A DNA stretch of 64,000 nt, taken from assembly GCF_003259695.1 (NCBI RefSeq), contig NZ_PZJH01000001.1, forward strand, positions 1,054,001-1,118,000, written 5' to 3'. A program made the translations under genes and the position numbers. Origin of the DNA: Macrococcus epidermidis. Its GTDB lineage: Bacteria > Bacillota > Bacilli > Staphylococcales > Staphylococcaceae. This document shows positions 1 through 64,000 of the stretch, in pieces. Below the pieces are notes generated by a model that saw only the letters and a program-made list of their open reading frames with translations, was not told the origin of the DNA and searched no databases. Within the stretch, counting starts at the first letter, position 1; each line of letters begins with the position of its first letter.

Positions 1-2185
1 TTACAGTTTCATTATGAGGGTGTTTAAATCGATTATGCCGACCCGCAGAAATAATTGCAAATTTAGGATGTCGGCTAAGTAAAGTTTCACTTGTGCTCGT
101 TCTGCTTCCGTGATGACCAATTTTCACTATATCTATAGCATCATCAATCTGACTTAAGATTTCATCTTCATACGCTTTACTTAAATCACCTAAAAATAAT
201 ATATTTCTTCCGGGTTTATCGTGTTTTAAAAACACAACGATACTGTCATCATTCTCTTCTCCAGTTTGACCTGCAGATAAAAATCTTAAAGATACATTTT
301 TGTTATTATTTTCATTTTGACGCACGAACTGAATTTGCGCTTCATGTAAATAATTATTCACATCTATCAATGCTATGCCTTTTAATTGTGCTAATCGAAT
401 TATGTTCTTATACTTTTCGCTGCCATGTGCTTTAGAATTTAAAATAATACGCTCAACCATCCCTGCCTTTATTAAATTTTCAGATTCTCCAAAGTGATCA
501 GCATCAGGATGCGTCAAAATAAGCGCGTCAATTTTAGAAATACCACGATATTTTAAAAAAGGGAGCGTAACCTTGTCACTTATACTTTGTGCATTGCTGC
601 GTCTTTCCCAAGATTTGCTAAAATCCAGCTTTCCTCCTGTATCGATCATTATCGTCTTTCTACCTAGCTCCAGTATGAATGCATCACCTTGCCCAACGTC
701 CAAAAAGTGAACATAATTACTATTTTCTTTAATATTTTTATTTGTAAATATTAATAAAAATAGCAACAATGCAATGCTTAAACCTTTATAACTTTTTAAT
801 TTGCTAAATAGTAACGATAAAGCAATAAACATCAATACATAAATGAATATATGCTGTTGTTCTAATATAATTTCGACTCTAGAAAACTGCGTAAAAAATT
901 TTGTTAACATGTCATTCAATATAAAAGAACCATCTACCCATTGATTTAACCAATTAATATGGATGTTTAACATAAATAATAATAGGATGAGCGTATAAAT
1001 CGGAAAGATAATAAAAGTAAATAGTGGGATGAAAAAAATATTTGTCAACATACCGATTAAATAATTGTTATTAAAATGATAGAAAAGAATTGGAATTGTT
1101 GCTAATTGTGAGATAAAGTTAATGAGGAAAAATTGAAAAAGCTTTGATTTTTCATTATATAACGGTAAGATAAGCAAAAAACTGAAACATATAACATACG
1201 ATAGTTGAAAGCCAATATCATAAACTGTAAAAGGATCATATATTAAATTTAGTATAAATGTGAGCGATAAAAGATCCGTAAGCTGCGTCTTTAGACCTGG
1301 ATTAAATAAGATAAGCAAAATAAAAATAGTGGACCTCCAAACAGACGGTTGGCTACCTGTAAAAATCATATACATAGGTAACAACATTAGCAAAATCATT
1401 TTACACACGATTATTGGAACACTTAATCTCCGTAAAACAAAATAGAACTGTACTGATATCAGTGCAACGTGACTCCCACTGATGGCATAAAGATGATAAA
1501 TACCTAGTGTTTTAAGTAGAGACATCTCATTTTTATTTAAGTATGATGTGTCACCTAACGTTAAAGCGATTAAATATCCCTTATGCACTATATTGGATTG
1601 ATACATTGCTATAGCAACATCTTTTCTATATTTCTGAATATGTTCAATCATATTTAAATCTTGATAAGAACAATTTTGCCAGTCAACGTTCGTTAGCTTC
1701 AAACTGCCTCTTTTATGTGTATAATAGAGATAGGCATCATAATGGAAACCTGAAAAATTAGTATTTGGTAGAATATGTTGAAAACTCATTTGAGCTGAAC
1801 AACTTAGAAATGTTAATTGCATCATTTGTAATCGTTCTTTTTCAGCTTCATTGTTTATCTTGTAGAAAAATTGATATTCTTCCTGTTGTACTGTTAATGA
1901 CCCCATTAGTAAATTGCCGTCAATTTCTAAATCATCTGAAAATCTGAACTCACCTGTTGTATTGACTTTCGGCTCAAAATCAAATGGCAGTTTTTCACGT
2001 TTAAAATCATACATATTATAAAAATAAAACGCAATTAAAAATGCAGCCAAAAAAATTAACAACCATTTTTGTAGCTGCTTTTGAAATATGATAATACAGG
2101 AAATTATTATTAAAAAGATTGTAATAACGATAGAATAAGATGAAAGTATACCTGCTAATACAAGTAATACAACAACTACACCCAA
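1..2185 (-). CDS. comEC: ComEC, competence DNA-uptake channel (3' end cut by window edge)
   Basis: Inner-membrane channel thought to carry single-stranded DNA into the cell during transformation. I read one open frame of 728 codons from a TTG at 2185 to position 1 with no internal stop. It shows N-terminal membrane helices, a long hydrophobic competence domain (about residues 190-450) with SGSHVAL, and a C-terminal metallo-beta-lactamase-like domain starting near VGQGDAF (about 498), with THPDADHFGE (about 556) and GHHGSR (about 690). The TTG is supported by AGGAGG at 2191-2196 and follows the comEB stop by 15 bp. The family is about 730-770 residues, so only a short tail should be missing. 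Last gene of comEA-comEB-comEC. Confidence 0.93.
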   Translation of the reverse strand, partial: MGVVVVLLVLAGILSSYSIVITIFLIIISCIIIFQKQLQKWLLIFLAAFLIAFYFYNMYDFKREKLPFDFEPKVNTTGEFRFSDDLEIDGNLLMGSLTVQQEEYQFFYKINNEAEKERLQMMQLTFLSCSAQMSFQHILPNTNFSGFHYDAYLYYTHKRGSLKLTNVDWQNCSYQDLNMIEHIQKYRKDVAIAMYQSNIVHKGYLIALTLGDTSYLNKNEMSLLKTLGIYHLYAISGSHVALISVQFYFVLRRLSVPIIVCKMILLMLLPMYMIFTGSQPSVWRSTIFILLILFNPGLKTQLTDLLSLTFILNLIYDPFTVYDIGFQLSYVICFSFLLILPLYNEKSKLFQFFLINFISQLATIPILFYHFNNNYLIGMLTNIFFIPLFTFIIFPIYTLILLLFMLNIHINWLNQWVDGSFILNDMLTKFFTQFSRVEIILEQQHIFIYVLMFIALSLLFSKLKSYKGLSIALLLFLLIFTNKNIKENSNYVHFLDVGQGDAFILELGRKTIMIDTGGKLDFSKSWERRSNAQSISDKVTLPFLKYRGISKIDALILTHPDADHFGESENLIKAGMVERIILNSKAHGSEKYKNIIRLAQLKGIALIDVNNYLHEAQIQFVRQNENNNKNVSLRFLSAGQTGEENDDSIVVFLKHDKPGRNILFLGDLSKAYEDEILSQIDDAIDIVKIGHHGSRTSTSETLLSRHPKFAIISAGRHNRFKHPHNETV

Positions 2186-2200
2186 GACTACCTCCTATCT

Positions 2201-2662
2201 TTACATTTGTTCAAAATAGCCTGCTACATGTTTAGGATTGAATTCAATTTTTTCAGTATCAATATTAGCCTTTTTTAACAGCTCAATTGCATAAGGATGA
2301 TTCTTATAATCATTCGCATAATATATTTTCTTTATACCTGCCTGAATAATTGATTTCGTGCAATGAATACACGGGAAGTGTGTCACATATATATCCGCAC
2401 CTTCAGTTGATACACCCATTTTTGAACATTGTAATAGCGCATTCATTTCAGCATGAATTGTACGAATACAATGGCCATTCTCTATGTAACATCCTTCATC
2501 TATACAATGTACTTCACCAGATACAGAACCATTATATCCACCTGCAATTATTCGATTATCTTTTACGATTGTTGCTCCAACGCTTAAACGTGTACACGTT
2601 GAGCGTAATGCTAATAATTGTGATTGTGCCATAAAATATTCTTTCCATTGAATTCTTTCCAT
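2201..2662 (-). CDS. comEB: ComEB, dCMP deaminase family protein
   Basis: Zinc-dependent deoxycytidylate deaminase-like protein of 153 residues. The catalytic signature is visible as HAEMNALLQC (zinc His and general acid Glu) followed by PCIHCTKSIIQAG (two zinc Cys). In Bacillus the gene sits in the competence operon, although its enzymatic role is thought to be dCMP to dUMP conversion rather than DNA uptake. It lies between comEA (80 bp upstream) and comEC, so co-transcription is likely. Full length for the family. Confidence 0.93.
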   Translation of the reverse strand: MERIQWKEYFMAQSQLLALRSTCTRLSVGATIVKDNRIIAGGYNGSVSGEVHCIDEGCYIENGHCIRTIHAEMNALLQCSKMGVSTEGADIYVTHFPCIHCTKSIIQAGIKKIYYANDYKNHPYAIELLKKANIDTEKIEFNPKHVAGYFEQM

Positions 2663-2741
2663 AACATCACCTATGTCTTTTTGAACTCATTGTAATATTT
2701 ATTCATATTTTATTCAAGGTGATCTAGATACGTACAGACAT

Positions 2742-3425
2742 TTAAATAGATATATATTCCTTTAAATTTTCAAACGTTTTATCCCCTATCCCTTTTATCT
2801 CTTTAATTTCTTCTATTGATTTAAACCCTCCATTTGTTTCGCGATACTGAATAATTTCTTGAGCTTTTTTCGGCCCGATTCCAGGAATTTCTTCTAAAGC
2901 GCTTTGTTCAGACGTGTTTATATTAATTACTTTTTTATCAGTTAGATCATTACTATCATGTGTTCCTGCTTGTTGATACATCGAAAACTTATCCTGCTTC
3001 ACTTCACCTTTAAATGGAACATAGACGACCATCGCATCTTTAACAGGTGCAGCGAGATTGACCGCATCAAGGTCAGCATTTTTAAGGGGTACTGCTAGTT
3101 TAACAATATCATTGACCACTTGATTGGATTTGGCAGGATATACACCACTGAATTTCACGGCACCTTTGATATCTACTTTCAATTCCGTTACAACTTGCTG
3201 CTTATCACTCGTCAATTGAGATTGCTGGTCTACAGGTATTAAAGAAGTTTTTGTTTCTTTAGCATCCATTTGTGCTAACTGACTTAGCGAAGTATCCTCC
3301 TGAATATTCTTTGATTGGTCGTAATTTTGAAAGATGACTACTCCACTAAGCATGATAATAATTCCTATAAACAGACTGGACATCTTATTTTTGTCTATCC
3401 ATGTTTTTATCAATTCTAAATACAT
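2742..3425 (-). CDS. comEA: ComEA, membrane-anchored competence DNA receptor
   Basis: Binds double-stranded DNA at the outer membrane face and passes it to ComEC. The 227-residue product has a short cytoplasmic N-terminus, one membrane helix (about residues 16-32), an SLBB-like middle region and a C-terminal double helix-hairpin-helix (about 165-227) with the motif EIPGIGPKKAQEII and a second IKGIGDKTFENL. I chose the ATG at 3425 because GGAGGTG lies 7 bp upstream; the frame stays open 19 codons further but without a ribosome binding site. It follows the methyltransferase gene by 67 bp. Confidence 0.92.
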   Translation of the reverse strand: MYLELIKTWIDKNKMSSLFIGIIIMLSGVVIFQNYDQSKNIQEDTSLSQLAQMDAKETKTSLIPVDQQSQLTSDKQQVVTELKVDIKGAVKFSGVYPAKSNQVVNDIVKLAVPLKNADLDAVNLAAPVKDAMVVYVPFKGEVKQDKFSMYQQAGTHDSNDLTDKKVININTSEQSALEEIPGIGPKKAQEIIQYRETNGGFKSIEEIKEIKGIGDKTFENLKEYISI

Positions 3426-3492
3426 AAAAAACACCTCCACATTATTATCTGTAGAAGTGCTTAAAAATATTTTATTTGTCATAAATTAAATA

Positions 3493-4233
3493 TTATTTTA
3501 TTTTTTCTTTCTTCCTTACGACAAAAAATACACGATCAAAATATGCATCTTCATTTGTATCCACAATAAAATCAGGATCAAAATCTGCAAATATAGTGAT
3601 AATCTCAAAACCAATCTGTCCTAGCATCACTTTATATTCATCAATTTCATAAGTTCTCTGATAATGCTGTTCATCAAAACGATGATAAATATCTTGCTCA
3701 TTATCTTTGATAAAGAATGTCAGATCATGATAAACAGAAAACGGTACCTCACCTTGAATAGCATGCCAAATATATAACATCTTATCAAGTTCATCACTAT
3801 AAGTCTGGTTATCAAAATATGTTTCAAATTTAGCTGTACTATGAACGTCAAAAATAAAGATACCATCATCCTCCAGATGATCTGAAACACTTTGAAACGT
3901 TTTCTGTACATCTTCTGGTTCAGCTAAATAATTTAAACTGTCACATAGACAAGTAATTAATTGAAATTTTTGATTGAGTTCTAGTTTTGTCATATCTTGA
4001 GCAATAAGGGTCACATCACTACGTTTTGATGCAGCAATCGCTAACATCTCTTCACTCAAATCAACACCTGTCACTTTAACATTGTGTGGCATTAAATCAA
4101 GTAAAGCACCCGTGCCTGTTGCTAAATCTAACATATTTTCTTTCAAATATGGTCTTATCACTTCAAGCCATCTATCATATGGCTGATCATACATAAACTG
4201 ATCATAAATTGATGCAAATTGACCGTAAGACAT
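3493..4233 (-). CDS. YqeM-type class I SAM-dependent methyltransferase
   Basis: A 246-residue methyltransferase with the SAM-binding motif I MLDLATGTGALLDL (about residues 33-46) and post-I acidic residue in VTGVDLS. The substrate is unknown. Its place directly after rsfS and before comEA is the same as yqeM in Bacillus subtilis. The ATG overlaps the rsfS stop codon by one base (TAATG), which suggests translational coupling. The name is assigned by synteny and fold; no catalytic specificity can be read from the sequence. Confidence 0.85.
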   Translation of the reverse strand: MSYGQFASIYDQFMYDQPYDRWLEVIRPYLKENMLDLATGTGALLDLMPHNVKVTGVDLSEEMLAIAASKRSDVTLIAQDMTKLELNQKFQLITCLCDSLNYLAEPEDVQKTFQSVSDHLEDDGIFIFDVHSTAKFETYFDNQTYSDELDKMLYIWHAIQGEVPFSVYHDLTFFIKDNEQDIYHRFDEQHYQRTYEIDEYKVMLGQIGFEIITIFADFDPDFIVDTNEDAYFDRVFFVVRKKEKIK

Positions 4234-4586
4234 TAAACTTGCTCCGGCATATACTCGATAATTTCCTGATCACGATATAACTTCTCTAAGTTATAATAGT
4301 CACGTTCTTCGTGATGAAATACGTGTACTACAACATCGCCTAGATCCACTAAAATCCAGCGAGCTTCATTAAAACCTTCAAGTCGATTTACTTCGATACC
4401 ATGTTTTTGTGCTTCATCTTTTACTTCACGTGCGATTGCCTGTACTTGACGGTCACTATTCCCTTCACAAATTACGAAATAGTCCGTAATACCTGTAACA
4501 TTTGCTACATTTATTCCTATAATATCTTCTGCTCTTTTGTTATCGCAAGCGTTAAACGCAAGTTCCAATAATGCTTCTTTTTTCAT
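4233..4586 (-). CDS. rsfS: Ribosomal silencing factor RsfS
   Basis: Binds ribosomal protein L14 on the 50S subunit and blocks joining of the 30S subunit when nutrients are short. The 117-residue protein shows the DUF143/RsfS pattern: a DYFVICEGNS strand followed by the conserved GFNEARWILVDLGDVVVHVFHHEERDYY-like region near the C-terminus (seen as GDVVVHVF and ERDYYNLEKL). Full length for the family. It sits between yqeK (18 bp upstream) and the yqeM-type methyltransferase, the usual Firmicutes order. Confidence 0.93.
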   Translation of the reverse strand: MKKEALLELAFNACDNKRAEDIIGINVANVTGITDYFVICEGNSDRQVQAIAREVKDEAQKHGIEVNRLEGFNEARWILVDLGDVVVHVFHHEERDYYNLEKLYRDQEIIEYMPEQV

Positions 4587-4604
4587 TCAATCATTCCTTT
4601 TCTT

Positions 4605-5168
4605 TTACTTCTGTAAATTATAATAATTTAAACACTCTATCGTTTTAGAATATATCGGTTTATCATTTTCGATTAAATATAATGCAGTACGTTTAGAAAT
4701 TTCATAAATTGCTTTATCTAAATTCTTTTCTTCAAATACAATCTTGCGAATATCATCAACACCAGGTTGTGTACGTCCTGGTTCAATATAATCACTAATA
4801 AAGATAATTTTTTCGTTTAAACCCATTCCGGCGCGTCCTGTAGTATGATAATAAATCGCGTTATATATCTCTGAATCTATCTCATGTTTATCCATCATGT
4901 ATGCAGCGGCTACCGGACCATGTAATATTTCTGAGTTATATGACAATAAATCATTATCGAGATTATATTTCGTAACTGCCTGATATAACTTACTTAACTC
5001 ATCGTATTTCGCATAGTCATGCAAAATACCAGCCATTTCAACAATATCCTGATCACCATCAAAAATGTCAGCCATTTTTAAAGCTGTTTCTGCAACGCGA
5101 ATTGAGTGCTCATATCTTTTCTTAGGTAATTTCTCTTCAACAAGCTTTTTAGCTTTCTTCTGCTTCAT
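4605..5168 (-). CDS. yqeK: YqeK, HD-domain Ap4A hydrolase (symmetrical)
   Basis: HD-superfamily metal-dependent phosphohydrolase of 187 residues. The HD motif appears as GILHDYAKYDEL, with further metal ligands in LHGPVAAAY and IYYHTTG. Bacterial YqeK proteins cleave diadenosine tetraphosphate symmetrically to ADP, a role established for Bacillus and Staphylococcus homologues. The start lies inside nadD (20-bp overlap), so both genes are probably translated from one message. Confidence 0.9.
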   Translation of the reverse strand: MKQKKAKKLVEEKLPKKRYEHSIRVAETALKMADIFDGDQDIVEMAGILHDYAKYDELSKLYQAVTKYNLDNDLLSYNSEILHGPVAAAYMMDKHEIDSEIYNAIYYHTTGRAGMGLNEKIIFISDYIEPGRTQPGVDDIRKIVFEEKNLDKAIYEISKRTALYLIENDKPIYSKTIECLNYYNLQK

Positions 5169-5724
5169 ATAGATGTTCCTTTCTGATCAATCGCTCAATC
5201 GTATCTATTACAAAACAACGGATTGTCTTGCGCTGAGCAATTCGATTACGAATCATTGTAGAACTAATATCCATTCTTGGTATATTAAACGCTATAAATG
5301 GTTCAGGCAATTCCTGCGTATCTATATCTCGGTTAACCACAATAAACCGAACCATTTCTTTTAGTTTTTCAATTTCATACCATTGTGCTATAGATATATA
5401 CTGATCTGTACCAATTATGACCGATATGTCTGCACCTGGATATTTATCCTGCAAATATCGCATTGTGTCATACGTATAGCTTTTACCTTTGCGGTGCATC
5501 TCTACAGTATCAATTTCTCCAAAACCTAAGTAATCAATCGCTAGTTTCAGCATCGAAATACGCGCATTATTACTTGTATGTGCACCACTTTTCTTTAAAG
5601 GGCTATGTCCTGTAGGTATGAATAAGAACATATCTGGCTGCTCCTGATGAAACACTTCATTTGCCACAGTTAAATGTCCGATGTGAACCGGATCAAATGA
5701 ACCCCCATAAACAATGATTTTCAT
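5149..5724 (-). CDS. nadD: NadD, nicotinate mononucleotide adenylyltransferase
   Basis: Transfers AMP from ATP to nicotinate mononucleotide in NAD synthesis. The 191-residue protein has the nucleotidyltransferase signature GGSFDPVHIGHL at residues 7-18 and the C-terminal ATP-binding motif ISSTMIRNRI. The ATG overlaps the yhbY stop as ATGA, and the 3' end overlaps yqeK by 20 bp. Length is normal for Firmicutes NadD. Confidence 0.95.
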   Translation of the reverse strand: MKIIVYGGSFDPVHIGHLTVANEVFHQEQPDMFLFIPTGHSPLKKSGAHTSNNARISMLKLAIDYLGFGEIDTVEMHRKGKSYTYDTMRYLQDKYPGADISVIIGTDQYISIAQWYEIEKLKEMVRFIVVNRDIDTQELPEPFIAFNIPRMDISSTMIRNRIAQRKTIRCFVIDTIERLIRKEHLYEAEES

Positions 5725-6014
5725 CGTGGTAATTCAATCTTCTTATTATTTACTGATGGTTTATATAAAATAATTGTTGAACCAATAACCTGTACAAGTT
5801 CACCATATACACGTCGCGCAATTGTTTCAGCAAGTTCTTGTTTGTCATCATCATTATTTTGTAACACACTTACTTTGATTAGTTCTCTTTTTTCAAGTAC
5901 ATCATTGAGCTGTTCAATTAAATTATCACTGATACCACCTTTTCCTATTTGAAAGATCGGATCAAGATGGTGTGCTTCTGCTCGTAAAAATCTTTTTTGT
6001 TTTCCTGTTAACAT
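5721..6014 (-). CDS. yhbY: YhbY/YqeI family RNA-binding protein (CRM domain)
   Basis: A 97-residue single CRM-domain protein. The family associates with pre-50S ribosomal particles. The motif GKGGISDNLIEQL matches the conserved CRM loop, preceded by LRAEAHHLDPIFQIG. It overlaps aroE by 7 bp and nadD by 4 bp, so it is embedded in the same operon. Confidence 0.92.
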   Translation of the reverse strand: MLTGKQKRFLRAEAHHLDPIFQIGKGGISDNLIEQLNDVLEKRELIKVSVLQNNDDDKQELAETIARRVYGELVQVIGSTIILYKPSVNNKKIELPR

Positions 6015-6811
6015 TTATTTCTTCCTTTCAAGGTTGTTTGCACTGCTTCACTCATTGCGTGAGAATCAGCTTTTAGCCCCGTCCATAACTCAAAGCTTTT
6101 AGCCCCTTGCATCACAAACATACCTAATCCATTTATTATTTTTAAATTGTTTGATTCTGCTTCCTTTAAAAATGCTGTTTTTTCCGGTGTATAAATAATA
6201 TCACTTACTACACACGATTTTTTTAAATCATGGCATCGAATCAACGACATCTCATCAAATCCTGTCATTCCGACAGGTGTTGTATTGATGACTAAATCGT
6301 ATACTGAAAGGTCATTTAGCTTATCATATGTCACACCATTAACTTTGAAAGGCCACGTTTCAATACGTTTTAAAGTACGGTTAGCAACCGTAACACGATG
6401 TTTTTGCATCATTGTATAACTAATCGCTCTACTCGCACCACCGGCTCCTAAAATTAATATGTTCATATCTTCTTTTAGAACATGATTTATACTTGATAAA
6501 TACCCTAATCCATCCGTATTATATCCAATCCATTTGCCATTCTTAATATGAACCGTGTTGACTGCACCATTCATTTTAGCAGCAATATCTATTTCATCAC
6601 AATAAGCCATAATATCAACTTTAAATGGAATCGTAACATTAAAACCATCTATATTCTTTTGCGCAATGACATCTTTGATATGATGAAAATGTTTCGGATC
6701 GATGTCTAATGCACTATATTCATCATTTCTTCCTAAAGCTTTAAAATTTGCATGATGCATCACTGGAGATAACGAATGTCGAATGGGATGGCCAATGACT
6801 GCAAAATTCAT
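6008..6811 (-). CDS. aroE: AroE, shikimate dehydrogenase
   Basis: NADPH-dependent reduction of 3-dehydroshikimate to shikimate in aromatic amino acid synthesis. The 267-residue protein has the shikimate-binding N-terminus (HPIRHSLSPVMH), the catalytic lysine in GFNVTIPFK (about 57-65), the catalytic aspartate in NTDGLGYL, and the Rossmann glycine motif LGAGGASRAI. Full length. It lies 13 bp after yqeH and overlaps yhbY. Confidence 0.95.
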   Translation of the reverse strand: MNFAVIGHPIRHSLSPVMHHANFKALGRNDEYSALDIDPKHFHHIKDVIAQKNIDGFNVTIPFKVDIMAYCDEIDIAAKMNGAVNTVHIKNGKWIGYNTDGLGYLSSINHVLKEDMNILILGAGGASRAISYTMMQKHRVTVANRTLKRIETWPFKVNGVTYDKLNDLSVYDLVINTTPVGMTGFDEMSLIRCHDLKKSCVVSDIIYTPEKTAFLKEAESNNLKIINGLGMFVMQGAKSFELWTGLKADSHAMSEAVQTTLKGRNKC

Positions 6812-6824
6812 TTCGCCACCTACT

Positions 6825-7922
6825 TTATAGAATACTTGACCTTAAATATACATCGACTTGTTTCGGTGCATATACATCTATAACTGCACCTTTTTCTACA
6901 GTTATAAACCCTAGACCAGAAATAATAATATCTTGTTTATCTTCTTTAATCGATAGTGTAGTTCTTTTGACATTATCAAAATCAAAATCTTTTGTTCCTG
7001 GTGGTGTTAGTAACTCCCCTATTTGGCGGTGCCAAAGCGATTCAGCATTCTCCTGCTTCGTTCGATGTATATTAAGCATATTAGAAACAAAACAGTTTAA
7101 GCTTCTACGACCACCTGTTAAGTAATCAACACGTACAAGACCACCTAAAAATAATGTTTGACCTTCGTTCAATTGGAAGTTACGTGGTTTAATTTCATCC
7201 TTCGGCATTATGATTTTTAATTCTTTATCACTTACATAATGTGTCATTTGATGTGCCTGGATAATACCAGGTGTATCATACATAAATGAATGTTCATCTA
7301 AAGGAATATCAATTAAATCTAACGTTGTACCAGGAAAATGAGAGGTCGTAATGACATTCTTTTCACCGACGCTTGTTTCAATTAACTTATTGATTAAAGT
7401 TGATTTACCGACATTTGTCGTCCCAACCACATAAACATCTTTTCCCCCACGGTGTGTTTCAATTGATTCCAATAATTCATCAATACCATGATTCTTTTGT
7501 GCAGATATGAGTACGACATCATCAGCTTTCATCCCTAAATCTTTCGCCTGTTTTTCGATCCATAGTTTCACACGACGTTTATTAATTAATTTCGGTAATA
7601 AGTCCATTTTATTTGCCGCAATTATGACCTTTTTATTTCCAACGATTCGCTTTAAACCATTGATCCATGACCCCTGAAAATCAAATACATCGATCACATT
7701 AACGATAATACCATCTTTATCACTTAAAGCATTTAGCATGGTTAAGAAATCATCACTTGTTAAATGCACATCCTGTATCTCATTATAGTGTTTTAATCTA
7801 AAGCAACGTTTACAAATGACATCCTCTTTATTCAAACTTGAATTTGGAACGTAGCCTGGCTTTGATTGGTCTGTTGATTGCAAGATTGCACCACAACCAA
7901 TACATTTCATTTCATTACTCAA
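6825..7922 (-). CDS. yqeH: YqeH, circularly permuted ribosome-biogenesis GTPase
   Basis: GTPase needed for 30S subunit assembly. Its GTP-binding motifs are circularly permuted: the G4 motif AANKMDLL (about 103-110) and G5 SAQKNHG precede the G1 P-loop GTTNVGKSTL (about 167-176) and G3 YDTPGI. A zinc finger stands at the N-terminus (CIGC ... CKRC). The start is a TTG with AGGAGG 8 bp upstream. An extended -10 (TGC TAAAAT, 7959-7964) lies just after the tRNA terminator, so the operon down to comEC probably starts here. Confidence 0.94.
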   Translation of the reverse strand: MSNEMKCIGCGAILQSTDQSKPGYVPNSSLNKEDVICKRCFRLKHYNEIQDVHLTSDDFLTMLNALSDKDGIIVNVIDVFDFQGSWINGLKRIVGNKKVIIAANKMDLLPKLINKRRVKLWIEKQAKDLGMKADDVVLISAQKNHGIDELLESIETHRGGKDVYVVGTTNVGKSTLINKLIETSVGEKNVITTSHFPGTTLDLIDIPLDEHSFMYDTPGIIQAHQMTHYVSDKELKIIMPKDEIKPRNFQLNEGQTLFLGGLVRVDYLTGGRRSLNCFVSNMLNIHRTKQENAESLWHRQIGELLTPPGTKDFDFDNVKRTTLSIKEDKQDIIISGLGFITVEKGAVIDVYAPKQVDVYLRSSIL

Positions 7923-7958
7923 ATAATGTTCCTCCTGAAAATATTTATCAATATATTT

Positions 7959-7964
7959 ATTTTA
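7959..7964 (-). promoter_or_regulatory. Likely promoter (-10) of the yqeH-comE operon
   Basis: TAAAAT preceded by TG with one base between (extended -10), about 37 bp upstream of the yqeH TTG and downstream of the tRNA-Gly terminator. No good -35 is visible at 17 bp, which is acceptable for an extended -10 promoter. Confidence 0.45.
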
Positions 7965-7990
7965 GCACATAACGCCTACTAAGTATTGTA

Positions 7991-8027
7991 AGACAAAATA
8001 AAAGGGTTGTGCGAGTATGCACGACCC
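7991..8027 (-). terminator. Intrinsic terminator of the tRNA-Gly gene
   Basis: On the minus strand GGGTCGTGC-ATACTC-GCACAACCC forms a 9-bp stem with one mismatch, followed by TTTTATTTTG. It lies 7 bp after the tRNA. Confidence 0.8.
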
Positions 8028-8033
8028 AGATTA

Positions 8034-8104
8034 AGCGGGTGATCGGAATCGAACCGACAACATCAGCTTGGAAGGCTGAGGTTTTACCACTAAACTACAC
8101 CCGC
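8034..8104 (-). tRNA. tRNA-Gly (anticodon TCC)
   Basis: The 71-nt minus-strand sequence folds as a standard cloverleaf: acceptor GCGGGTG paired with CACCCGC, D arm with AGTGGTA, anticodon arm with TTCC in CAGCCTTCCAAGCTG (anticodon TCC), and a T arm with GGTTCGATTCC. No CCA is encoded; the discriminator base is T. It has its own promoter (TTTACA at 8149-8154 and TATTAT at 8126-8131, 17 bp apart) and its own terminator, so it is a monocistronic unit between the SPFH pair and yqeH. Confidence 0.95.
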
Positions 8105-8125
8105 ATATATTAAATTGGTATAAAT

Positions 8126-8154
8126 ATAATAACGAATATTATCATTTTTGTAAA
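8126..8154 (-). promoter_or_regulatory. Promoter of tRNA-Gly
   Basis: -35 TTTACA (8149-8154), spacer of 17 bp, -10 TATTAT (8126-8131), about 20 bp before the tRNA 5' end. Confidence 0.75.
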
Positions 8155-8198
8155 GAATAAATAAACTTATGTGTTGATTTTAGTATATTTAATACAAA

Positions 8199-8225
8199 TT
8201 AAGAGTTCAGGAAATTCCCGAACTC
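8199..8225 (-). terminator. Terminator after the SPFH gene
   Basis: GAGTTCGGG-AATTT-CCTGAACTC on the minus strand gives a 9-bp stem (one G-T pair), followed by the moderately T-rich TTAATTTGTATT. It ends 8 bp after the SPFH stop codon. Confidence 0.65.
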
Positions 8226-8232
8226 GAAATAA

Positions 8233-9081
8233 CTACTTATTCAAATCAACGATAACGCCTTCCCCACCTATCGTAATGGGTTGCTTACCGTCCCATTTAT
8301 CGATCATCTGTTTACGAATAATTTTATCTGTCAATGATTTTTCTAAAATAGCATTCGCTTTTGCCTGACCTTCTGCCTCAATTTGTTTCTTCTTGGCATT
8401 TTGTTCCGCAATTGCTCTATCTGTCTTTGCTCTTTCTAATTCTTGATTTGCTTTTACACGTTCGTCAATTGCAGCTTGTGTTGCTTTATCAGCTTTTGGG
8501 CTGGAAATCGCTATATCTTCTACAATAAACCCTTGATCTGTTAAGTTTTGCTGTAACTGTTCTAAAGTATTCTTCTTAATTTCACCCGTTTTAACACCGA
8601 ATGTTTCAATCACCGAGAATTTCGCAACAGATTGACGTAATCCATCTAGTACTCGTGTTCGAAGAAATCCATTTTCAAGTCCAGTAATATCTGCATTACC
8701 AAATTTATTAAAGATCTTCACAACTTTTGTAGGATCCACATGATAGTTCACACTAATATCCATATTTAAATTTTTACCATCACTAGTGGCAACATTTAAA
8801 TCTGTGTATTCTTTCGTCTGCGTACGAATTGGGTAATGTACAGCTTTATCTAATGGAAAAATAAAGTGCCACCCGGCAGGTTTCGTCTCTTCTTTAACAC
8901 CGCTGACTGAATAGATGACCGCTTGGTATCCTTGAGGTACCTTTTCTATAGACATAAATGCTAACATAATACCTAACAATAATAATAGCCCAAGCATAGA
9001 TGTGATTAAGAATGATTTTCTATTGATTGGTTTACGATTTTTAGGTTTAATCGTCTTTACTGATTCTGTCGATGAGTTCAT
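8233..9081 (-). CDS. SPFH/prohibitin-domain membrane protein
   Basis: A 282-residue protein with a short basic N-terminus (PKNRKPINRK), one membrane helix (about residues 27-46) and an SPFH/band 7 domain (about 48-235: VPQGYQAVIYSVSGV, then PIRTQTKEY), followed by a charged coiled coil (ANQELERAKTDRAIAEQNAK). Such proteins form membrane scaffolds and often regulate proteases such as FtsH. The start overlaps the upstream coiled-coil gene by 35 bp, implying coupling. Prohibitin-like proteins are not normally between yqeG and yqeH. Exact role unknown. Confidence 0.88.
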   Translation of the reverse strand: MNSSTESVKTIKPKNRKPINRKSFLITSMLGLLLLLGIMLAFMSIEKVPQGYQAVIYSVSGVKEETKPAGWHFIFPLDKAVHYPIRTQTKEYTDLNVATSDGKNLNMDISVNYHVDPTKVVKIFNKFGNADITGLENGFLRTRVLDGLRQSVAKFSVIETFGVKTGEIKKNTLEQLQQNLTDQGFIVEDIAISSPKADKATQAAIDERVKANQELERAKTDRAIAEQNAKKKQIEAEGQAKANAILEKSLTDKIIRKQMIDKWDGKQPITIGGEGVIVDLNK

Positions 9082-9352
9082 TAACTTCTTCCAGCTCCTT
9101 CTCTAAATATTTAATTTCTGCAATGTCACTAATCATACCGGTCTTTGCAAATATCTCACTTTCAAGCATCTTCTTTTTACTTCTTAAAGCAGCCTGATTC
9201 AATTCATATTTGCGCATATTTTCAATGTTTTGTTGCTCAATCTGTTCTTTTACTTCTCTATGGCTAAAATAATCATAAAGGCGACTTAATACAAAATAAA
9301 GAACCGTAAGTACAATCACTAAAATAAATAACCATATTAGAAAAAGTTTCAA
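9047..9352 (-). CDS. Small membrane protein with coiled coil, partner of SPFH protein
   Basis: A 101-residue protein I cannot assign to a named family. It has an N-terminal membrane helix (about residues 3-24) followed by an almost entirely charged helical region (about 30-98) that looks like a coiled coil. The TTG start at 9352 is backed by GAGGAGG 6 bp upstream. Its 3' end overlaps the SPFH gene by 35 bp, so the two proteins probably act together. Its promoter region contains the direct-repeat operator at 9429-9450. Confidence 0.75.
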   Translation of the reverse strand: MKLFLIWLFILVIVLTVLYFVLSRLYDYFSHREVKEQIEQQNIENMRKYELNQAALRSKKKMLESEIFAKTGMISDIAEIKYLEKELEEVNELIDRISKDD

Positions 9353-9428
9353 ATAAATCCTCCTCTTTATAAAGAAGTATTGTATCTATTTTACCATTTT
9401 ATATTGTTTTAAAAGGATAAACTGATAT

Positions 9429-9450
9429 TTTTAAGGTAAATTTAAGGTTA
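9429..9450. promoter_or_regulatory. Direct-repeat operator, CiaR-like (site 1)
   Basis: TTTAAG (9430-9435), five bases, TTTAAG (9441-9446): a direct repeat of 11-bp period, typical of OmpR-family response regulators and identical to the streptococcal CiaR consensus. It is 78 bp upstream of the membrane/SPFH pair. The same 22 bp occur at 31890-31911. The regulator in this organism is not known. Confidence 0.65.
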
Positions 9451-9452
9451 AC

Positions 9453-9484
9453 AACAAAAAAGAGACAATGTGCTTGTCTCTTTA
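9453..9484 (-). terminator. Terminator of yqeG
   Basis: AAAGAGACAAG-CACA-TTGTCTCTTTTTTG on the minus strand: about 9 bp of stem running into a T tract, 15 bp after the yqeG stop. Confidence 0.8.
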
Positions 9485-9498
9485 AGTAAAAATAGATT

Positions 9499-10023
9499 TT
9501 AGTTTTCCCAGTTGATTAAACCTTTTTTCTTAAAATATGCTAAAAACTTACGCTCAATCATTCTGTTGACACGTGTTTTCCATTCATCATTAGATTTCAC
9601 TGGTACTACCATTATTGAATAAAATCCATTAGAATTTGCTGCAAGCACATCCGTCATCATCTGATCACCGATAACTACAGTTTCTTCAGGTTGTACTCCC
9701 ATTGCGACACAAGCTTTCTTAAAAGCTTGTCCCATAGGCTTGCGTGCGTTAAAAATATAATCTACTTCTAATGGTGTCGCAAATGTTGCAACGCGTGCCT
9801 GATTATTGTTTGAAACGATTGTAACTTTAATATTGTGTTCACGCATACTGTTAAACCAGTTAATTACTTCAGGTGTTGCTAAAGCAACATCCCAGCCAAC
9901 CAGCGTATTATCTAAATCAGTAATGATTGCCTTTACACCACGTCCTGATAATTCTTCTGGTGTGATTTCAAATATTGACTTTGCATATTTACTTGGTAAT
10001 AAATATTTTTGAAATAATCCCAT
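9499..10023 (-). CDS. yqeG: YqeG family HAD IIIA-type phosphatase
   Basis: A 174-residue HAD-superfamily phosphatase. Motif I is DLDNTLVGWD (nucleophile Asp), motif II VSNN, motif III region RKPMGQAF and motif IV VIGDQMMTDVLAA. Close to phosphatidylglycerophosphate phosphatases in fold, but the substrate of YqeG is not established. In Bacillus and staphylococci it immediately precedes yqeH; here it is followed by its own terminator, the SPFH pair and a tRNA. Confidence 0.9.
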   Translation of the reverse strand: MGLFQKYLLPSKYAKSIFEITPEELSGRGVKAIITDLDNTLVGWDVALATPEVINWFNSMREHNIKVTIVSNNNQARVATFATPLEVDYIFNARKPMGQAFKKACVAMGVQPEETVVIGDQMMTDVLAANSNGFYSIMVVPVKSNDEWKTRVNRMIERKFLAYFKKKGLINWEN

Positions 10024-10066
10024 AAGTCACCTCTAAATTTTATATTGCTTAGTTATACCCTTTTAT

Positions 10067-10100
10067 ACAATCAATAACCCCAATCCAATAAGGATCGGGG
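10067..10100 (-). terminator. Weak terminator after the 34-residue peptide gene
   Basis: CCCCGATCC-TTAT-TGGATTGGGG pairs over 9 bp (one G-T). The following TTATTGATTGT is only moderately T-rich, so termination may be partial. Confidence 0.55.
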
Positions 10101-10109
10101 TATAATGTA

Positions 10110-10214
10110 TTATTCGATTTCTTGATTTGGAGCGTAATCTACTTCAGTACCTGTGTAAATTAAAAATCCGATAATTGCCGTTGCAATTACTGATAATGCC
10201 ATAATAAATATCAT
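10110..10214 (-). CDS. 34-residue single-helix membrane peptide
   Basis: An ATG at 10214 preceded by AGGAGG with an 8-bp spacer opens a 34-codon frame. The peptide starts MIFIMALSVIATAIIGFLIY, one membrane helix, and ends in a short acidic tail (TGTEVDYAPNQEIE). It lies 20 bp after mtnN and just before a hairpin, so it is the last gene of that transcript. I do not recognise a family. The strong ribosome binding site and sensible topology argue that it is real; its function is unknown. Confidence 0.7.
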   Translation of the reverse strand: MIFIMALSVIATAIIGFLIYTGTEVDYAPNQEIE

Positions 10215-10234
10215 AACGTGCGCCTCCTATCCCC

Positions 10235-10927
10235 TTAAGCTGGTAATGTCTCTATTAATGATTTTACAATTTTAGAACTTGATACGCAAGCCACTTTTAA
10301 GAACTCTTCAAAACTCATCTCTGCCTCACCGTTTGCAAGGTCAGAAATAGCACGTGTAATAATAAACGGAACCTTAAATTGATGACATGTTTGTGCTACT
10401 GCAGCTGCTTCCATCTCAACTGCAAGGCTTTCATTAAAGTTTGTTATGATTTCCTGCTTTTGTTCAGATGAGCCAATGAAACTATCACCTGAAACGATGA
10501 CTCCGATATGTGCTTTAAGATTATTTTGTTCAATGGCCTGTTGTGTATATTCAATTAATTTTTCATCAGCAAGATATCGTGCAGGCATACCTGGTACTTG
10601 CCCTAATGCATAGCCAAAAGCAGTCGCAACAACATCATGATGAAGTACGCTTTGACTAATAACAATATCACCAACAGCTAAAGAAGCACCTAAGCCACCT
10701 GCACTACCTGTATTGATGATTATCTCCGGATGATAATTCTGGATAAGCAGTGTTGCACAGATTGCAGCATTCACTTTACCGATACCACTTTGCATTAATA
10801 CAACATCTTTACCATATAAATTACCTTTAAAGATTTCAACATGGGCAATCTTTTCTGTTTGCAGTTCCTGCATATCACCCTTTAAAATTTCAATCTCTTC
10901 CTGCATTGCTCCGATAATTCCAATCAC
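10235..10927 (-). CDS. mtnN: MtnN, 5'-methylthioadenosine/S-adenosylhomocysteine nucleosidase
   Basis: Cleaves adenine from methylthioadenosine and S-adenosylhomocysteine, feeding methionine salvage and supplying the precursor for AI-2. The 230-residue protein shows the N-terminal IGAMQEEIEIL (catalytic Glu), the GSAGG phosphorylase-like loop, VEMEAAAVAQ and the catalytic Asp in ISDLANGEA. The start is GTG with AGGAGG 7 bp upstream. Only about 20 bp separate the preceding hairpin (10947-10970) from the start. Confidence 0.94.
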   Translation of the reverse strand: MIGIIGAMQEEIEILKGDMQELQTEKIAHVEIFKGNLYGKDVVLMQSGIGKVNAAICATLLIQNYHPEIIINTGSAGGLGASLAVGDIVISQSVLHHDVVATAFGYALGQVPGMPARYLADEKLIEYTQQAIEQNNLKAHIGVIVSGDSFIGSSEQKQEIITNFNESLAVEMEAAAVAQTCHQFKVPFIITRAISDLANGEAEMSFEEFLKVACVSSSKIVKSLIETLPA

Positions 10928-10940
10928 ACGAATTCCTCCT

Positions 10941-10970
10941 AAATAAAAAGTAGATCATAAGATCTACTTT
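10941..10970 (-). terminator. Hairpin with T tract between greA and mtnN
   Basis: AAAGTAGATC-TTAT-GATCTACTTTTTATTT: a perfect 10-bp stem and T tract, 18 bp after greA and directly before the mtnN ribosome binding site. It reads as the greA operon terminator. Confidence 0.75.
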
Positions 10971-10972
10971 AA

Positions 10973-11001
10973 TGTATATATAATATATTAGCTGATTTCA
11001 A
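10973..11001 (-). promoter_or_regulatory. Possible mtnN promoter overlapping the greA 3' end
   Basis: TTGAAA (10996-11001, within the last greA codons), 17-bp spacer, TATACA (10973-10978). Transcription would begin at or just before the hairpin at 10947-10970. Confidence 0.4.
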
Positions 11002-11464
11002 CGATTTTAACACGCATTTCATTGCCGTTTGGTAACGGAACGTTTACTTCGTCGCCAACTTTTTTACCAAGTAATGCTTTAGCAATTGGAGATTCATTTG
11101 AAATTTTACCTTCAAAAGGATCAGCTTCAGCAGAACCTACAATTTTATATGATTCTTCTTCATTACCAGGCACTTCAGTAAATGTTACTGTTCTGCCTAA
11201 TTGAACTTCTGATTTTGAACCATCATCTTCAATAATAACTGCATGACGTAACATCATTTCAATCTTAGTAATTTCCTGTTCAACAAAGCCTTGCTCATCT
11301 TTAGCAGCATCGTATTCTGAGTTCTCTGAAAGGTCACCAAAACTACGTGCAACTTTAATTTTTTCAACGACTTCAGGTCGTCTTACTGTTTTTAAATGTT
11401 CTAATTCAACTTCTAACTTTTCAAATCCTTCTTTAGTCATTGGGTATTCTTTTTGCATTTCCAT
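10988..11464 (-). CDS. greA: GreA, transcript cleavage factor
   Basis: Rescues backtracked RNA polymerase by stimulating cleavage of the nascent transcript. The 158-residue protein has the N-terminal antiparallel coiled coil with the acidic tip (residues about 10-75, [20 protein letters not shown]) and the C-terminal FKBP-like globular domain ending [16 protein letters not shown]. Full length. Located 20 bp after udk, as in Bacillus, and the last gene of the trmR operon. Confidence 0.95.
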
Positions 11465-11483
11465 GGATAAATCCTTCTTTCTA

Positions 11484-12107
11484 CTAATTCACTCGAATTA
11501 ATGATTGTATTTTTGTTGTCATAATATCGATAGCAACTGCATTACTGCCACCTTCAGGTATAATAATGTCAGCATATCGTTTCGTTGGTTCAATGAATTG
11601 ATTATGCATCGGTCTCACAACAGTTAAATATTGATCAATAACTGATTCCATTGTTCGACCACGCTCTTCTATATCTCTCATCAGTCTTCTTAAAATACGA
11701 AGATCTGCATCCGTATCAACATAAATTTTAACATCCATTAAATCACGAAGTGTTTCATTTTCTAAAGCAAAAATGCCTTCTACTATAATAACATCTTTTG
11801 GCTCAAATGTAATCGTTTTCTTACTTCTTGTATGATTTGTGTAATCATATGTAGGAACCTTTACAGTCTCACCATTACGTAAATCAATTAAATTTTGAAT
11901 AAGTAAATCATTATCAAATGCTAAAGGATGATCATAATTGGTCTTTAAACGTTCTTCAAAACTAAGATGATCCTGATTTTTATAATAATAATCCTGCTCG
12001 ATTAAAGCTACACTGTAGCCTTCTAAATTTTTAAGTATTTTAGAAGTTACTGATGTCTTACCTGAACCAGAACCTCCCGCAATACCGATGATAGTCGTAT
12101 GCGCCAT
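11484..12107 (-). CDS. udk: Udk, uridine kinase
   Basis: Phosphorylates uridine and cytidine in pyrimidine salvage. The 207-residue protein has the P-loop [15 protein letters not shown] (about 8-22), the substrate-binding YDHPLAFD region, and the IIVEGIFAL strand. Its ATG overlaps the U32 protease-like gene by one base, so translation is coupled. Confidence 0.94.
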
Positions 12108-13366
12108 TAAATTAGTTCCTTCCTCATCATATTCATTGGATAGACTGGATGTTTTACTTTAATTTGTACGATTTGAAGAGGATGACGTGCTGCATCTAAT
12201 TCTGTCCCCTCTTCATCATATATAACATCGATGACTTGCTTAAAGTTTTCTATTTCAGGACCAAAGAATTCAATTTCCTGTCCTGGTTTAAAATTATTAC
12301 GTTGCTGAATTGTTGCAATTTGTGTTTCTTCAGAATAGTCTAACACTAATCCACAGAAATCAAAAGGTGTTTTTTTAGACTGTTCATGGCCAAACATTTG
12401 CTCTTCAAAACCAGGAACCCCTTCGAAGAATGCACTTGCTGTATCACGATTGGCACATTTATCTAATTCAATTAACCATTTCGGATCAATCTTGAAATTT
12501 TCAGGGTCTGCACAATAAGCATCAATTACTTTGCGATAAACAGATACTACTGTAGCGATATAATGAATTGATTTCATACGACCTTCTATCTTCAATGAAT
12601 CTACGCCGATATCAATCATCTTCGGAATTGACTCAACAAGCTTTAAATCTTTAGGACTCATTGCAAAAGGTGTTGCATCTCCATCATAAACAACATCAAG
12701 TTCACCATCATCTACTGTTAATAAATCATAATCCCAGCGACAACTTTGACAACAGCCGCCACGATTTGAATCTCGTGCTGTCATATGGTTACTTAATGTA
12801 CAACGACCAGAATAAGCAATACACATTGCACCATGAATGAATGCCTCAATCTCGATATCAATTTTTTCTTTCATTTCCTTAATTTCTTCAGCACTCGTTT
12901 CACGAGCAAGTACGACACGTTCTAAACCTTCAGACTTCCAGTATTCAACAGCTTTCACGTTTGATAGTGATTGTTGTGTGGAAAGATGTATTTCAAGTTT
13001 AGGCGCAACACGTTTACATGTTTCAATGATTAGCGGATCTGCTACGATAATTCCTGACGCTCCAGTTCCTTCAAGTGCGATAAGATAATCTTCTAAACCA
13101 TCCATATTTTCATCATGCGCAATAATATTGGTCGTAATATAAATTTTAGCACCATATTTATTCGCAAAGTCTACGCCTTCTTTAATTTCTTCAATTGTGA
13201 AATTGTCAGCGTTTGAACGTAATCCGTATTCTTGTCCTCCAAGGAATACAGCATCAGCACCGTAATGTACTGCAATTTTTAATTTCTCAAGGTTACCAGC
13301 AGGCGCTAATAATTCTGGTTTCTTTATTATTTGTTTTGGTTGTTTAATTTCTAATTCCGTTTTCAT
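12107..13366 (-). CDS. trhP2: TrhP2 (YrrO), U32 family tRNA hydroxylation protein
   Basis: A 419-residue U32-family protein. It shows the [15 protein letters not shown] start, the U32 signature around [17 protein letters not shown] and a cysteine cluster GGCCQSCRW that likely binds an iron-sulfur cluster. In Bacillus, YrrN and YrrO together perform prephenate-dependent hydroxylation of wobble uridine 34 in tRNA (ho5U). I prefer the ATG at 13366 (AAGGA 8 bp upstream); a TTG one codon earlier is possible. It sits between trhP1 and udk. Confidence 0.9.
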
Positions 13367-13377
13367 CAAATCATTCC

Positions 13378-14301
13378 TTAATATACAGTTTGTTTAAATA
13401 AGAATCCTTGATCCAGTGGACGATGTTCTGGTTGAATTTCTTCAATCATATCTACAAGATCAAATTTAGCATCCTCATATGCTTCGACATCTTCATCATA
13501 AAGGTCAAGCGCTTGTCGATATGCTTTTGTCACTGTCGTAATATATTCTTCTGAATGTAATACGCCATCTATTTTAAATGAATCAATCCCAGCTTCAATT
13601 AACTCTTCTAATTCTTCGATAACGCAAATGTCATTTGGACTCATAATATGTGTGCCATTACTATCTTCAAAAATTGGATATTTATTATTTCGTTCTTCAT
13701 CATAAAGTAACATTGCATCTTTAATTTCACGATTTTCAATTTTCATTACTTTATCCTGATACATAAAATAATTACCTAATAAACTACGTTTCGATTGGAA
13801 CATACATGTCATGCCATGCACTTGCACTTCAATCGCAACATCACTATGCGCTTTAATGTTTAATACTTCATCAAGAGATAACTCACGTGCAAGTACCGCT
13901 CGGTTTGCACCACGTTGTCCCCAGTAGTTCACCTGGAAATAATTCGTAACTAAAGTTTCCTGATTCCATTGTAACGGTATCGTATTGCCTAGTTCTCTTT
14001 CATACATTACAATTGCAGGATCTCCAAATAAAATTGCGTCTGGTTTTACGACGTGTAAAAATTTCATATAATCTTCAACCGCATCTAAATGTTCATTATG
14101 AAATATCCCGTTTACTGCAACATATGCCTTCTTATTGTGTTCATGAATTAAATCTATTGCAGCCTTTAAATCTTCACGATTAAATTCACCTGCCAGACGT
14201 AATCCAAATTGTTCTTCTCCGATAACAAATGCATCTGCACCTGCTTCAATTAAATCACTAATATGTGATAAAGATTTAGGTGTTACTAATAATTCTGTCA
14301 T
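13378..14301 (-). CDS. trhP1: TrhP1 (YrrN), U32 family tRNA hydroxylation protein
   Basis: The shorter U32-family partner, 307 residues, with LLVTPKSLSHISDLIEAGAD at the start and the degenerate U32 signature IEVQVHGMTCMFQSKR. It lacks the C-terminal extension and the CCQSC cluster of its partner. The adjacent trhP2 and trmR give the complete ho5U/mo5U pathway for tRNA position 34 as defined in Bacillus subtilis. 11 bp separate it from trmR and 8 bp from trhP2. Confidence 0.9.
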   Translation of the reverse strand: MTELLVTPKSLSHISDLIEAGADAFVIGEEQFGLRLAGEFNREDLKAAIDLIHEHNKKAYVAVNGIFHNEHLDAVEDYMKFLHVVKPDAILFGDPAIVMYERELGNTIPLQWNQETLVTNYFQVNYWGQRGANRAVLARELSLDEVLNIKAHSDVAIEVQVHGMTCMFQSKRSLLGNYFMYQDKVMKIENREIKDAMLLYDEERNNKYPIFEDSNGTHIMSPNDICVIEELEELIEAGIDSFKIDGVLHSEEYITTVTKAYRQALDLYDEDVEAYEDAKFDLVDMIEEIQPEHRPLDQGFLFKQTVY

Positions 14302-14312
14302 AATGTACTCCT

Positions 14313-14939
14313 TTATTTTTTCACTGAAATACTCATTCCATCTCCAATATCAATGAAATTCGTATCAAACGATGTATTTTCACTTAGCCATGTATTATAT
14401 TTTTCAATTTTACGCACCATCTGTTTAATATTTCTACTGCGCACAATTTCAATATTGCCTACAAAATCGTGATATAAAATATTATCAGTAATAATTAAAC
14501 CGCCTTTTCGGACTAATGGACTGTATAACTCAAAAAACTTTAATGATTGCGCCTTAGCAGCATCGATAAATAATATATCATATTCTGTGTCGCTCACCTC
14601 ATCAAATGCTTCAAGCGCATCTTTAAAGATCGGGCGAATTTGGTGTGCTTTGTTATATTGTTCAATATGCTTCAAAGCATATTGATACATTGTTTCATTA
14701 CGTTCAATCGTTGTGATATGAATATTATCTTTTACTGATGCAAAATGTAATGCACTATATCCAATTGCTGTACCGATTTCTAGTACTGACTTCGCATGAT
14801 GTATGCGAATCAACTGTTTGACGAATTCTACTGATATTTTATCCATAATTGGCACGTCATTTTCTTTTGCGACTTCAATTAAATCATCGATTGTACTGAT
14901 TGGATTTAATCTACTGATATATGTCTCTTCTTTTATCAA
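14313..14939 (-). CDS. trmR: TrmR (YrrM), tRNA 5-hydroxyuridine methyltransferase
   Basis: SAM-dependent O-methyltransferase (208 residues) of the caffeoyl-CoA O-methyltransferase fold. Motif I is SVLEIGTAIGYSALHFA, motif II region DILFIDAAKAQSLKFFE, then LIITDNILYHDFVGN. The Bacillus homologue methylates ho5U34 to mo5U. The start is TTG with AAAGGA 9 bp upstream. The gene has a strong promoter (15010-15038) and a hairpin with T tract in its 5' leader. Confidence 0.9.
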   Translation of the reverse strand: MIKEETYISRLNPISTIDDLIEVAKENDVPIMDKISVEFVKQLIRIHHAKSVLEIGTAIGYSALHFASVKDNIHITTIERNETMYQYALKHIEQYNKAHQIRPIFKDALEAFDEVSDTEYDILFIDAAKAQSLKFFELYSPLVRKGGLIITDNILYHDFVGNIEIVRSRNIKQMVRKIEKYNTWLSENTSFDTNFIDIGDGMSISVKK

Positions 14940-14958
14940 TTAAAACAATCCTTTAACG

Positions 14959-14985
14959 AAAAAATTACCAACCACAAAGGCTGGT
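14959..14985 (-). terminator. Terminator-like hairpin in the trmR 5' leader
   Basis: ACCAGCC-TTTGT-GGTTGGT (7-bp stem with one G-T) followed by AATTTTTTCG, between the trmR promoter and its ribosome binding site. Possible attenuator. Confidence 0.55.
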
Positions 14986-15009
14986 AGTAGTGTTTTATAT
15001 TTTCATGAT

Positions 15010-15038
15010 ATTGTACCATAAAACAACCAAAATTGTAA
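15010..15038 (-). promoter_or_regulatory. Promoter of the trmR-trhP1-trhP2-udk-greA operon
   Basis: TTACAA (15033-15038), 17-bp spacer ending in TGG, TACAAT (15010-15015). Start of transcription would be near 15003, giving a leader of about 65 nt. Confidence 0.75.
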
Positions 15039-15064
15039 TAGTAAAATTACAACTTGATAAAATC

Positions 15065-15095
15065 AAAAAAGAATAGGACAAAATATCCTATTCTT
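15065..15095 (-). terminator. Terminator of mltG
   Basis: AAGAATAGGA-TATTTTG-TCCTATTCTTTTTTGAT: 10-bp stem and T tract overlapping the mltG stop codon. Confidence 0.85.
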
Positions 15096-16227
15096 ATTGC
15101 TGACTATCAATATGTTTATCTTTAAGTTGCAGATGTTCTTCATATGTTTTAGAGAAATAGTTCTTACCGTCTTTTGCTGCTAAGAAGTATAAATAATTTG
15201 TCTTTGCAGGATTTAAGACACTTTCCATTGATTCTTTACCACTTGTTGCAATCGGCCCAGGTGGTAAACCTGTATTGATGTACGTGTTATAAGGGGATTG
15301 AACTTTCAAATCTGCTTCATATGTAACAGCTTTATGACGACCTAGCGCATATAATACTGTAGGGTCTGTCTGCAGTGGCATGGCAGGGTTTGCTTCCATA
15401 CGATTAATAAATACTGATGCAATCTTCGCTCGATCTGTTAGTCCTGTCGCTTCTCTTTCAACTAATGATGAGAATGTCAGGAATTCATGGAACGTTAGTC
15501 GCTTTTCAGCACCAGCTTCTGTCAATAAAATGCCACCATATTTATCCCATAACGGAAAAGCATTTTCTTCAGTCGCTGTTAGCATTTTATCAACGATTTC
15601 TTCAGTCGTAGGATTCTTTTCAGTAAAATCATATGTCGCAGGATATAAATAGCCTTCTAAAGGTACTTTAATATCTTTATTAAAGACCTCTTTTGTAATT
15701 AACTTCGGATGTTTCTTCTGCATCTTTTTAATGAAAGCAGGATTATTTACCTCTTTAACAAAATCCGCTTTATTAATTGAAGTTTTCTTTTCAACAATCT
15801 CACCGATTTGATCGATTGTAATACCTTCAGGAACATTCATTTTAAAGACAACTGGAATGTAAACTTCACCTTTTTGAAGACTTTTTGAAATTTGTTTAAA
15901 CGTCATAGAAGGCGATAATTCATAATTTCCTGCCTGGAAATTAGAAATATTATTAAACTTCAAATAATACTTGAACATCGTACTACTTTTAATGATTTTT
16001 TCTTTTTCTAATTTTTCTCCAATCATCGTTGCAGACTCACCAGGTAATATTTCTATCTTAGTAGTAGACTTATCATCTGGATTCAGTGGCTTTTGGCTAG
16101 AGCTAATATAAAAATAACTACCAACTGCTAAAATACACACGCCTATTAAAATAATTCCGATAATGATAGAAGAAAGAAGTTTAGAGAAAGATTTTGAATC
16201 TCTAATTTCTTTGTTTCTATTCGACAT
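15094..16227 (-). CDS. mltG: MltG, endolytic peptidoglycan transglycosylase
   Basis: Cuts nascent glycan strands at the membrane and so sets glycan length. The 377-residue protein has a basic cytoplasmic N-terminus, one membrane helix (about residues 17-37), a LysM-like region (EILPGESATMIGEKL) and the YceG catalytic domain with the glutamate in FSSLVEREA and the PLQTDPTVLYALGRH and NTGLPPGPIATSG motifs. ATG at 16227 is chosen for AAGGAG 7 bp upstream. Last gene of the alaS-ireB-ruvX-yrzB-mltG string. Confidence 0.93.
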   Translation of the reverse strand: MSNRNKEIRDSKSFSKLLSSIIIGIILIGVCILAVGSYFYISSSQKPLNPDDKSTTKIEILPGESATMIGEKLEKEKIIKSSTMFKYYLKFNNISNFQAGNYELSPSMTFKQISKSLQKGEVYIPVVFKMNVPEGITIDQIGEIVEKKTSINKADFVKEVNNPAFIKKMQKKHPKLITKEVFNKDIKVPLEGYLYPATYDFTEKNPTTEEIVDKMLTATEENAFPLWDKYGGILLTEAGAEKRLTFHEFLTFSSLVEREATGLTDRAKIASVFINRMEANPAMPLQTDPTVLYALGRHKAVTYEADLKVQSPYNTYINTGLPPGPIATSGKESMESVLNPAKTNYLYFLAAKDGKNYFSKTYEEHLQLKDKHIDSQQ

Positions 16228-16245
16228 AATCAAACTCCTTTAAGA

Positions 16246-16560
16246 TTAAAGCTCTTCTTCATCAAAGTTAGTGTTTACGAATTCTTCAATCATATCCCAT
16301 TCTTCATCTGTTTCGATTGGAATTAATTTTCCGCCTTCTCCTTCGCTATCAGGTACATTGATCATTGGAATTAATTCGATTTCTTCCTCTTCATCTGAAC
16401 CTTCTTCAGCTAAGATAACATATTCTTTCTCAAATCCTGGGTGTCTAAAACTTACTAATTTGCGGTATAATACTTGATTACCTTCTTCATCATAAAGTTC
16501 TAATAATTCTACTTCTTCATTAATATCTAGCGTCTCCTGATTGTTCATTTCTTCTGTCAT
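16246..16560 (-). CDS. DUF1292 (YrzB-like) acidic protein
   Basis: A 104-residue highly acidic protein with the DUF1292 pattern ([14 protein letters not shown] followed by YVILAEEG and a [17 protein letters not shown]-type C-terminus). Function is not established. It stands between ruvX and mltG, the conserved Firmicutes location. I place the start at the ATG at 16560 because AAAAGG lies 9 bp before it; the ATG three codons upstream directly abuts that ribosome binding site. Confidence 0.85.
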
Positions 16561-16574
16561 TTTAATCATCCTTT

Positions 16575-16994
16575 TTATTTTGAATTTAAATACCCTTGTA
16601 ATATGAAAACTGCAGCCATCTTATCAATGACCTGCTTTCTTTTCTTGCGTGAAACATCCGCTTCTAACAGTGTTCTTTCAGCACCAACTGTCGATAAACG
16701 TTCGTCCCACATTACTATTGTAATGTCAGGACAAACTGCTTTCAACATTTCACTAAATCGAATTGATGCTTCTCCCCTTGGTCCTACTGAATTATTCATA
16801 TTTTTAGGTAATCCAATAACGGCAGTATCAACATTATTTTCATCTATGATCTTTTTGAGTTCGGCTATCCCAAACTCTTCATTTGCTTCATCGATGCGGA
16901 GTGTAGTAAGACCTTGCGCAGTCCAACCCATGGCATCACTTAATGCAACACCAATCGTTTTAGAACCAACATCTAAACCGATAACTTTATTCAT
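16575..16994 (-). CDS. ruvX: RuvX/YqgF, pre-16S rRNA nuclease / putative Holliday junction resolvase
   Basis: RNase H-fold nuclease of 139 residues implicated in 16S rRNA 5' maturation. The first catalytic Asp lies in [30 protein letters not shown] and the WDERLSTV motif follow, with a final Asp in [12 protein letters not shown]. The start is the ATG at 16994, which overlaps the ireB stop by 8 bp and matches the family N-terminus; the longer upstream frame lies inside ireB. Confidence 0.92.
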
Positions 16995-17256
16995 TACCTT
17001 TTTTCTCAGTTTGAATATAGTTTGATACAAGTTGTTCCATAATATCGTCACGATCTAAACGTCGGATTTGATTTCTGGCATCATTATGTCTTGGAATATA
17101 AGCTGGATCTCCTGATAATAGGTAACCAACGATTTGATTGATCGGGCTATATCCTCTTTCTTCTAAAGTATTATAAACATTCAATAATACAGTTCTTACT
17201 TCTTCTTTCGGTAGTTCATCAAAGTTGAACTTCATTGTTTTATCGAAATTTTCCAC
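16987..17256 (-). CDS. IreB family (UPF0297) regulatory phosphoprotein
   Basis: An 89-residue protein beginning [11 protein letters not shown], nearly identical in pattern to staphylococcal UPF0297 proteins, with [20 protein letters not shown] and the [16 protein letters not shown] core. In Enterococcus the homologue IreB is phosphorylated by the IreK kinase and affects cephalosporin resistance. The start is GTG at 17256 with AAAGGAG 9 bp upstream. Situated between alaS and ruvX. Confidence 0.9.
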
Positions 17257-17317
17257 TGCAATACACTCCTTTGTATGACATTTGTTCAATAATATCATAC
17301 TATAAAACAATTTTTAA

Positions 17318-19942
17318 TTACAATGTATTAATATAATCCTTCACAAATTGTAATGCTGTTGTAATACCAGCTGGATCATTTGCTGCACCTTGAGCAGAAT
17401 CAGGACGGCCGCCACCTTTACCGCCAGTTGCATTTGCAACACCTTTTATAATGTCTCCAGCCTTCACTTGTGACGTTTTATCTTTTGGTACACTCGCCAT
17501 ATAATTTAACTTGTCATTTGCTGCAGCGATAAAGATTACTGCATCCTGTAATTTTGATCTATAGTCATCCATAAGTTCACGCAGCATTTTATTATCTTCT
17601 GCATCTACTTCCACTGCTAATAACTTAAGTCCGTTAATTTCTTCAACTTGTTCTGTTATGTCACCCATCTTAAGAGATGCTACTGCTTTATTCAATTCAG
17701 TGATTGTTTTTTCCTGACCACGAATCGTAGCTGTTAATTCATCAATCTTACCTGCTAATTGTTCTTTCTGTTTTACTTTCACTTTTGGTAAAATGTCATT
17801 CACTGTATTTTGATATGTTGATAAATATTCAAATGCTGCTTTGCTTGTTACGGCTTCAATACGACGTACACCAGCCCCTGTACCTGATTCAGACACTATC
17901 TTGAATAAACCTATTTCACCAGTATTGCGTACATGCACACCACCACATAGCTCAATTGAATAATCACTCATTTCAACAACACGAACGATATCACCATATT
18001 TTTCACCGAATAAAGCCATCGCACCTTTTTCTTTTGCTTCTTTTATCGGCATTTCATTGATTTCAACCGGTAGATTTGCCCATATTTTTTCATTTACGAT
18101 ACGTTCAATTTTTTCTATTTCTTCTTGTGTAACTGGACCGAAATGAGAAAAGTCAAAGCGAAGTCGTTCTGGTGTTACTAATGAACCAGCCTGATTAACG
18201 TGTGTGCCTAAAACATCTTTTAATGCCTGATGCATTAAATGCGTCGCACTATGGTTTTTAATTACAAATGTTCTGAAGTTTGGATCTACTTGCGTCTTCA
18301 CTTTAGCACCAACAGTTACTTTACCGAAACGAACTGTTCCTGTGTGCAGATTCTGGCCATTTGGGGCCTTCGTAACCTCGGTAACCTCAATCTCAAATTC
18401 TTCATTTGAAACAATCCCTGTATCAGCAATTTGTCCACCACTTACAGCATAAAATGGTGTCTCAGTAAGGATAAACTGTATTGTATCTTCTTTTGAAGCA
18501 TCTACACTTTCACCGTTTTCCACAATCGCTACTACTTGTGTTTCATTTGATAAAGTATCATAACCAACGAATTTACTTTCAACTTTAATATTCGATAACA
18601 CTTCATTTTGAACCTGCATACTTTGCGTCTTTTGTCGTGATTCTCGCGCACGTGTACGCTGTGCTTCCATAGCCATTTCGAATCCTTCATGATCAACTGC
18701 AATACCTGCTTCTTCAGCTAATTCTTCAGTTAATTCCACAGGGAAACCGAATGTATCATACAATTTGAATACATCTTCGCCTTTTAATCGTTTATCTGAA
18801 TTTTGTGCAGCTTCTTTTAATGCATTGAAATGTACTAAACCTTCTTCAAGTGTTTCATGGAATCTATCTTCTTCAGATTTAATTACTTTTTTAATGAAAT
18901 CTTTATTTTTATCTACATTTGGATAATATGGTTTCATAATGCTTGCTACGATATCAACAAGCTCATACATGAAAGGTTTATTAATATTTAATTTCTGAGC
19001 GAAACGAACTGCACGGCGTAGTAAACGACGTAATACATAGCCACGCCCTTCATTTGATGGTAGTGCACCATCTCCAATTGCAAAGCTTACTGTACGGATA
19101 TGGTCTGCAATCACTTTGAAAGCAATATCATCTTCTTTATTAGTACGATATTTTTTCCCTGAAATTTGTTCTGTTGCTTCTATAATCGGCATAAATAAAT
19201 CTGTATCATAGTTTGTCGGAACATCTTGAGAAATAGAAGCCATACGCTCTAATCCCATCCCTGTATCTATGTTTTGCTTAGGAAGCGGTGAATATGTGTG
19301 ATCAGGATTATGGTTGAACTCAGAGAACACTAAGTTCCATACTTCTAAATAACGCTCGTTTTCTCCACCTGGATACATTTCTTCTGCAGGATCATCTTGG
19401 CCATAGCTCTCTCCACGATCATAGAAAATTTCAGTATTCGGACCACTCGGACCTTCTCCGATATCCCAGAAGTTTCCTTCAATACGTGTAATACGGTCAT
19501 CAGTTAAACCGATATCATTAACCCAGAAATCATACGCTTCAGTATCTTCCGGATGAATAGTAACGTATAATTTTTCTGGTTCAATCGCCATCCAGCGCTC
19601 ACTCGTTAAGAATTCCCATGCAAATTCAATTGCTTCTTTCTTAAAGTAATCACCAATAGAGAAATTCCCTAACATTTCAAAGAATGTATGGTGACGTGCC
19701 GTAAATCCTACATTTTCAATATCATTTGTACGGATTGATTTTTGTGCATTTGTGATACGTGGATTTTTTGGAATAACACGGCCATCGAAATATTTCTTAA
19801 GCGTTGCTACACCTGAGTTAATCCATAGAAGTGTGTCGTCATCTATTGGTACTAAAGGTGCTGAAGGTTCAATCATATGTCCTTTCTCTACAAAAAAGTC
19901 TAAATACATTTGTCTAATTTCTGCTGCAGTTAATCGTTTCAT
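17318..19942 (-). CDS. alaS: AlaS, alanyl-tRNA synthetase
   Basis: Class II synthetase of 874 residues charging tRNA-Ala. Aminoacylation domain at the N-terminus ([33 protein letters not shown]), editing domain with the zinc ligands HSATHLMH (about 560-567) and CGGVH (about 664), and a C-terminal DHHA1-like domain ending [13 protein letters not shown]. The start is the ATG at 19942 with AAAGGAG upstream; an earlier in-frame start lies in the T-box terminator. Regulated by the alanine T-box upstream. Confidence 0.96.
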
Positions 19943-19965
19943 TATTATCTTCTCCTTTAAAATAA

Positions 19966-20155
19966 AAAAATACACGTTATCCCTAAAAAAGGGACGAACG
20001 TGTTCGCGGTACCACCCTAGTTATGACAAAGTCATCACTCGATTAATATTCGAAATTATAAGATAAAGTAGCTTCAGTAATATCAAGCATATCTTTCACC
20101 AACCGATATGTCTCTAAGTCTTGAGGGATTACCTACTCAGCTTTAAATTTGAATT
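19966..20155 (-). promoter_or_regulatory. T-box riboswitch controlling alaS
   Basis: The minus strand carries the invariant T-box AGGGTGGTACCGCG (20005-20018), followed by a terminator (AACACGTT ... GTCCC-TTTTTT-AGGGAT ... AACGTGT then a run of T, 19966-20004). The likely specifier is the alanine codon GCT in CTGAAGCTACTT upstream. Uncharged tRNA-Ala would pair with the specifier and the T-box and stop termination. Confidence 0.92.
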
Positions 20156-20161
20156 AGTTAA

Positions 20162-20191
20162 ATTATAATTGAATCATATGCTTATCGTCAA
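20162..20191 (-). promoter_or_regulatory. Promoter of the alaS T-box transcript
   Basis: TTGACG (20186-20191), 18-bp spacer, TATAAT (20162-20167). The -35 nearly abuts the recD2 stop codon. Confidence 0.8.
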
Positions 20192-20192
20192 C

Positions 20193-22613
20193 TTAAACAT
20201 AATCATATGGAGATATATCTCCCATATTAATCATCGGTGAAACTAGATGCATATTCTCTTCGGTCATTTCACCAACCTGAAATGGTAATTTTTTAAATAC
20301 TTCATTTTCATTATTTTCATCAGTATCGATGTCGCTTTTTACAATGTCTTTTTGATCATCTGTGCTAAAATAATCCATTAAAAATTGATAAAAAGAAGTG
20401 AATCTGGCATTGCCTAATCTTTTTATACCATCATTGAAGGCATTAACATCACCGCAAAAGATAAGTGACTGTTTCGCACGTGTTAATCCTGTATATAATA
20501 TATTTTTCTGCAGCATTCTATAGTACTGATTGACAACAGGCATAATGACAATCGGAAATTCTGATCCTTGCGCTTTATGAATAGAACAACAATATGCATG
20601 GGTAATTTCAATTAAATCAGCTTTTGTATACGTTACTTCATTCCCATCATAATCTACAATGACAACATCCTTATTCAGTGCATTTTCTGCTGCTTTAAAG
20701 ATACCTACGATTTCTCCGATGTCTCCGTTGAATACACTATCTTCAGGTCGGTTAACAAGCTGTAAAACTTTATCGTGATTTCTAAAGACAATATCACCAA
20801 ATTCCATTTCGCGCTTTTTTTCTTCTGGTGGATTTAAAATTTTCTGTAAAACTTTATTCAATGCACGAATCCCTGCATTACCTCGATATATTGGTGCGAG
20901 CACCTGAATATCCCGCATATCGTAACCTTTATTAACAGCTGATGTTACGATTTTCTCGATAACTTCTGGAATTTGATCCGTTTGACATGGAATAAAACTT
21001 CTATCACTGTATCGTTTTGTGATATCGAATGGTTCATTTCGTTTAATCTGATGTGCCAGTTCTACGATAGAAGAGCCTTCCTGCTGACGATAAACTTCAT
21101 TCAGTTCAATCTGAGGAATAATTTGAGACTCTATTAAATCTTTAAATACTTGTCCTGGACCTACGGATGGCAACTGGTCCTGATCACCTACAAAAATAAT
21201 CTGAGCGTCATTTGGTACTGCTTTCATCAATTGAAACATTAACCACGTGTCAACCATAGACATCTCATCGATAATGATAAGCTTTGCAGTAATTTCATTT
21301 TCCAGAATATCATCAGGCTTATTATCTCGGGTCCAACCGATCAGTCTATGAATCGTTGTTGCTTCCAATCCTGTTGATTCATAAAGTCGTTTCGATGCAC
21401 GACCTGTTGGTGCTGCGACAACAACGGGAAAGTCCTGACCATCATAATCATTATAGTCAAGACTTAATCCATGCAGTTCTGCATAAAGTGTCACAATACC
21501 TCTTACAACTGTTGTTTTCCCAGTACCAGGACCACCAGATAAAATCATCAGTTTACTATGCATCGCCTGCATTAGTGCTTCCTTCTGTTTTTCTGCATAT
21601 GACACTTCAAATAACTGTTCAATCTCCCCAATAGCAAGCATTATTTCAGATTGTTCAAATTGCTTAAGTTGATTTTGATGATTCATTAATCTGTGTAATA
21701 CTTGAACGGTCTTTGTTTCAGAATAAAATAAACTAGGTATATAAATATTTTTTTCATGTTCGACAAGTAATTTTTTCTCTTCGCAAAGTTCAGTTAATGC
21801 ATTTACTAATGCATCGGGGTTAACATCAGAACCATTCTTTGTTAATAGATTGAAGCTTGTCTCGAGTAAAATCTGATCCGGAATGTAAGTATGACCATTC
21901 TGTAATGATGCCTGCTCCATACCATAGACTAATGCTGCTTTTAATCGTTCAGGATGATTGTTATCTATACCGATATGACGGGCTAATTCATCAGCTTTGT
22001 TAAAACCTATACCTTCGATATCCATCACTAATTGATAAGGTGATTCATTTATTACTCTTATCGTATCGTCTTTGTAAAACTGATAGATTTTCATTGCAAG
22101 CTGTGGTCCAAAGCCCCAATCATTTAATTGAATCATTACTTTCTCAATCGCTTGGTTTTCATTGATTGTATTGTAAATTAAATCTTTTTTATCTTGTGAT
22201 AATTTCGGAATTTGATCCAGACTGCTTTTATCATCTAAAATAATATTCAATGCATCTTCGCCAAGTATTTCAACAATTGTACGTGCTGTTTTTTTGCCGA
22301 CACCTTTAAATAGGTCACTAGAAAGATAATGAATGATGCCGTCTTTTGACTGTGGTAAATCCTTCTCAAATTTCTCTGCCTGTAATTGTTTCCCATACTT
22401 AGCGTGTAACATAATCTTTCCGGTAAATGTATAAGTGTCACCCTCTGCAATTTGAGGTAGGAAACCTGTAACCGTCACTTCATCATCAAAATCTTCATTT
22501 GTATCGATTACCTCGGCTTTTAATACCGTATAAAAGTTATCGTTATTCTGAAAAAGTATACGGATAATAGTGCCTTTAACATAAGATTGATCAAATAAAG
22601 TGGCGTTCTCCAA
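20193..22613 (-). CDS. recD2: RecD2-type ATP-dependent 5'-3' DNA helicase
   Basis: Superfamily 1B helicase of 806 residues that acts without RecBC. An N-terminal OB-like and helix-hairpin-helix region (FKGVGKKTARTIVEILG, GIGFNKADELARHIG) precedes the helicase core: Walker A SGGPGTGKTTVVRG (about 356-369), Walker B IIDEMSMVD, QLPSVGPGQVFKDL and the C-terminal AYCCSIHKAQGSEF and YTGLTRAK. The start is TTG with GGAGG 7 bp upstream, directly after the TPR gene. Confidence 0.94.
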   Translation of the reverse strand: MENATLFDQSYVKGTIIRILFQNNDNFYTVLKAEVIDTNEDFDDEVTVTGFLPQIAEGDTYTFTGKIMLHAKYGKQLQAEKFEKDLPQSKDGIIHYLSSDLFKGVGKKTARTIVEILGEDALNIILDDKSSLDQIPKLSQDKKDLIYNTINENQAIEKVMIQLNDWGFGPQLAMKIYQFYKDDTIRVINESPYQLVMDIEGIGFNKADELARHIGIDNNHPERLKAALVYGMEQASLQNGHTYIPDQILLETSFNLLTKNGSDVNPDALVNALTELCEEKKLLVEHEKNIYIPSLFYSETKTVQVLHRLMNHQNQLKQFEQSEIMLAIGEIEQLFEVSYAEKQKEALMQAMHSKLMILSGGPGTGKTTVVRGIVTLYAELHGLSLDYNDYDGQDFPVVVAAPTGRASKRLYESTGLEATTIHRLIGWTRDNKPDDILENEITAKLIIIDEMSMVDTWLMFQLMKAVPNDAQIIFVGDQDQLPSVGPGQVFKDLIESQIIPQIELNEVYRQQEGSSIVELAHQIKRNEPFDITKRYSDRSFIPCQTDQIPEVIEKIVTSAVNKGYDMRDIQVLAPIYRGNAGIRALNKVLQKILNPPEEKKREMEFGDIVFRNHDKVLQLVNRPEDSVFNGDIGEIVGIFKAAENALNKDVVIVDYDGNEVTYTKADLIEITHAYCCSIHKAQGSEFPIVIMPVVNQYYRMLQKNILYTGLTRAKQSLIFCGDVNAFNDGIKRLGNARFTSFYQFLMDYFSTDDQKDIVKSDIDTDENNENEVFKKLPFQVGEMTEENMHLVSPMINMGDISPYDYV

Positions 22614-22615
22614 GT

Positions 22616-23275
22616 TTATTCCTCCTTCATTGCTTTGAATGTTTTCAGTGCATGGCCAGCGAGCAGATGATCAGGCTTAATGTCAATAACACGCTCAAAT
22701 TCAACAATCGCTGCGTCTATATTTTCTGTCATCATATAATCTGCAAGTGCCTTATTATAAATCGCGTCTGTATGATCTGGATTATCACTTAATACACGCG
22801 CTAAAGTCTTTGATGCTTCTTCAAACATATTCATCTGACACATCACAAGACCATATTGGAATGTTATCTCATTGTCATCCGGTTTGAGTTCATGTGCACG
22901 CATTAAGAATGGTAATGCTGACGCGAAATCACTTAGATTAACAAATGACATACCGAGCATATAGTATGTATCACCATCTTCCAGTCCATTTTCAATGGCT
23001 TTATGATACAATTTCACCGCTTCTTCAAATCGATCCGCATTGTAATATATATTAGCCAGACCATAGTATGCACCACCATGTGTCGGGTCTACAGTAATAG
23101 CTTTTTGAAAGAAACGTTCTGCTTCAATCGATTGATTTGAATCCAGAAGAATCGTTCCCATATTAATATAATGTGTCACTTCTTCAGGTTCTTCATCAAT
23201 TGCTTCTATAAGTATTTTTAGTGCTTCTTCATATTGTTTCGTTTCAATCAGTTGCATTAAATGTTCGTCATTCAT
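22616..23275 (-). CDS. TPR repeat protein
   Basis: A 219-residue protein built almost wholly of tetratricopeptide repeats; at least five units can be seen, for example AYYGLANIYYNADRFEEAVKL and the unit starting TYYMLGMSFVNLSDF. No enzymatic motif, no signal peptide. It is likely a cytoplasmic protein-protein scaffold. It precedes recD2 by 2 bp, and the pair has its own extended -10 promoter after the mnmA terminator. The same TPR-recD2 pairing is seen across staphylococci. Confidence 0.88.
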   Translation of the reverse strand: MNDEHLMQLIETKQYEEALKILIEAIDEEPEEVTHYINMGTILLDSNQSIEAERFFQKAITVDPTHGGAYYGLANIYYNADRFEEAVKLYHKAIENGLEDGDTYYMLGMSFVNLSDFASALPFLMRAHELKPDDNEITFQYGLVMCQMNMFEEASKTLARVLSDNPDHTDAIYNKALADYMMTENIDAAIVEFERVIDIKPDHLLAGHALKTFKAMKEE

Positions 23276-23306
23276 TAGCGTTCTCCTCTATTATATTCAT
23301 TGTATT

Positions 23307-23312
23307 ATTATA
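23307..23312 (-). promoter_or_regulatory. Extended -10 promoter of TPR-recD2
   Basis: TGATATAAT (TG, one base, TATAAT at 23307-23312) about 32 bp upstream of the TPR start and just after the mnmA terminator. Confidence 0.55.
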
Positions 23313-23347
23313 TCAAAAAATAAAAAAGAAGACATTGCTGTCTCCTT
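23313..23347 (-). terminator. Terminator of iscS-mnmA
   Basis: AAGGAGACA-GCAA-TGTCTTCTT (9-bp stem with one G-T) then TTTTATTTTTTG, 6 bp after the mnmA stop. Confidence 0.8.
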
Positions 23348-23353
23348 TGAAAT

Positions 23354-24478
<1,125 letters not shown>

Positions 24479-25618
24479 CTACTCATTTCTATTCATTTCA
24501 TAAATTTTTTTAATTTGTAATGCAATATAATCAATATCTTCTTCTGTCATTTGATGTGAAAAACTAAAACGTATCGACTGTTTTGTACGTGGATGTTCAC
24601 CAAACATTGCAGTAAGTACATGACTCGGTTCTATACTACCAGCAGTACATGCAGAACCACTTGATACATACACGCCATTCATATCAAGGATTGTAAGCAT
24701 TTTCTCAACATCGCTGAATGGAAAATATAGATTAGTGATGTGAGGTAATGATGCATTTATATCACCATTCAATTCAAATGGAATATCGTAAGACTGAAGC
24801 GCGTTAATAAAATGTTGTTTCAATTGTATCAATTTTAAACTTGATTGTTCAATATTATCTGTAGCCATTTCTAATGCTTTTGCCATACCACTAATATATG
24901 CGATATTTTCTGTACCCGCTCGACGTTTAGTCTCCTGTGCGCCTCCAAGCTGCTGAAATTGTAATGGCGTCTTATCTTTCACATATAGTAATCCCACACC
25001 TTTTGGGCCATAGAACTTATGTGCAGTGAGGGTAAATAAATCTACGTTTAGTGACTTTAAATCGATCGGCATATGACCAATCGTCTGAACGCCATCAGTA
25101 TGAAATATTGCCTGATGCTCTTTTAATAGTTCAGCCATTTCGTCAACTGATTGAACAGTACCGACTTCGTTGTTTCCAAACATAATAGAAACTAATATCG
25201 TATCTTCACGAAGTGCATCTTTCAATTTATCAACTGCTACAAAGCCTTGTGCATCCACAGGTAAATATGTGACTTCATACCCTTCTTTTTCAAGTTGCTC
25301 AAAGACGTGTAATACAGAGTGATGCTCAATAGAAGAGGTAATCAAATGTTTACCCTTATGCTGATTCTGGTATGCAATACCTTTAATCGCCAGATTATTC
25401 GATTCAGTGGCACCACTAGTAAAGACAATTTCTCTTGGTGATGCGTTCAATATTTTTGCAATTTTCATGCGTGACTGATCTAAAATTCTACGACCATCAC
25501 GTCCGATATGATGTATTGACGAAGCATTACCAAAGTGATCAGTTAATACTTCATTTATTTCAGATACAACTTCCGGCGCAACATTAGTAGTTGCTGCATA
25601 GTCTGCATATACCTTCAT
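24479..25618 (-). CDS. Cysteine desulfurase (YrvO/IscS-like)
   Basis: PLP enzyme of 379 residues that takes sulfur from cysteine. It has the N-terminal YADYAATTNV, HTDGVQTIGH, the PLP lysine in LTAHKFYGPKG (about 203) and the sulfur-carrying cysteine in SSGSACTAG (about 324). Paired with mnmA, it matches Bacillus YrvO, the dedicated donor for tRNA thiolation. In Bacillus cymR lies next to this gene; here they are 2.5 kb apart with the NERD, repeat and oxidoreductase block between. Confidence 0.93.
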   Translation of the reverse strand: MKVYADYAATTNVAPEVVSEINEVLTDHFGNASSIHHIGRDGRRILDQSRMKIAKILNASPREIVFTSGATESNNLAIKGIAYQNQHKGKHLITSSIEHHSVLHVFEQLEKEGYEVTYLPVDAQGFVAVDKLKDALREDTILVSIMFGNNEVGTVQSVDEMAELLKEHQAIFHTDGVQTIGHMPIDLKSLNVDLFTLTAHKFYGPKGVGLLYVKDKTPLQFQQLGGAQETKRRAGTENIAYISGMAKALEMATDNIEQSSLKLIQLKQHFINALQSYDIPFELNGDINASLPHITNLYFPFSDVEKMLTILDMNGVYVSSGSACTAGSIEPSHVLTAMFGEHPRTKQSIRFSFSHQMTEEDIDYIALQIKKIYEMNRNE

Positions 25619-25776
25619 GATTTATGAACATCCTTTCAAATTTTTCAATAACTTATCTTAACACCCTTTAAGAAAAAAAACTATCTAATTAACTTAATTG
25701 TAAAAATTGTAAAGATTCTCATTTTGAAAAATACTTTAACGATTTTCTACTATATATAAATAGGAGGAGATTTCAT

Positions 25777-26658
25777 TTGGAACGAATCATATTAGAAATT
25801 CTAAATAGCCGTGATGTTGACTTTGACCAATCAAAAAAACTAGAAAAGTTACGATTAGGTAATGATGGAGAACAAAACGTTCGAGGAATCATAGCACAAT
25901 TTGAAGAAATCGACGCAATTCATGATATTTTATTTGAAGTTGATGGCAGTTATTTTCAAATAGACCATCTGATTATATCGGGTAATCATTTGATTATTTT
26001 TGATGCTAAATATTATAGTACCGACGTTTACATCAAGAATGGTGAATGGTATTTAGATGATTTACAAATAAAGAATCCTTTGACGAGTTTGAATAATACC
26101 GTAAATCAGCATTTGAAAAAGTTACTCTATTATCATGGCATGCAATTAAAAATTTATGGCTATATAATATGGTGTAATGAAAATGCCTATATATATGGTT
26201 TGGAGAAAAAGTTACCGATTATTCAATTGAATCGATTGGAGGAATGTCTTCAAAAATTATCGCGACATCGCGTATCAATGTATACTGCTGCCGATATTTT
26301 CGAACTACGTTCGCGATATAACCCTTTCCTGAAACACTATCCTGAGAAATTAGATACTTTGAAGAAAGGTTTGAATTGTCCTAAATGTTTCAGTCTACTC
26401 GGAGAACGCAGTCGAAAAAAATATATTTGTCGCAGTTGTGGAGAATCATATCATTTAGCAGACATAGTATTCAAAAATTTACAGTATTATTGTCTGGTGA
26501 AGGGAGATAATGCTTTTGATAATATAAAGTTTCATAAATTCATAGGTGAAGTTATTAACAAAAGAACTTTAGAGAAGTATTTTACGAAATGGAAGCAACA
26601 AAATTCTATTATTTATATTAAAAAATTAAAATATCGACTTAATGATTCATATTTTTAA
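25777..26658 (+). CDS. NERD-domain protein with C-terminal zinc ribbon
   Basis: A 293-residue protein with a nuclease-related (NERD) domain at about residues 28-140: GNDGEQNVRGII, then QIDHLIISGNHLIIFDAKYYS, which holds the Asp/Lys nuclease-like residues. A four-cysteine zinc ribbon follows at about 201-222 (CPKC ... CRSC). Such proteins are thought to act on nucleic acids, but no activity is established. The start is TTG with AGGAGG 8 bp upstream. It is divergent from iscS and followed by a 50-bp repeat array. Confidence 0.85.
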   Translation: MERIILEILNSRDVDFDQSKKLEKLRLGNDGEQNVRGIIAQFEEIDAIHDILFEVDGSYFQIDHLIISGNHLIIFDAKYYSTDVYIKNGEWYLDDLQIKNPLTSLNNTVNQHLKKLLYYHGMQLKIYGYIIWCNENAYIYGLEKKLPIIQLNRLEECLQKLSRHRVSMYTAADIFELRSRYNPFLKHYPEKLDTLKKGLNCPKCFSLLGERSRKKYICRSCGESYHLADIVFKNLQYYCLVKGDNAFDNIKFHKFIGEVINKRTLEKYFTKWKQQNSIIYIKKLKYRLNDSYF

Positions 26659-27076
26659 AAAATTAAATATATTAGTGCAATTTCCAACTTGTATTAGTGC
26701 ATCTTACCGTTTATTCATTCGGTTATTCGTTTACTCTGACGGTAGCGCACTATTTTCATTTTTTTCACTCGGTTATTCGTTTACTCTGACGTTAGCGTAT
26801 TATTTTGATTTTTTTCACTCAGTTATTCGTTTACTCTGACGTTAGCGTATTATTTGGATTTTTTTCACTCAGTTATTCGTTTACTCTGACGTTAGCGCAC
26901 TATTTTTGATTTATATCTCTCAGTTGGTCGTTTGCTCTAACTCGAACATATTATAGTTAGAGTATTATATCAATTATTCGTTCAATATACAGGTATAACT
27001 CCCACAAGCATATAATTATCATAATTACCGATCTAAGTGCTAAACTATCGGTACTAAATTAAAAGGAGTTAATTAT
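26659..27076. other. Gene-free 0.4-kb gap with tandem repeats and two hairpins
   Basis: Between the NERD gene and the luciferase-like gene I see no convincing gene. The stretch contains the 50-bp tandem array, an 8-bp inverted repeat CTCTAACT / AGTTAGAG (26935-26962) that could mark the NERD transcript end although no T tract follows, and a 7-bp inverted repeat TACCGAT / ATCGGTA (27026-27053) just before the downstream gene. Confidence 0.7.
26721..26985. repeat. 50-bp tandem repeat array, four good and two decayed copies
   Basis: Units begin at 26721, 26771, 26821 and 26871 at an exact 50-bp period, then decayed copies at about 26922 and 26972. The first four share the 20-bp core GTTATTCGTTTACTCTGACG, apart from no change in it, and differ mainly in the T-rich second half. 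Units 2 and 3 differ at only two positions. The array codes for nothing obvious. Decay toward the right edge looks like an ageing minisatellite. Confidence 0.9.
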
Positions 27077-28078
27077 ATGTCTAATCTTAATATTCCTATT
27101 TCTATTTTGAATTTAGCGCCAGTACGAAAAGGAGATACGAACAAGGATGCAATCGATCAGGTGGTATCACTGGCTCAACTGGCTGAAGAACTAGGTTATA
27201 ACCGCTACTGGATTGCTGAGCACCATAATACACCGAGCCTTGTGAGTTCAGCAACAGTAGTACTAATTAATCATGTCCTTCAACATACAAAATCAATACA
27301 GGTTGGTTCAGGTGGAATCATGTTACCTAACCATGCACCACTCGTTGTAGCAGAACAATTTGGTACGATGGCAACAATTTATCCTGATCGATTGAATCTT
27401 GGATTAGGTCGTGCACCTGGTACGGATATGATGACTGCGAGTGCTCTACGTCGCGACCGTCATGATAGTGTATATACTTTTCCTGAAGAAATTCAGGAAT
27501 TGTTAAAGTATTTTGGACCTGAAGAAAAACAAGGATTTGTAAAAGCTTATCCTGGTGCTGACACAAATGTACCGATATTTGTACTTGGTTCTTCAACTGA
27601 TTCAGCACATCTTGCAGCACGTCTCGGTTTACCTTATGCGTTTGCCGGACACTTTGCACCGGAACAGATGAAAGAAGCGATCGCAATTTATCGCAATCTT
27701 TTCCAGAAGTCTGAATATCTGGACAAACCTTATGTTATGGTCGGTACGAATGTGATTATCGGTGAAACTGATGAAGAAGCTGATTATCTGGCGACTTCCA
27801 CGCATCAATTTTTCTTAAGTGTAATCCGAAATGCAAGACAACCGCTTCAACCACCAGTAGAAGATATGGATGCGATTTGGAGTCCACAAGAAAAACAAAT
27901 GGCATTGTCTCGTACTCAAACTGGTTTTGTAGGTTCTAAAGAAACTGTAAAACAAAAATTACAAGCTTTTCAAAATGAATTCAATGTCGATGAATTTATT
28001 GTGGTTAGTTATATCTATGATCTTGAAAAACAACATCAAAGTTTCAGATGGTTAAAAGAAATTACAGAAGAAAAATAG
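27077..28078 (+). CDS. Luciferase-like (LLM class) flavin-dependent oxidoreductase
   Basis: A 333-residue protein of the bacterial luciferase-like monooxygenase superfamily, MsnO8-like subgroup. It shows [11 protein letters not shown]-type (here [15 protein letters not shown]), [29 protein letters not shown]-like (here [14 protein letters not shown]) and VFVLGSS-like motifs that form the FMN/F420-type TIM barrel. The substrate is unknown. The start ATG has AAAGGAG upstream. It is transcribed alone, with a strong terminator at its 3' end. Confidence 0.9.
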
Positions 28079-28107
28079 TTATCGCATCTGCGATAACTAT
28101 TTTTTTG
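28073..28107 (+). terminator. Terminator of the luciferase-like gene
   Basis: TAGTTATCGCA-TC-TGCGATAACTA followed by TTTTTTT: perfect 11-bp stem including the stop codon. The complement also carries a T-rich side. Confidence 0.9.
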
Positions 28108-28114
28108 ATTATCC

Positions 28115-28534
28115 CTATATGTAGAACATGTAACCTTCGATAATATCCTCTTCTTTATAGTTCATTAAATCTTCCAAAGTCGTTTCATCCAGTACTTTTT
28201 TTACAGCATCGCGAATATCAATCCACAATTGCTTTTGAGCTGGTGGTTCATCTTCAATGCCTTCTACTGGTGTAATTGGGCCTTCAAGTAATCGGATAAT
28301 ATCTGCTGCTGTCACTTCTTTAGGGGCTTTCATTAACATGTAACCACCTTTTGCACCTCTTACGCTTTTAATGAGACCAGCATTTCTTAACGGTCCTACA
28401 AGTTGTTCTAAATACAGATCACTGAGATTATTTTCTTCTGCGATAATTTTTAATGATACAGGTTTCGTCTGATATCGTTTAGCAAGGGATATCATCAAAG
28501 TTAAACCGTATCTACCTTTAGTTGAAATCTTCAT
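28115..28534 (-). CDS. cymR: CymR, Rrf2-family cysteine metabolism repressor
   Basis: A 139-residue Rrf2 winged-helix regulator that, with CysK, represses sulfur uptake and cysteine synthesis genes. MKISTKGRYGLTLMISLAK starts the protein, followed by the recognition helix region NNLSDLYLEQLVGPLRNAG and the conserved VRGAKGGYML and EPPAQKQLWI. It lacks the three clustered cysteines of IscR. The start is the ATG at 28534 with AAAGGGG upstream. Divergent from rarA. Confidence 0.93.
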   Translation of the reverse strand: MKISTKGRYGLTLMISLAKRYQTKPVSLKIIAEENNLSDLYLEQLVGPLRNAGLIKSVRGAKGGYMLMKAPKEVTAADIIRLLEGPITPVEGIEDEPPAQKQLWIDIRDAVKKVLDETTLEDLMNYKEEDIIEGYMFYI

Positions 28535-28621
28535 AATTATTACGCCCCTTTTCAATAAATCAATTTTATCACATTTTGACTTAAAATAAGGTACACTTTT
28601 ATTAAAGGAGTGAATAATATA

Positions 28622-29890
28622 TTGGAACCTTTAGCATATAGAATGCGTCCTTCTTCTATTGATGAAGTCATTGGACAGCAGCATCTTGTTGGTGAACAAG
28701 GAATTATTCGTAGAATGGTCAATGCTAAAAGACTTTCTTCAATGATTCTTTACGGACCTCCTGGTGTCGGTAAAACAAGTATTGCCAAAGCAATTGCAGG
28801 CAGTACGGCAGTGAAATTCAGACAATTAAACGCAGTAACCAATACAAAAAAAGATATGCAAATGATTGCAGAAGAAGCTAAAATGAGTGGACAAGTTATC
28901 CTCCTTTTAGATGAAATTCATCGACTAGATAAAGGGAAACAGGATTTTCTATTGCCTCATCTTGAAAATGGTCAAATTATATTAATCGGTGCAACAACGA
29001 GTAATCCATATCATGCAATCAATCCTGCGATCAGATCAAGAACACAAATATTTGAGCTTTATCCTTTAACAGAAGCCGACATTAAAACAGCACTACTTCG
29101 TGCGATAAACGATAAGGAAAAAGGTTATGGTAATGATGATATCGAAATTGATGAAGCAGCAATCAATCATTTCGTGCAAAGTGCTCAAGGGGATATTAGA
29201 ACGAGCTTAAATGCATTAGAGCTGGCAATCCTTTCATCTGAAACTAAAAATCCAATAAAAATCACATTAAAAGATGCGAAGGATTGTTTACAGAAATCCA
29301 GCTTTCAATTCGATAAAGACGGTGATATGCACTATGACTTGATGAGTGCGTTCCAAAAATCTATTCGTGGTAGTGATGTAGATGCAGCACTGCATTATCT
29401 TGCGCGCCTCATCGAAGGTGGCGATTTACCGACAATAGCCAGACGCTTACTGGTCATCAGTTACGAAGATATCGGACTCGCATCTCCTTCAGCAGGCTCA
29501 AGGACGCTTGCTGCGATTGAATCTGCTGAACGACTTGGATTTCCCGAAGCACGCATACCACTTGCGCAAGCTGTCATCGAACTTTGCTTATCACCGAAAT
29601 CAAACTCTGGCATCTCCGCAATTGACGCTGCTTTATCTGATGTACGAAGCGGCAAAATTGGTGCCATCCCTAAACACTTAAAAGATGCACACTATCAAGG
29701 TGCGAAAGATTTAGGGAATGGTGTGGGCTATCAATATCCTCATAGCGTACCATCAGGGTTTATCGCTCAACAATATTTACCGGATACACTAAAGAAAAAG
29801 CAATACTATGTACCAAAGAGCACTAGTAAAGCAGAACAACAATTCAAACAAATTTACGATAATATTAAACAACAACAAAACAAGCATTGA
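28622..29890 (+). CDS. rarA: RarA (MgsA), replication-associated AAA+ ATPase
   Basis: Clamp-loader-like ATPase that acts at stalled replication forks. The 422-residue protein has Walker A GPPGVGKTSIAKA, Walker B LLLDEIHRLDKG, a sensor region GATTSNPY and the C-terminal tetramerisation part (YQYPHSVPSGFIAQQYLP). I place the start at TTG 28622 (11 bp from AAAGGAG), which gives the family start MEPLAYRMRP; a GTG at 28610 overlaps the ribosome binding site. Confidence 0.93.
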   Translation: MEPLAYRMRPSSIDEVIGQQHLVGEQGIIRRMVNAKRLSSMILYGPPGVGKTSIAKAIAGSTAVKFRQLNAVTNTKKDMQMIAEEAKMSGQVILLLDEIHRLDKGKQDFLLPHLENGQIILIGATTSNPYHAINPAIRSRTQIFELYPLTEADIKTALLRAINDKEKGYGNDDIEIDEAAINHFVQSAQGDIRTSLNALELAILSSETKNPIKITLKDAKDCLQKSSFQFDKDGDMHYDLMSAFQKSIRGSDVDAALHYLARLIEGGDLPTIARRLLVISYEDIGLASPSAGSRTLAAIESAERLGFPEARIPLAQAVIELCLSPKSNSGISAIDAALSDVRSGKIGAIPKHLKDAHYQGAKDLGNGVGYQYPHSVPSGFIAQQYLPDTLKKKQYYVPKSTSKAEQQFKQIYDNIKQQQNKH

Positions 29891-29914
29891 GTTAAATCAC
29901 TCAATGCTTGTTTA
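29878..29914. terminator. Bidirectional terminator between rarA and the ABC-2 permease
   Basis: CAAGCATTGAG ... CTCAATGCTTG forms an 11-bp stem with T-rich flanks on both strands. It covers the rarA stop and the end of the convergent permease gene. Confidence 0.85.
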
Positions 29915-30904
29915 TTAGTTTGCTACATCTCTTTTATTAAAGATCCATGCTGCGATTATTGTAATAATCAATAATATTACAATGTCATACGTTAAACTAA
30001 AACCAAATGATAAATCTTTATCAACAAGTTTCGAAGGATTTGTCGGTAAATATTGTGATAAGTTCCAATTGACCGGCCAGAAATATTCTAATAATTTCGT
30101 TTTACCTTGTAAAAACAAAATGAGTAAATCTCCGAAAAATAAGAATGCAAAACTTACACCTAAGCTTAGTGCTGTATTTTTAAAGATAACTGATAGCGCA
30201 TATGCTAAAATCGCAAACGTAATAATAAATATAAAATTTGCAAATAATTGCTGACCAAGTACTTCAAATACATTTATCATTTTCAATCCTTTGTTACTTT
30301 GAACCACAAGTTGAGCAGTTGGATTCATTTTTGTCGTAAAGAAAAAGATAATAGCCGACATTAAATAAGTAAAGCCTAAAAATAAAATTGACGCTAAAAT
30401 TGCAAAAATATATTTAGAGAAAAAGATTTTTAATCTTGATGCAGGTCGAATAAGTAATAATTTAATTGTTCCTTGCTGGTGTTCACGTGACATTAGCCCA
30501 CTACAAATAATAACAATCATAATTGTTACAAATGATATAAAGCTACCCGTATCTAATAAGTTTTGATAAAAATTATTGATAGCTGGTGGTTTTACATCTT
30601 CTTTTAGATAGTACTGCAATTTCGACATACGTTCGCCAAGTGTCATTTCATCAGTAATATCTTTCATAGACTTTTTATCATTTTCTTTTTTCGAAATTTC
30701 TGCAAGACGTTTTTCATACTTTACGATATCCTGTTTAACTTCCGTTTTCCAGTTATCTGTATACGTTTTATTATCGTATTTACCACTAAACTGCATGTTC
30801 AAAAATACACCAATCAACATAAAGACTAATATAATTCCTAACATGATATATGTGCCAAGGCGATTAAAATACTTATTAAATTCATTTATCACTAACTTAA
30901 ACAA
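29915..30904 (-). CDS. ABC-2 type transporter permease
   Basis: A 329-residue permease with one N-terminal membrane helix (about residues 17-36), a large extracellular loop rich in Lys/Glu/Asp (about 40-115), and five more helices to the C-terminus. MSREHQQGTIKLLLIRPASR is the typical ABC-2 cytoplasmic segment. The start is TTG with AAGGAGG 8 bp upstream, overlapping the ATPase gene by 8 bp. The pair resembles bacitracin/lantibiotic self-protection exporters, but the substrate cannot be read. Confidence 0.88.
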   Translation of the reverse strand: MFKLVINEFNKYFNRLGTYIMLGIILVFMLIGVFLNMQFSGKYDNKTYTDNWKTEVKQDIVKYEKRLAEISKKENDKKSMKDITDEMTLGERMSKLQYYLKEDVKPPAINNFYQNLLDTGSFISFVTIMIVIICSGLMSREHQQGTIKLLLIRPASRLKIFFSKYIFAILASILFLGFTYLMSAIIFFFTTKMNPTAQLVVQSNKGLKMINVFEVLGQQLFANFIFIITFAILAYALSVIFKNTALSLGVSFAFLFFGDLLILFLQGKTKLLEYFWPVNWNLSQYLPTNPSKLVDKDLSFGFSLTYDIVILLIITIIAAWIFNKRDVAN

Positions 30905-31826
30905 TGCTACCGCCTCCTTCTTTTGTTAATGCCATGAAGCGATCTTCAAGTGAAAGTTTTTCTTTTGTAACACCATAAATATCGACATCAGCTTTTACAA
31001 GATCACGTACAAGTTGCGGTACATCTTTTGAGGCAATGTCAATTGCTAGCATGTTATTATTCAATTTAAATGGCACACCTTTTTCATTTAGGAACTTAAC
31101 TGCCTGATCGATTGGATAGACATCAAAATCATGTTTTACGATATCACTCGCAGTAACAACTGTGTTAACATCTTCAATACGAATCATCTGTCCATTCTTA
31201 ATTATCCCAAATCTATCACACATGAGTTCCATCTCACTCATTAAATGACTTGATACGATAACTGATATATTTTCTTCTCGGGCAAGCTTTTTAATATAAT
31301 CACGAATTTCACGTATACCCGCAGGATCTAAACCATTGGTTGGTTCATCCAAAATCAATATTTTTGGCTTATGTAGCAACGCTTGCGCAAGGCCCAGACG
31401 TTGTCGCATACCTAATGAATAACGTCCAACTTTTTCTTTAATCCGATTTTCAAGTCCTACTAACTTGACGACACGGTCAATATCTTCTTCTGAAATTCCA
31501 ACCTGCATTCTTGCAAATTGCTTTAAATTTTCTAAACCTGATAAAAATGGATAAAATTCCGGGTTTTCAACGATTGCACCGATATCTTTCATGACTTCAC
31601 TACGATTCTTTAATACCGAACGTCCTAAAACTTTAACATCTCCAGAAGTAGGTGTCGTAAGACCAACAATCATTCGAATAGTAGTTGTTTTACCAGCACC
31701 ATTCGGACCTAAAAAGCCAAATACTTCACCCTTTTTTACATCAAAGTTTAAATCTTTGATAATGTGCCTTTTGTTAATCGTCTTATTTAAATTGCTAACC
31801 TGTAAACTAAATTGATTTTCTTCCAT
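30897..31826 (-). CDS. ABC transporter ATP-binding protein (BcrA/NatA-like)
   Basis: A 309-residue ATPase: Walker A GFLGPNGAGKTTTIRMIVG, Q-loop VENPEFYPFLSG, signature YSLGMRQRLGLAQAL, Walker B ILILDEPTNGLDPAG and H-loop SSHLMSEME, with a C-terminal accessory region. The start is the ATG at 31826, with GGAGG 8 bp upstream; the frame is open 15 codons further without a site. Its promoter region carries the direct-repeat operator at 31890-31911, the same as upstream of the SPFH pair. Confidence 0.93.
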   Translation of the reverse strand: MEENQFSLQVSNLNKTINKRHIIKDLNFDVKKGEVFGFLGPNGAGKTTTIRMIVGLTTPTSGDVKVLGRSVLKNRSEVMKDIGAIVENPEFYPFLSGLENLKQFARMQVGISEEDIDRVVKLVGLENRIKEKVGRYSLGMRQRLGLAQALLHKPKILILDEPTNGLDPAGIREIRDYIKKLAREENISVIVSSHLMSEMELMCDRFGIIKNGQMIRIEDVNTVVTASDIVKHDFDVYPIDQAVKFLNEKGVPFKLNNNMLAIDIASKDVPQLVRDLVKADVDIYGVTKEKLSLEDRFMALTKEGGGSIV

Positions 31827-31889
31827 TTTTACACCTCCGTTATATTTATCATACATGATAAATCCAGTCATTTACTTTTTAGCAACAAC

Positions 31890-31911
31890 TTTTAAGGTAA
31901 ATTTAAGGTTA
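31890..31911. promoter_or_regulatory. Direct-repeat operator, CiaR-like (site 2)
   Basis: TTTAAG (31891-31896), five bases, TTTAAG (31902-31907). All 22 bases are identical to 9429-9450. It lies 63 bp upstream of the ABC ATPase start, in the position of an activator or operator site for that operon. Confidence 0.65.
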
Positions 31912-31913
31912 TA

Positions 31914-31966
31914 TCATACAAAAAGCTGAAGTGAAATCATCATTGATTTTACTTCAGCTTTTTTAG
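31914..31966 (-). terminator. Terminator of tcdA
   Basis: AAAAAAGCTGAAGTAAAATCA ... ending TTCACTTCAGCTTTTTG on the minus strand: a long stem (about 15 bp with one mismatch) and a T tract, 16 bp after tcdA. The other strand also has a T run, so it may work both ways. Confidence 0.8.
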
Positions 31967-31982
31967 GTTAACTATTAAACTA

Positions 31983-32747
31983 TCATCTATCTTTTACACG
32001 TGTTACCGGAAAATCTTTTAATATATCATTGACAACCCAGCTGGCACAAATCAGCCCAACAACGCTTGGTACGAAAGCATTACTTGATGGCGGCATCTGC
32101 GCTTTTCTTACAGGGGCATCTGCATTTCCGACATAAGCTTTTACATCTTCACGAATAACGATTGGACTTTCATCACTAAATACGACTGGAACCCCTTTAT
32201 GAATACGTTCTTTCTTTAATTTTGTACGGATAACTTTCGCCATTGGATCAGTATGTGTTTTTGAAATATCTACAATTTTAAAGCGTGTCGGGTCCGTTTT
32301 ATTCGCAGCTCCCATACTTGAAATCATTTTAATATTACGTTTTAAACATTCTTTCATTAAATGAATTTTATACATAATCGTGTCACTTGCATCTACAACA
32401 TAGTCAATATCATATTTAAATATTTCTTCATATGTTTCATCTGTATAGAACATATGTAGCGGTGTAACTTTGCATTCAGGATTAATGAGTTTAATACGCT
32501 CTTCCATTAATGTAACTTTTGACTGACCAACCGTCGTAGTTAATGCGTGAATCTGGCGGTTAACATTTGTAATGTCCACATCATCTTTATCAATCAGAAT
32601 AATGTGTCCGATATTTGTTCTTGCAAGTGCTTCTGCAGCAAATGATCCAACTCCACCTACTCCTAATATCATAACTGTTTTGTTTTTAAGTGCTTCTAAA
32701 CCTTCTTTACCATAAGCAAGTTCATTTCTTGAAAATTGATGTTTCAT
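31983..32747 (-). CDS. tcdA: TcdA, tRNA threonylcarbamoyladenosine dehydratase
   Basis: E1-like enzyme that cyclises t6A37 to ct6A in an ATP-dependent step. The 254-residue protein has the Rossmann motif ILGVGGVGSFAAEALARTN, DKDDVDITNVNRQ, VVDASDTI and SSMGAANKTDPT. The start is the ATG at 32747 with GGAG 7 bp upstream. It follows the 6S RNA gene, and both lie behind aspS, as in staphylococci. Confidence 0.92.
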   Translation of the reverse strand: MKHQFSRNELAYGKEGLEALKNKTVMILGVGGVGSFAAEALARTNIGHIILIDKDDVDITNVNRQIHALTTTVGQSKVTLMEERIKLINPECKVTPLHMFYTDETYEEIFKYDIDYVVDASDTIMYKIHLMKECLKRNIKMISSMGAANKTDPTRFKIVDISKTHTDPMAKVIRTKLKKERIHKGVPVVFSDESPIVIREDVKAYVGNADAPVRKAQMPPSSNAFVPSVVGLICASWVVNDILKDFPVTRVKDR

Positions 32748-32810
32748 TTCATTTCTCCATTCCATATTGTCAATAAATATATCCTATCATATTAGTAAGC
32801 TTTAATCATT

Positions 32811-33046
32811 ACAAAAAAAGACGAGAGACAAAAGTCTCTCGCCTTACGATAGTATCCAAGTGAGCCGTTGTTTTAAGTGTTGATCATTTTGGCCTGCTAT
32901 AAACAGGTGGGTGTCCCGTTTCTAATTTTGCAAGTCCTCCATGTGAGGCGTGTGCGCTAAAAGAAAACCTATTAGACTCCCGATCAAAAAGTGTTAGGTC
33001 AAAATAGAATAAACAAACATCGAACTCTTCAGACACCTATCTTATG
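32811..33046 (-). ncRNA. ssrS: 6S RNA (SsrS)
   Basis: The non-coding unit between aspS and tcdA starts after a clear promoter (TTGCAA 33074-33079, 16 bp, TATTAT 33052-33057), runs about 235 nt and ends in a strong terminator, GGCGAGAGAC-TTTT-GTCTCTCGTC then T7 (32811-32850). The ends pair partly and the middle is mostly single-stranded, in keeping with the open-promoter mimic that binds the housekeeping RNA polymerase. Position matches staphylococcal ssrS. I assign it by length, location and architecture; a covariance search would settle it. Confidence 0.72.
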
Positions 33047-33051
33047 ACTAT

Positions 33052-33079
33052 ATAATATCACATATTTATTTATTTGCAA
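33052..33079 (-). promoter_or_regulatory. Promoter of the 6S RNA gene
   Basis: TTGCAA, 16-bp spacer, TATTAT, immediately after the aspS stop codon. Confidence 0.7.
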
Positions 33080-34885
33080 CTATTTCGAATCTTCTTTTTC
33101 TTCTTCTGTGTTAGCAGCTTCCTTAATGTTTAATGCAATGTGTAAATCATCTAACTGTGCTGTTGCTACTGCACTTGGAGCTTCTGTAAGAAGATCAGTT
33201 GCAGATGCTGTTTTAGGGAAAGCAATAACGTCACGTAAGTTAGAACGTCCTGCAAGTAACATCACCATTCTGTCTAATCCAAGAGCAATACCGCCATGTG
33301 GTGGTGCACCATACTTAAATGCATTCATTAAGAAACCAAATTGTTCTTCCGCTTCTTCCTTCGTAAAGCCAAGTGCTTCAAACATTTGTGCCTGAACTTC
33401 CTGATCGTGGATACGAATAGATCCTCCACCTAATTCATAACCATTTAATACAACATCATAAGCATTTGCTTCAGCAGCTTCAGGATTCGATTTCAATAAT
33501 TCTAAATGTTCAGGTTTTGGAGCAGTAAATGGATGGTGTGCCGCAAAGTAACGATCTAACGCCTCGTCATATTCAAATAGTGGCCAATCTGTCACCCATA
33601 AGAAATTAAATTTATTCTCATCAATCAATCCTAAATCTTTACCTAATTTGTTACGTAAGTTTGCTAGACTCGCATTTACTACCGATGATTTATCAGCGAC
33701 AAATAATACTAAATCTCCATTGTCAGCACCAGTAAGTTTAATTAATTCTGCTGTATTAGCTTCATCAAAGAATTTAGCAATTGGCCCGTTTAATCCATCT
33801 TCTACAACTTTTACCCAGGCAAGCCCTTTAGCACCGTAAATTTTTGCGAACTCTTGTAATGCATCAATATCTTTTCTTGAATATTTATCAGCAGCGCCTT
33901 TTACGACGATTGCTTTTACTGAACCACCGTTTTTCACTGCTTCACTAAATACTTTAAAGTCCATTTTAGAAGCTAAGTCATTTAATGTTTTTAATTTCAT
34001 ATCGAAACGTGTGTCAGGTTTATCAATACCGTAATCACGCATTGCTTCAGCATATGTCATACGCGGAAATGGTGTAGTAATTTCAATCCCTTTCACGTCT
34101 TTCATAATACGTGCCAGCATACCTTCGTTCATCGCCATCACATCTTCCTGATCTACGAAACTCATCTCGATATCAATTTGAGTAAATTCGGGTTGACGGT
34201 CCGCTCGTAAATCTTCATCACGGAAACATTTAACGATTTGATAGTATTTATCGAATCCACCGATCATCAATAACTGTTTAAAGATTTGCGGTGATTGTGG
34301 TAACGCAAAGAATTTACCTTCCTGCACACGTGAAGGTACTAGATAGTCACGTGCGCCTTCTGGTGTTGACTTTGTAAGTACTGGCGTTTCAACTTCATAA
34401 AATCCTGACTCATCTAAATAATTACGTACTGCTCTTGTAATTTGATGACGCATCTTAAACGTATTCGCAAGTGGTTCACGACGTAAATCTAAGTAACGAT
34501 ATTTTAAACGGATATCTTCAGAAATATCAGTTTCTGCTTCGATTTGGAATGGTGGTGTCTCAGATTTATTGATAATGTTAACTTCAGCAACCTGAACTTC
34601 AATTTTTCCAGTTTTGATTTTTGGATTTACAACTGCTGCATCTCGCTCCGTTACTTTTCCTCTTATTTCAACAACGTACTCAGAACGAATTGTTTCTGCT
34701 ATTGCTAATGCATCTTGAGAGAAATCTGGATTGAATACAACTTGCACGATACCTTCTCTATCACGTAAATCAATGAAAATTAATCCACCTAAATCTCGTC
34801 GTTTTTGTACCCACCCTTTTAATATTACTTCTTGTCCAATATATTCTTCTGTAACTAATCCACAGTATGTTGTTCTTTTCTCCAT
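33080..34885 (-). CDS. aspS: AspS, aspartyl-tRNA synthetase
   Basis: Class IIb synthetase of 601 residues. N-terminal OB anticodon-binding domain ([20 protein letters not shown]), then class II motifs: [19 protein letters not shown] (motif 2) and [16 protein letters not shown] (motif 3), with the bacterial GAD insertion between. It lacks 1 bp of separation from hisS and shares its T-box. C-terminal tail is acidic (TEEEKEDSK). Confidence 0.96.
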
Positions 34886-34886
34886 G

Positions 34887-36149
34887 TTATTTTTCTCCTT
34901 TTATAAATGATGCTAGTTTTTCAATCTCAATTTCGGTGCTTTCACCAGTTTCCATCGATTTCACATTTATTTTACCGCTTTCAAGTTCATTAGAACCAAG
35001 CACAATCGTATTTTTGGCATGAATTCGATCTGCTTGTTTCATTTGTCCTTTCATTTTACGGTTTAAATAGTCGATATCAGCTTTAATACCGTTGTTACGT
35101 AAATCTGCTAAAATCTTAATTCCGGCATCCACTGTTTCAGGCATAGTAACGATATATAAGTCGATTGCTTCTTCAATTTCAAGCTCGATACCTTCTGCTT
35201 CGATTGCAAGTAACAGACGTTCAATACTGAGAGCAAATCCAATACCCGTCTCTTTCGGACCGTCTAGCATTTCTAATAATCCATTATAGCGGCCACCGCC
35301 ACATAATGTCGTAATTGCACCAAATCCTTCAGCATCACTCATTACTTCAAATGCAGTATGGGTATAGTAGTCTAAGCCACGCACTAAATTTGCATCCTCT
35401 ACATAAGGTATTTCTAAAATATCTAAATAACGTTTAACTTCGTTATAGTAATTTAAAGAATAATCATTTAAGAATTCCGTTATTTTTGGTGCATTTTTAA
35501 CTGATGGTTGATCTCGGTCAACTTTACAATCAAGAATACGCATTGGATTTATGTGTAATCGATTTTTACAATCATTACAGAAGTGCTCGATATGTGGTTC
35601 AAAATGCTTAACTAATGCTTCTTTATAGATGTTACGGCTTTCCAGATCACCAATTGAATTTAATACAATTTTAATATGTTGTAAGCCAAATGATTTATAG
35701 ATCGAATACACCATATGGATGACTTCAGCATCCAAAGCAGGATTTTCTGCTCCTATTGCTTCTACACCGAACTGAACAAATTGGCGATAACGTCCCTTTT
35801 GTTTACGTTCATAACGGAACATCGGACCATTATAATATAATTTAATTGGTTGATTCGCATCACCATTCATCTTGTTCTCAATATAACTTCTAACTACAGC
35901 TGCTGTACCTTCAGGACGCAGTGTGATACTTCTATCACCTTTATCTTTGAATGTATACATCTCTTTTTGTACGATGTCTGTTGTATCACCAACACCTCTC
36001 GCAAATAAATCTGTCGATTCAAATATTGGTGTACGAATTTCCTTATAATTAAATGATGCAGCAATTGCATGTAATCTATCTTCAATATATCGCCACTTCG
36101 GAGTTTCTGTCGGTAAAATATCCTGTGTTCCTCTTGGTATATTAATCAT
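34887..36149 (-). CDS. hisS: HisS, histidyl-tRNA synthetase
   Basis: Class IIa synthetase of 420 residues starting [13 protein letters not shown]. Motif 2 is [13 protein letters not shown], with the histidine motifs [14 protein letters not shown] and GGGRYNGL, and motif 3 [14 protein letters not shown]. The anticodon-binding domain is C-terminal. The ATG at 36149 has AGGAGG upstream; the frame stays open into the T-box leader, but that is regulatory RNA, not coding. First gene of hisS-aspS. Confidence 0.95.
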
Positions 36150-36159
36150 AAATTTTCCT

Positions 36160-36416
36160 CCTAAAAAAATAAGTCCCTTATGCATTATAAATAATGCATA
36201 AGGGACGTAAAATTTTCCGTGTTGCCACCCTAATTGGTACAAAGTACCCACTCTAGTACATTTAACGCATGTAAAACGGTGATACTTTCATATCACAACC
36301 TCATCTATTGTTACATCTTATAAGAATTTATCATCTAATTTCAGCAGCATAGATGTCTCTATTCAATAAATTTCCTATAAATGATAGACTAAAACGGTAT
36401 TTGTTAAGTTTGAATA
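36160..36416 (-). promoter_or_regulatory. T-box riboswitch controlling hisS-aspS
   Basis: Contains the T-box AGGGTGGCAACACGG (36217-36231) and, right before the hisS ribosome binding site, a terminator of 15 bp stem (GTCCCTTATGCATTA ... TAATGCATAAGGGAC, 36173-36206) plus T7. A stem I-like region with the GCTGCTGAAA distal loop lies near 36330-36360. I could not place the specifier codon with confidence; His or Asp is expected. Confidence 0.92.
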
Positions 36417-36421
36417 GGTTT

Positions 36422-36450
36422 ATATTACTAAGTTAATCTGCTAAAGTCAA
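36422..36450 (-). promoter_or_regulatory. Promoter of hisS-aspS
   Basis: TTGACT (36445-36450), 17-bp spacer, TAATAT (36422-36427), overlapping the end of the amidase gene region. Confidence 0.8.
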
Positions 36451-36451
36451 G

Positions 36452-37312
36452 TTAATATAAAAAGTAATTACGCAGACCATCAACAATACTTGTCGTAATA
36501 ATTTGACGGTACACTTTATCATTCATCAATTTTTCATCGGTAGGATTACTGATATAGCCCAGTTCTAATAAAACTGCAGGTGTCTTCGTTTGACGTATCA
36601 CCTGGAAGTTTTCCTGGCGAACACCACGATCAGATAACAGTGCTTTTTGTTTAATCGCCATATGCAATGTGTCGGCAAGCACCTTTTGATTATCATGATG
36701 ATAATATACGGTTAAACCATGTGGACTAGATGCTTCTAAAGCATCTGCATGAATGCTGATAAATACATCTGCAGCACCTTTTCTATTTTTTAGCTTGATA
36801 TATTCATCACTGTTTCTTGTCATCAAAACAGTAGCACCTTCTTCTTCTAACTTCTGTTTCAGCATTAAACTTGTCTTCAGAGTAATAACTTTCTCTATCG
36901 TACCGTCTTTACTTGAAGCACCTTGATCATTTCCACCATGACCAGGATCAATCATGATGACTTTATCTTTAAATGGATTAGTCCCAGCAATCTTATCTTT
37001 TTTTATATTAAGATTTGTGTGCCATCCTGCAATCCATCCCTTTTTCTCTCCATTATCAACGTAATACCATTTCCCGGTATGTTTTATAATGTCAAAATGG
37101 TCACCCTTTTTAACATCAAAAATAATAGGATAAAACGCTTGTGGTCCAGTGCGAAGGGCGCCATCTTCAATCATCGCCAATGTTGTCGGTTTATTATTCT
37201 GCTTCGTAAACAACCAAAATAATAAGACAATCAATAATATTGTGACAAAAGCTAAAATCAGTAGTCTTAAAAATCTTGAACGTTGGATAGGTCTTAAATC
37301 AATCTTCTTCAT
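36452..37312 (-). CDS. N-acetylmuramoyl-L-alanine amidase (Amidase_3) with SH3-like domain
   Basis: Zinc amidase that splits the muramic acid-peptide bond of peptidoglycan. The 286-residue protein has one N-terminal membrane helix (about residues 14-36), a bacterial SH3-like domain (about 40-105, ending GWIAGWHTN) and the Amidase_3 catalytic domain: VMIDPGHGGNDQGASS (zinc His), FISIHADA and VLLELGYISNPTDE (catalytic Glu). It probably acts at the cell surface. The ATG overlaps the dtd stop by 4 bp. Confidence 0.9.
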   Translation of the reverse strand: MKKIDLRPIQRSRFLRLLILAFVTILLIVLLFWLFTKQNNKPTTLAMIEDGALRTGPQAFYPIIFDVKKGDHFDIIKHTGKWYYVDNGEKKGWIAGWHTNLNIKKDKIAGTNPFKDKVIMIDPGHGGNDQGASSKDGTIEKVITLKTSLMLKQKLEEEGATVLMTRNSDEYIKLKNRKGAADVFISIHADALEASSPHGLTVYYHHDNQKVLADTLHMAIKQKALLSDRGVRQENFQVIRQTKTPAVLLELGYISNPTDEKLMNDKVYRQIITTSIVDGLRNYFLY

Positions 37313-37761
37313 TGTATCTTCCCCTCAACGCTCTCAAAAATAATCGTTACAGGACCATCATTAATTAAAGATATCTCCATCATTTCTCCAAATACACCAG
37401 GAAAAACTTCAAGTTGATGTCCTTTTAATATTTCATTAAATTTTTCATACATCTCTTTCGCTATTTCAGGCGTCTTGGCATCTGTAAAACTTGGACGATT
37501 ACCTTTTTTGACATTTGCATATAAAGTAAATTGTGATATCGATAAAATCTTGCCACCAACGTCGTTAATTGATAAATTCATCTTTCCATGTTCATCTTCA
37601 AAAATACGGGTATTGGCAATTTTCTTTGCAACAGTATTTAAATCTTTTTCTGTCGTATTTTGTCCTATTCCAACCAACAAACAGTAACCTTGATCAATGG
37701 ATTGAAAATAATCTCCTGCAGTGACAGAAGCTTGTTTTACTTTTTGTAATACTACACGCAT
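37309..37761 (-). CDS. dtd: Dtd, D-aminoacyl-tRNA deacylase
   Basis: Removes D-amino acids (and mischarged glycine) from tRNA. The 150-residue protein has the family motif SQFTLYANVKKGNRPSF and the C-terminal GPVTI. I start it at the ATG at 37761, 6 bp after GAGGTG; the frame opens three codons earlier with GTG inside that ribosome binding site. It lies 10 bp after rel, the usual Firmicutes pair. Confidence 0.94.
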   Translation of the reverse strand: MRVVLQKVKQASVTAGDYFQSIDQGYCLLVGIGQNTTEKDLNTVAKKIANTRIFEDEHGKMNLSINDVGGKILSISQFTLYANVKKGNRPSFTDAKTPEIAKEMYEKFNEILKGHQLEVFPGVFGEMMEISLINDGPVTIIFESVEGKIQ

Positions 37762-37771
37762 GTTTGACACC

Positions 37772-39961
37772 TCAATTTAATATCCTAGTTACTGTGTATA
37801 TATCACTCAACTGCTTAATTTTTTCAACAACACGCATCAGTTCACTGACATTCTTCACCATAATACTTATATTTATCTTAGCATTTTTATCGATATCAGC
37901 TTTACCAGAAACTTGTGTTAAAGTTGTTTTCGTTGCATTTACGGCTTGTAATACTTCATTTAATAAGCCAAGTCGATCATATGCTGTGATTTCTAAGTCT
38001 ACTTGATAAGTCTTGTTCTCTGAAGATTTTACCCACTCTACATCTATCAAACGTTCAGTTTCATTTACGACATTTGGACATTCGGTACGATGGACTTTTA
38101 CCCCATGACCTTTTGTAATATAACCAACGATGTCATCTCCTGGTACAGGGTTACAACATTTTGATAATTTAATCAGCATATTGTCCATGCCTTCAACATA
38201 AACACCAGTTTCTGTCTGAATATCACGTTTAACATTTAACGTTTTATTAACTTCCTGTACTTGATTTAACTTTTGTTCCTTTTCTTTGATACGGTGTCTT
38301 TCAGTTAATTTATTAACTACTGCTGATGCTGTTAATCCACCAAATCCAACAGCAGCATATACATCATCAATTGATGTGAAATTGTATTTTTCAATCACTA
38401 CAGCTATATTTTCATCAATCATCACATCATCTATATTGATACGCTGCTCTTTTAACTCTGCTTCAATCATGAACTTTCCTTTTTCTACATTGCTCGAACG
38501 GTCCTGTTTCTTAAAGAAACTTTTTATCTTACTTTTAGCGCTAGCTGATTTACAGATTTTCAACCAGTCGCGACTTGGACCATAAGAATGTTTTGAAGTT
38601 CTAATCTCAATGATGTCACCCGTTTTAAGCTCATAATCAATCGGAACGATTTTACCGTTTACTTTCGCACCGATCATTTTATTTCCGACTTCACTATGTA
38701 CTGCATATGCGAAATCAATCGGAACAGCGCCAATAGGCAATTCTACAACATCACTTTCCGGCGTAAATACGTATACTTTATCCGACTGTAGATCATACTT
38801 AAGTGATTCCATAAATGCTTCAGCATCCGGTGATGTAGAATCTGTTTCTTCAATTTCTTTCATCCAGCTCATCTTGCTTAAATTTTTCGCTTCATCTGGA
38901 TTAACTAATGTTTTACCTTCTTTATATGCCCAGTGTGCAGCTACCCCATGTTCTGCTATTTCATGCATTTCATGTGTTCTTATCTGTATTTCTAATGGAT
39001 CACCATTTGGCCCGACAACTGTAGTATGAAGGGATTGATACATATTTGGTTTTGGCATCGCAATATAATCTTTGAATCTTCCCGGCATCGGTTTCCACAA
39101 TGTATGAACTAATCCTAATACTGCATAACAATCTTTAATTGAGTCAACTAATACACGAATCGCTAATAAATCAAAAATCTGATCGAATTGTTTCTTTTGT
39201 TTAACCATCTTACGATAGATACTATAAATATGTTTAGGACGGCCAGTGATTTCCCCCTGGATGCCCGTAATTCCCATCTCTTTGCGAATATTTTCAATGG
39301 CATTTTCTATGTATGCTTCTCGCTCACTGCGTTTCTTCTTCATTAAATGGACGATCCTAAAATATTGTATACTGTCAATATATCTTAGGGAAATATCTTC
39401 TAATTCCCATTTAATCGTATTGATCCCAAGACGATGTGCAAGTGGTGCATAAATTTCTAATGTTTCCTTTGCAATGCGTACTTGTTTTTCGTGAGGCATT
39501 GCTTTTAATGTACGCATATTATGTAATCTATCAGCGAGTTTAACTAAGATAACACGCACATCTTTTGCGATAGCAATAAACAATTTACGATGGTTTTCTG
39601 CCTGCTGTTCTGCTTTTGAACGATATTTCACTTTTTCTAGCTTTGTAACGCCATCTACGATATATGCAACTTCTTCGTTAAACATTGCCTTTAAATCCTC
39701 ATACGTATATGGTGTATCTTCCACAACATCGTGTAAGAATCCAGCAACAATTGTCGGCCCATCTAATTTCATCTCAGCTAATATACCAGCTACCTGAATA
39801 GGATGCATTATGTATGGTAAACCATTTTTTCTAAATTGACCTGTATGAGCTTTTTCGGCAAGTTGATAGCTTTTAACAACGAATTGATAGTCCTCTTCAG
39901 ATAAGTAAGCTTTTGTCATCTCAAGAACATCATCTTTTGTATATGGATATTCATTGTTCAT
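37772..39961 (-). CDS. relA: Rel, bifunctional (p)ppGpp synthetase/hydrolase
   Basis: Stringent-response enzyme of 729 residues. The HD hydrolase domain (about 25-180) keeps [12 protein letters not shown] and [16 protein letters not shown]; the synthetase domain (about 200-370) includes [12 protein letters not shown] and [11 protein letters not shown]; then TGS ([14 protein letters not shown]), a zinc-finger-like region with [13 protein letters not shown] and a C-terminal ACT domain. Both catalytic halves look intact. ATG with AGGTGGTG upstream. Confidence 0.95.
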
Positions 39962-40019
39962 TCTATCACCACCTCTTTTTATAATGTATTAATAATACTA
40001 TATTATGACTGATTTTTAA

Positions 40020-40071
40020 ATGAAATATAAAAAAGACTGAGTCAATTTAGTGCTACTCAATCTTTTTCGGT
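40020..40071 (-). terminator. Terminator of apt
   Basis: AAAGATTGAGT ... ACTCAGTCTTTTTT on the minus strand, a 10-bp stem with one mismatch and a 12-nt loop, then T6, right after the apt stop. Confidence 0.7.
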
Positions 40072-40077
40072 AAATTA

Positions 40078-40599
40078 TTATTCCTCTTCATACTCTACCA
40101 ATGTTAAAACATCGTATCCTTCTAACTTCTGCATACCCTTTAAATATTTTAAATCTATAATAAAGGCAATACCCGCAACAATTCCACCTAATTGCTCAAT
40201 TAATTTAATCGTTGCTTCTATCGTACCACCTGTTGCCAGTAAATCATCTGTTATTAAAACACGTTGACCCGGTTTAATCGCATCTTTGTGCATCGTTAAC
40301 ACATTACTTCCATATTCAAGTTCATATTCATAACGAATAACTTCCCTTGGTAATTTACCTTCTTTTCTAACAGGTGCAAAGCCAATGTTCATTGCATAAG
40401 CGACTGGACATCCAATAATGAATCCACGTGCCTCTGGTCCAACTACGATATCAATTTCTTTTTCACGTGCGAAATTAACGATTTGATCTGTAGCATAGGC
40501 ATATGCTTCACCATTATCCATCAAAGTAGTTATATCTTTAAAGCTAATTCCTTCTTTTGGCCAGTCTTTCACTTCTGCAATATACTTTTTTAAATCCAT
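40078..40599 (-). CDS. apt: Apt, adenine phosphoribosyltransferase
   Basis: Salvages adenine to AMP using PRPP. The 173-residue protein has the PRPP-binding motif [18 protein letters not shown] and the base-binding region [17 protein letters not shown] and [12 protein letters not shown]. It is 40 bp after recJ, the usual neighbour, and has a terminator. Confidence 0.96.
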
Positions 40600-40639
40600 C
40601 TTTGTGCCTCCACAATAAAATTCATTTATTTTTTTAATA

Positions 40640-42889
40640 TTATTCCATAATTTGTTGTTTTAAACTGTCAAATGTTGAGAACAGGAAAGTCTGTTCTAAT
40701 TTCAAAGCAGTTAATCTTTTTTTATACGTTTCTGAAGACTGTATTTCAGCTTTTTTAATCGTTTCATTTAAATGATATGTTAATTCAGTTTGATAAATAA
40801 AGTTTAAATCTTTGTATACTTCTAACATAAATAGTAAAGTATCAGGTTTCACCTTCAGTAAATCAATAAGATAACCCCCATCTGTCTTTAAATCAATGAC
40901 TGGCTTCATCTTAAAACATTTAAATAATAATTTGAATTTTTCGATACTTGGCATACCCTCAAAGTAAATTTGATTTTTCTTATGAAAAATTAAATAGATA
41001 GTATCTGCATCATTTGTATCAAAAGTTCTTTTGAAACTTTCAAAATCGTGTGGGATATCCCTGAATACTATTTTATCATGCCCAAATACAGATTCGCCAT
41101 AATAATAGTAATTTTCGTTGATTTTTTGTTGACCTGGATGAATAACATAGGCAACTTGTTCATCCTTTAAAAATGCAAATTTTCTTGGATGTGCATTACG
41201 AAAATCAATCATTTTAATATTATCTGATTGCATAGCCTGCACAATCATTTGCGGTGAAACATTGCCATTCCATTCATTGAGTTGAAGTGAACCTGCTAAA
41301 TTAACAACAGCTCCTGAAGGAAATTCATTAATTAAGTCTCCTTGTTTCCACATTAAACAATTCAAATCAGACATTGTTTTAAACTTTAAATGTGCCGCAT
41401 TTTGCCCAATTTGTTTAATCTCACTGATTATCTGGTCATATAAACCAATTACCGGTGCTTTAAAATCTGTTCCAAATGGTCGTAGTAATTCAATATCACT
41501 AATATTTTTTACTGTAATATCATCCATATCAATAACAGTATCTATATTTAACTGGGAAGTTATCGGTTCACCGTCTAATACGCTTTCCAAATAATGATTG
41601 ATACTACGTTCTAACTGTTCAATATGATCGATTGGTAGCGTCATACCAGCCGCCATATGATGACCACCAAACTTTGTAATCAATTCTCGTGCCTGGTCGA
41701 GACTTTCATACATGGATATCTGTTCAACACTACGTGCTGAACCCTTTGCGTAATCATTCACATAATCTATATTTAAAATGATGGCCGGCAGATTATATTT
41801 TTCAACGATTCGACTCGCAACTATACCAAGGACACCCTCATTCCAATTTTCTTTAGCAAGCACTAAAAAACGATTACCGTTACTGATTTTCTCTTCTGCT
41901 TCAATCATCGCTTCCTGTGTAATTGTCTCTACAATCGCTTTACGTTCAACATTGAAACTATCAACTTGTTCAGCCATCCATTCTGCTTCCACAGGGTCAT
42001 CCAGCTGTAAAAGTTCTGCAGCAATTCTTGCGTCGTCCAGACGGCCAACAGCATTTAATCTCGGACCAATAATAAAACCTATTGTCTCTTCATCTATCAT
42101 TCCTGAGAAACCTGCTTGTTTTAATAGCGCTGCTACGCCAACAGGTGGCGTCTGATTAAGTATTTTAAGGCCTCGCTTTACCATTGCTCTATTTTCTCCG
42201 GTCATTGAAACAAGATCGCTGATTGTTCCTATCGCAACAAACGGTAAAAATTGTTCATTTTGTTGTCCAAGAAGTGCATGACTGACTTTATATGCAACCC
42301 CCACACCTGCAAGATGTCCAAAAGGATAAGTACCTTCGGGGTGCATCGGATGAATGATTGCAAAAGCATTCGGTAAAGTCTCACCAATTTCATGATGATC
42401 GGTAATGATGACATCTATTCCAAGTTCATTGGCAACATCAATTTCATGATGACCTTGAATGCCATTATCGACTGTAATAATTAATTTAACGCCTTCATCT
42501 GCTGCCTGACGAAATGCATCTTCATTCGGTCCATATCCTTCAGTAAATCGATTCGGAATATACCAGCCGACTATAGCGCCCATGGATTCTAAAGTTTTGA
42601 CAAGTACTGTAGTGCTTGTCACACCATCTGCATCATAATCACCATAAACGAGAATCGGTTCACCATTTTCAATTGCTGTTTTTATTCTTACTATTGCATT
42701 GTCCATATCAAACATTAAAAACGGATCATGAATATTCCCTTCAGAAAAAACATCACTAAGCTGTTCGTCTGTAATAATATTTCGTGCATTTAATATTTTT
42801 TGATTGATACTAGAAATTTTATATTTTTTAATTAAGTCATCAGGAATTGTATTTTCTATCCTAGACACTTGCCATTTCATTTTCTTCAT
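40640..42889 (-). CDS. recJ: RecJ, single-strand-specific 5'-3' exonuclease
   Basis: DHH-family exonuclease of 749 residues. The DHH motifs are visible: [25 protein letters not shown] and IITDHHEIG, then [11 protein letters not shown] and [13 protein letters not shown], and the DHHA1 segment [16 protein letters not shown] with [12 protein letters not shown] long Firmicutes-type C-terminal extension (beyond about 560) is present. The start is the ATG at 42889 with AGGGGG upstream. Confidence 0.95.
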
Positions 42890-42955
42890 AACAATCCCCC
42901 TACACTGTAGAATTATACATGAAGGCATTCATTTTAGAAAATGAATGCCCCCAAA

Positions 42956-44068
42956 TTAACTCACTTTTTTATCTAGTTTTTTAATCACATCAAAATAAAT
43001 ATTAATAGCAGTAAATATCGATTCTTTATCATATTTCATTTCAGGATGATGTAATCCGTGATTCATATTACATCCAATTCCGAGCATCGTCGTTTTTATT
43101 TCAGGTAATGTGTTAGAATACGTATGAAAATCTTCTGCACCAGGCGTTACAATCGTTTCAATATAATCATGCTGCTGTTCACGTAACACTTCTGTTAAGA
43201 TATTTCTTGCTTCATCACTTACTTCAGCTGCTACTGTATTACTTGTATAATAATATTTTATTGTACAATCATACTGGCCTTTTATCATTTCACAAATGTT
43301 ATCTATATTTTCTTGTAAAGCAGCCATTTTATCATTGTATTGTGCTCTAACATCAAACACACAATTTACCGTGCCGGGAATCGTATTATGTGTGCCTCCA
43401 AGTGTTTCAATCGTCGTCATCTTCACAGAATAAGATCTGTCTTTTTCATTGTTCAGCGCTTTTATTTTTTGATTGAGTGTCATTGCAATATCAATGCTAT
43501 TGATAGATTCCCATGGTCGACCCGCATGACCTTCCGTCGTTGTTATATCTACGTGAAGCGTTGCACTCGCTCCATGCTGAATACTGCTTGAGAATTCATT
43601 TCCTTTTAATTCATTTTTTGGTCTGACATGCATACCAAACATGAATTCAACATCATTTAAAATATCATGTTCTAAAACATATTTTGCACCACTTCCAGCT
43701 TCTTCAGCCGGCTGGAAGATAAACAATAAGTTATATTTAGGTTGATAATTCGTTAGTTTCAATTTAAACAACAGACCGATCAAAGTTGTCATATGCGCGT
43801 CATGACCACACGCATGGATGACTTTCAAACCATCTTCAAAATTATAAGGCAGTGCATCAATGTCACTTCTAAATGCTACTGTCTTATCAATTTCACCTGG
43901 TATTTTTATATATAATCCCGTCTTGTTAAATCGATGAACTTCGTATTCATCTCTAAATAACTTTTCTATATATTTTGTTGTTTTCTCTTCATCCCAACTT
44001 ACTTCAGCTCTTAAATTCAGTTCACGATTAATGTCTAATATCCTATCATGAAAATCTGTGTTATTCAT
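42956..44068 (-). CDS. M20-family amidohydrolase (N-acyl amino acid hydrolase type)
   Basis: Zinc-dependent peptidase M20D family protein of 370 residues. Metal ligands and catalytic residues lie in HACGHDAHMTTL, QPAEEAGSGA and MHVRPKNE, with TTEGHAGRPWES in the dimerisation domain and PGAEDFHTYS near the end. Such enzymes hydrolyse N-acyl amino acids or aminoacyl dipeptides. The next gene upstream is a dipeptide epimerase (82 bp apart), so both may use the same peptide substrates. Exact substrate not readable. Confidence 0.88.
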   Translation of the reverse strand: MNNTDFHDRILDINRELNLRAEVSWDEEKTTKYIEKLFRDEYEVHRFNKTGLYIKIPGEIDKTVAFRSDIDALPYNFEDGLKVIHACGHDAHMTTLIGLLFKLKLTNYQPKYNLLFIFQPAEEAGSGAKYVLEHDILNDVEFMFGMHVRPKNELKGNEFSSSIQHGASATLHVDITTTEGHAGRPWESINSIDIAMTLNQKIKALNNEKDRSYSVKMTTIETLGGTHNTIPGTVNCVFDVRAQYNDKMAALQENIDNICEMIKGQYDCTIKYYYTSNTVAAEVSDEARNILTEVLREQQHDYIETIVTPGAEDFHTYSNTLPEIKTTMLGIGCNMNHGLHHPEMKYDKESIFTAINIYFDVIKKLDKKVS

Positions 44069-44150
44069 GTTAATCCCCTTTTTATTAAATTGTTTAAATT
44101 TATTTATATTATATATTATTATTTATCAATATTATTATTCATTAAATTAT

Positions 44151-45254
44151 TCATACTTCAAATTTTTTTACAGTTAATGCTGCTAATGTTTCTTTATTGA
44201 TAGTAATACCTAATCCAGGTGCATCACCTAAATCAACAAACGGTATATCATATTTTAAATCACCAATATCTTGACTGAATAATAATGGTCCTGTAAGTTC
44301 CGTTGATTTAACATTATTTAATGCCATTGCTGTATGATAACCTGCAGCACTACCAATAGAAGATTCCACCATTGATCCGATTTGACATTCAATGCCTAAA
44401 CCTTCTGCAAATCGTATTAACTTCACTGCATTATGAATTCCGCCACACTTCATAAGTTTCACATTTAATAAATCAAAATGTGGTGTTTTGAGTCTTGCTA
44501 AATCATGGACATCTTTAATCATTTCGTCTGCCATCAGATTTACATTCATATTTTCATATAAATATTTCATGCCTTCAATATCATTATATTTCAATGGTTG
44601 TTCAATCCATTTTAATTTCGAATCTTCTATTGATTTCAAAGCTTGTACGATTGCCTTTGGATTTGACCATGCTTGATTGCAGTCTACACGAACGATTGCA
44701 TCTGTTTCTTTTATATACTCTAATATCTGTTTCAGTTTTAGAATATCATCAAATATATTACCACCAAGCTTAACTTTTATAACCTTATACCCGGATTCGA
44801 GTAAAATATCGATATCTTTTTTTGTTGCTTCAATATGTTTCACACTTAATACTTTTGCGTAATCCAGTCTATCAACAGTTTTACCTCCAAGCAGCTGATA
44901 AATTGGTAAATTAGCGTGCTTACCTAAAATATCATACAATGCGATATCTATACTTGCCTTCAATGCGGGATTACCTAAAATCATTTCATCGAGCAATAAA
45001 TGAATACTTTCAATATTTAATGGATTTTCTCCGATAAGCTTAGGCGCTATTATTTCCAGATTAGCATAGATGCCAGCTGCACTTTCCCCTGTAACATGCT
45101 CATCAGCAACGCCTTCACCATATCCTATAATACCTGTATCCGTATGTATTTCTACGATTACTGAGTGCATGCTATCGTAAGTAGCATAATTAATAATAAA
45201 AGGTTCTTTCAAAGGTAGTTGAATATAATGGCCAATAATTTTTGTGATTTTCAT
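44151..45254 (-). CDS. Dipeptide epimerase (enolase superfamily, L-Ala-D/L-Glu type)
   Basis: A 367-residue enolase-superfamily protein. It has the catalytic KVIKVKLGG, metal ligands in RVDCNQAW, WIEQPL and MADEMI, the second catalytic lysine in NVKLMKCGGI, and IGSMVESSIGSAAGYH. These match Bacillus YkfB, which epimerises L-Ala-D-Glu from murein. A less likely alternative is an N-acylamino acid racemase, since an M20 hydrolase is the neighbour. The start is the ATG at 45254 with GGAGGAG upstream. Confidence 0.85.
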   Translation of the reverse strand: MKITKIIGHYIQLPLKEPFIINYATYDSMHSVIVEIHTDTGIIGYGEGVADEHVTGESAAGIYANLEIIAPKLIGENPLNIESIHLLLDEMILGNPALKASIDIALYDILGKHANLPIYQLLGGKTVDRLDYAKVLSVKHIEATKKDIDILLESGYKVIKVKLGGNIFDDILKLKQILEYIKETDAIVRVDCNQAWSNPKAIVQALKSIEDSKLKWIEQPLKYNDIEGMKYLYENMNVNLMADEMIKDVHDLARLKTPHFDLLNVKLMKCGGIHNAVKLIRFAEGLGIECQIGSMVESSIGSAAGYHTAMALNNVKSTELTGPLLFSQDIGDLKYDIPFVDLGDAPGLGITINKETLAALTVKKFEV

Positions 45255-45320
45255 AATTCTCCTCCAAATGACTGTTATATTCATCATAATAAAATTTTAA
45301 TGTAATTTGTGAAATTTATA

Positions 45321-45360
45321 CAAAAAAAAGAAAAATCATGTATAGACATGATTTTTCTTT
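45321..45360 (-). terminator. Terminator of secDF
   Basis: AAAGAAAAATCATGTC-TATACATGATTTTTCTTT: a near-perfect stem of about 14 bp, then T5, 7 bp after the secDF stop. Confidence 0.85.
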
Positions 45361-45366
45361 TTTTAT

Positions 45367-47658
45367 TTAAACATATATCTTTTCATCATTTGCTTTCTTT
45401 TCCTCATATACCGTCAAACGTCCGCCGTTTGCTTTAAGTTGACGTTTTTTCAAAATACCCCAAAGTGGAACAGCAATAAAGATTGAACTGAATACCCCAG
45501 AAATTAACCCGACAAGTAATGCAAGCGAGAAGTTAAAGATACTAGATGCTCCAAGTAACATCAGTGCAACAACTACGATAATTACAGTTAGAACAGTGTT
45601 GATTGATCGCGTTAATGTTTGTCGAATAGAACTATTAACAATCTCATCAATCTGTTCAGGATGTGTAATCACTTTCATTTTATGCAGGTTCTCACGTACA
45701 CGGTCAAATGTAACGATTGTATCGTTGATTGAATAACCGATAATTGTCAGTATCGCTGCGATAAAGGTTACATCCACTTCGAATCTGAAGATACTGAAGA
45801 AAGCTATAATTAAAAATGCATCATGTAATAAAGAAAGTACTGATGTTAATCCCATTCTCCATTCAAATCGGAATGTTACATAGATGATGATACCGATAGA
45901 TGCAATGATTACAGATTTAATCGCATTTTTTGCTAATTCTTTACCAATTTCACTTGAAACAGTATTTACATTCGGTTCATGTCCGAATTTCTTATCAAAA
46001 TCAGATTTTAAATCTCTAATTTGATTTTTAGTCAGCGGATCTTTAAATTGAATAACTGCTGTTTTATTTGTATCAGAATTGACAATAATATTATCAGTTT
46101 CTAAATCTAATGATTTCAATGATGTTTTCACATCATCAACTTTTATCACCTGATCGCTCTTCACATCCACACGAGATCCTGATTTAAAGTCGATGCCTAA
46201 ATTTAATCCCATTATAGCAATGATAATACTTCCTATAATAATAGATGCTAATGATGCAGTAAGCAATGGTTTCGCAAGTTTTACAAAATTAATACGATCC
46301 CAGCGTGTCTTCAGATCATGTACATCGATGCCTTCTGATAAGTGATGACGCTGTTTACTGTTTACTCCGAAGAAACTAAATTTCTTATCAAAGAATCCTG
46401 AATTTACAGCAAGACTCAATAATAAACGTGTAAAGAATACTTGTGTAATAAAGATCATTAAGATACCTAGTAACAGCATTGTCGCAAAACCTTTAACACT
46501 ACTTGTTCCTAAGAAGAATAATACTAAAGCAGCAAGTACTGTCGTTAAGTTGGCATCGAGTATCGTTAAAAATGATGAACTAGATCCTTTTTTAAATGCC
46601 TGTTTTACGCTACGCCCAATCTTCAATTCATCTTTAATACGTTCATACATGATGATATTGGCATCAACAGCCATACCTACACCTAACACTAACGCTGCAA
46701 TACCCGGTAACGTTAGTACACCATGGATCATATTAAATGCTATCATCGTTAACCAAATATAAGCAGATAAAGAGATGACAGCTAATATACCTGGTAGACG
46801 GTAATAAAAAATCATAAATAAGAAAATTAATCCTACTCCGACTGCAGATGCTAACATTGTATCATGTAACGCATCTTGACCAAACTGAGCACCAACAGAA
46901 GTTGAATAAACTTCTGTAAGTTTAACTGGTAGTGAACCTGAGTTTAATAAGTCAGCAATTTGTTTTGCACGTATTAATCCTTCTTCACCCTGGAATCCAC
47001 CTGAAATCTCAACATTTTGCGAATTGATTTCCTGTGATACGCCGGCAGCACTCACATATTTCGGTTCTTTTCCAGCCTGTTCACGCTTAGCTTCTTTTTT
47101 ATAGCTATCTTTACCTTCTTCAAAGTCCATCCAGATAACCATTATATTTGGGTTCTGTTTTGAAATCTTACGTGTAACATCAGCAAATTTTTTCGCTGAT
47201 TTTAATTTTAAGGTAACAACAGGTGCATTACTATTTTGATCAAATGCTTGTTTAGCACCACCTTGTACTAAATCTTTACCTGAAAGAAGTAATTTATCAT
47301 TAGCGTCACGAATCGTAAGGTTCGCACTTGTAGATAAAATCTCTCGTGCTTCATTTTGATTTTTAACACCAGCAAGCTGAACACGAATTCTGTCATTATT
47401 TTCTATCTGAATTTTTGGTTCTGATACCCCTAAAACATTGACACGCGATTCAAGTGTCTTACTCGTCGCTTTAACGACTTCACTATCGATTTTGTCGTTT
47501 TTATCTAGTTTATCTACTTTATAAAGTACTTCAAAACCACCTTGTAAATCTAATCCCAGATTTACTTTCTCCATAATACCTTTTACTGTTACACCCATTG
47601 AGCTAAACAAAAGTATTGTTAATAACAGTAATGCTATTAATCTGCTACGTTTTTTCAC
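45367..47658 (-). CDS. secDF: SecDF, fused preprotein translocase accessory protein
   Basis: Proton-driven factor that helps pull exported proteins through SecYEG. The 763-residue protein is the Firmicutes SecD-SecF fusion with 12 membrane helices: SecD half (helix at about 8-26, periplasmic P1 domain to about 265, then five helices) with GVGMAVDANIIMYERI, and the SecF half from about 460 with GLNLGIDFKSGSR and GYSINDTIVTFDRVREN. The start is GTG with GAGGTGG upstream. Confidence 0.95.
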   Translation of the reverse strand: MKKRSRLIALLLLTILLFSSMGVTVKGIMEKVNLGLDLQGGFEVLYKVDKLDKNDKIDSEVVKATSKTLESRVNVLGVSEPKIQIENNDRIRVQLAGVKNQNEAREILSTSANLTIRDANDKLLLSGKDLVQGGAKQAFDQNSNAPVVTLKLKSAKKFADVTRKISKQNPNIMVIWMDFEEGKDSYKKEAKREQAGKEPKYVSAAGVSQEINSQNVEISGGFQGEEGLIRAKQIADLLNSGSLPVKLTEVYSTSVGAQFGQDALHDTMLASAVGVGLIFLFMIFYYRLPGILAVISLSAYIWLTMIAFNMIHGVLTLPGIAALVLGVGMAVDANIIMYERIKDELKIGRSVKQAFKKGSSSSFLTILDANLTTVLAALVLFFLGTSSVKGFATMLLLGILMIFITQVFFTRLLLSLAVNSGFFDKKFSFFGVNSKQRHHLSEGIDVHDLKTRWDRINFVKLAKPLLTASLASIIIGSIIIAIMGLNLGIDFKSGSRVDVKSDQVIKVDDVKTSLKSLDLETDNIIVNSDTNKTAVIQFKDPLTKNQIRDLKSDFDKKFGHEPNVNTVSSEIGKELAKNAIKSVIIASIGIIIYVTFRFEWRMGLTSVLSLLHDAFLIIAFFSIFRFEVDVTFIAAILTIIGYSINDTIVTFDRVRENLHKMKVITHPEQIDEIVNSSIRQTLTRSINTVLTVIIVVVALMLLGASSIFNFSLALLVGLISGVFSSIFIAVPLWGILKKRQLKANGGRLTVYEEKKANDEKIYV

Positions 47659-47838
47659 AGTTCCACCTCAAAACTCAAATTTAAAAACACATTTTACCAA
47701 TTTAATAAATAATAACATAATCTCAACTTAAAACGATATTAAAGATGTGTAAAATTTGATAAATAATTAAAAATATTTAATTTATTAAGATTTATCTATT
47801 TGAATATAAATTTTTATTAATTATTATACACAATACTT

Positions 47839-48111
47839 TTACTTAGCTTTTTTGATTGCCATCTTATCAAAAGTCATTTCTGTACCTTTGTTATTGACAA
47901 TGATCGTTACAAAGTTTGCATCAACTGATTTCACAGTTCCTTGTAGCCCACCAATCGTTGCAACTTTGTCGCCTCTTTTTAAGTTTCTAAGCAGTTCCTG
48001 TTGTTCTTTCGTTCTTTTTTGCTGTGGTCTGATCATTAAAAAATATGCCACAAATAATAATACGATTAATGGCAATATTTGTACGATAATTGCCTGCATT
48101 TCTGGTGTCAT
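47839..48111 (-). CDS. yajC: YajC, Sec translocase subunit
   Basis: A 90-residue membrane protein with one helix (about residues 6-26), the conserved YFLMIRPQQKRTKEQQELL and a C-terminal beta domain GDKVATIGGLQGTV. It accompanies SecDF in the translocase. The start is the ATG at 48111 with AGGAGG upstream; the frame runs 12 codons farther into the tgt gene end. Between yajC and secDF lie 180 bp in which I see only AT-rich sequence and no gene. Confidence 0.93.
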   Translation of the reverse strand: MTPEMQAIIVQILPLIVLLFVAYFLMIRPQQKRTKEQQELLRNLKRGDKVATIGGLQGTVKSVDANFVTIIVNNKGTEMTFDKMAIKKAK

Positions 48112-48121
48112 AATAGTCCTC

Positions 48122-50297
<2,176 letters not shown>

Positions 50298-50299
50298 CT

Positions 50300-51313
50300 T
50301 TATTTCCTCTTTTCATTATCAAACGGAATATTAAAATGTTCATAAGCAAGTGGTGTGGCTACACGCCCACGTTGTGTTCGTTCTAAAAACCCTTTTTGTA
50401 TTAAATAAGGTTCATAAACATCTTCAAGCGTCATGCGTTCTTCACCGATGGACACTGCTATCGTATCGAGACCAACCGGGCCACCGTTATAACGCTCAAT
50501 GATAGCCATTAATATTTTATGATCGATATGATCTAATCCATACGCATCAACCTGCAATAAATTCAAGGCATTTGATGTAATATTAAAATCAATATGACCA
50601 TCATTCTTAACTTGTGCAAAATCACGTACACGACGTAACAAACGATTAGCGATACGTGGTGTCCCACGACTACGCATGGCCAGTTCTGTAACTGATGCAT
50701 TATCAATTGCCACATCAAACACATCAGCTGTACGACTGACAACTTGAGACAAATCATCAATAGAATAGTAATCGAGTCTTAAATGGACTCCGAAACGGTC
50801 ACGTAAAGGTGCTGAAAGACTTCCGGCACGCGTTGTCGCACCAATCAAAGTGAATGGTGGTAATTCGATACGTATACTTCTTGCCTCTTCACCTTTACCT
50901 ACTACGATGTCTAACATAAAGTCTTCCATAGCAGGATATAATACTTCTTCAACTACGCGACTTAAACGATGAATTTCATCGATAAAAAGCACATCACCTG
51001 CATTTAAACTTGAAAGAATTGCTGCTAAATCCCCGGGACGCTCTATTGACGGTCCTGAAGTCGTCCTGATATTGACATCAAGTTCATTTGCCACTATTGT
51101 AGCAAGCGTTGTCTTACCTAAGCCGGGTGGACCATATAACAGCACATGGTCTAGTGATTCGTTACGCAATTTTGCTGCCTGAATAAATACATCCAGATTA
51201 TGTTTTATCTTTTCCTGCCCTATATACTGAGAAAGTTTTGTCGGACGCAAACTTAATTCATCTTGCAGTTCCTCTGAGTTTAAAAGTGTATCATCTATAA
51301 TTCTGTCATCCAA
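50300..51313 (-). CDS. ruvB: RuvB, Holliday junction branch migration ATPase
   Basis: AAA+ motor of 337 residues. Walker [21 protein letters not shown], Walker [11 protein letters not shown], sensor [21 protein letters not shown], and a C-terminal winged helix ([18 protein letters not shown]). The start is TTG with GGAG 9 bp upstream. It follows ruvA by 14 bp. Confidence 0.96.
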
Positions 51314-51327
51314 TCATTTCAACTCCT

Positions 51328-51918
51328 TTATGAGACAAGCATTTGAAAGGCACGTTTGACATTTTCATCAACAGTTGCTAGTTGTTCTTGTTTTAACACT
51401 TTTTCGACTTTTTGAAGTTCACGTTTCGTATAACCTAATGCTTCTAGCGCCAGTAATGCTTCATCAATTACTTCGGTCTTCTGTTCAGTTATTTCCTTAA
51501 ATACTTCTGTTTCATCCGTAATAATCAGCTTACCTTTTAAATCAAGTATCATTTGTCGTGCTGTCTTCTTACCGATGCCAGGAAACTTAATTAAATAACT
51601 ATCATTTTCACTTTCAATCGCATTTTTAATTTCCTTTGGTGAGCTTGATGCTAATATAGCTAAAGCAGACTTTGGACCTATACCCGTCACTTTATTTAAA
51701 GATAAAAATAATTGTTTTTCTTCCATTGAATCGAAACCATATAGTGTATGTGCATCTTCACGCACAATCAGCTGCGTAAATAATTTAAAATCTTTATTGA
51801 TATATTTTTGAAAGCGGTATGGATTTGGTACATGACATTCGTATCCAATACCGTTGACTCCAACAACTAGATGTGTCGGTAAAATCTCATTTAATTGACC
51901 TTCTAAATAAGCGTACAT
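51328..51918 (-). CDS. ruvA: RuvA, Holliday junction recognition subunit
   Basis: A 196-residue protein with the N-terminal OB fold ([12 protein letters not shown]), helix-hairpin-helix motifs [13 protein letters not shown] and [13 protein letters not shown], and the C-terminal RuvB-binding domain ([16 protein letters not shown]). It binds four-way junctions with RuvB, encoded next. Confidence 0.95.
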
Positions 51919-51927
51919 CGTACCCTC

Positions 51928-52377
51928 CTATAAACTCATACCAAGTAACTGCACTTGATTAACATAATCAAGTGTTTCTATCTTTTCAATCAGTTCATTA
52001 ATCGTTAAATCCATATTCGTAGCATTTAATGAAATTGTAATCGTCGCTTTATCTTTAATTGGAATCGTCTGATGGATTGTTAACACCGAACCATTCTCAC
52101 TTGCGATAAATTCTAATATACGACTTAACAAACCAACTTTATCATCAACCTGGACCATCATTGTAATGTTACGTTCACGTGTTTTTTCATCTACCGGAAA
52201 AATTGTATCTTTATATTTATAAAAAGCACTTCTGGATAAATCGTATGTTTTAACTGCATCAAATATTGATAGCTTTGGATTTTTATCGAGTAAATCTTTA
52301 ATTAATAATGTTTTCTTTACTGATTCAGGCAATACATCTTCGCGAATTAAATAAAACTTTTTATTTTGATCCGTCAT
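51928..52377 (-). CDS. pheB: PheB, ACT-domain protein
   Basis: A 149-residue protein (UPF0735 type) with an N-terminal helix-turn-helix-like part (LSIFDAVKTYDLSRSAFYKY) and a C-terminal ACT domain (MMVQVDDKVGLLSRILEFIA). ACT domains sense amino acids; the Bacillus gene name pheB comes from proximity to pheA, absent here. It follows obgE by 11 bp. Confidence 0.88.
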   Translation of the reverse strand: MTDQNKKFYLIREDVLPESVKKTLLIKDLLDKNPKLSIFDAVKTYDLSRSAFYKYKDTIFPVDEKTRERNITMMVQVDDKVGLLSRILEFIASENGSVLTIHQTIPIKDKATITISLNATNMDLTINELIEKIETLDYVNQVQLLGMSL

Positions 52378-52388
52378 ATCTTCACCTG

Positions 52389-53678
52389 CTACTCTACAAA
52401 TTCAAACTCACCGCGCATAATTCGAACGATGTCTCCATTTTTACAGCCACGTTCGCGCAATGCATCATCGATACCCATCGTACGCATTTGGCGAGCGAAA
52501 CGACGTACAGATGCATCACGCGTGAAGTCTGTCATCTTGAATAAACGTTCGATTGAGTTACCACTCACAACATAAGCACCATCATCTGCACGTGTAATTT
52601 CAAAGTGATCTGCAGATTTTTCATGTTTATACATAACACGGTGCACCGCAGTATCTTCTTCATCAATGTCATAATCGACATCTTTCGTTGCATCTAATAA
52701 GTCTGCTGCTCGATATAATAACGTATCTATGTTTTGGTAGGTTGCTGCGCTTAATTCAATAATTTCAACTTCATCACCAATTTTTTCTTTGAATTCTGCT
52801 AAATATTCATCCGCATTTGGCATATCCATCTTGTTTGCAACGACAATTTGTGGGCGTCGCGCTAATTTTTTATTATAGTTTTCTAACTCTTTATTGATAG
52901 TAACGTAGTCTTCATAAGGATCTCTTCCATCAGTACGTCCCATATCAATAATATGAATAATAACGCGTGTACGTTCAACGTGTTTTAAGAATTGATGCCC
53001 TAAACCAACACCTTCAGAAGCACCTTCTATTAGACCGGGTAAATCAGCCATTACAAAACTACGATTATCTTTTGTTTGTACAACACCTAAATTAGGTTTA
53101 ATTGTCGTAAAATGATAAGCACCAATCTTTGGCTTCGCTTTTGAAACAATTGAAAGTAATGTAGATTTTCCAACACTTGGATAACCAACTAAACCAACGT
53201 CGGCTAATAATTTAAGTTCTAAAGAAACTTCTAATTCTTCACCTGGTTCACCATTTTCACAGAAATCTGGTGCAGGGTTACTTGCTGATGCGAAACGTGA
53301 ATTACCACGTCCACCGCGTCCACCACGTGCTACTACTGCACTTTGTTCATGTAACACTAAATCTGCTATAATCTCTCCGGTTTCAGCGTTTTTAACAATC
53401 GTGCCGGGTGGTACTTTTAGTATTAAATCTTTTGCTCCTCTTCCATGCATGTTGCTCGTCTGACCGTTCTCACCTTTTTCAGCTTTGAACATACGTTGGA
53501 AACGGAAATCTAATAATGTACGTAACCCTTCATCTACCTGGAATATAATAGAAGCGCCTTTACCGCCATCTCCCCCGGCAGGACCACCTAACGGTACATA
53601 CTTTTCACGACGATATGCAACGATACCGTTACCACCGTCACCTGCTTTTAAATTAATTTTGACCTGATCTATAAACAT
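52389..53678 (-). CDS. obgE: ObgE (CgtA), ribosome-associated GTPase
   Basis: Essential GTPase linked to 50S assembly and stress control. The 429-residue protein has the glycine-rich Obg fold (about 1-158, [16 protein letters not shown]), the G domain with [12 protein letters not shown] (about 164-175), [12 protein letters not shown] and [10 protein letters not shown], and the C-terminal OCT domain (about 350-429). ATG start. It lies 11 bp after the Spo0B-like gene. Confidence 0.96.
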
Positions 53679-53689
53679 ATAAACACCTC

Positions 53690-54172
53690 TTATTTTCTAA
53701 TTTCTAATTTGTATTCAATAATTTCGTCATTTGCGATTGTACAACTTGATAATACATTTGACGTGTCTTTAATATTGCCTGTTAATGCGAAAATACATTC
53801 AATCTCATCATCAGTTTCAAATAAACTCATTGTAACCAATGATTTAGTATCGACTCTATTTTTGTAATCCATAATACATGTCTGAATAAACGCTTTTAAT
53901 ATTTCATCATAATTGCCAATTGCACTGGTTAGAAGCTCAATTTCAAACGCCCATTCAAATAAACGTTCATCTAATATAGTATCAACGTAATACTGTATGG
54001 ATTTGGGACAATTTAATTTTAGGAATTGTTGTTCATCTCTAAACTGTGCAACGATGTTTTTGGATAAACGCTCAGCTTTATCTCGTTGACCTAATGTAAA
54101 ATAAGCATCTAACAACTGCAATTGGTTCGCTAAATCATGTTTAGTTTTCATATAAGTTTCAACATTATGCAT
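53690..54172 (-). CDS. Spo0B-like sensor/phosphotransferase-domain protein
   Basis: A 160-residue protein located exactly where spo0B sits in Bacillus (rpmA-spo0B-obgE-pheB). Its first helix, [19 protein letters not shown] (residues 11-29), resembles the Spo0B H-box RHDWMNKLQLI with the phospho-accepting His at residue 12 and Asp after it. The rest has the length and secondary-structure pattern of a degenerate kinase-like domain. In Bacillus the protein relays phosphate from Spo0F to Spo0A. Its partner here is unknown. An extended -10 promoter (54189-54194) precedes it. Confidence 0.75.
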
Positions 54173-54188
54173 TAAATCACCTGCTCAT

Positions 54189-54194
54189 ATTATA
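54189..54194 (-). promoter_or_regulatory. Extended -10 promoter of the spo0B-like/obgE operon
   Basis: TGATATAAT (TG, one base, TATAAT at 54189-54194), after the rpmA terminator and about 17 bp before the start codon, giving a very short leader. Confidence 0.6.
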
Positions 54195-54230
54195 TCATGG
54201 ATTAAATAATTGTACGACTGAGGTAAACAA

Positions 54231-54265
54231 ATGAAAAAAGAACTGAGACATGGTTATGTCTCAGT
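54231..54265 (-). terminator. Terminator of rplU-prp-rpmA
   Basis: ACTGAGACAT-AACC-ATGTCTCAGT, perfect 10-bp stem, then TCTTTTTTC, 15 bp after rpmA. Confidence 0.9.
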
Positions 54266-54279
54266 CCCTTATCATCTAA

Positions 54280-54567
<288 letters not shown>

Positions 54568-54574
54568 TTACACC

Positions 54575-54895
54575 TCACTTATAGTTTAGTTTAATATATT
54601 GTCCGTATTCAGCTTCAATCGTCTGTAATGACACGAGCATTGATTGAATAATGAGCTGTGCTTCTTTATTGTTCAGGTCAACGACCCTTGCAGTAAAGTA
54701 ACCACCATCATCCGCATAATCAATGTCCGGTCGTTCATCTGTCAAACCAATCACTGCATTCATACTACCAAAGACGATTGCTGAAGCGCCTGCACAAACA
54801 AGATCTTGTCCGTGTGGTGCACTATCTGCATGTCCTTCCATAGTAAACTCAGTCACTTGACCTTCATCATTTACTAAGATAGTAACGTTAATCAT
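54575..54895 (-). CDS. prp: Prp (YsxB), ribosomal-processing cysteine protease
   Basis: A 106-residue cysteine protease that trims the L27 N-terminal extension. The catalytic His lies in EGHADSAPHG (about 22) and the Cys in DLVCAGASAI (about 34). It is sandwiched between rplU (overlap of one base) and its substrate gene rpmA. Confidence 0.94.
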   Translation of the reverse strand: MINVTILVNDEGQVTEFTMEGHADSAPHGQDLVCAGASAIVFGSMNAVIGLTDERPDIDYADDGGYFTARVVDLNNKEAQLIIQSMLVSLQTIEAEYGQYIKLNYK

Positions 54896-55203
54896 TACGC
54901 GTTAATCGCTTCGATAACTAATTTAGTGTAAGGTTGACGATGACCTTGTTTACGTTTGTAGTTTTTCTTTGGTTTGTATTTGAATACAGTGATTTTTTTA
55001 CCGCGACCGTGTTTTTCAACTTTCGCTGTAACAGTAGCACCTTCAACTACAGGTGAACCTACTTTAACTGAATCTCCACCAACCATTAATACTTGATCAA
55101 ACGTGAATGTTGAACCAGCTTCTGCGTCTAATTTCTCAACCCAGATTTCTTGACCTTGTTCAACTTTTAATTGTTTTCCACCAGTTTCAATAATTGCAAA
55201 CAT
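54895..55203 (-). CDS. rplU: RplU, 50S ribosomal protein L21
   Basis: A 102-residue L21: [18 protein letters not shown] at the start and [20 protein letters not shown] with RQPYTKL at the end. First gene of rplU-prp-rpmA with an L21 leader upstream. Confidence 0.97.
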
Positions 55204-55211
55204 ACTTGCAC

Positions 55212-55306
55212 CTCCTATTTTATTTAAGTCACGCCATCTTCAGGTGGATTGCTCACTTGAAACCTAAAGTTGTGCGGTTGTATGTAGCTTATGAAACTAC
55301 TCAACT
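55212..55306 (-). promoter_or_regulatory. Ribosomal protein L21 leader RNA
   Basis: The 5' leader of rplU contains paired segments (GTTGAGTAGTTTC with GAAACC-type, and CCACCTGAAGATGGCGTG) in the position and size of the Firmicutes L21 leader, which controls rplU operon expression through L21 binding. Assigned by location and length; a covariance match would confirm. Confidence 0.7.
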
Positions 55307-55311
55307 TCAAT

Positions 55312-55340
55312 ATATTATCATTTTAAAAATGCGACGTCAA
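55312..55340 (-). promoter_or_regulatory. Promoter of rplU-prp-rpmA
   Basis: TTGACG (55335-55340), 17-bp spacer, TAATAT (55312-55317). Confidence 0.8.
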
Positions 55341-55343
55341 TCA

Positions 55344-55847
55344 TTATTTCATATACTTATCAAGTAATTTCAGGATAAATGGAAAAACGACGAGTATTAA
55401 AATGAAGTTAATAAGTAACGACGGTAAAACATGTGTCCACAAAAATAAAAAATAATTGATATGTGCGATTCCAAGAATTGCAAAGACAATGTAATAAAAG
55501 TTTTCAAAAAGAAAGATAAATCCCAAGAACAATACAATCATCATCTTTAAATCTTTGTAGAAGACTTTAAATAATTGATCCATAAGAAGTATAGCAATGA
55601 TAAAACCGAATAGATATATACCATAGATTGTGCCAAAATAAATATCTGAAATGATTCCAAATAACACACCTAGTATTAATGCTACTTTCGGATTTTTATA
55701 CACCGTTATTATCAACAAATACATAAATAATAAATGTGATTTAAAATAATAATCAAAATTAAAAATAGTGACCGGCCAAATTGAGTTGATTAATGAATCA
55801 ATGTAAAACAACACGAGCGCAATAAGCGGCATAATCACAAGCTGCAT
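55344..55847 (-). CDS. mreD: MreD, rod-shape determining membrane protein
   Basis: A 167-residue, very hydrophobic protein with about five or six membrane helices and few conserved polar residues (IYFGTIYGIYLFGF), as expected for MreD. It acts with MreC at the membrane in peripheral wall synthesis. The ATG overlaps the mreC stop (TAATG). Confidence 0.9.
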   Translation of the reverse strand: MQLVIMPLIALVLFYIDSLINSIWPVTIFNFDYYFKSHLLFMYLLIITVYKNPKVALILGVLFGIISDIYFGTIYGIYLFGFIIAILLMDQLFKVFYKDLKMMIVLFLGFIFLFENFYYIVFAILGIAHINYFLFLWTHVLPSLLINFILILVVFPFILKLLDKYMK

Positions 55848-56707
55848 TACTCGCCACTTCCTTCTAATGAAATCACTTTAGGACTTTTTTTAGCAACATA
55901 AACTTGTGTGAGTTCATTAATATCAGCTTGCGTTTCGACATATGCAATTTGACTCAATCCAAATTCATCATTTTCAACTTTCTTTACTTCTCCAATTAAG
56001 ATGCCTTTAGGGAATTGACCGCCAAGTCCACTTGTAACTACTTTTGTTCCAAGTTTAACTTTCACATTATTATTTATATCAGATAAGACAAGTAAATTCT
56101 TACTTTCATCAAAATGATCAATCATACCAAATATATCTTGACCTTCTTGTTGCAATGTAACACTAATCTTACTAGATTTTATACTAGAAGTGATTAATTC
56201 TACTTGTGAAGAATAACTGTTAACCTTCTTGATACGTCCTACTAAGCCTTCAGTTGTAAGCACAGCCATATTTTCACGTATGCCAGATGATTTACCTTTA
56301 TTGACGATAAAAGTATTCATCCATTGATCTTGATTTCTAGCGATTATCGTAGAAATCACCGGATCATATTCTGAAATACTATCCGTTTTTAAAGCTTGTC
56401 TTAGTTCCTGATTTTCTTTTTCTAGACGATAATTATCAGCTTCAACTTGAGCAAAACCTTTTATCTTTTCTTTCAACTTTTTGTTTTCTTCATTTGCATC
56501 CCACATATTAATGAGATTACCGAAATTACCTGTAACAAACATTGCAGGATATGACACGATTCTTTGACCGATGGCAGTTGTACCACCTACAAAAGATTCA
56601 ACTGTCGTCGTTTCTCTTTCTCTCAGTGAAAATCCAACCAGAACCATAAATATGATGAGTCCAAAAAGAAAGAAAACTAATTTATTTCTCTTATAAAAAT
56701 TGGGCAA
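55847..56707 (-). CDS. mreC: MreC, cell-shape determining protein
   Basis: A 286-residue bitopic protein: membrane helix at about residues 8-27, a coiled coil (about 65-105, NEENKKLKEKIKGFAQVEAD) and the MreC beta-barrel domain (ENMAVLTTEGLVGRI, GDIFGMIDHF-like, GLGGQFPKGILIGEV). I start it at TTG 56707, 6 bp after GAGGTG; a GTG at 56716 lies inside that ribosome binding site. Confidence 0.92.
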   Translation of the reverse strand: MPNFYKRNKLVFFLFGLIIFMVLVGFSLRERETTTVESFVGGTTAIGQRIVSYPAMFVTGNFGNLINMWDANEENKKLKEKIKGFAQVEADNYRLEKENQELRQALKTDSISEYDPVISTIIARNQDQWMNTFIVNKGKSSGIRENMAVLTTEGLVGRIKKVNSYSSQVELITSSIKSSKISVTLQQEGQDIFGMIDHFDESKNLLVLSDINNNVKVKLGTKVVTSGLGGQFPKGILIGEVKKVENDEFGLSQIAYVETQADINELTQVYVAKKSPKVISLEGSGE

Positions 56708-56739
56708 ACTTAACACCTCATTAAAATGACTTTAATATA

Positions 56740-57885
56740 TTATACGATACCATATTTTTGCTTTAACTTGAGTATTTTTTGAACATTTTCATCAATAATT
56801 TTCTCATCTATCTTACCGGATTTCACTTGTGATTTAATAAATTCTATCTGGTAGTGAATATCACCAATATCTGAACCAATCAATAAACATGTTTCCCCGG
56901 CATTTATTGCATTCATTAGCGCCTGCTCTCGAGAGTAATTTTTAACAACAGCACCCATAGCCAGATCGTCGGTAATTATGACACCTTTGTAACCTAATTT
57001 TTGTTTGAGTATGTCTGTAACCATAGCTTTACTCATTGAACTTGGGGCGTTTGCATCAATTGATGGGAATAATATGTGACTGACCATAATCATGTCGATA
57101 TCATCCTTAATCGCTGATTTAAATGGTTGTAACTCACTATCAAATAAACGTTCCTCTGACAAATGACTTACCGGTAAAGATTCATGACTATCAGTAAAAG
57201 TATCGCCATGCCCAGGAAAGTGTTTCGCACTTGTAATGACATCCTGATCATTAATGCCTCTATTAAAAGGTATGCCATACTTTATGACGTCCTGATAAGT
57301 CGTACCAAAACTACGATCCCCGATTACTTTATTTGCGGGATTACTCCAAATATCTAAAGATGGTGCAAAGTCTACATTAAATCCTAATGCATTTAATTGT
57401 CTTCCAATGTATTCACCTTTGTCATATGCAACGCGCGGATCACCACTGCTACGAATTTGAAATGCAGGTTCAATATTCTGAATACCCGTGGGGAAACGAT
57501 TCACACGTCCACCCTCCTGATCCACCGCTATAAACATTGGAACACCTTTATTTTGGTCGTAAATTGTTTGATTAAGCAGTCTTGTTTGTTCAGCTGACTG
57601 GATATTTCGGGCAAATAAAATCACACCTCCAATATTCAGCTGATTATATTCTTCCAATACATTATTATATGTCGTGCCGTGAAAACCTAAAATAAATTGC
57701 TGGGCAATCTTTTGTTCTAAAGTCATTTTACTCATTATATACGGCAAGAGCGAAACTTGATTTAGCGGTTTTATAATCGGAGTACTGTAATGTGACTTAA
57801 AACTATATTGTTGATTACATGATGATAATAGGAGACAAATAATAGATAAAAATATGATGCGGATTGGTTTATTAAAATAAAACAA
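56740..57885 (-). CDS. Beta-N-acetylhexosaminidase lipoprotein (glycoside hydrolase family 3)
   Basis: A 381-residue NagZ-type hydrolase with a lipoprotein signal (lipobox LLSSC, about residues 19-23), so it is surface-anchored. The catalytic pieces are DQEGGRVNRFP, the family signature KHFPGHGDTFTDSHESLP (about 222-239, with the His/Asp general acid-base dyad) and the nucleophile Asp in ITDDLAMGAV. The start is TTG with GGAG 8 bp upstream. It probably removes GlcNAc from wall fragments outside the membrane. Confidence 0.9.
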   Translation of the reverse strand: MFYFNKPIRIIFLSIICLLLSSCNQQYSFKSHYSTPIIKPLNQVSLLPYIMSKMTLEQKIAQQFILGFHGTTYNNVLEEYNQLNIGGVILFARNIQSAEQTRLLNQTIYDQNKGVPMFIAVDQEGGRVNRFPTGIQNIEPAFQIRSSGDPRVAYDKGEYIGRQLNALGFNVDFAPSLDIWSNPANKVIGDRSFGTTYQDVIKYGIPFNRGINDQDVITSAKHFPGHGDTFTDSHESLPVSHLSEERLFDSELQPFKSAIKDDIDMIMVSHILFPSIDANAPSSMSKAMVTDILKQKLGYKGVIITDDLAMGAVVKNYSREQALMNAINAGETCLLIGSDIGDIHYQIEFIKSQVKSGKIDEKIIDENVQKILKLKQKYGIV

Positions 57886-57960
57886 AAAAACAACTCCATC
57901 CAGTCAAAATGATTGATGTTACTACATATACCGTATTTATTATAAACAAAATTATTAGAA

Positions 57961-58003
57961 AAACAAAATAAAGGTCCGGAAATAAATATTATCTCCAAAC
58001 CCC
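57961..58003 (-). terminator. Probable terminator before the hexosaminidase gene
   Basis: AAAGG(GG)TTTGGA ... TCCGGACCTTT with two G-T pairs and a two-base bulge, then TATTTTG, just after the preceding small gene. Confidence 0.5.
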
Positions 58004-58020
58004 TTTAGAATCTCTAACCT

Positions 58021-58437
58021 TTAATAAAAACTTTTATCTTTCATATCAATAGATTGCTGACGTTCACTTAGAGCATGATATAAATCATTTTCTGATTGAA
58101 ATACAGATACTTTATTTTCACCAAATCGATACATGATAAAGTCACTGCCACGCTGACCAATCAAGTATTCATCATTATAACCCATTCGAGTTAATCCGGA
58201 CACATCCATAAATTCCTGCTTATCCATAAAATTAAATGCATTCTTCACCTGAGATAACGGAATATTTCTAAACAGCACATTATCTTCTAAAGTATACGTC
58301 GATGCATTTTGAACTGGTTCATTTACTGTTTGATTTGCCTCACCATTAAATGGATTAGTAACAAAGATAAAATATATCATAACGCCTATAACTACAAGTA
58401 GACTTAATTTAATAAGTCTTCTGATTAACTTAAACAT
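58021..58437 (-). CDS. Membrane-anchored hypothetical protein (DUF4930-like)
   Basis: A 138-residue protein with a basic start (MFKLIRRLIK), one membrane helix (about residues 10-28) and an extracellular domain of about 105 residues. It resembles staphylococcal proteins of unknown function, tentatively DUF4930. No catalytic residues recognised. The start is the ATG at 58437, 6 bp after AGGGG. Confidence 0.7.
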   Translation of the reverse strand: MFKLIRRLIKLSLLVVIGVMIYFIFVTNPFNGEANQTVNEPVQNASTYTLEDNVLFRNIPLSQVKNAFNFMDKQEFMDVSGLTRMGYNDEYLIGQRGSDFIMYRFGENKVSVFQSENDLYHALSERQQSIDMKDKSFY

Positions 58438-58488
58438 TGTATCCCCTACTTTCTGATACAATTTTAACGTTATTTAGAAAAAGATTCA

Positions 58489-58968
58489 TCAGTCCTGGGA
58501 TTGATTATAGCACATTACAATAAATTTAATAGCTTCATTATCAATCGTTTCGTAAAACGTATTTACTTCGTAAAATCCTATTCTTTCATATAGTTTAATA
58601 CCTCTTACATTGAATGAAGCTACCGTTAACCGAAATATATGAACGTCATAAAGCGCATAATAATATTCAAACATAATGTTTAATAGCAGTTCCCCCATTT
58701 TTTTACCGATCCATTTCGGATTTAATGCGAATCCAACATCTAAGATATCATCATCTATAGGATATGTTTCATTGATTCTCGCACTTTCACCATCACAGAA
58801 GAAACCAAATATTTCATCATTTTTATAGACAATATAATAATGACCATTCAAAAATGTTTCTATAACATATGGATCTTCTTCTATGTTATAAAATTCATAA
58901 CCTTTGCCAAAATCCCACCTGCTTATTTCTTCGGCAGCAGTTCGATGCATCGGAATAATGTTATACAT
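58489..58968 (-). CDS. GNAT family N-acetyltransferase
   Basis: A 159-residue acetyltransferase. The acetyl-CoA-binding part is seen in VGFALNPKWIGKKMGELLLNI (about 93-113), followed by FRLTVASFNVRGIKLYERIGF. The substrate is unknown. It lies 13 bp after the second ABC exporter gene and may belong to the same message. Confidence 0.87.
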   Translation of the reverse strand: MYNIIPMHRTAAEEISRWDFGKGYEFYNIEEDPYVIETFLNGHYYIVYKNDEIFGFFCDGESARINETYPIDDDILDVGFALNPKWIGKKMGELLLNIMFEYYYALYDVHIFRLTVASFNVRGIKLYERIGFYEVNTFYETIDNEAIKFIVMCYNQSQD

Positions 58969-58981
58969 ACTTACACCTCGA

Positions 58982-60721
58982 TTATTTCACACCGGATTGC
59001 AATGCATACATTTTACCATAAACATCGCCTTTTTCGACTAATATATCATGTGTACCACGTTCGATGATTTCCCCTTTATCCAGAACAATAATTTCATCAG
59101 CATGTTTAATGGTAGATAATCGGTGTGCAATAATAAAAGTTGTTCGGCCTTCTTTTAACACATCCATTGCTTGCTGAATGACAGACTCTGTTTCTGAATC
59201 AATACTAGCAGTCGCTTCATCTAATATTAATATTTTAGGGTTGAACGCCAGTGCCCTTGCAAATGATATTAGCTGGCGTTGACCACTCGAAAGCGTTGAG
59301 CCACGTTCTACTACTTCAGTGTCGATTCCATTTTCTAGTGACTGTAACACTCTATATCCACCCACGCGTTCCAGTGCATCAATCGCCATCTCTCGAGTAA
59401 TTTTAGGATCATTTAAAGTGATGTTTGAAAGAATCGTTCCAGAATAAAGATACGGATCCTGCAATACAATACCCATAAATTGACGCATCGATTGTTTAGT
59501 AACAGACGTTGTATCAATACCATCAATTGTAATACTACCCGTTGTCGGATCATAAAATCTGAAGAGAAGATTCATAATTGAACTTTTACCTGAACCGGTA
59601 TGACCAACGAGACCAATCGTCTCACCAGGTAAAGCATCAATATTAATATTTCTTAATACAAGTTCGTCAGGTTTATATCCGAATGATACATCTTCAAATT
59701 TCACATGGCCAGTACAATGCGTCATGATATTATCTTCCTGCTCTTCTGCTGTTTCATCCATCATTTCAAACACACGATTGCTTGAAACACGTGCCTGCTC
59801 TAGAACACTTAGCTGATTAACCATATTGAACATTGGATTAAATAGACGAGTTAAATAATCAACTAATATATACATCATACCAGCAGTAAGTGTTGCTTCA
59901 TCACTTAAGAATGATTGTCCGAAGATGTAAATCATCACTAAAAAGACGAATGATCGAATCGTACCCATAAGGTTATGACTCGTAAAAGAATCAAGTTGAA
60001 TAATCTTGCTATAATTCTTTAGATATTCTTCATTCAACTGATTAAATTCCTGCTGAATCTTCTCTTCCTGATTAAATGCTTGAATGATCGTCATACCATT
60101 TATTGATTCATTTAACATGGCATTCATATCACTATTACGTTCACGAACGATATTATTATATTTATCGCTGATCTTACGGTAAATTAATAACCAGCCAAAT
60201 AATAATGGCACTACAATTAACGCAAGCAATCCTACTTTAAAGTTAAAATAAAATATTACTGCAATAATTCCGACGATATTTGTAATACCAGCAATATATG
60301 TTGGAAGCATCACTGTGAACAACTCTAATATTGTCTGTGTGTCATTTGTGATACGTGCTACAACTTTTCCAGCTGGTAAATTATCAAAAAACTTAATCGG
60401 AAGTTTCTGTATATGACTGAATAAATTTGTACGTAAGTGTTTGATAACATTTGAACCGGCTGTCTGGAAATAGATTGTTTGATAGTAACTTAATATCGCA
60501 TAGATAATTGCAATGATGAAATATACTGCTAACAATAAAAATATCGGCTGCATATTAATAATACCTTCTGTTGCCGTCTTGATATGGTGATCGATAATAT
60601 ACATCCCGATGACAGGACCAATGAGCTCCATAATGACAGCAAAGAATAATATGATAAAACCTATGAAAAATAAAGTTTTCTCTTTCTTGGCCTCTAAATA
60701 TAAACGTTTAGTAGTCGACAT
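58982..60721 (-). CDS. Heterodimeric ABC exporter subunit with the consensus catalytic site (BmrD/YheH-like)
   Basis: A 579-residue half-transporter: six membrane helices (about 1-310), then the ATPase with Walker A VGHTGSGKSSIMNLL (about 372-386), signature LSSGQRQLISFARAL, Walker B ILILDEATASIDSE (catalytic Glu) and H-loop IIAHRLS. It follows its partner by a single-base gap. Pairing of one Glu-type and one Asp-type subunit is the pattern of BmrCD multidrug exporters. Confidence 0.9.
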   Translation of the reverse strand: MSTTKRLYLEAKKEKTLFFIGFIILFFAVIMELIGPVIGMYIIDHHIKTATEGIINMQPIFLLLAVYFIIAIIYAILSYYQTIYFQTAGSNVIKHLRTNLFSHIQKLPIKFFDNLPAGKVVARITNDTQTILELFTVMLPTYIAGITNIVGIIAVIFYFNFKVGLLALIVVPLLFGWLLIYRKISDKYNNIVRERNSDMNAMLNESINGMTIIQAFNQEEKIQQEFNQLNEEYLKNYSKIIQLDSFTSHNLMGTIRSFVFLVMIYIFGQSFLSDEATLTAGMMYILVDYLTRLFNPMFNMVNQLSVLEQARVSSNRVFEMMDETAEEQEDNIMTHCTGHVKFEDVSFGYKPDELVLRNINIDALPGETIGLVGHTGSGKSSIMNLLFRFYDPTTGSITIDGIDTTSVTKQSMRQFMGIVLQDPYLYSGTILSNITLNDPKITREMAIDALERVGGYRVLQSLENGIDTEVVERGSTLSSGQRQLISFARALAFNPKILILDEATASIDSETESVIQQAMDVLKEGRTTFIIAHRLSTIKHADEIIVLDKGEIIERGTHDILVEKGDVYGKMYALQSGVK

Positions 60722-62458
60722 TTAAGAGACACCTCCCAACTGTTGACGATCGAATTGCGACTTGTACCAGCCATTATTCGCAATCAGTGCTTCATGAGTA
60801 CCACGCTCGATAATTTTTCCGCGATCTAATACCACAATTAAATCTGCGTGCTGTACAGCTGAAAGTCGATGCGTTGATATAATCGTCGTCTTTCCGCTTC
60901 TTGAAGCCTGAATATTTTCTATGATCGCTGTCTCCGTTTTTGCATCTACAGCACTTAATGAATCATCTAATATTAATATATCTGGATTTTTTATCATTGC
61001 ACGGGCTATAGAAATACGCTGTTTTTGTCCACCTGAAATAGCGATTCCTTTTTCTCCAACGAGCGTTTCTAACCCTTGAGGCAATCTTTCAATATCTTTT
61101 GTAAAGTTTGCAAGACGAATTGCTTCTGCAATTTCAGCGTCAGTCGCATCCTCCTTACCAAACTTAATATTTTCTTTTACTGTTCTTGAGAATAATATAT
61201 TTTCCTGAGAAACATAGCCTATCTTATTACGAACGTCATACTTGGATAAATCTTTCACGCTTAAATTACCAATAGAAATGTTCCCTGCTCCCATCGGATA
61301 TTCTTTTAAAATCTGCTTGATTAAAGTCGTCTTACCACTTCCCGTAGGACCAACAATACCTAATGTTTCGCCTACCTTTATCTCTATATCAATATCCTTT
61401 AAATTTTCTTCTTCACTTGATGGATACTGGAAAGTTACAGCATCAAAGGAAACGTGATGATCCTTTGGAATTGAAGCGTCAATCGGATCTTCCATGACAT
61501 CTTCAGTATTTAATGTATCCATTACACGGTCTAATGATGCATTACCACGTTGCATAATATTAAATAATAATCCAATTGCAAACATCGGCCACACAAGCAT
61601 ATTTAAATAAACATTGAAGGCAATTAAATCACCGACTGTAATTTCACCTTGATTAACAAGATAACTCCCATAACCGAGACCTATCATAAAACTTAACGAT
61701 GTAACAATTATCGTAATCGGTTTGAATAGAGCATCTAATTTTTCTACGTGAATAAATTTGTTAACCACATCAGTCGTCATATGTTTAAAATGAATATCTA
61801 AATGTTCTTCCTGTGCAAAAGCACGTGTTACCCTGACGCCTTCAATCGATTCCAATACACTGTCATTCATATCACCGAATGCATCCTGACTCACAGTGTA
61901 TCGTTCATGAATCATTTTCCCGAGACGTTGTTCAATATATGCTAAAAATGGTAAAGGAATAAGCGCTGCTAACGTTAATTTCCAAGAAATCGCAATAGCC
62001 ATCATCGCAATAATTGTTACCATATATGTTGTACTATCGATTAATGTCAAAATACCAAAACCAACTGTTTGACGAATGGCACTTAAATCATTTGTAGCCT
62101 TTGCCATAAGGTCACCAGTTCTATTCTTTTCGTAAAAACTCGGACTCATCGTTAAAAACTTTGCCATAATTTTCTTGCGCATAATACTTTCTAGCAATTG
62201 TGAACCATTAAACAAAAGATATCGCCATAAGTAATTGATTAAATAACTCAACACTAGCGTTACAGTAAATACGATTAATATCCAGTTAAAAGTATCTTGT
62301 GTTAACGTTTTTAAATTGACGTAATCAATCGTTTTTCCAATTAGCCAAGGCGGAATAATCTCTGTAACATTCGCACAAAGGAGTAAGATTACCGCAAAAA
62401 CATATCTCTTTTTTTCCTGCTTGAAAAACCATCCTAACTTAAATAAAACATCTAACAT
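60722..62458 (-). CDS. Heterodimeric ABC exporter subunit with a degenerate catalytic site (BmrC/YheI-like)
   Basis: A 578-residue half-transporter with six membrane helices and an ATPase domain: Walker A VGPTGSGKTTLIKQI (about 370-384), signature ISGGQKQRISIARAM, Walker B ILILDDSLSAVDAK where the catalytic Glu is replaced by Asp, and H-loop ISTHRLS. The start ATG has AAGGAG 8 bp upstream. It is first in the operon, as BmrC is, and its leader carries the attenuator described at 62480-62742. Confidence 0.9.
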   Translation of the reverse strand: MLDVLFKLGWFFKQEKKRYVFAVILLLCANVTEIIPPWLIGKTIDYVNLKTLTQDTFNWILIVFTVTLVLSYLINYLWRYLLFNGSQLLESIMRKKIMAKFLTMSPSFYEKNRTGDLMAKATNDLSAIRQTVGFGILTLIDSTTYMVTIIAMMAIAISWKLTLAALIPLPFLAYIEQRLGKMIHERYTVSQDAFGDMNDSVLESIEGVRVTRAFAQEEHLDIHFKHMTTDVVNKFIHVEKLDALFKPITIIVTSLSFMIGLGYGSYLVNQGEITVGDLIAFNVYLNMLVWPMFAIGLLFNIMQRGNASLDRVMDTLNTEDVMEDPIDASIPKDHHVSFDAVTFQYPSSEEENLKDIDIEIKVGETLGIVGPTGSGKTTLIKQILKEYPMGAGNISIGNLSVKDLSKYDVRNKIGYVSQENILFSRTVKENIKFGKEDATDAEIAEAIRLANFTKDIERLPQGLETLVGEKGIAISGGQKQRISIARAMIKNPDILILDDSLSAVDAKTETAIIENIQASRSGKTTIISTHRLSAVQHADLIVVLDRGKIIERGTHEALIANNGWYKSQFDRQQLGGVS

Positions 62459-62480
62459 GTGTCACACTCCTTGTTCACTC

Positions 62481-62518
62481 ATAAAAAAATACACATACTC
62501 AAATGATGAGCATGTGCA
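62481..62518 (-). terminator. Attenuator terminator T2 before the ABC exporter
   Basis: CACATGCTCA-TCATT-TGAGTATGTG (10-bp stem with one G-T) followed by TATTTTTTT, ending about 12 bp before the exporter ribosome binding site. Confidence 0.8.
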
Positions 62519-62528
62519 CATTTTTAGA

Positions 62529-62545
62529 GTGGGATTAACTCCCAC
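62529..62545 (-). other. Small hairpin between the two attenuator terminators
   Basis: GTGGGA-GTTAA-TCCCAC, perfect 6-bp stem with a 5-nt loop and no T tract. It lies between terminators T1 and T2 and could pause RNA polymerase. Confidence 0.55.
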
Positions 62546-62550
62546 AGACA

Positions 62551-62600
62551 ATCAAAAAAATACATAATCATTTCCATATTAATATCGTCGAAAAGATTAT
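62551..62600 (-). terminator. Attenuator terminator T1 overlapping the leader stop codon
   Basis: ATAATC-T-TTTC ... GAAA-T-GATTAT (6 plus 4 bp around a T-T mismatch) then GTATTTTTTTG. The upstream arm contains the TAA stop of the leader peptide, so a ribosome there would block folding. Confidence 0.6.
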
Positions 62601-62680
62601 AGCGTTATTTTTGATTCGTATGCAGGAGGAAAATATAAAATTGTTGATAAATAAACATACTGTCGTCTAACGTTGTTCAT
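62597..62680 (-). CDS. 27-residue leader peptide of the ABC exporter (bmrB-like)
   Basis: ATG at 62680 with GGAGG 8 bp upstream opens a 27-codon frame; the peptide reads MNNVRRQYVYLSTILYF, then PPAYESKITL. It contains a Phe-Pro-Pro, a known slow spot for ribosomes. It lies between a good promoter (62714-62742) and two terminators, in front of the exporter pair. Translation of its message probably senses ribosome stalling, as BmrB does in Bacillus; its sequence is too short to compare with BmrB. Confidence 0.7.
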   Translation of the reverse strand: MNNVRRQYVYLSTILYFPPAYESKITL

Positions 62681-62694
62681 TGTATTTTCCTCCT
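62624..62694 (-). repeat. 12-bp inverted repeat masking the leader ribosome binding site
   Basis: The ribosome binding stretch AGGAGGAAAATA (62683-62694, minus strand) is perfectly complementary to TATTTTCCTCCT (62624-62635) within leader codons 15-19, over a 47-nt loop. Confidence 0.85.
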
Positions 62695-62713
62695 TTCTTT
62701 ATTAGTTGTTTTA

Positions 62714-62742
62714 ATCATAAATTAATCTTCTGAAAATTTCAA
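62714..62742 (-). promoter_or_regulatory. Promoter of the leader peptide-ABC exporter operon
   Basis: TTGAAA (62737-62742), 17-bp spacer, TATGAT (62714-62719). Transcription would start about 25 nt before the leader peptide ATG. Confidence 0.75.
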
Positions 62743-62799
62743 TAGTTCATACAAATAAATTTCGCTTTACGAACAAAATTAACAATAAATTTACAAAAT

Positions 62800-63162
62800 C
62801 TAATAATCTGCCTGATAGAATATATCATATTTCTTCCGGTCAACCTGTAACAAACGCTTTAAATCTTTATATAGCTGATCGATATATTCAAAGTAAATAT
62901 AGCCATAGTCATAACTCCCAAAAAATGGTCCGTAATACACCGGTAAAGCTTTAGGTGCAACATTAGCATTCATTCGTATGGCATTGACCTTAAACATGAG
63001 ATTCGTCAGATCATCCTCTGCAATCTCAATACTACATGGATTATCCAGGTTATATTTGATATCAAAGTATCCGTGTAACGCGTTAAATTTTCTAAAATAA
63101 GAGAATTCAATCATTTCTTCAGTAGATTTATCTTTTAAGTAGATATACATATCCAGACCCAT
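62800..63162 (-). CDS. Hypothetical protein, 120 residues, starting MGLDMY
   Basis: I do not recognise a characterised family. The start MGLDMYIYLKDKST is a pattern I associate with phage and plasmid hypothetical proteins. The rest is rich in Tyr and Phe, with no signal peptide or membrane helix. The ATG overlaps the radC stop codon (TAATG), so it is translated from the same message. It is not typical of the comC-radC-mreC region. Confidence 0.7.
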   Translation of the reverse strand: MGLDMYIYLKDKSTEEMIEFSYFRKFNALHGYFDIKYNLDNPCSIEIAEDDLTNLMFKVNAIRMNANVAPKALPVYYGPFFGSYDYGYIYFEYIDQLYKDLKRLLQVDRKKYDIFYQADY

Positions 63163-63833
63163 TATAATTGTCCCCTTTCTTTAATACTGACAAAAGTGCC
63201 ATCTCCGATAATAATATGATCCAGTAAATCAATGCCGACGAGTTCTCCGACACTTACGAGTCTTCGTGTCGCTTCAATATCTTCATAACTCGGTTCTGCA
63301 CAACCTGATGGATGATTATGAACTGCAATGATATTCGCCGCACTTCTTTTAATGGCTTCTCGAAATATTTCACGCGGATGAACGATGGATGCATTTAATG
63401 ATCCGATAAAGATTGTATGCTCATGTATGACGTAATTCTTTGTATTTAACATCAATACTATAAAATGCTCCTGAGTAAAATATCGCATGCGTTCCATCAA
63501 TAAATCTGCTACACATTGAGGTGAGTTAATCTTAATCCTCTGTTCCAGAGAATGTGTATGCATACGCTGTGCCAGTTCTATTACTGCAAGCATTGTTGCT
63601 GCTTTTTTGTCACCGATACCTTTAACTTGTGTCAGTTCCTGCAAAGTTAAATATCTCAAATCCTTAATATTATCTACTTGATTCAATAAATTTTCTGAAA
63701 CTTGGTAAACAGATTCATCGCGTACACCAGTGCCGATAATCAATGATAACAGTTCCTGGTTTGTTAACTTATCGGCACCATAGATCATTAGTCGTTCTCT
63801 TGGTTTATCGATATCTAATGGAATATCAATCAT
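63162..63833 (-). CDS. radC: RadC family protein (JAB/MPN domain)
   Basis: A 223-residue protein with an N-terminal helix-hairpin-helix (LTQVKGIGDKKAATMLAV) and a C-terminal JAB metal-site motif IAVHNHPSGCAEPSYED (His-x-His, Ser, Asp). The name comes from an old radiation-sensitivity assignment that was later withdrawn; the true role is unclear, although induction with competence is reported in other bacteria. It overlaps comC by ATGA. Confidence 0.92.
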   Translation of the reverse strand: MIDIPLDIDKPRERLMIYGADKLTNQELLSLIIGTGVRDESVYQVSENLLNQVDNIKDLRYLTLQELTQVKGIGDKKAATMLAVIELAQRMHTHSLEQRIKINSPQCVADLLMERMRYFTQEHFIVLMLNTKNYVIHEHTIFIGSLNASIVHPREIFREAIKRSAANIIAVHNHPSGCAEPSYEDIEATRRLVSVGELVGIDLLDHIIIGDGTFVSIKERGQL

Positions 63834-64000
63834 CAGACAAATCCTCCAAAGTACAATATTTTGATTTGTTCATATAATAGGAGTACTACAAAAAATGATG
63901 TCGTTATAAAAGGGATAAGTGGTACTTTTTTAAGCCCAGTTTTATAACTTAAAAAGATGATACAACTAAGACCACCTATTAAATATGTTATAAAAAATAA
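63833..64000 (-). CDS. comC: ComC, prepilin peptidase (3' part only; 5' end beyond window)
   Basis: The last 55 codons of a frame entering from the right edge. The product has two membrane helices around a short cytoplasmic loop SYKTGLKKVPLIPFITTSFF, which matches the C-terminus of type IV prepilin peptidases. The peptidase cuts the leader of pseudopilins that build the competence pilus. The TGA overlaps the radC ATG as ATGA. Confidence 0.75.
   Translation of the reverse strand, partial: LFFITYLIGGLSCIIFLSYKTGLKKVPLIPFITTSFFVVLLLYEQIKILYFGGFV

Follow-up and report, generated by a model that had tools for sequence, protein, structure and literature searches.

The leader of the exporter operon analysed here is probably a ribosome-controlled transcription attenuator, laid out like that of the trp operon, in which the first pairing strand is the leader's own Shine-Dalgarno (SD) sequence. 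Sequence, folding, and comparison among relatives showed three alternative pairings (1:2, 2:3, and 3:4) followed by a terminator; 1:2 and 2:3 are mutually exclusive, as are 2:3 and 3:4, which is the arrangement expected of a bmrBCD-type attenuator. An initial annotation of the 64,000-nucleotide stretch of DNA analysed (the window) had proposed a bmrB-like leader attenuator ahead of a heterodimeric ABC exporter, and both proposals were supported. The 12-bp complementarity between the leader SD and an anti-SD within the leader ORF was absent from that account.

The exporter operon and its leader

The window belongs to a Macrococcoides genome, and its nearest named relative was M. goetzii, with 98% identity across the exporter. 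Among solved structures (PDB), the closest matches were B. subtilis YheI/BmrC for the first exporter protein (E = 8.7e-210) and YheH/BmrD for the second (E = 3.6e-168), making the pair orthologous to BmrC/BmrD. Walker B motifs ending in LDD and LDE represent the usual division between degenerate and canonical sites among heterodimeric exporters. Given the YheI/YheH best matches together with this LDD/LDE split, the leader sits on a true bmrCD operon. The features of the locus, all on the minus strand, are as follows.

58982-60721, minus: BmrD (YheH) ortholog; Walker B ends in LDE, canonical site
60722-62458, minus: BmrC (YheI) ortholog; Walker B ends in LDD, degenerate site
62467-62472, minus: exporter SD, AAGGAG, from sequence
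62483-62519, minus: intrinsic terminator T2, 13-bp stem and U7, from the terminator scan; an equivalent in all related loci examined
62529-62545, minus: 3:4 hairpin, GUGGGAG-UUAA-UCCCAC, from folding; strand 3 mimics an SD
62538-62629, minus: 2:3 hairpin (putative antiterminator), CUCCUGCA:UGUGGGAG and a long internal stem, from folding; equivalents in L002-L008 and L016
62554-62602, minus: apical hairpin and U-run, first annotated as terminator T1 and reread as the interior of 2:3, from folding and relatives
62597-62680, minus: leader ORF of 27 codons, peptide MNNVRRQYVYLSTILYFPPAYESKITL; equivalents in 46 ortholog loci
62624-62635, minus: strand 2, the anti-SD TATTTTCCTCCT within the leader ORF; a perfect 12-bp complement of strand 1
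62683-62694, minus: strand 1, the leader SD AGGAGGAAAATA, from folding, strand-swap comparison, and duplex energy
62714-62742, minus: promoter TTGAAA-17-TATGAT, from the promoter scan; sequence kept across the genus

Much of the previously proposed anatomy held. The promoter matched the consensus at 10 of 12 positions and was the top-ranked site of a scan in which the number of promoter-like sites was not above chance. Between promoter and terminator lies a predicted short leader ORF (62680-62597) carrying the SD AAAGGAGG, in agreement with the 27-codon leader and strong ribosome binding site that had been described. The small hairpin (62545-62529) was recovered by folding. T2 (hairpin 62519-62489, then U7) was recovered as the only strong terminator-like site in this region of the scan, and the claimed exporter ribosome binding site was found as AAGGAG at 62472-62467. 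This exporter SD was mostly unpaired in the minimum free energy structure, with no erm-type hairpin over it. The whole 250-nt leader folded at -69.7 kcal/mol, against -44.0 kcal/mol for shuffles (z = -6.4). An inverted repeat, TTCGTAAAGCGAA, lies upstream of the promoter at 62761-62773 and is a possible operator; by eye, a TTCG-N5-CGAA form was seen at this position in most loci of Macrococcoides and Macrococcus, and the longer inverted-repeat pattern had no further full match in this genome.

The leader SD (62694-62683) is fully complementary, over 12 bp, to UAUUUUCCUCCU (62635-62624) in the 3' part of the leader ORF. The predicted duplex energy was -17.3 kcal/mol, compared with a mean of -6.6 kcal/mol (standard deviation 2.6, strongest -12.4) at 62 comparison sites, which were the SD and start sites of ORFs of at least 80 amino acids within the window. 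Strand 3, an SD look-alike downstream of the leader, is able to pair with either strand 2 or strand 4. The segment from strand 2 to strand 3 folded as one 92-nt hairpin (-26.9 kcal/mol, z = -5.3), which we read as an antiterminator with the T1 segment as its apical part.

Conservation of the pairings within and beyond the order

Orthologs were collected from 47 genomes of the order with an exporter at E below 1e-190, and the leader was fully covered in 46 of these loci; L020, whose contig begins at the leader ATG, was left out. All 46 covered loci had a strong SD, an ORF of 20 to 27 codons, and an anti-SD near the ORF 3' end, and the leader therefore passed the test of conservation among relatives that the initial annotation had set for itself. 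The sequence of the 1:2 helix varied, being AGGAGGAAAAUA:UAUUUUCCUCCU in Macrococcoides, GGUAGUGA:UCACUACC in Mammaliicoccus, and AAGGAGG:CCUCCUU in Salinicoccaceae. Within Salinicoccaceae, loci of genus g6 (L024-L026, L028-L030, L111, L112, L114, and L117) are longer by about 170 nt in the interval from T2 to the exporter, where another short ORF may be present and a CCCTG..CAGGG hairpin covers the exporter SD.

To cancel the contribution of the shared SD core, cognate strands were compared with strands swapped among 23 divergent loci (20,000 permutations). Strand 1 paired with the leader 3' part at -14.5 kcal/mol when cognate and -10.9 kcal/mol when swapped (0/20,000 permutations), and the leader 3' part paired with the region up to T2, that is 2:3, at -19.95 versus -15.0 kcal/mol (0/20,000). 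The control, strand 1 against the downstream region, gave 653/20,000. Per-locus shuffles, combined over loci that are not fully independent, yielded p = 3e-24 for 1:2 and p = 6e-18 for 2:3.

The anti-SD core was always about 6 to 12 codons ahead of the leader stop, and its reading frame differed by lineage (frame 0 in L001, the locus of the window, frame 2 in L005 of the same genus, and frame 1 in most loci). With the core found in all three frames, it is the RNA that is conserved and not the peptide. Leader peptides were diverse and shared no codon run for one amino acid of the kind seen in trp-type leaders. These observations bear on the reading in which, as for ermC or tlrB, one specific drug is sensed through a nascent-chain arrest motif. 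Two or three consecutive Arg residues do occur close to the N-terminus of some leaders, resembling macrolide arrest motifs, and such stalling could operate alongside SD masking; however, the peptides differ in sequence between clades, even the frame in which strand 2 is read varies, and no arrest motif is common to them, and we consider peptide-specific stalling unlikely. The control point had earlier been placed near the leader end, whereas the conserved feature is SD masking at the ORF start.

The SD:ORF pairing extended beyond the order. In 50 non-Staphylococcales loci of the class, with the leader picked by SD strength alone, cognate pairing was -13.0, against -10.2 for swapped strands (0/20,000). 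Most class-wide ortholog loci retained the design with diverged sequences, and some relatives in the class had no clear leader by the criteria used. By eye, the design was also seen, built from other sequences, in Bacillus sp. 165 (L041) and a Tissierellia bin (L066). Relatives at about 45 to 47% identity (Neobacillus, Cytobacillus, and others) mostly lacked such a leader; several of these have a YneF-like ORF next to them and seem to represent another exporter.

One class-wide locus, L168, belongs to a close relative of B. subtilis and encodes an exporter 93% identical to YheI. Here a strong SD, AAGGAGGGUUUGCU-AUG, drives a 23-codon ORF with the helix GGGUUUGC:GCAAACCC, and the frame of this ORF differs from the long frame corresponding to annotated BmrB. 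It is this 23-codon ATG ORF, and not the published 53-aa ORF, that matches the leader of the window. Only L168 and L170 keep the BmrB-type long frame open across the terminator; in L169, L171, and L173-L175 it closes earlier. Judging from these sequences, in the B. subtilis group the leader of bmrCD is probably the 23-codon ATG ORF rather than annotated BmrB (GTG, 53 aa), and the terminator-containing 53-aa frame looks like an annotation matter and not a defining feature. In the published leader knock-out (Reilman et al. 2014, PMC4191407), the GTG was altered and alternative upstream starts and ribosome binding sites were eliminated as well, so that the mutation would probably have destroyed both ORFs and does not decide between them.

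Two further elements were observed in these families. A second upstream ORF, with a conserved C-terminus mostly of the form [L/M/I]E[G/S][G/D]-stop, lies between the terminator and bmrC in the last ~130 nt before the exporter (L130, L133, L136, L139-L143, L149-L153, L168-L175, and others); it was found in Bacillus-like and other families and is absent in Macrococcoides. Directly before strand 2, a motif near CARCTNAATAC occurs in L154, L156, L157, L158, L161, and L170, which span several families; it is read as QLNT in some leaders and in another frame in L170.

Proposed control of termination

In the attenuator that we propose, the absence of a ribosome, or smooth translation, would allow 1:2 and 3:4 to form, and transcription would end at T2 and, in Salinicoccaceae, at the U-run-bearing 3:4 hairpin too; 2:3 would likewise be blocked while a ribosome travels across strand 2. 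A ribosome detained at the leader start, for instance by a lincomycin-type inhibitor, either initiating or within its first few codons, would cover strand 1 and free strand 2, upon which 2:3 would form and read-through into the exporter would be favoured. The released strand 4 might then weaken T2 by pairing with its loop and 3' arm, a step that we regard as tentative. What is sensed would be SD occupancy, not peptide sequence. In B. subtilis, bmrCD induction requires leader translation, lincomycin is the strongest inducer, and aminoglycosides fail to induce (PMC4191407); for vmlR, lincomycin and retapamulin arrest ribosomes during initiation, which relieves the anti-antiterminator (PMC9226507). 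The lincomycin data on bmrCD and vmlR fit a start-site-occupancy sensor, which by analogy may operate in Macrococcoides.

Ensemble calculations were run on the leader RNA up to T2. In the free RNA of L001, the predicted pairs numbered 11.8 for 1:2, 0.1 for 2:3, and 5.8 for 3:4; masking the SD changed these to 0, 3.8, and 2.4, and masking strand 2 to 0, 0, and 5.8, respectively. Most Staphylococcaceae relatives behaved like the window. In several Salinicoccaceae loci (L024, L025, and L111), SD masking left 3:4 intact at equilibrium, which counts against the model, and a kinetic choice must therefore be assumed; the 3:4 hairpin of this family, with its trailing U-run, is a terminator in its own right and overlaps 2:3. 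Also counting against the model, L124 formed no 1:2 in the free state and T2, which lies outside the 2:3 hairpin, is predicted to form in every state.

On how T2 is bypassed, the comparisons argue weakly for pairing by strand 4. Strand 4 against the T2 loop and 3' arm gave 61/20,000 swaps and a combined shuffle p of 9e-4; the step is kept tentative because the loci are non-independent and base composition was uncontrolled in the swap test. Swap tests of T2 antitermination via the leader ORF or strand 3 gave no signal. Downstream of T2, a stretch that includes the exporter SD gave 1/20,000 with the leader ORF and 27/20,000 with strand 4, again with base composition uncontrolled, and we make no claim from these values.

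The prediction of T2 in all states would also suit a reading in which T2 is a fixed, leaky, and unregulated terminator and the SD:anti-SD helix merely limits repeat leader translation or stabilises a small RNA or protein; in tlrB, too, a hairpin represses further leader translation (PMC6851288). We judge this quite unlikely, since conservation and covariation extend to strand 3 and the 2:3 alternative, something superfluous for a fixed shut-off, and bmrCD is inducible in B. subtilis (PMC4191407).

The initial annotation had instead invoked tandem terminators, T1 and T2, giving a tight shut-off, with a ribosome stalled near the leader end opening T1. For T1, a hairpin followed by a U7 tract can indeed be drawn, with the leader stop codon in its first arm; however, the hairpin alone is weak (-6.3 kcal/mol), it was not called by the terminator scan, and inside the 92-nt 2:3 hairpin its U-run is paired to the leader segment AAUCAAAAA. 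Relatives keep the stem without the U-run, or lack the insert altogether. The U-run is interrupted in L003, where the corresponding stem is kept, and is broken or gone across L003-L005 with the hairpin retained; L004, L005, and L016 build the same kind of 2:3 hairpin from different sequence; L006-L008 have a short 2:3 version with the stop codon inside, and the T1 insert is missing in L006-L009. Neither the double shut-off nor the opening of T1 by a stalled ribosome found support, and tandem termination is quite improbable as an account of this leader.

Relation to known attenuators and significance

Ribosome-mediated transcription attenuation of a drug exporter is a known kind of control. In the E. 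coli trp attenuator, four overlapping strands (1:2, 2:3, and 3:4) are read by the leader ribosome. There, strand 1 is a run of regulatory codons and the signal a shortage of charged tRNA, whereas in the window strand 1 is the SD and the proposed signal is translation inhibition.

B. subtilis bmrBCD (PMC4191407) shares with the window an orthologous exporter, a short leader ORF, a terminator, an antiterminator, and an anti-antiterminator. Its published leader, a GTG ORF of 53 aa, contains the terminator, whereas the leader of the window has 27 aa and T2 lies outside it, and the published model, as far as the text consulted indicates, gives the leader SD no role as a pairing strand. In vmlR and Rli53 (lmo0919), ribosome arrest at a short upstream ORF likewise blocks an anti-antiterminator and lets an antiterminator form, but their upstream ORF has 3 codons, in contrast to 27 here (PMC9226507, PMC8079631). 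The vmlR ORF lies in a bulge of the anti-antiterminator with its SD single-stranded outside the helix, whereas the SD of the window is a helix strand (PMC9226507, PMC8079631). The tlrB (yxjB) leader resembles ours in that a downstream hairpin can repress renewed leader translation, and RNAP pausing there gives time for leader initiation (PMC6851288); it differs in that macrolides arrest translation at a conserved RYR motif at the end of the leader, and in an SD-sequestering hairpin that acts on the resistance gene. Rli59 (lmo1652) of Listeria shares an antibiotic-responsive terminator and a small ORF before an ABC transporter; it is inducible by several translation inhibitors, and its mechanism was reported as unresolved (PMC8079631).

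No Rfam family matched at gathering score in the window or in 24 related loci; RF01488, used as an Rfam probe, is rli49. Judged against open-licence PMC papers, what appears to be new is that the leader's own SD serves as strand 1, that this use is spread through Bacilli, and that it is independent of reading frame. Whether the leaders form a Bacilli-wide class of attenuators that sense occupancy of their own SD, replacing the BmrB frame and maybe explaining Listeria Rli59, is in our estimate an evenly balanced question.

If the proposed mechanism is true, it would explain why such pumps answer many ribosome inhibitors, the RNA reading a jam at the start site and not a peptide. It suggests that the wrong frame has been assigned to the textbook B. 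subtilis bmrCD leader and offers a candidate mechanism for Rli59 of Listeria (PMC8079631), and the paired strands should permit pattern-based discovery of further members.
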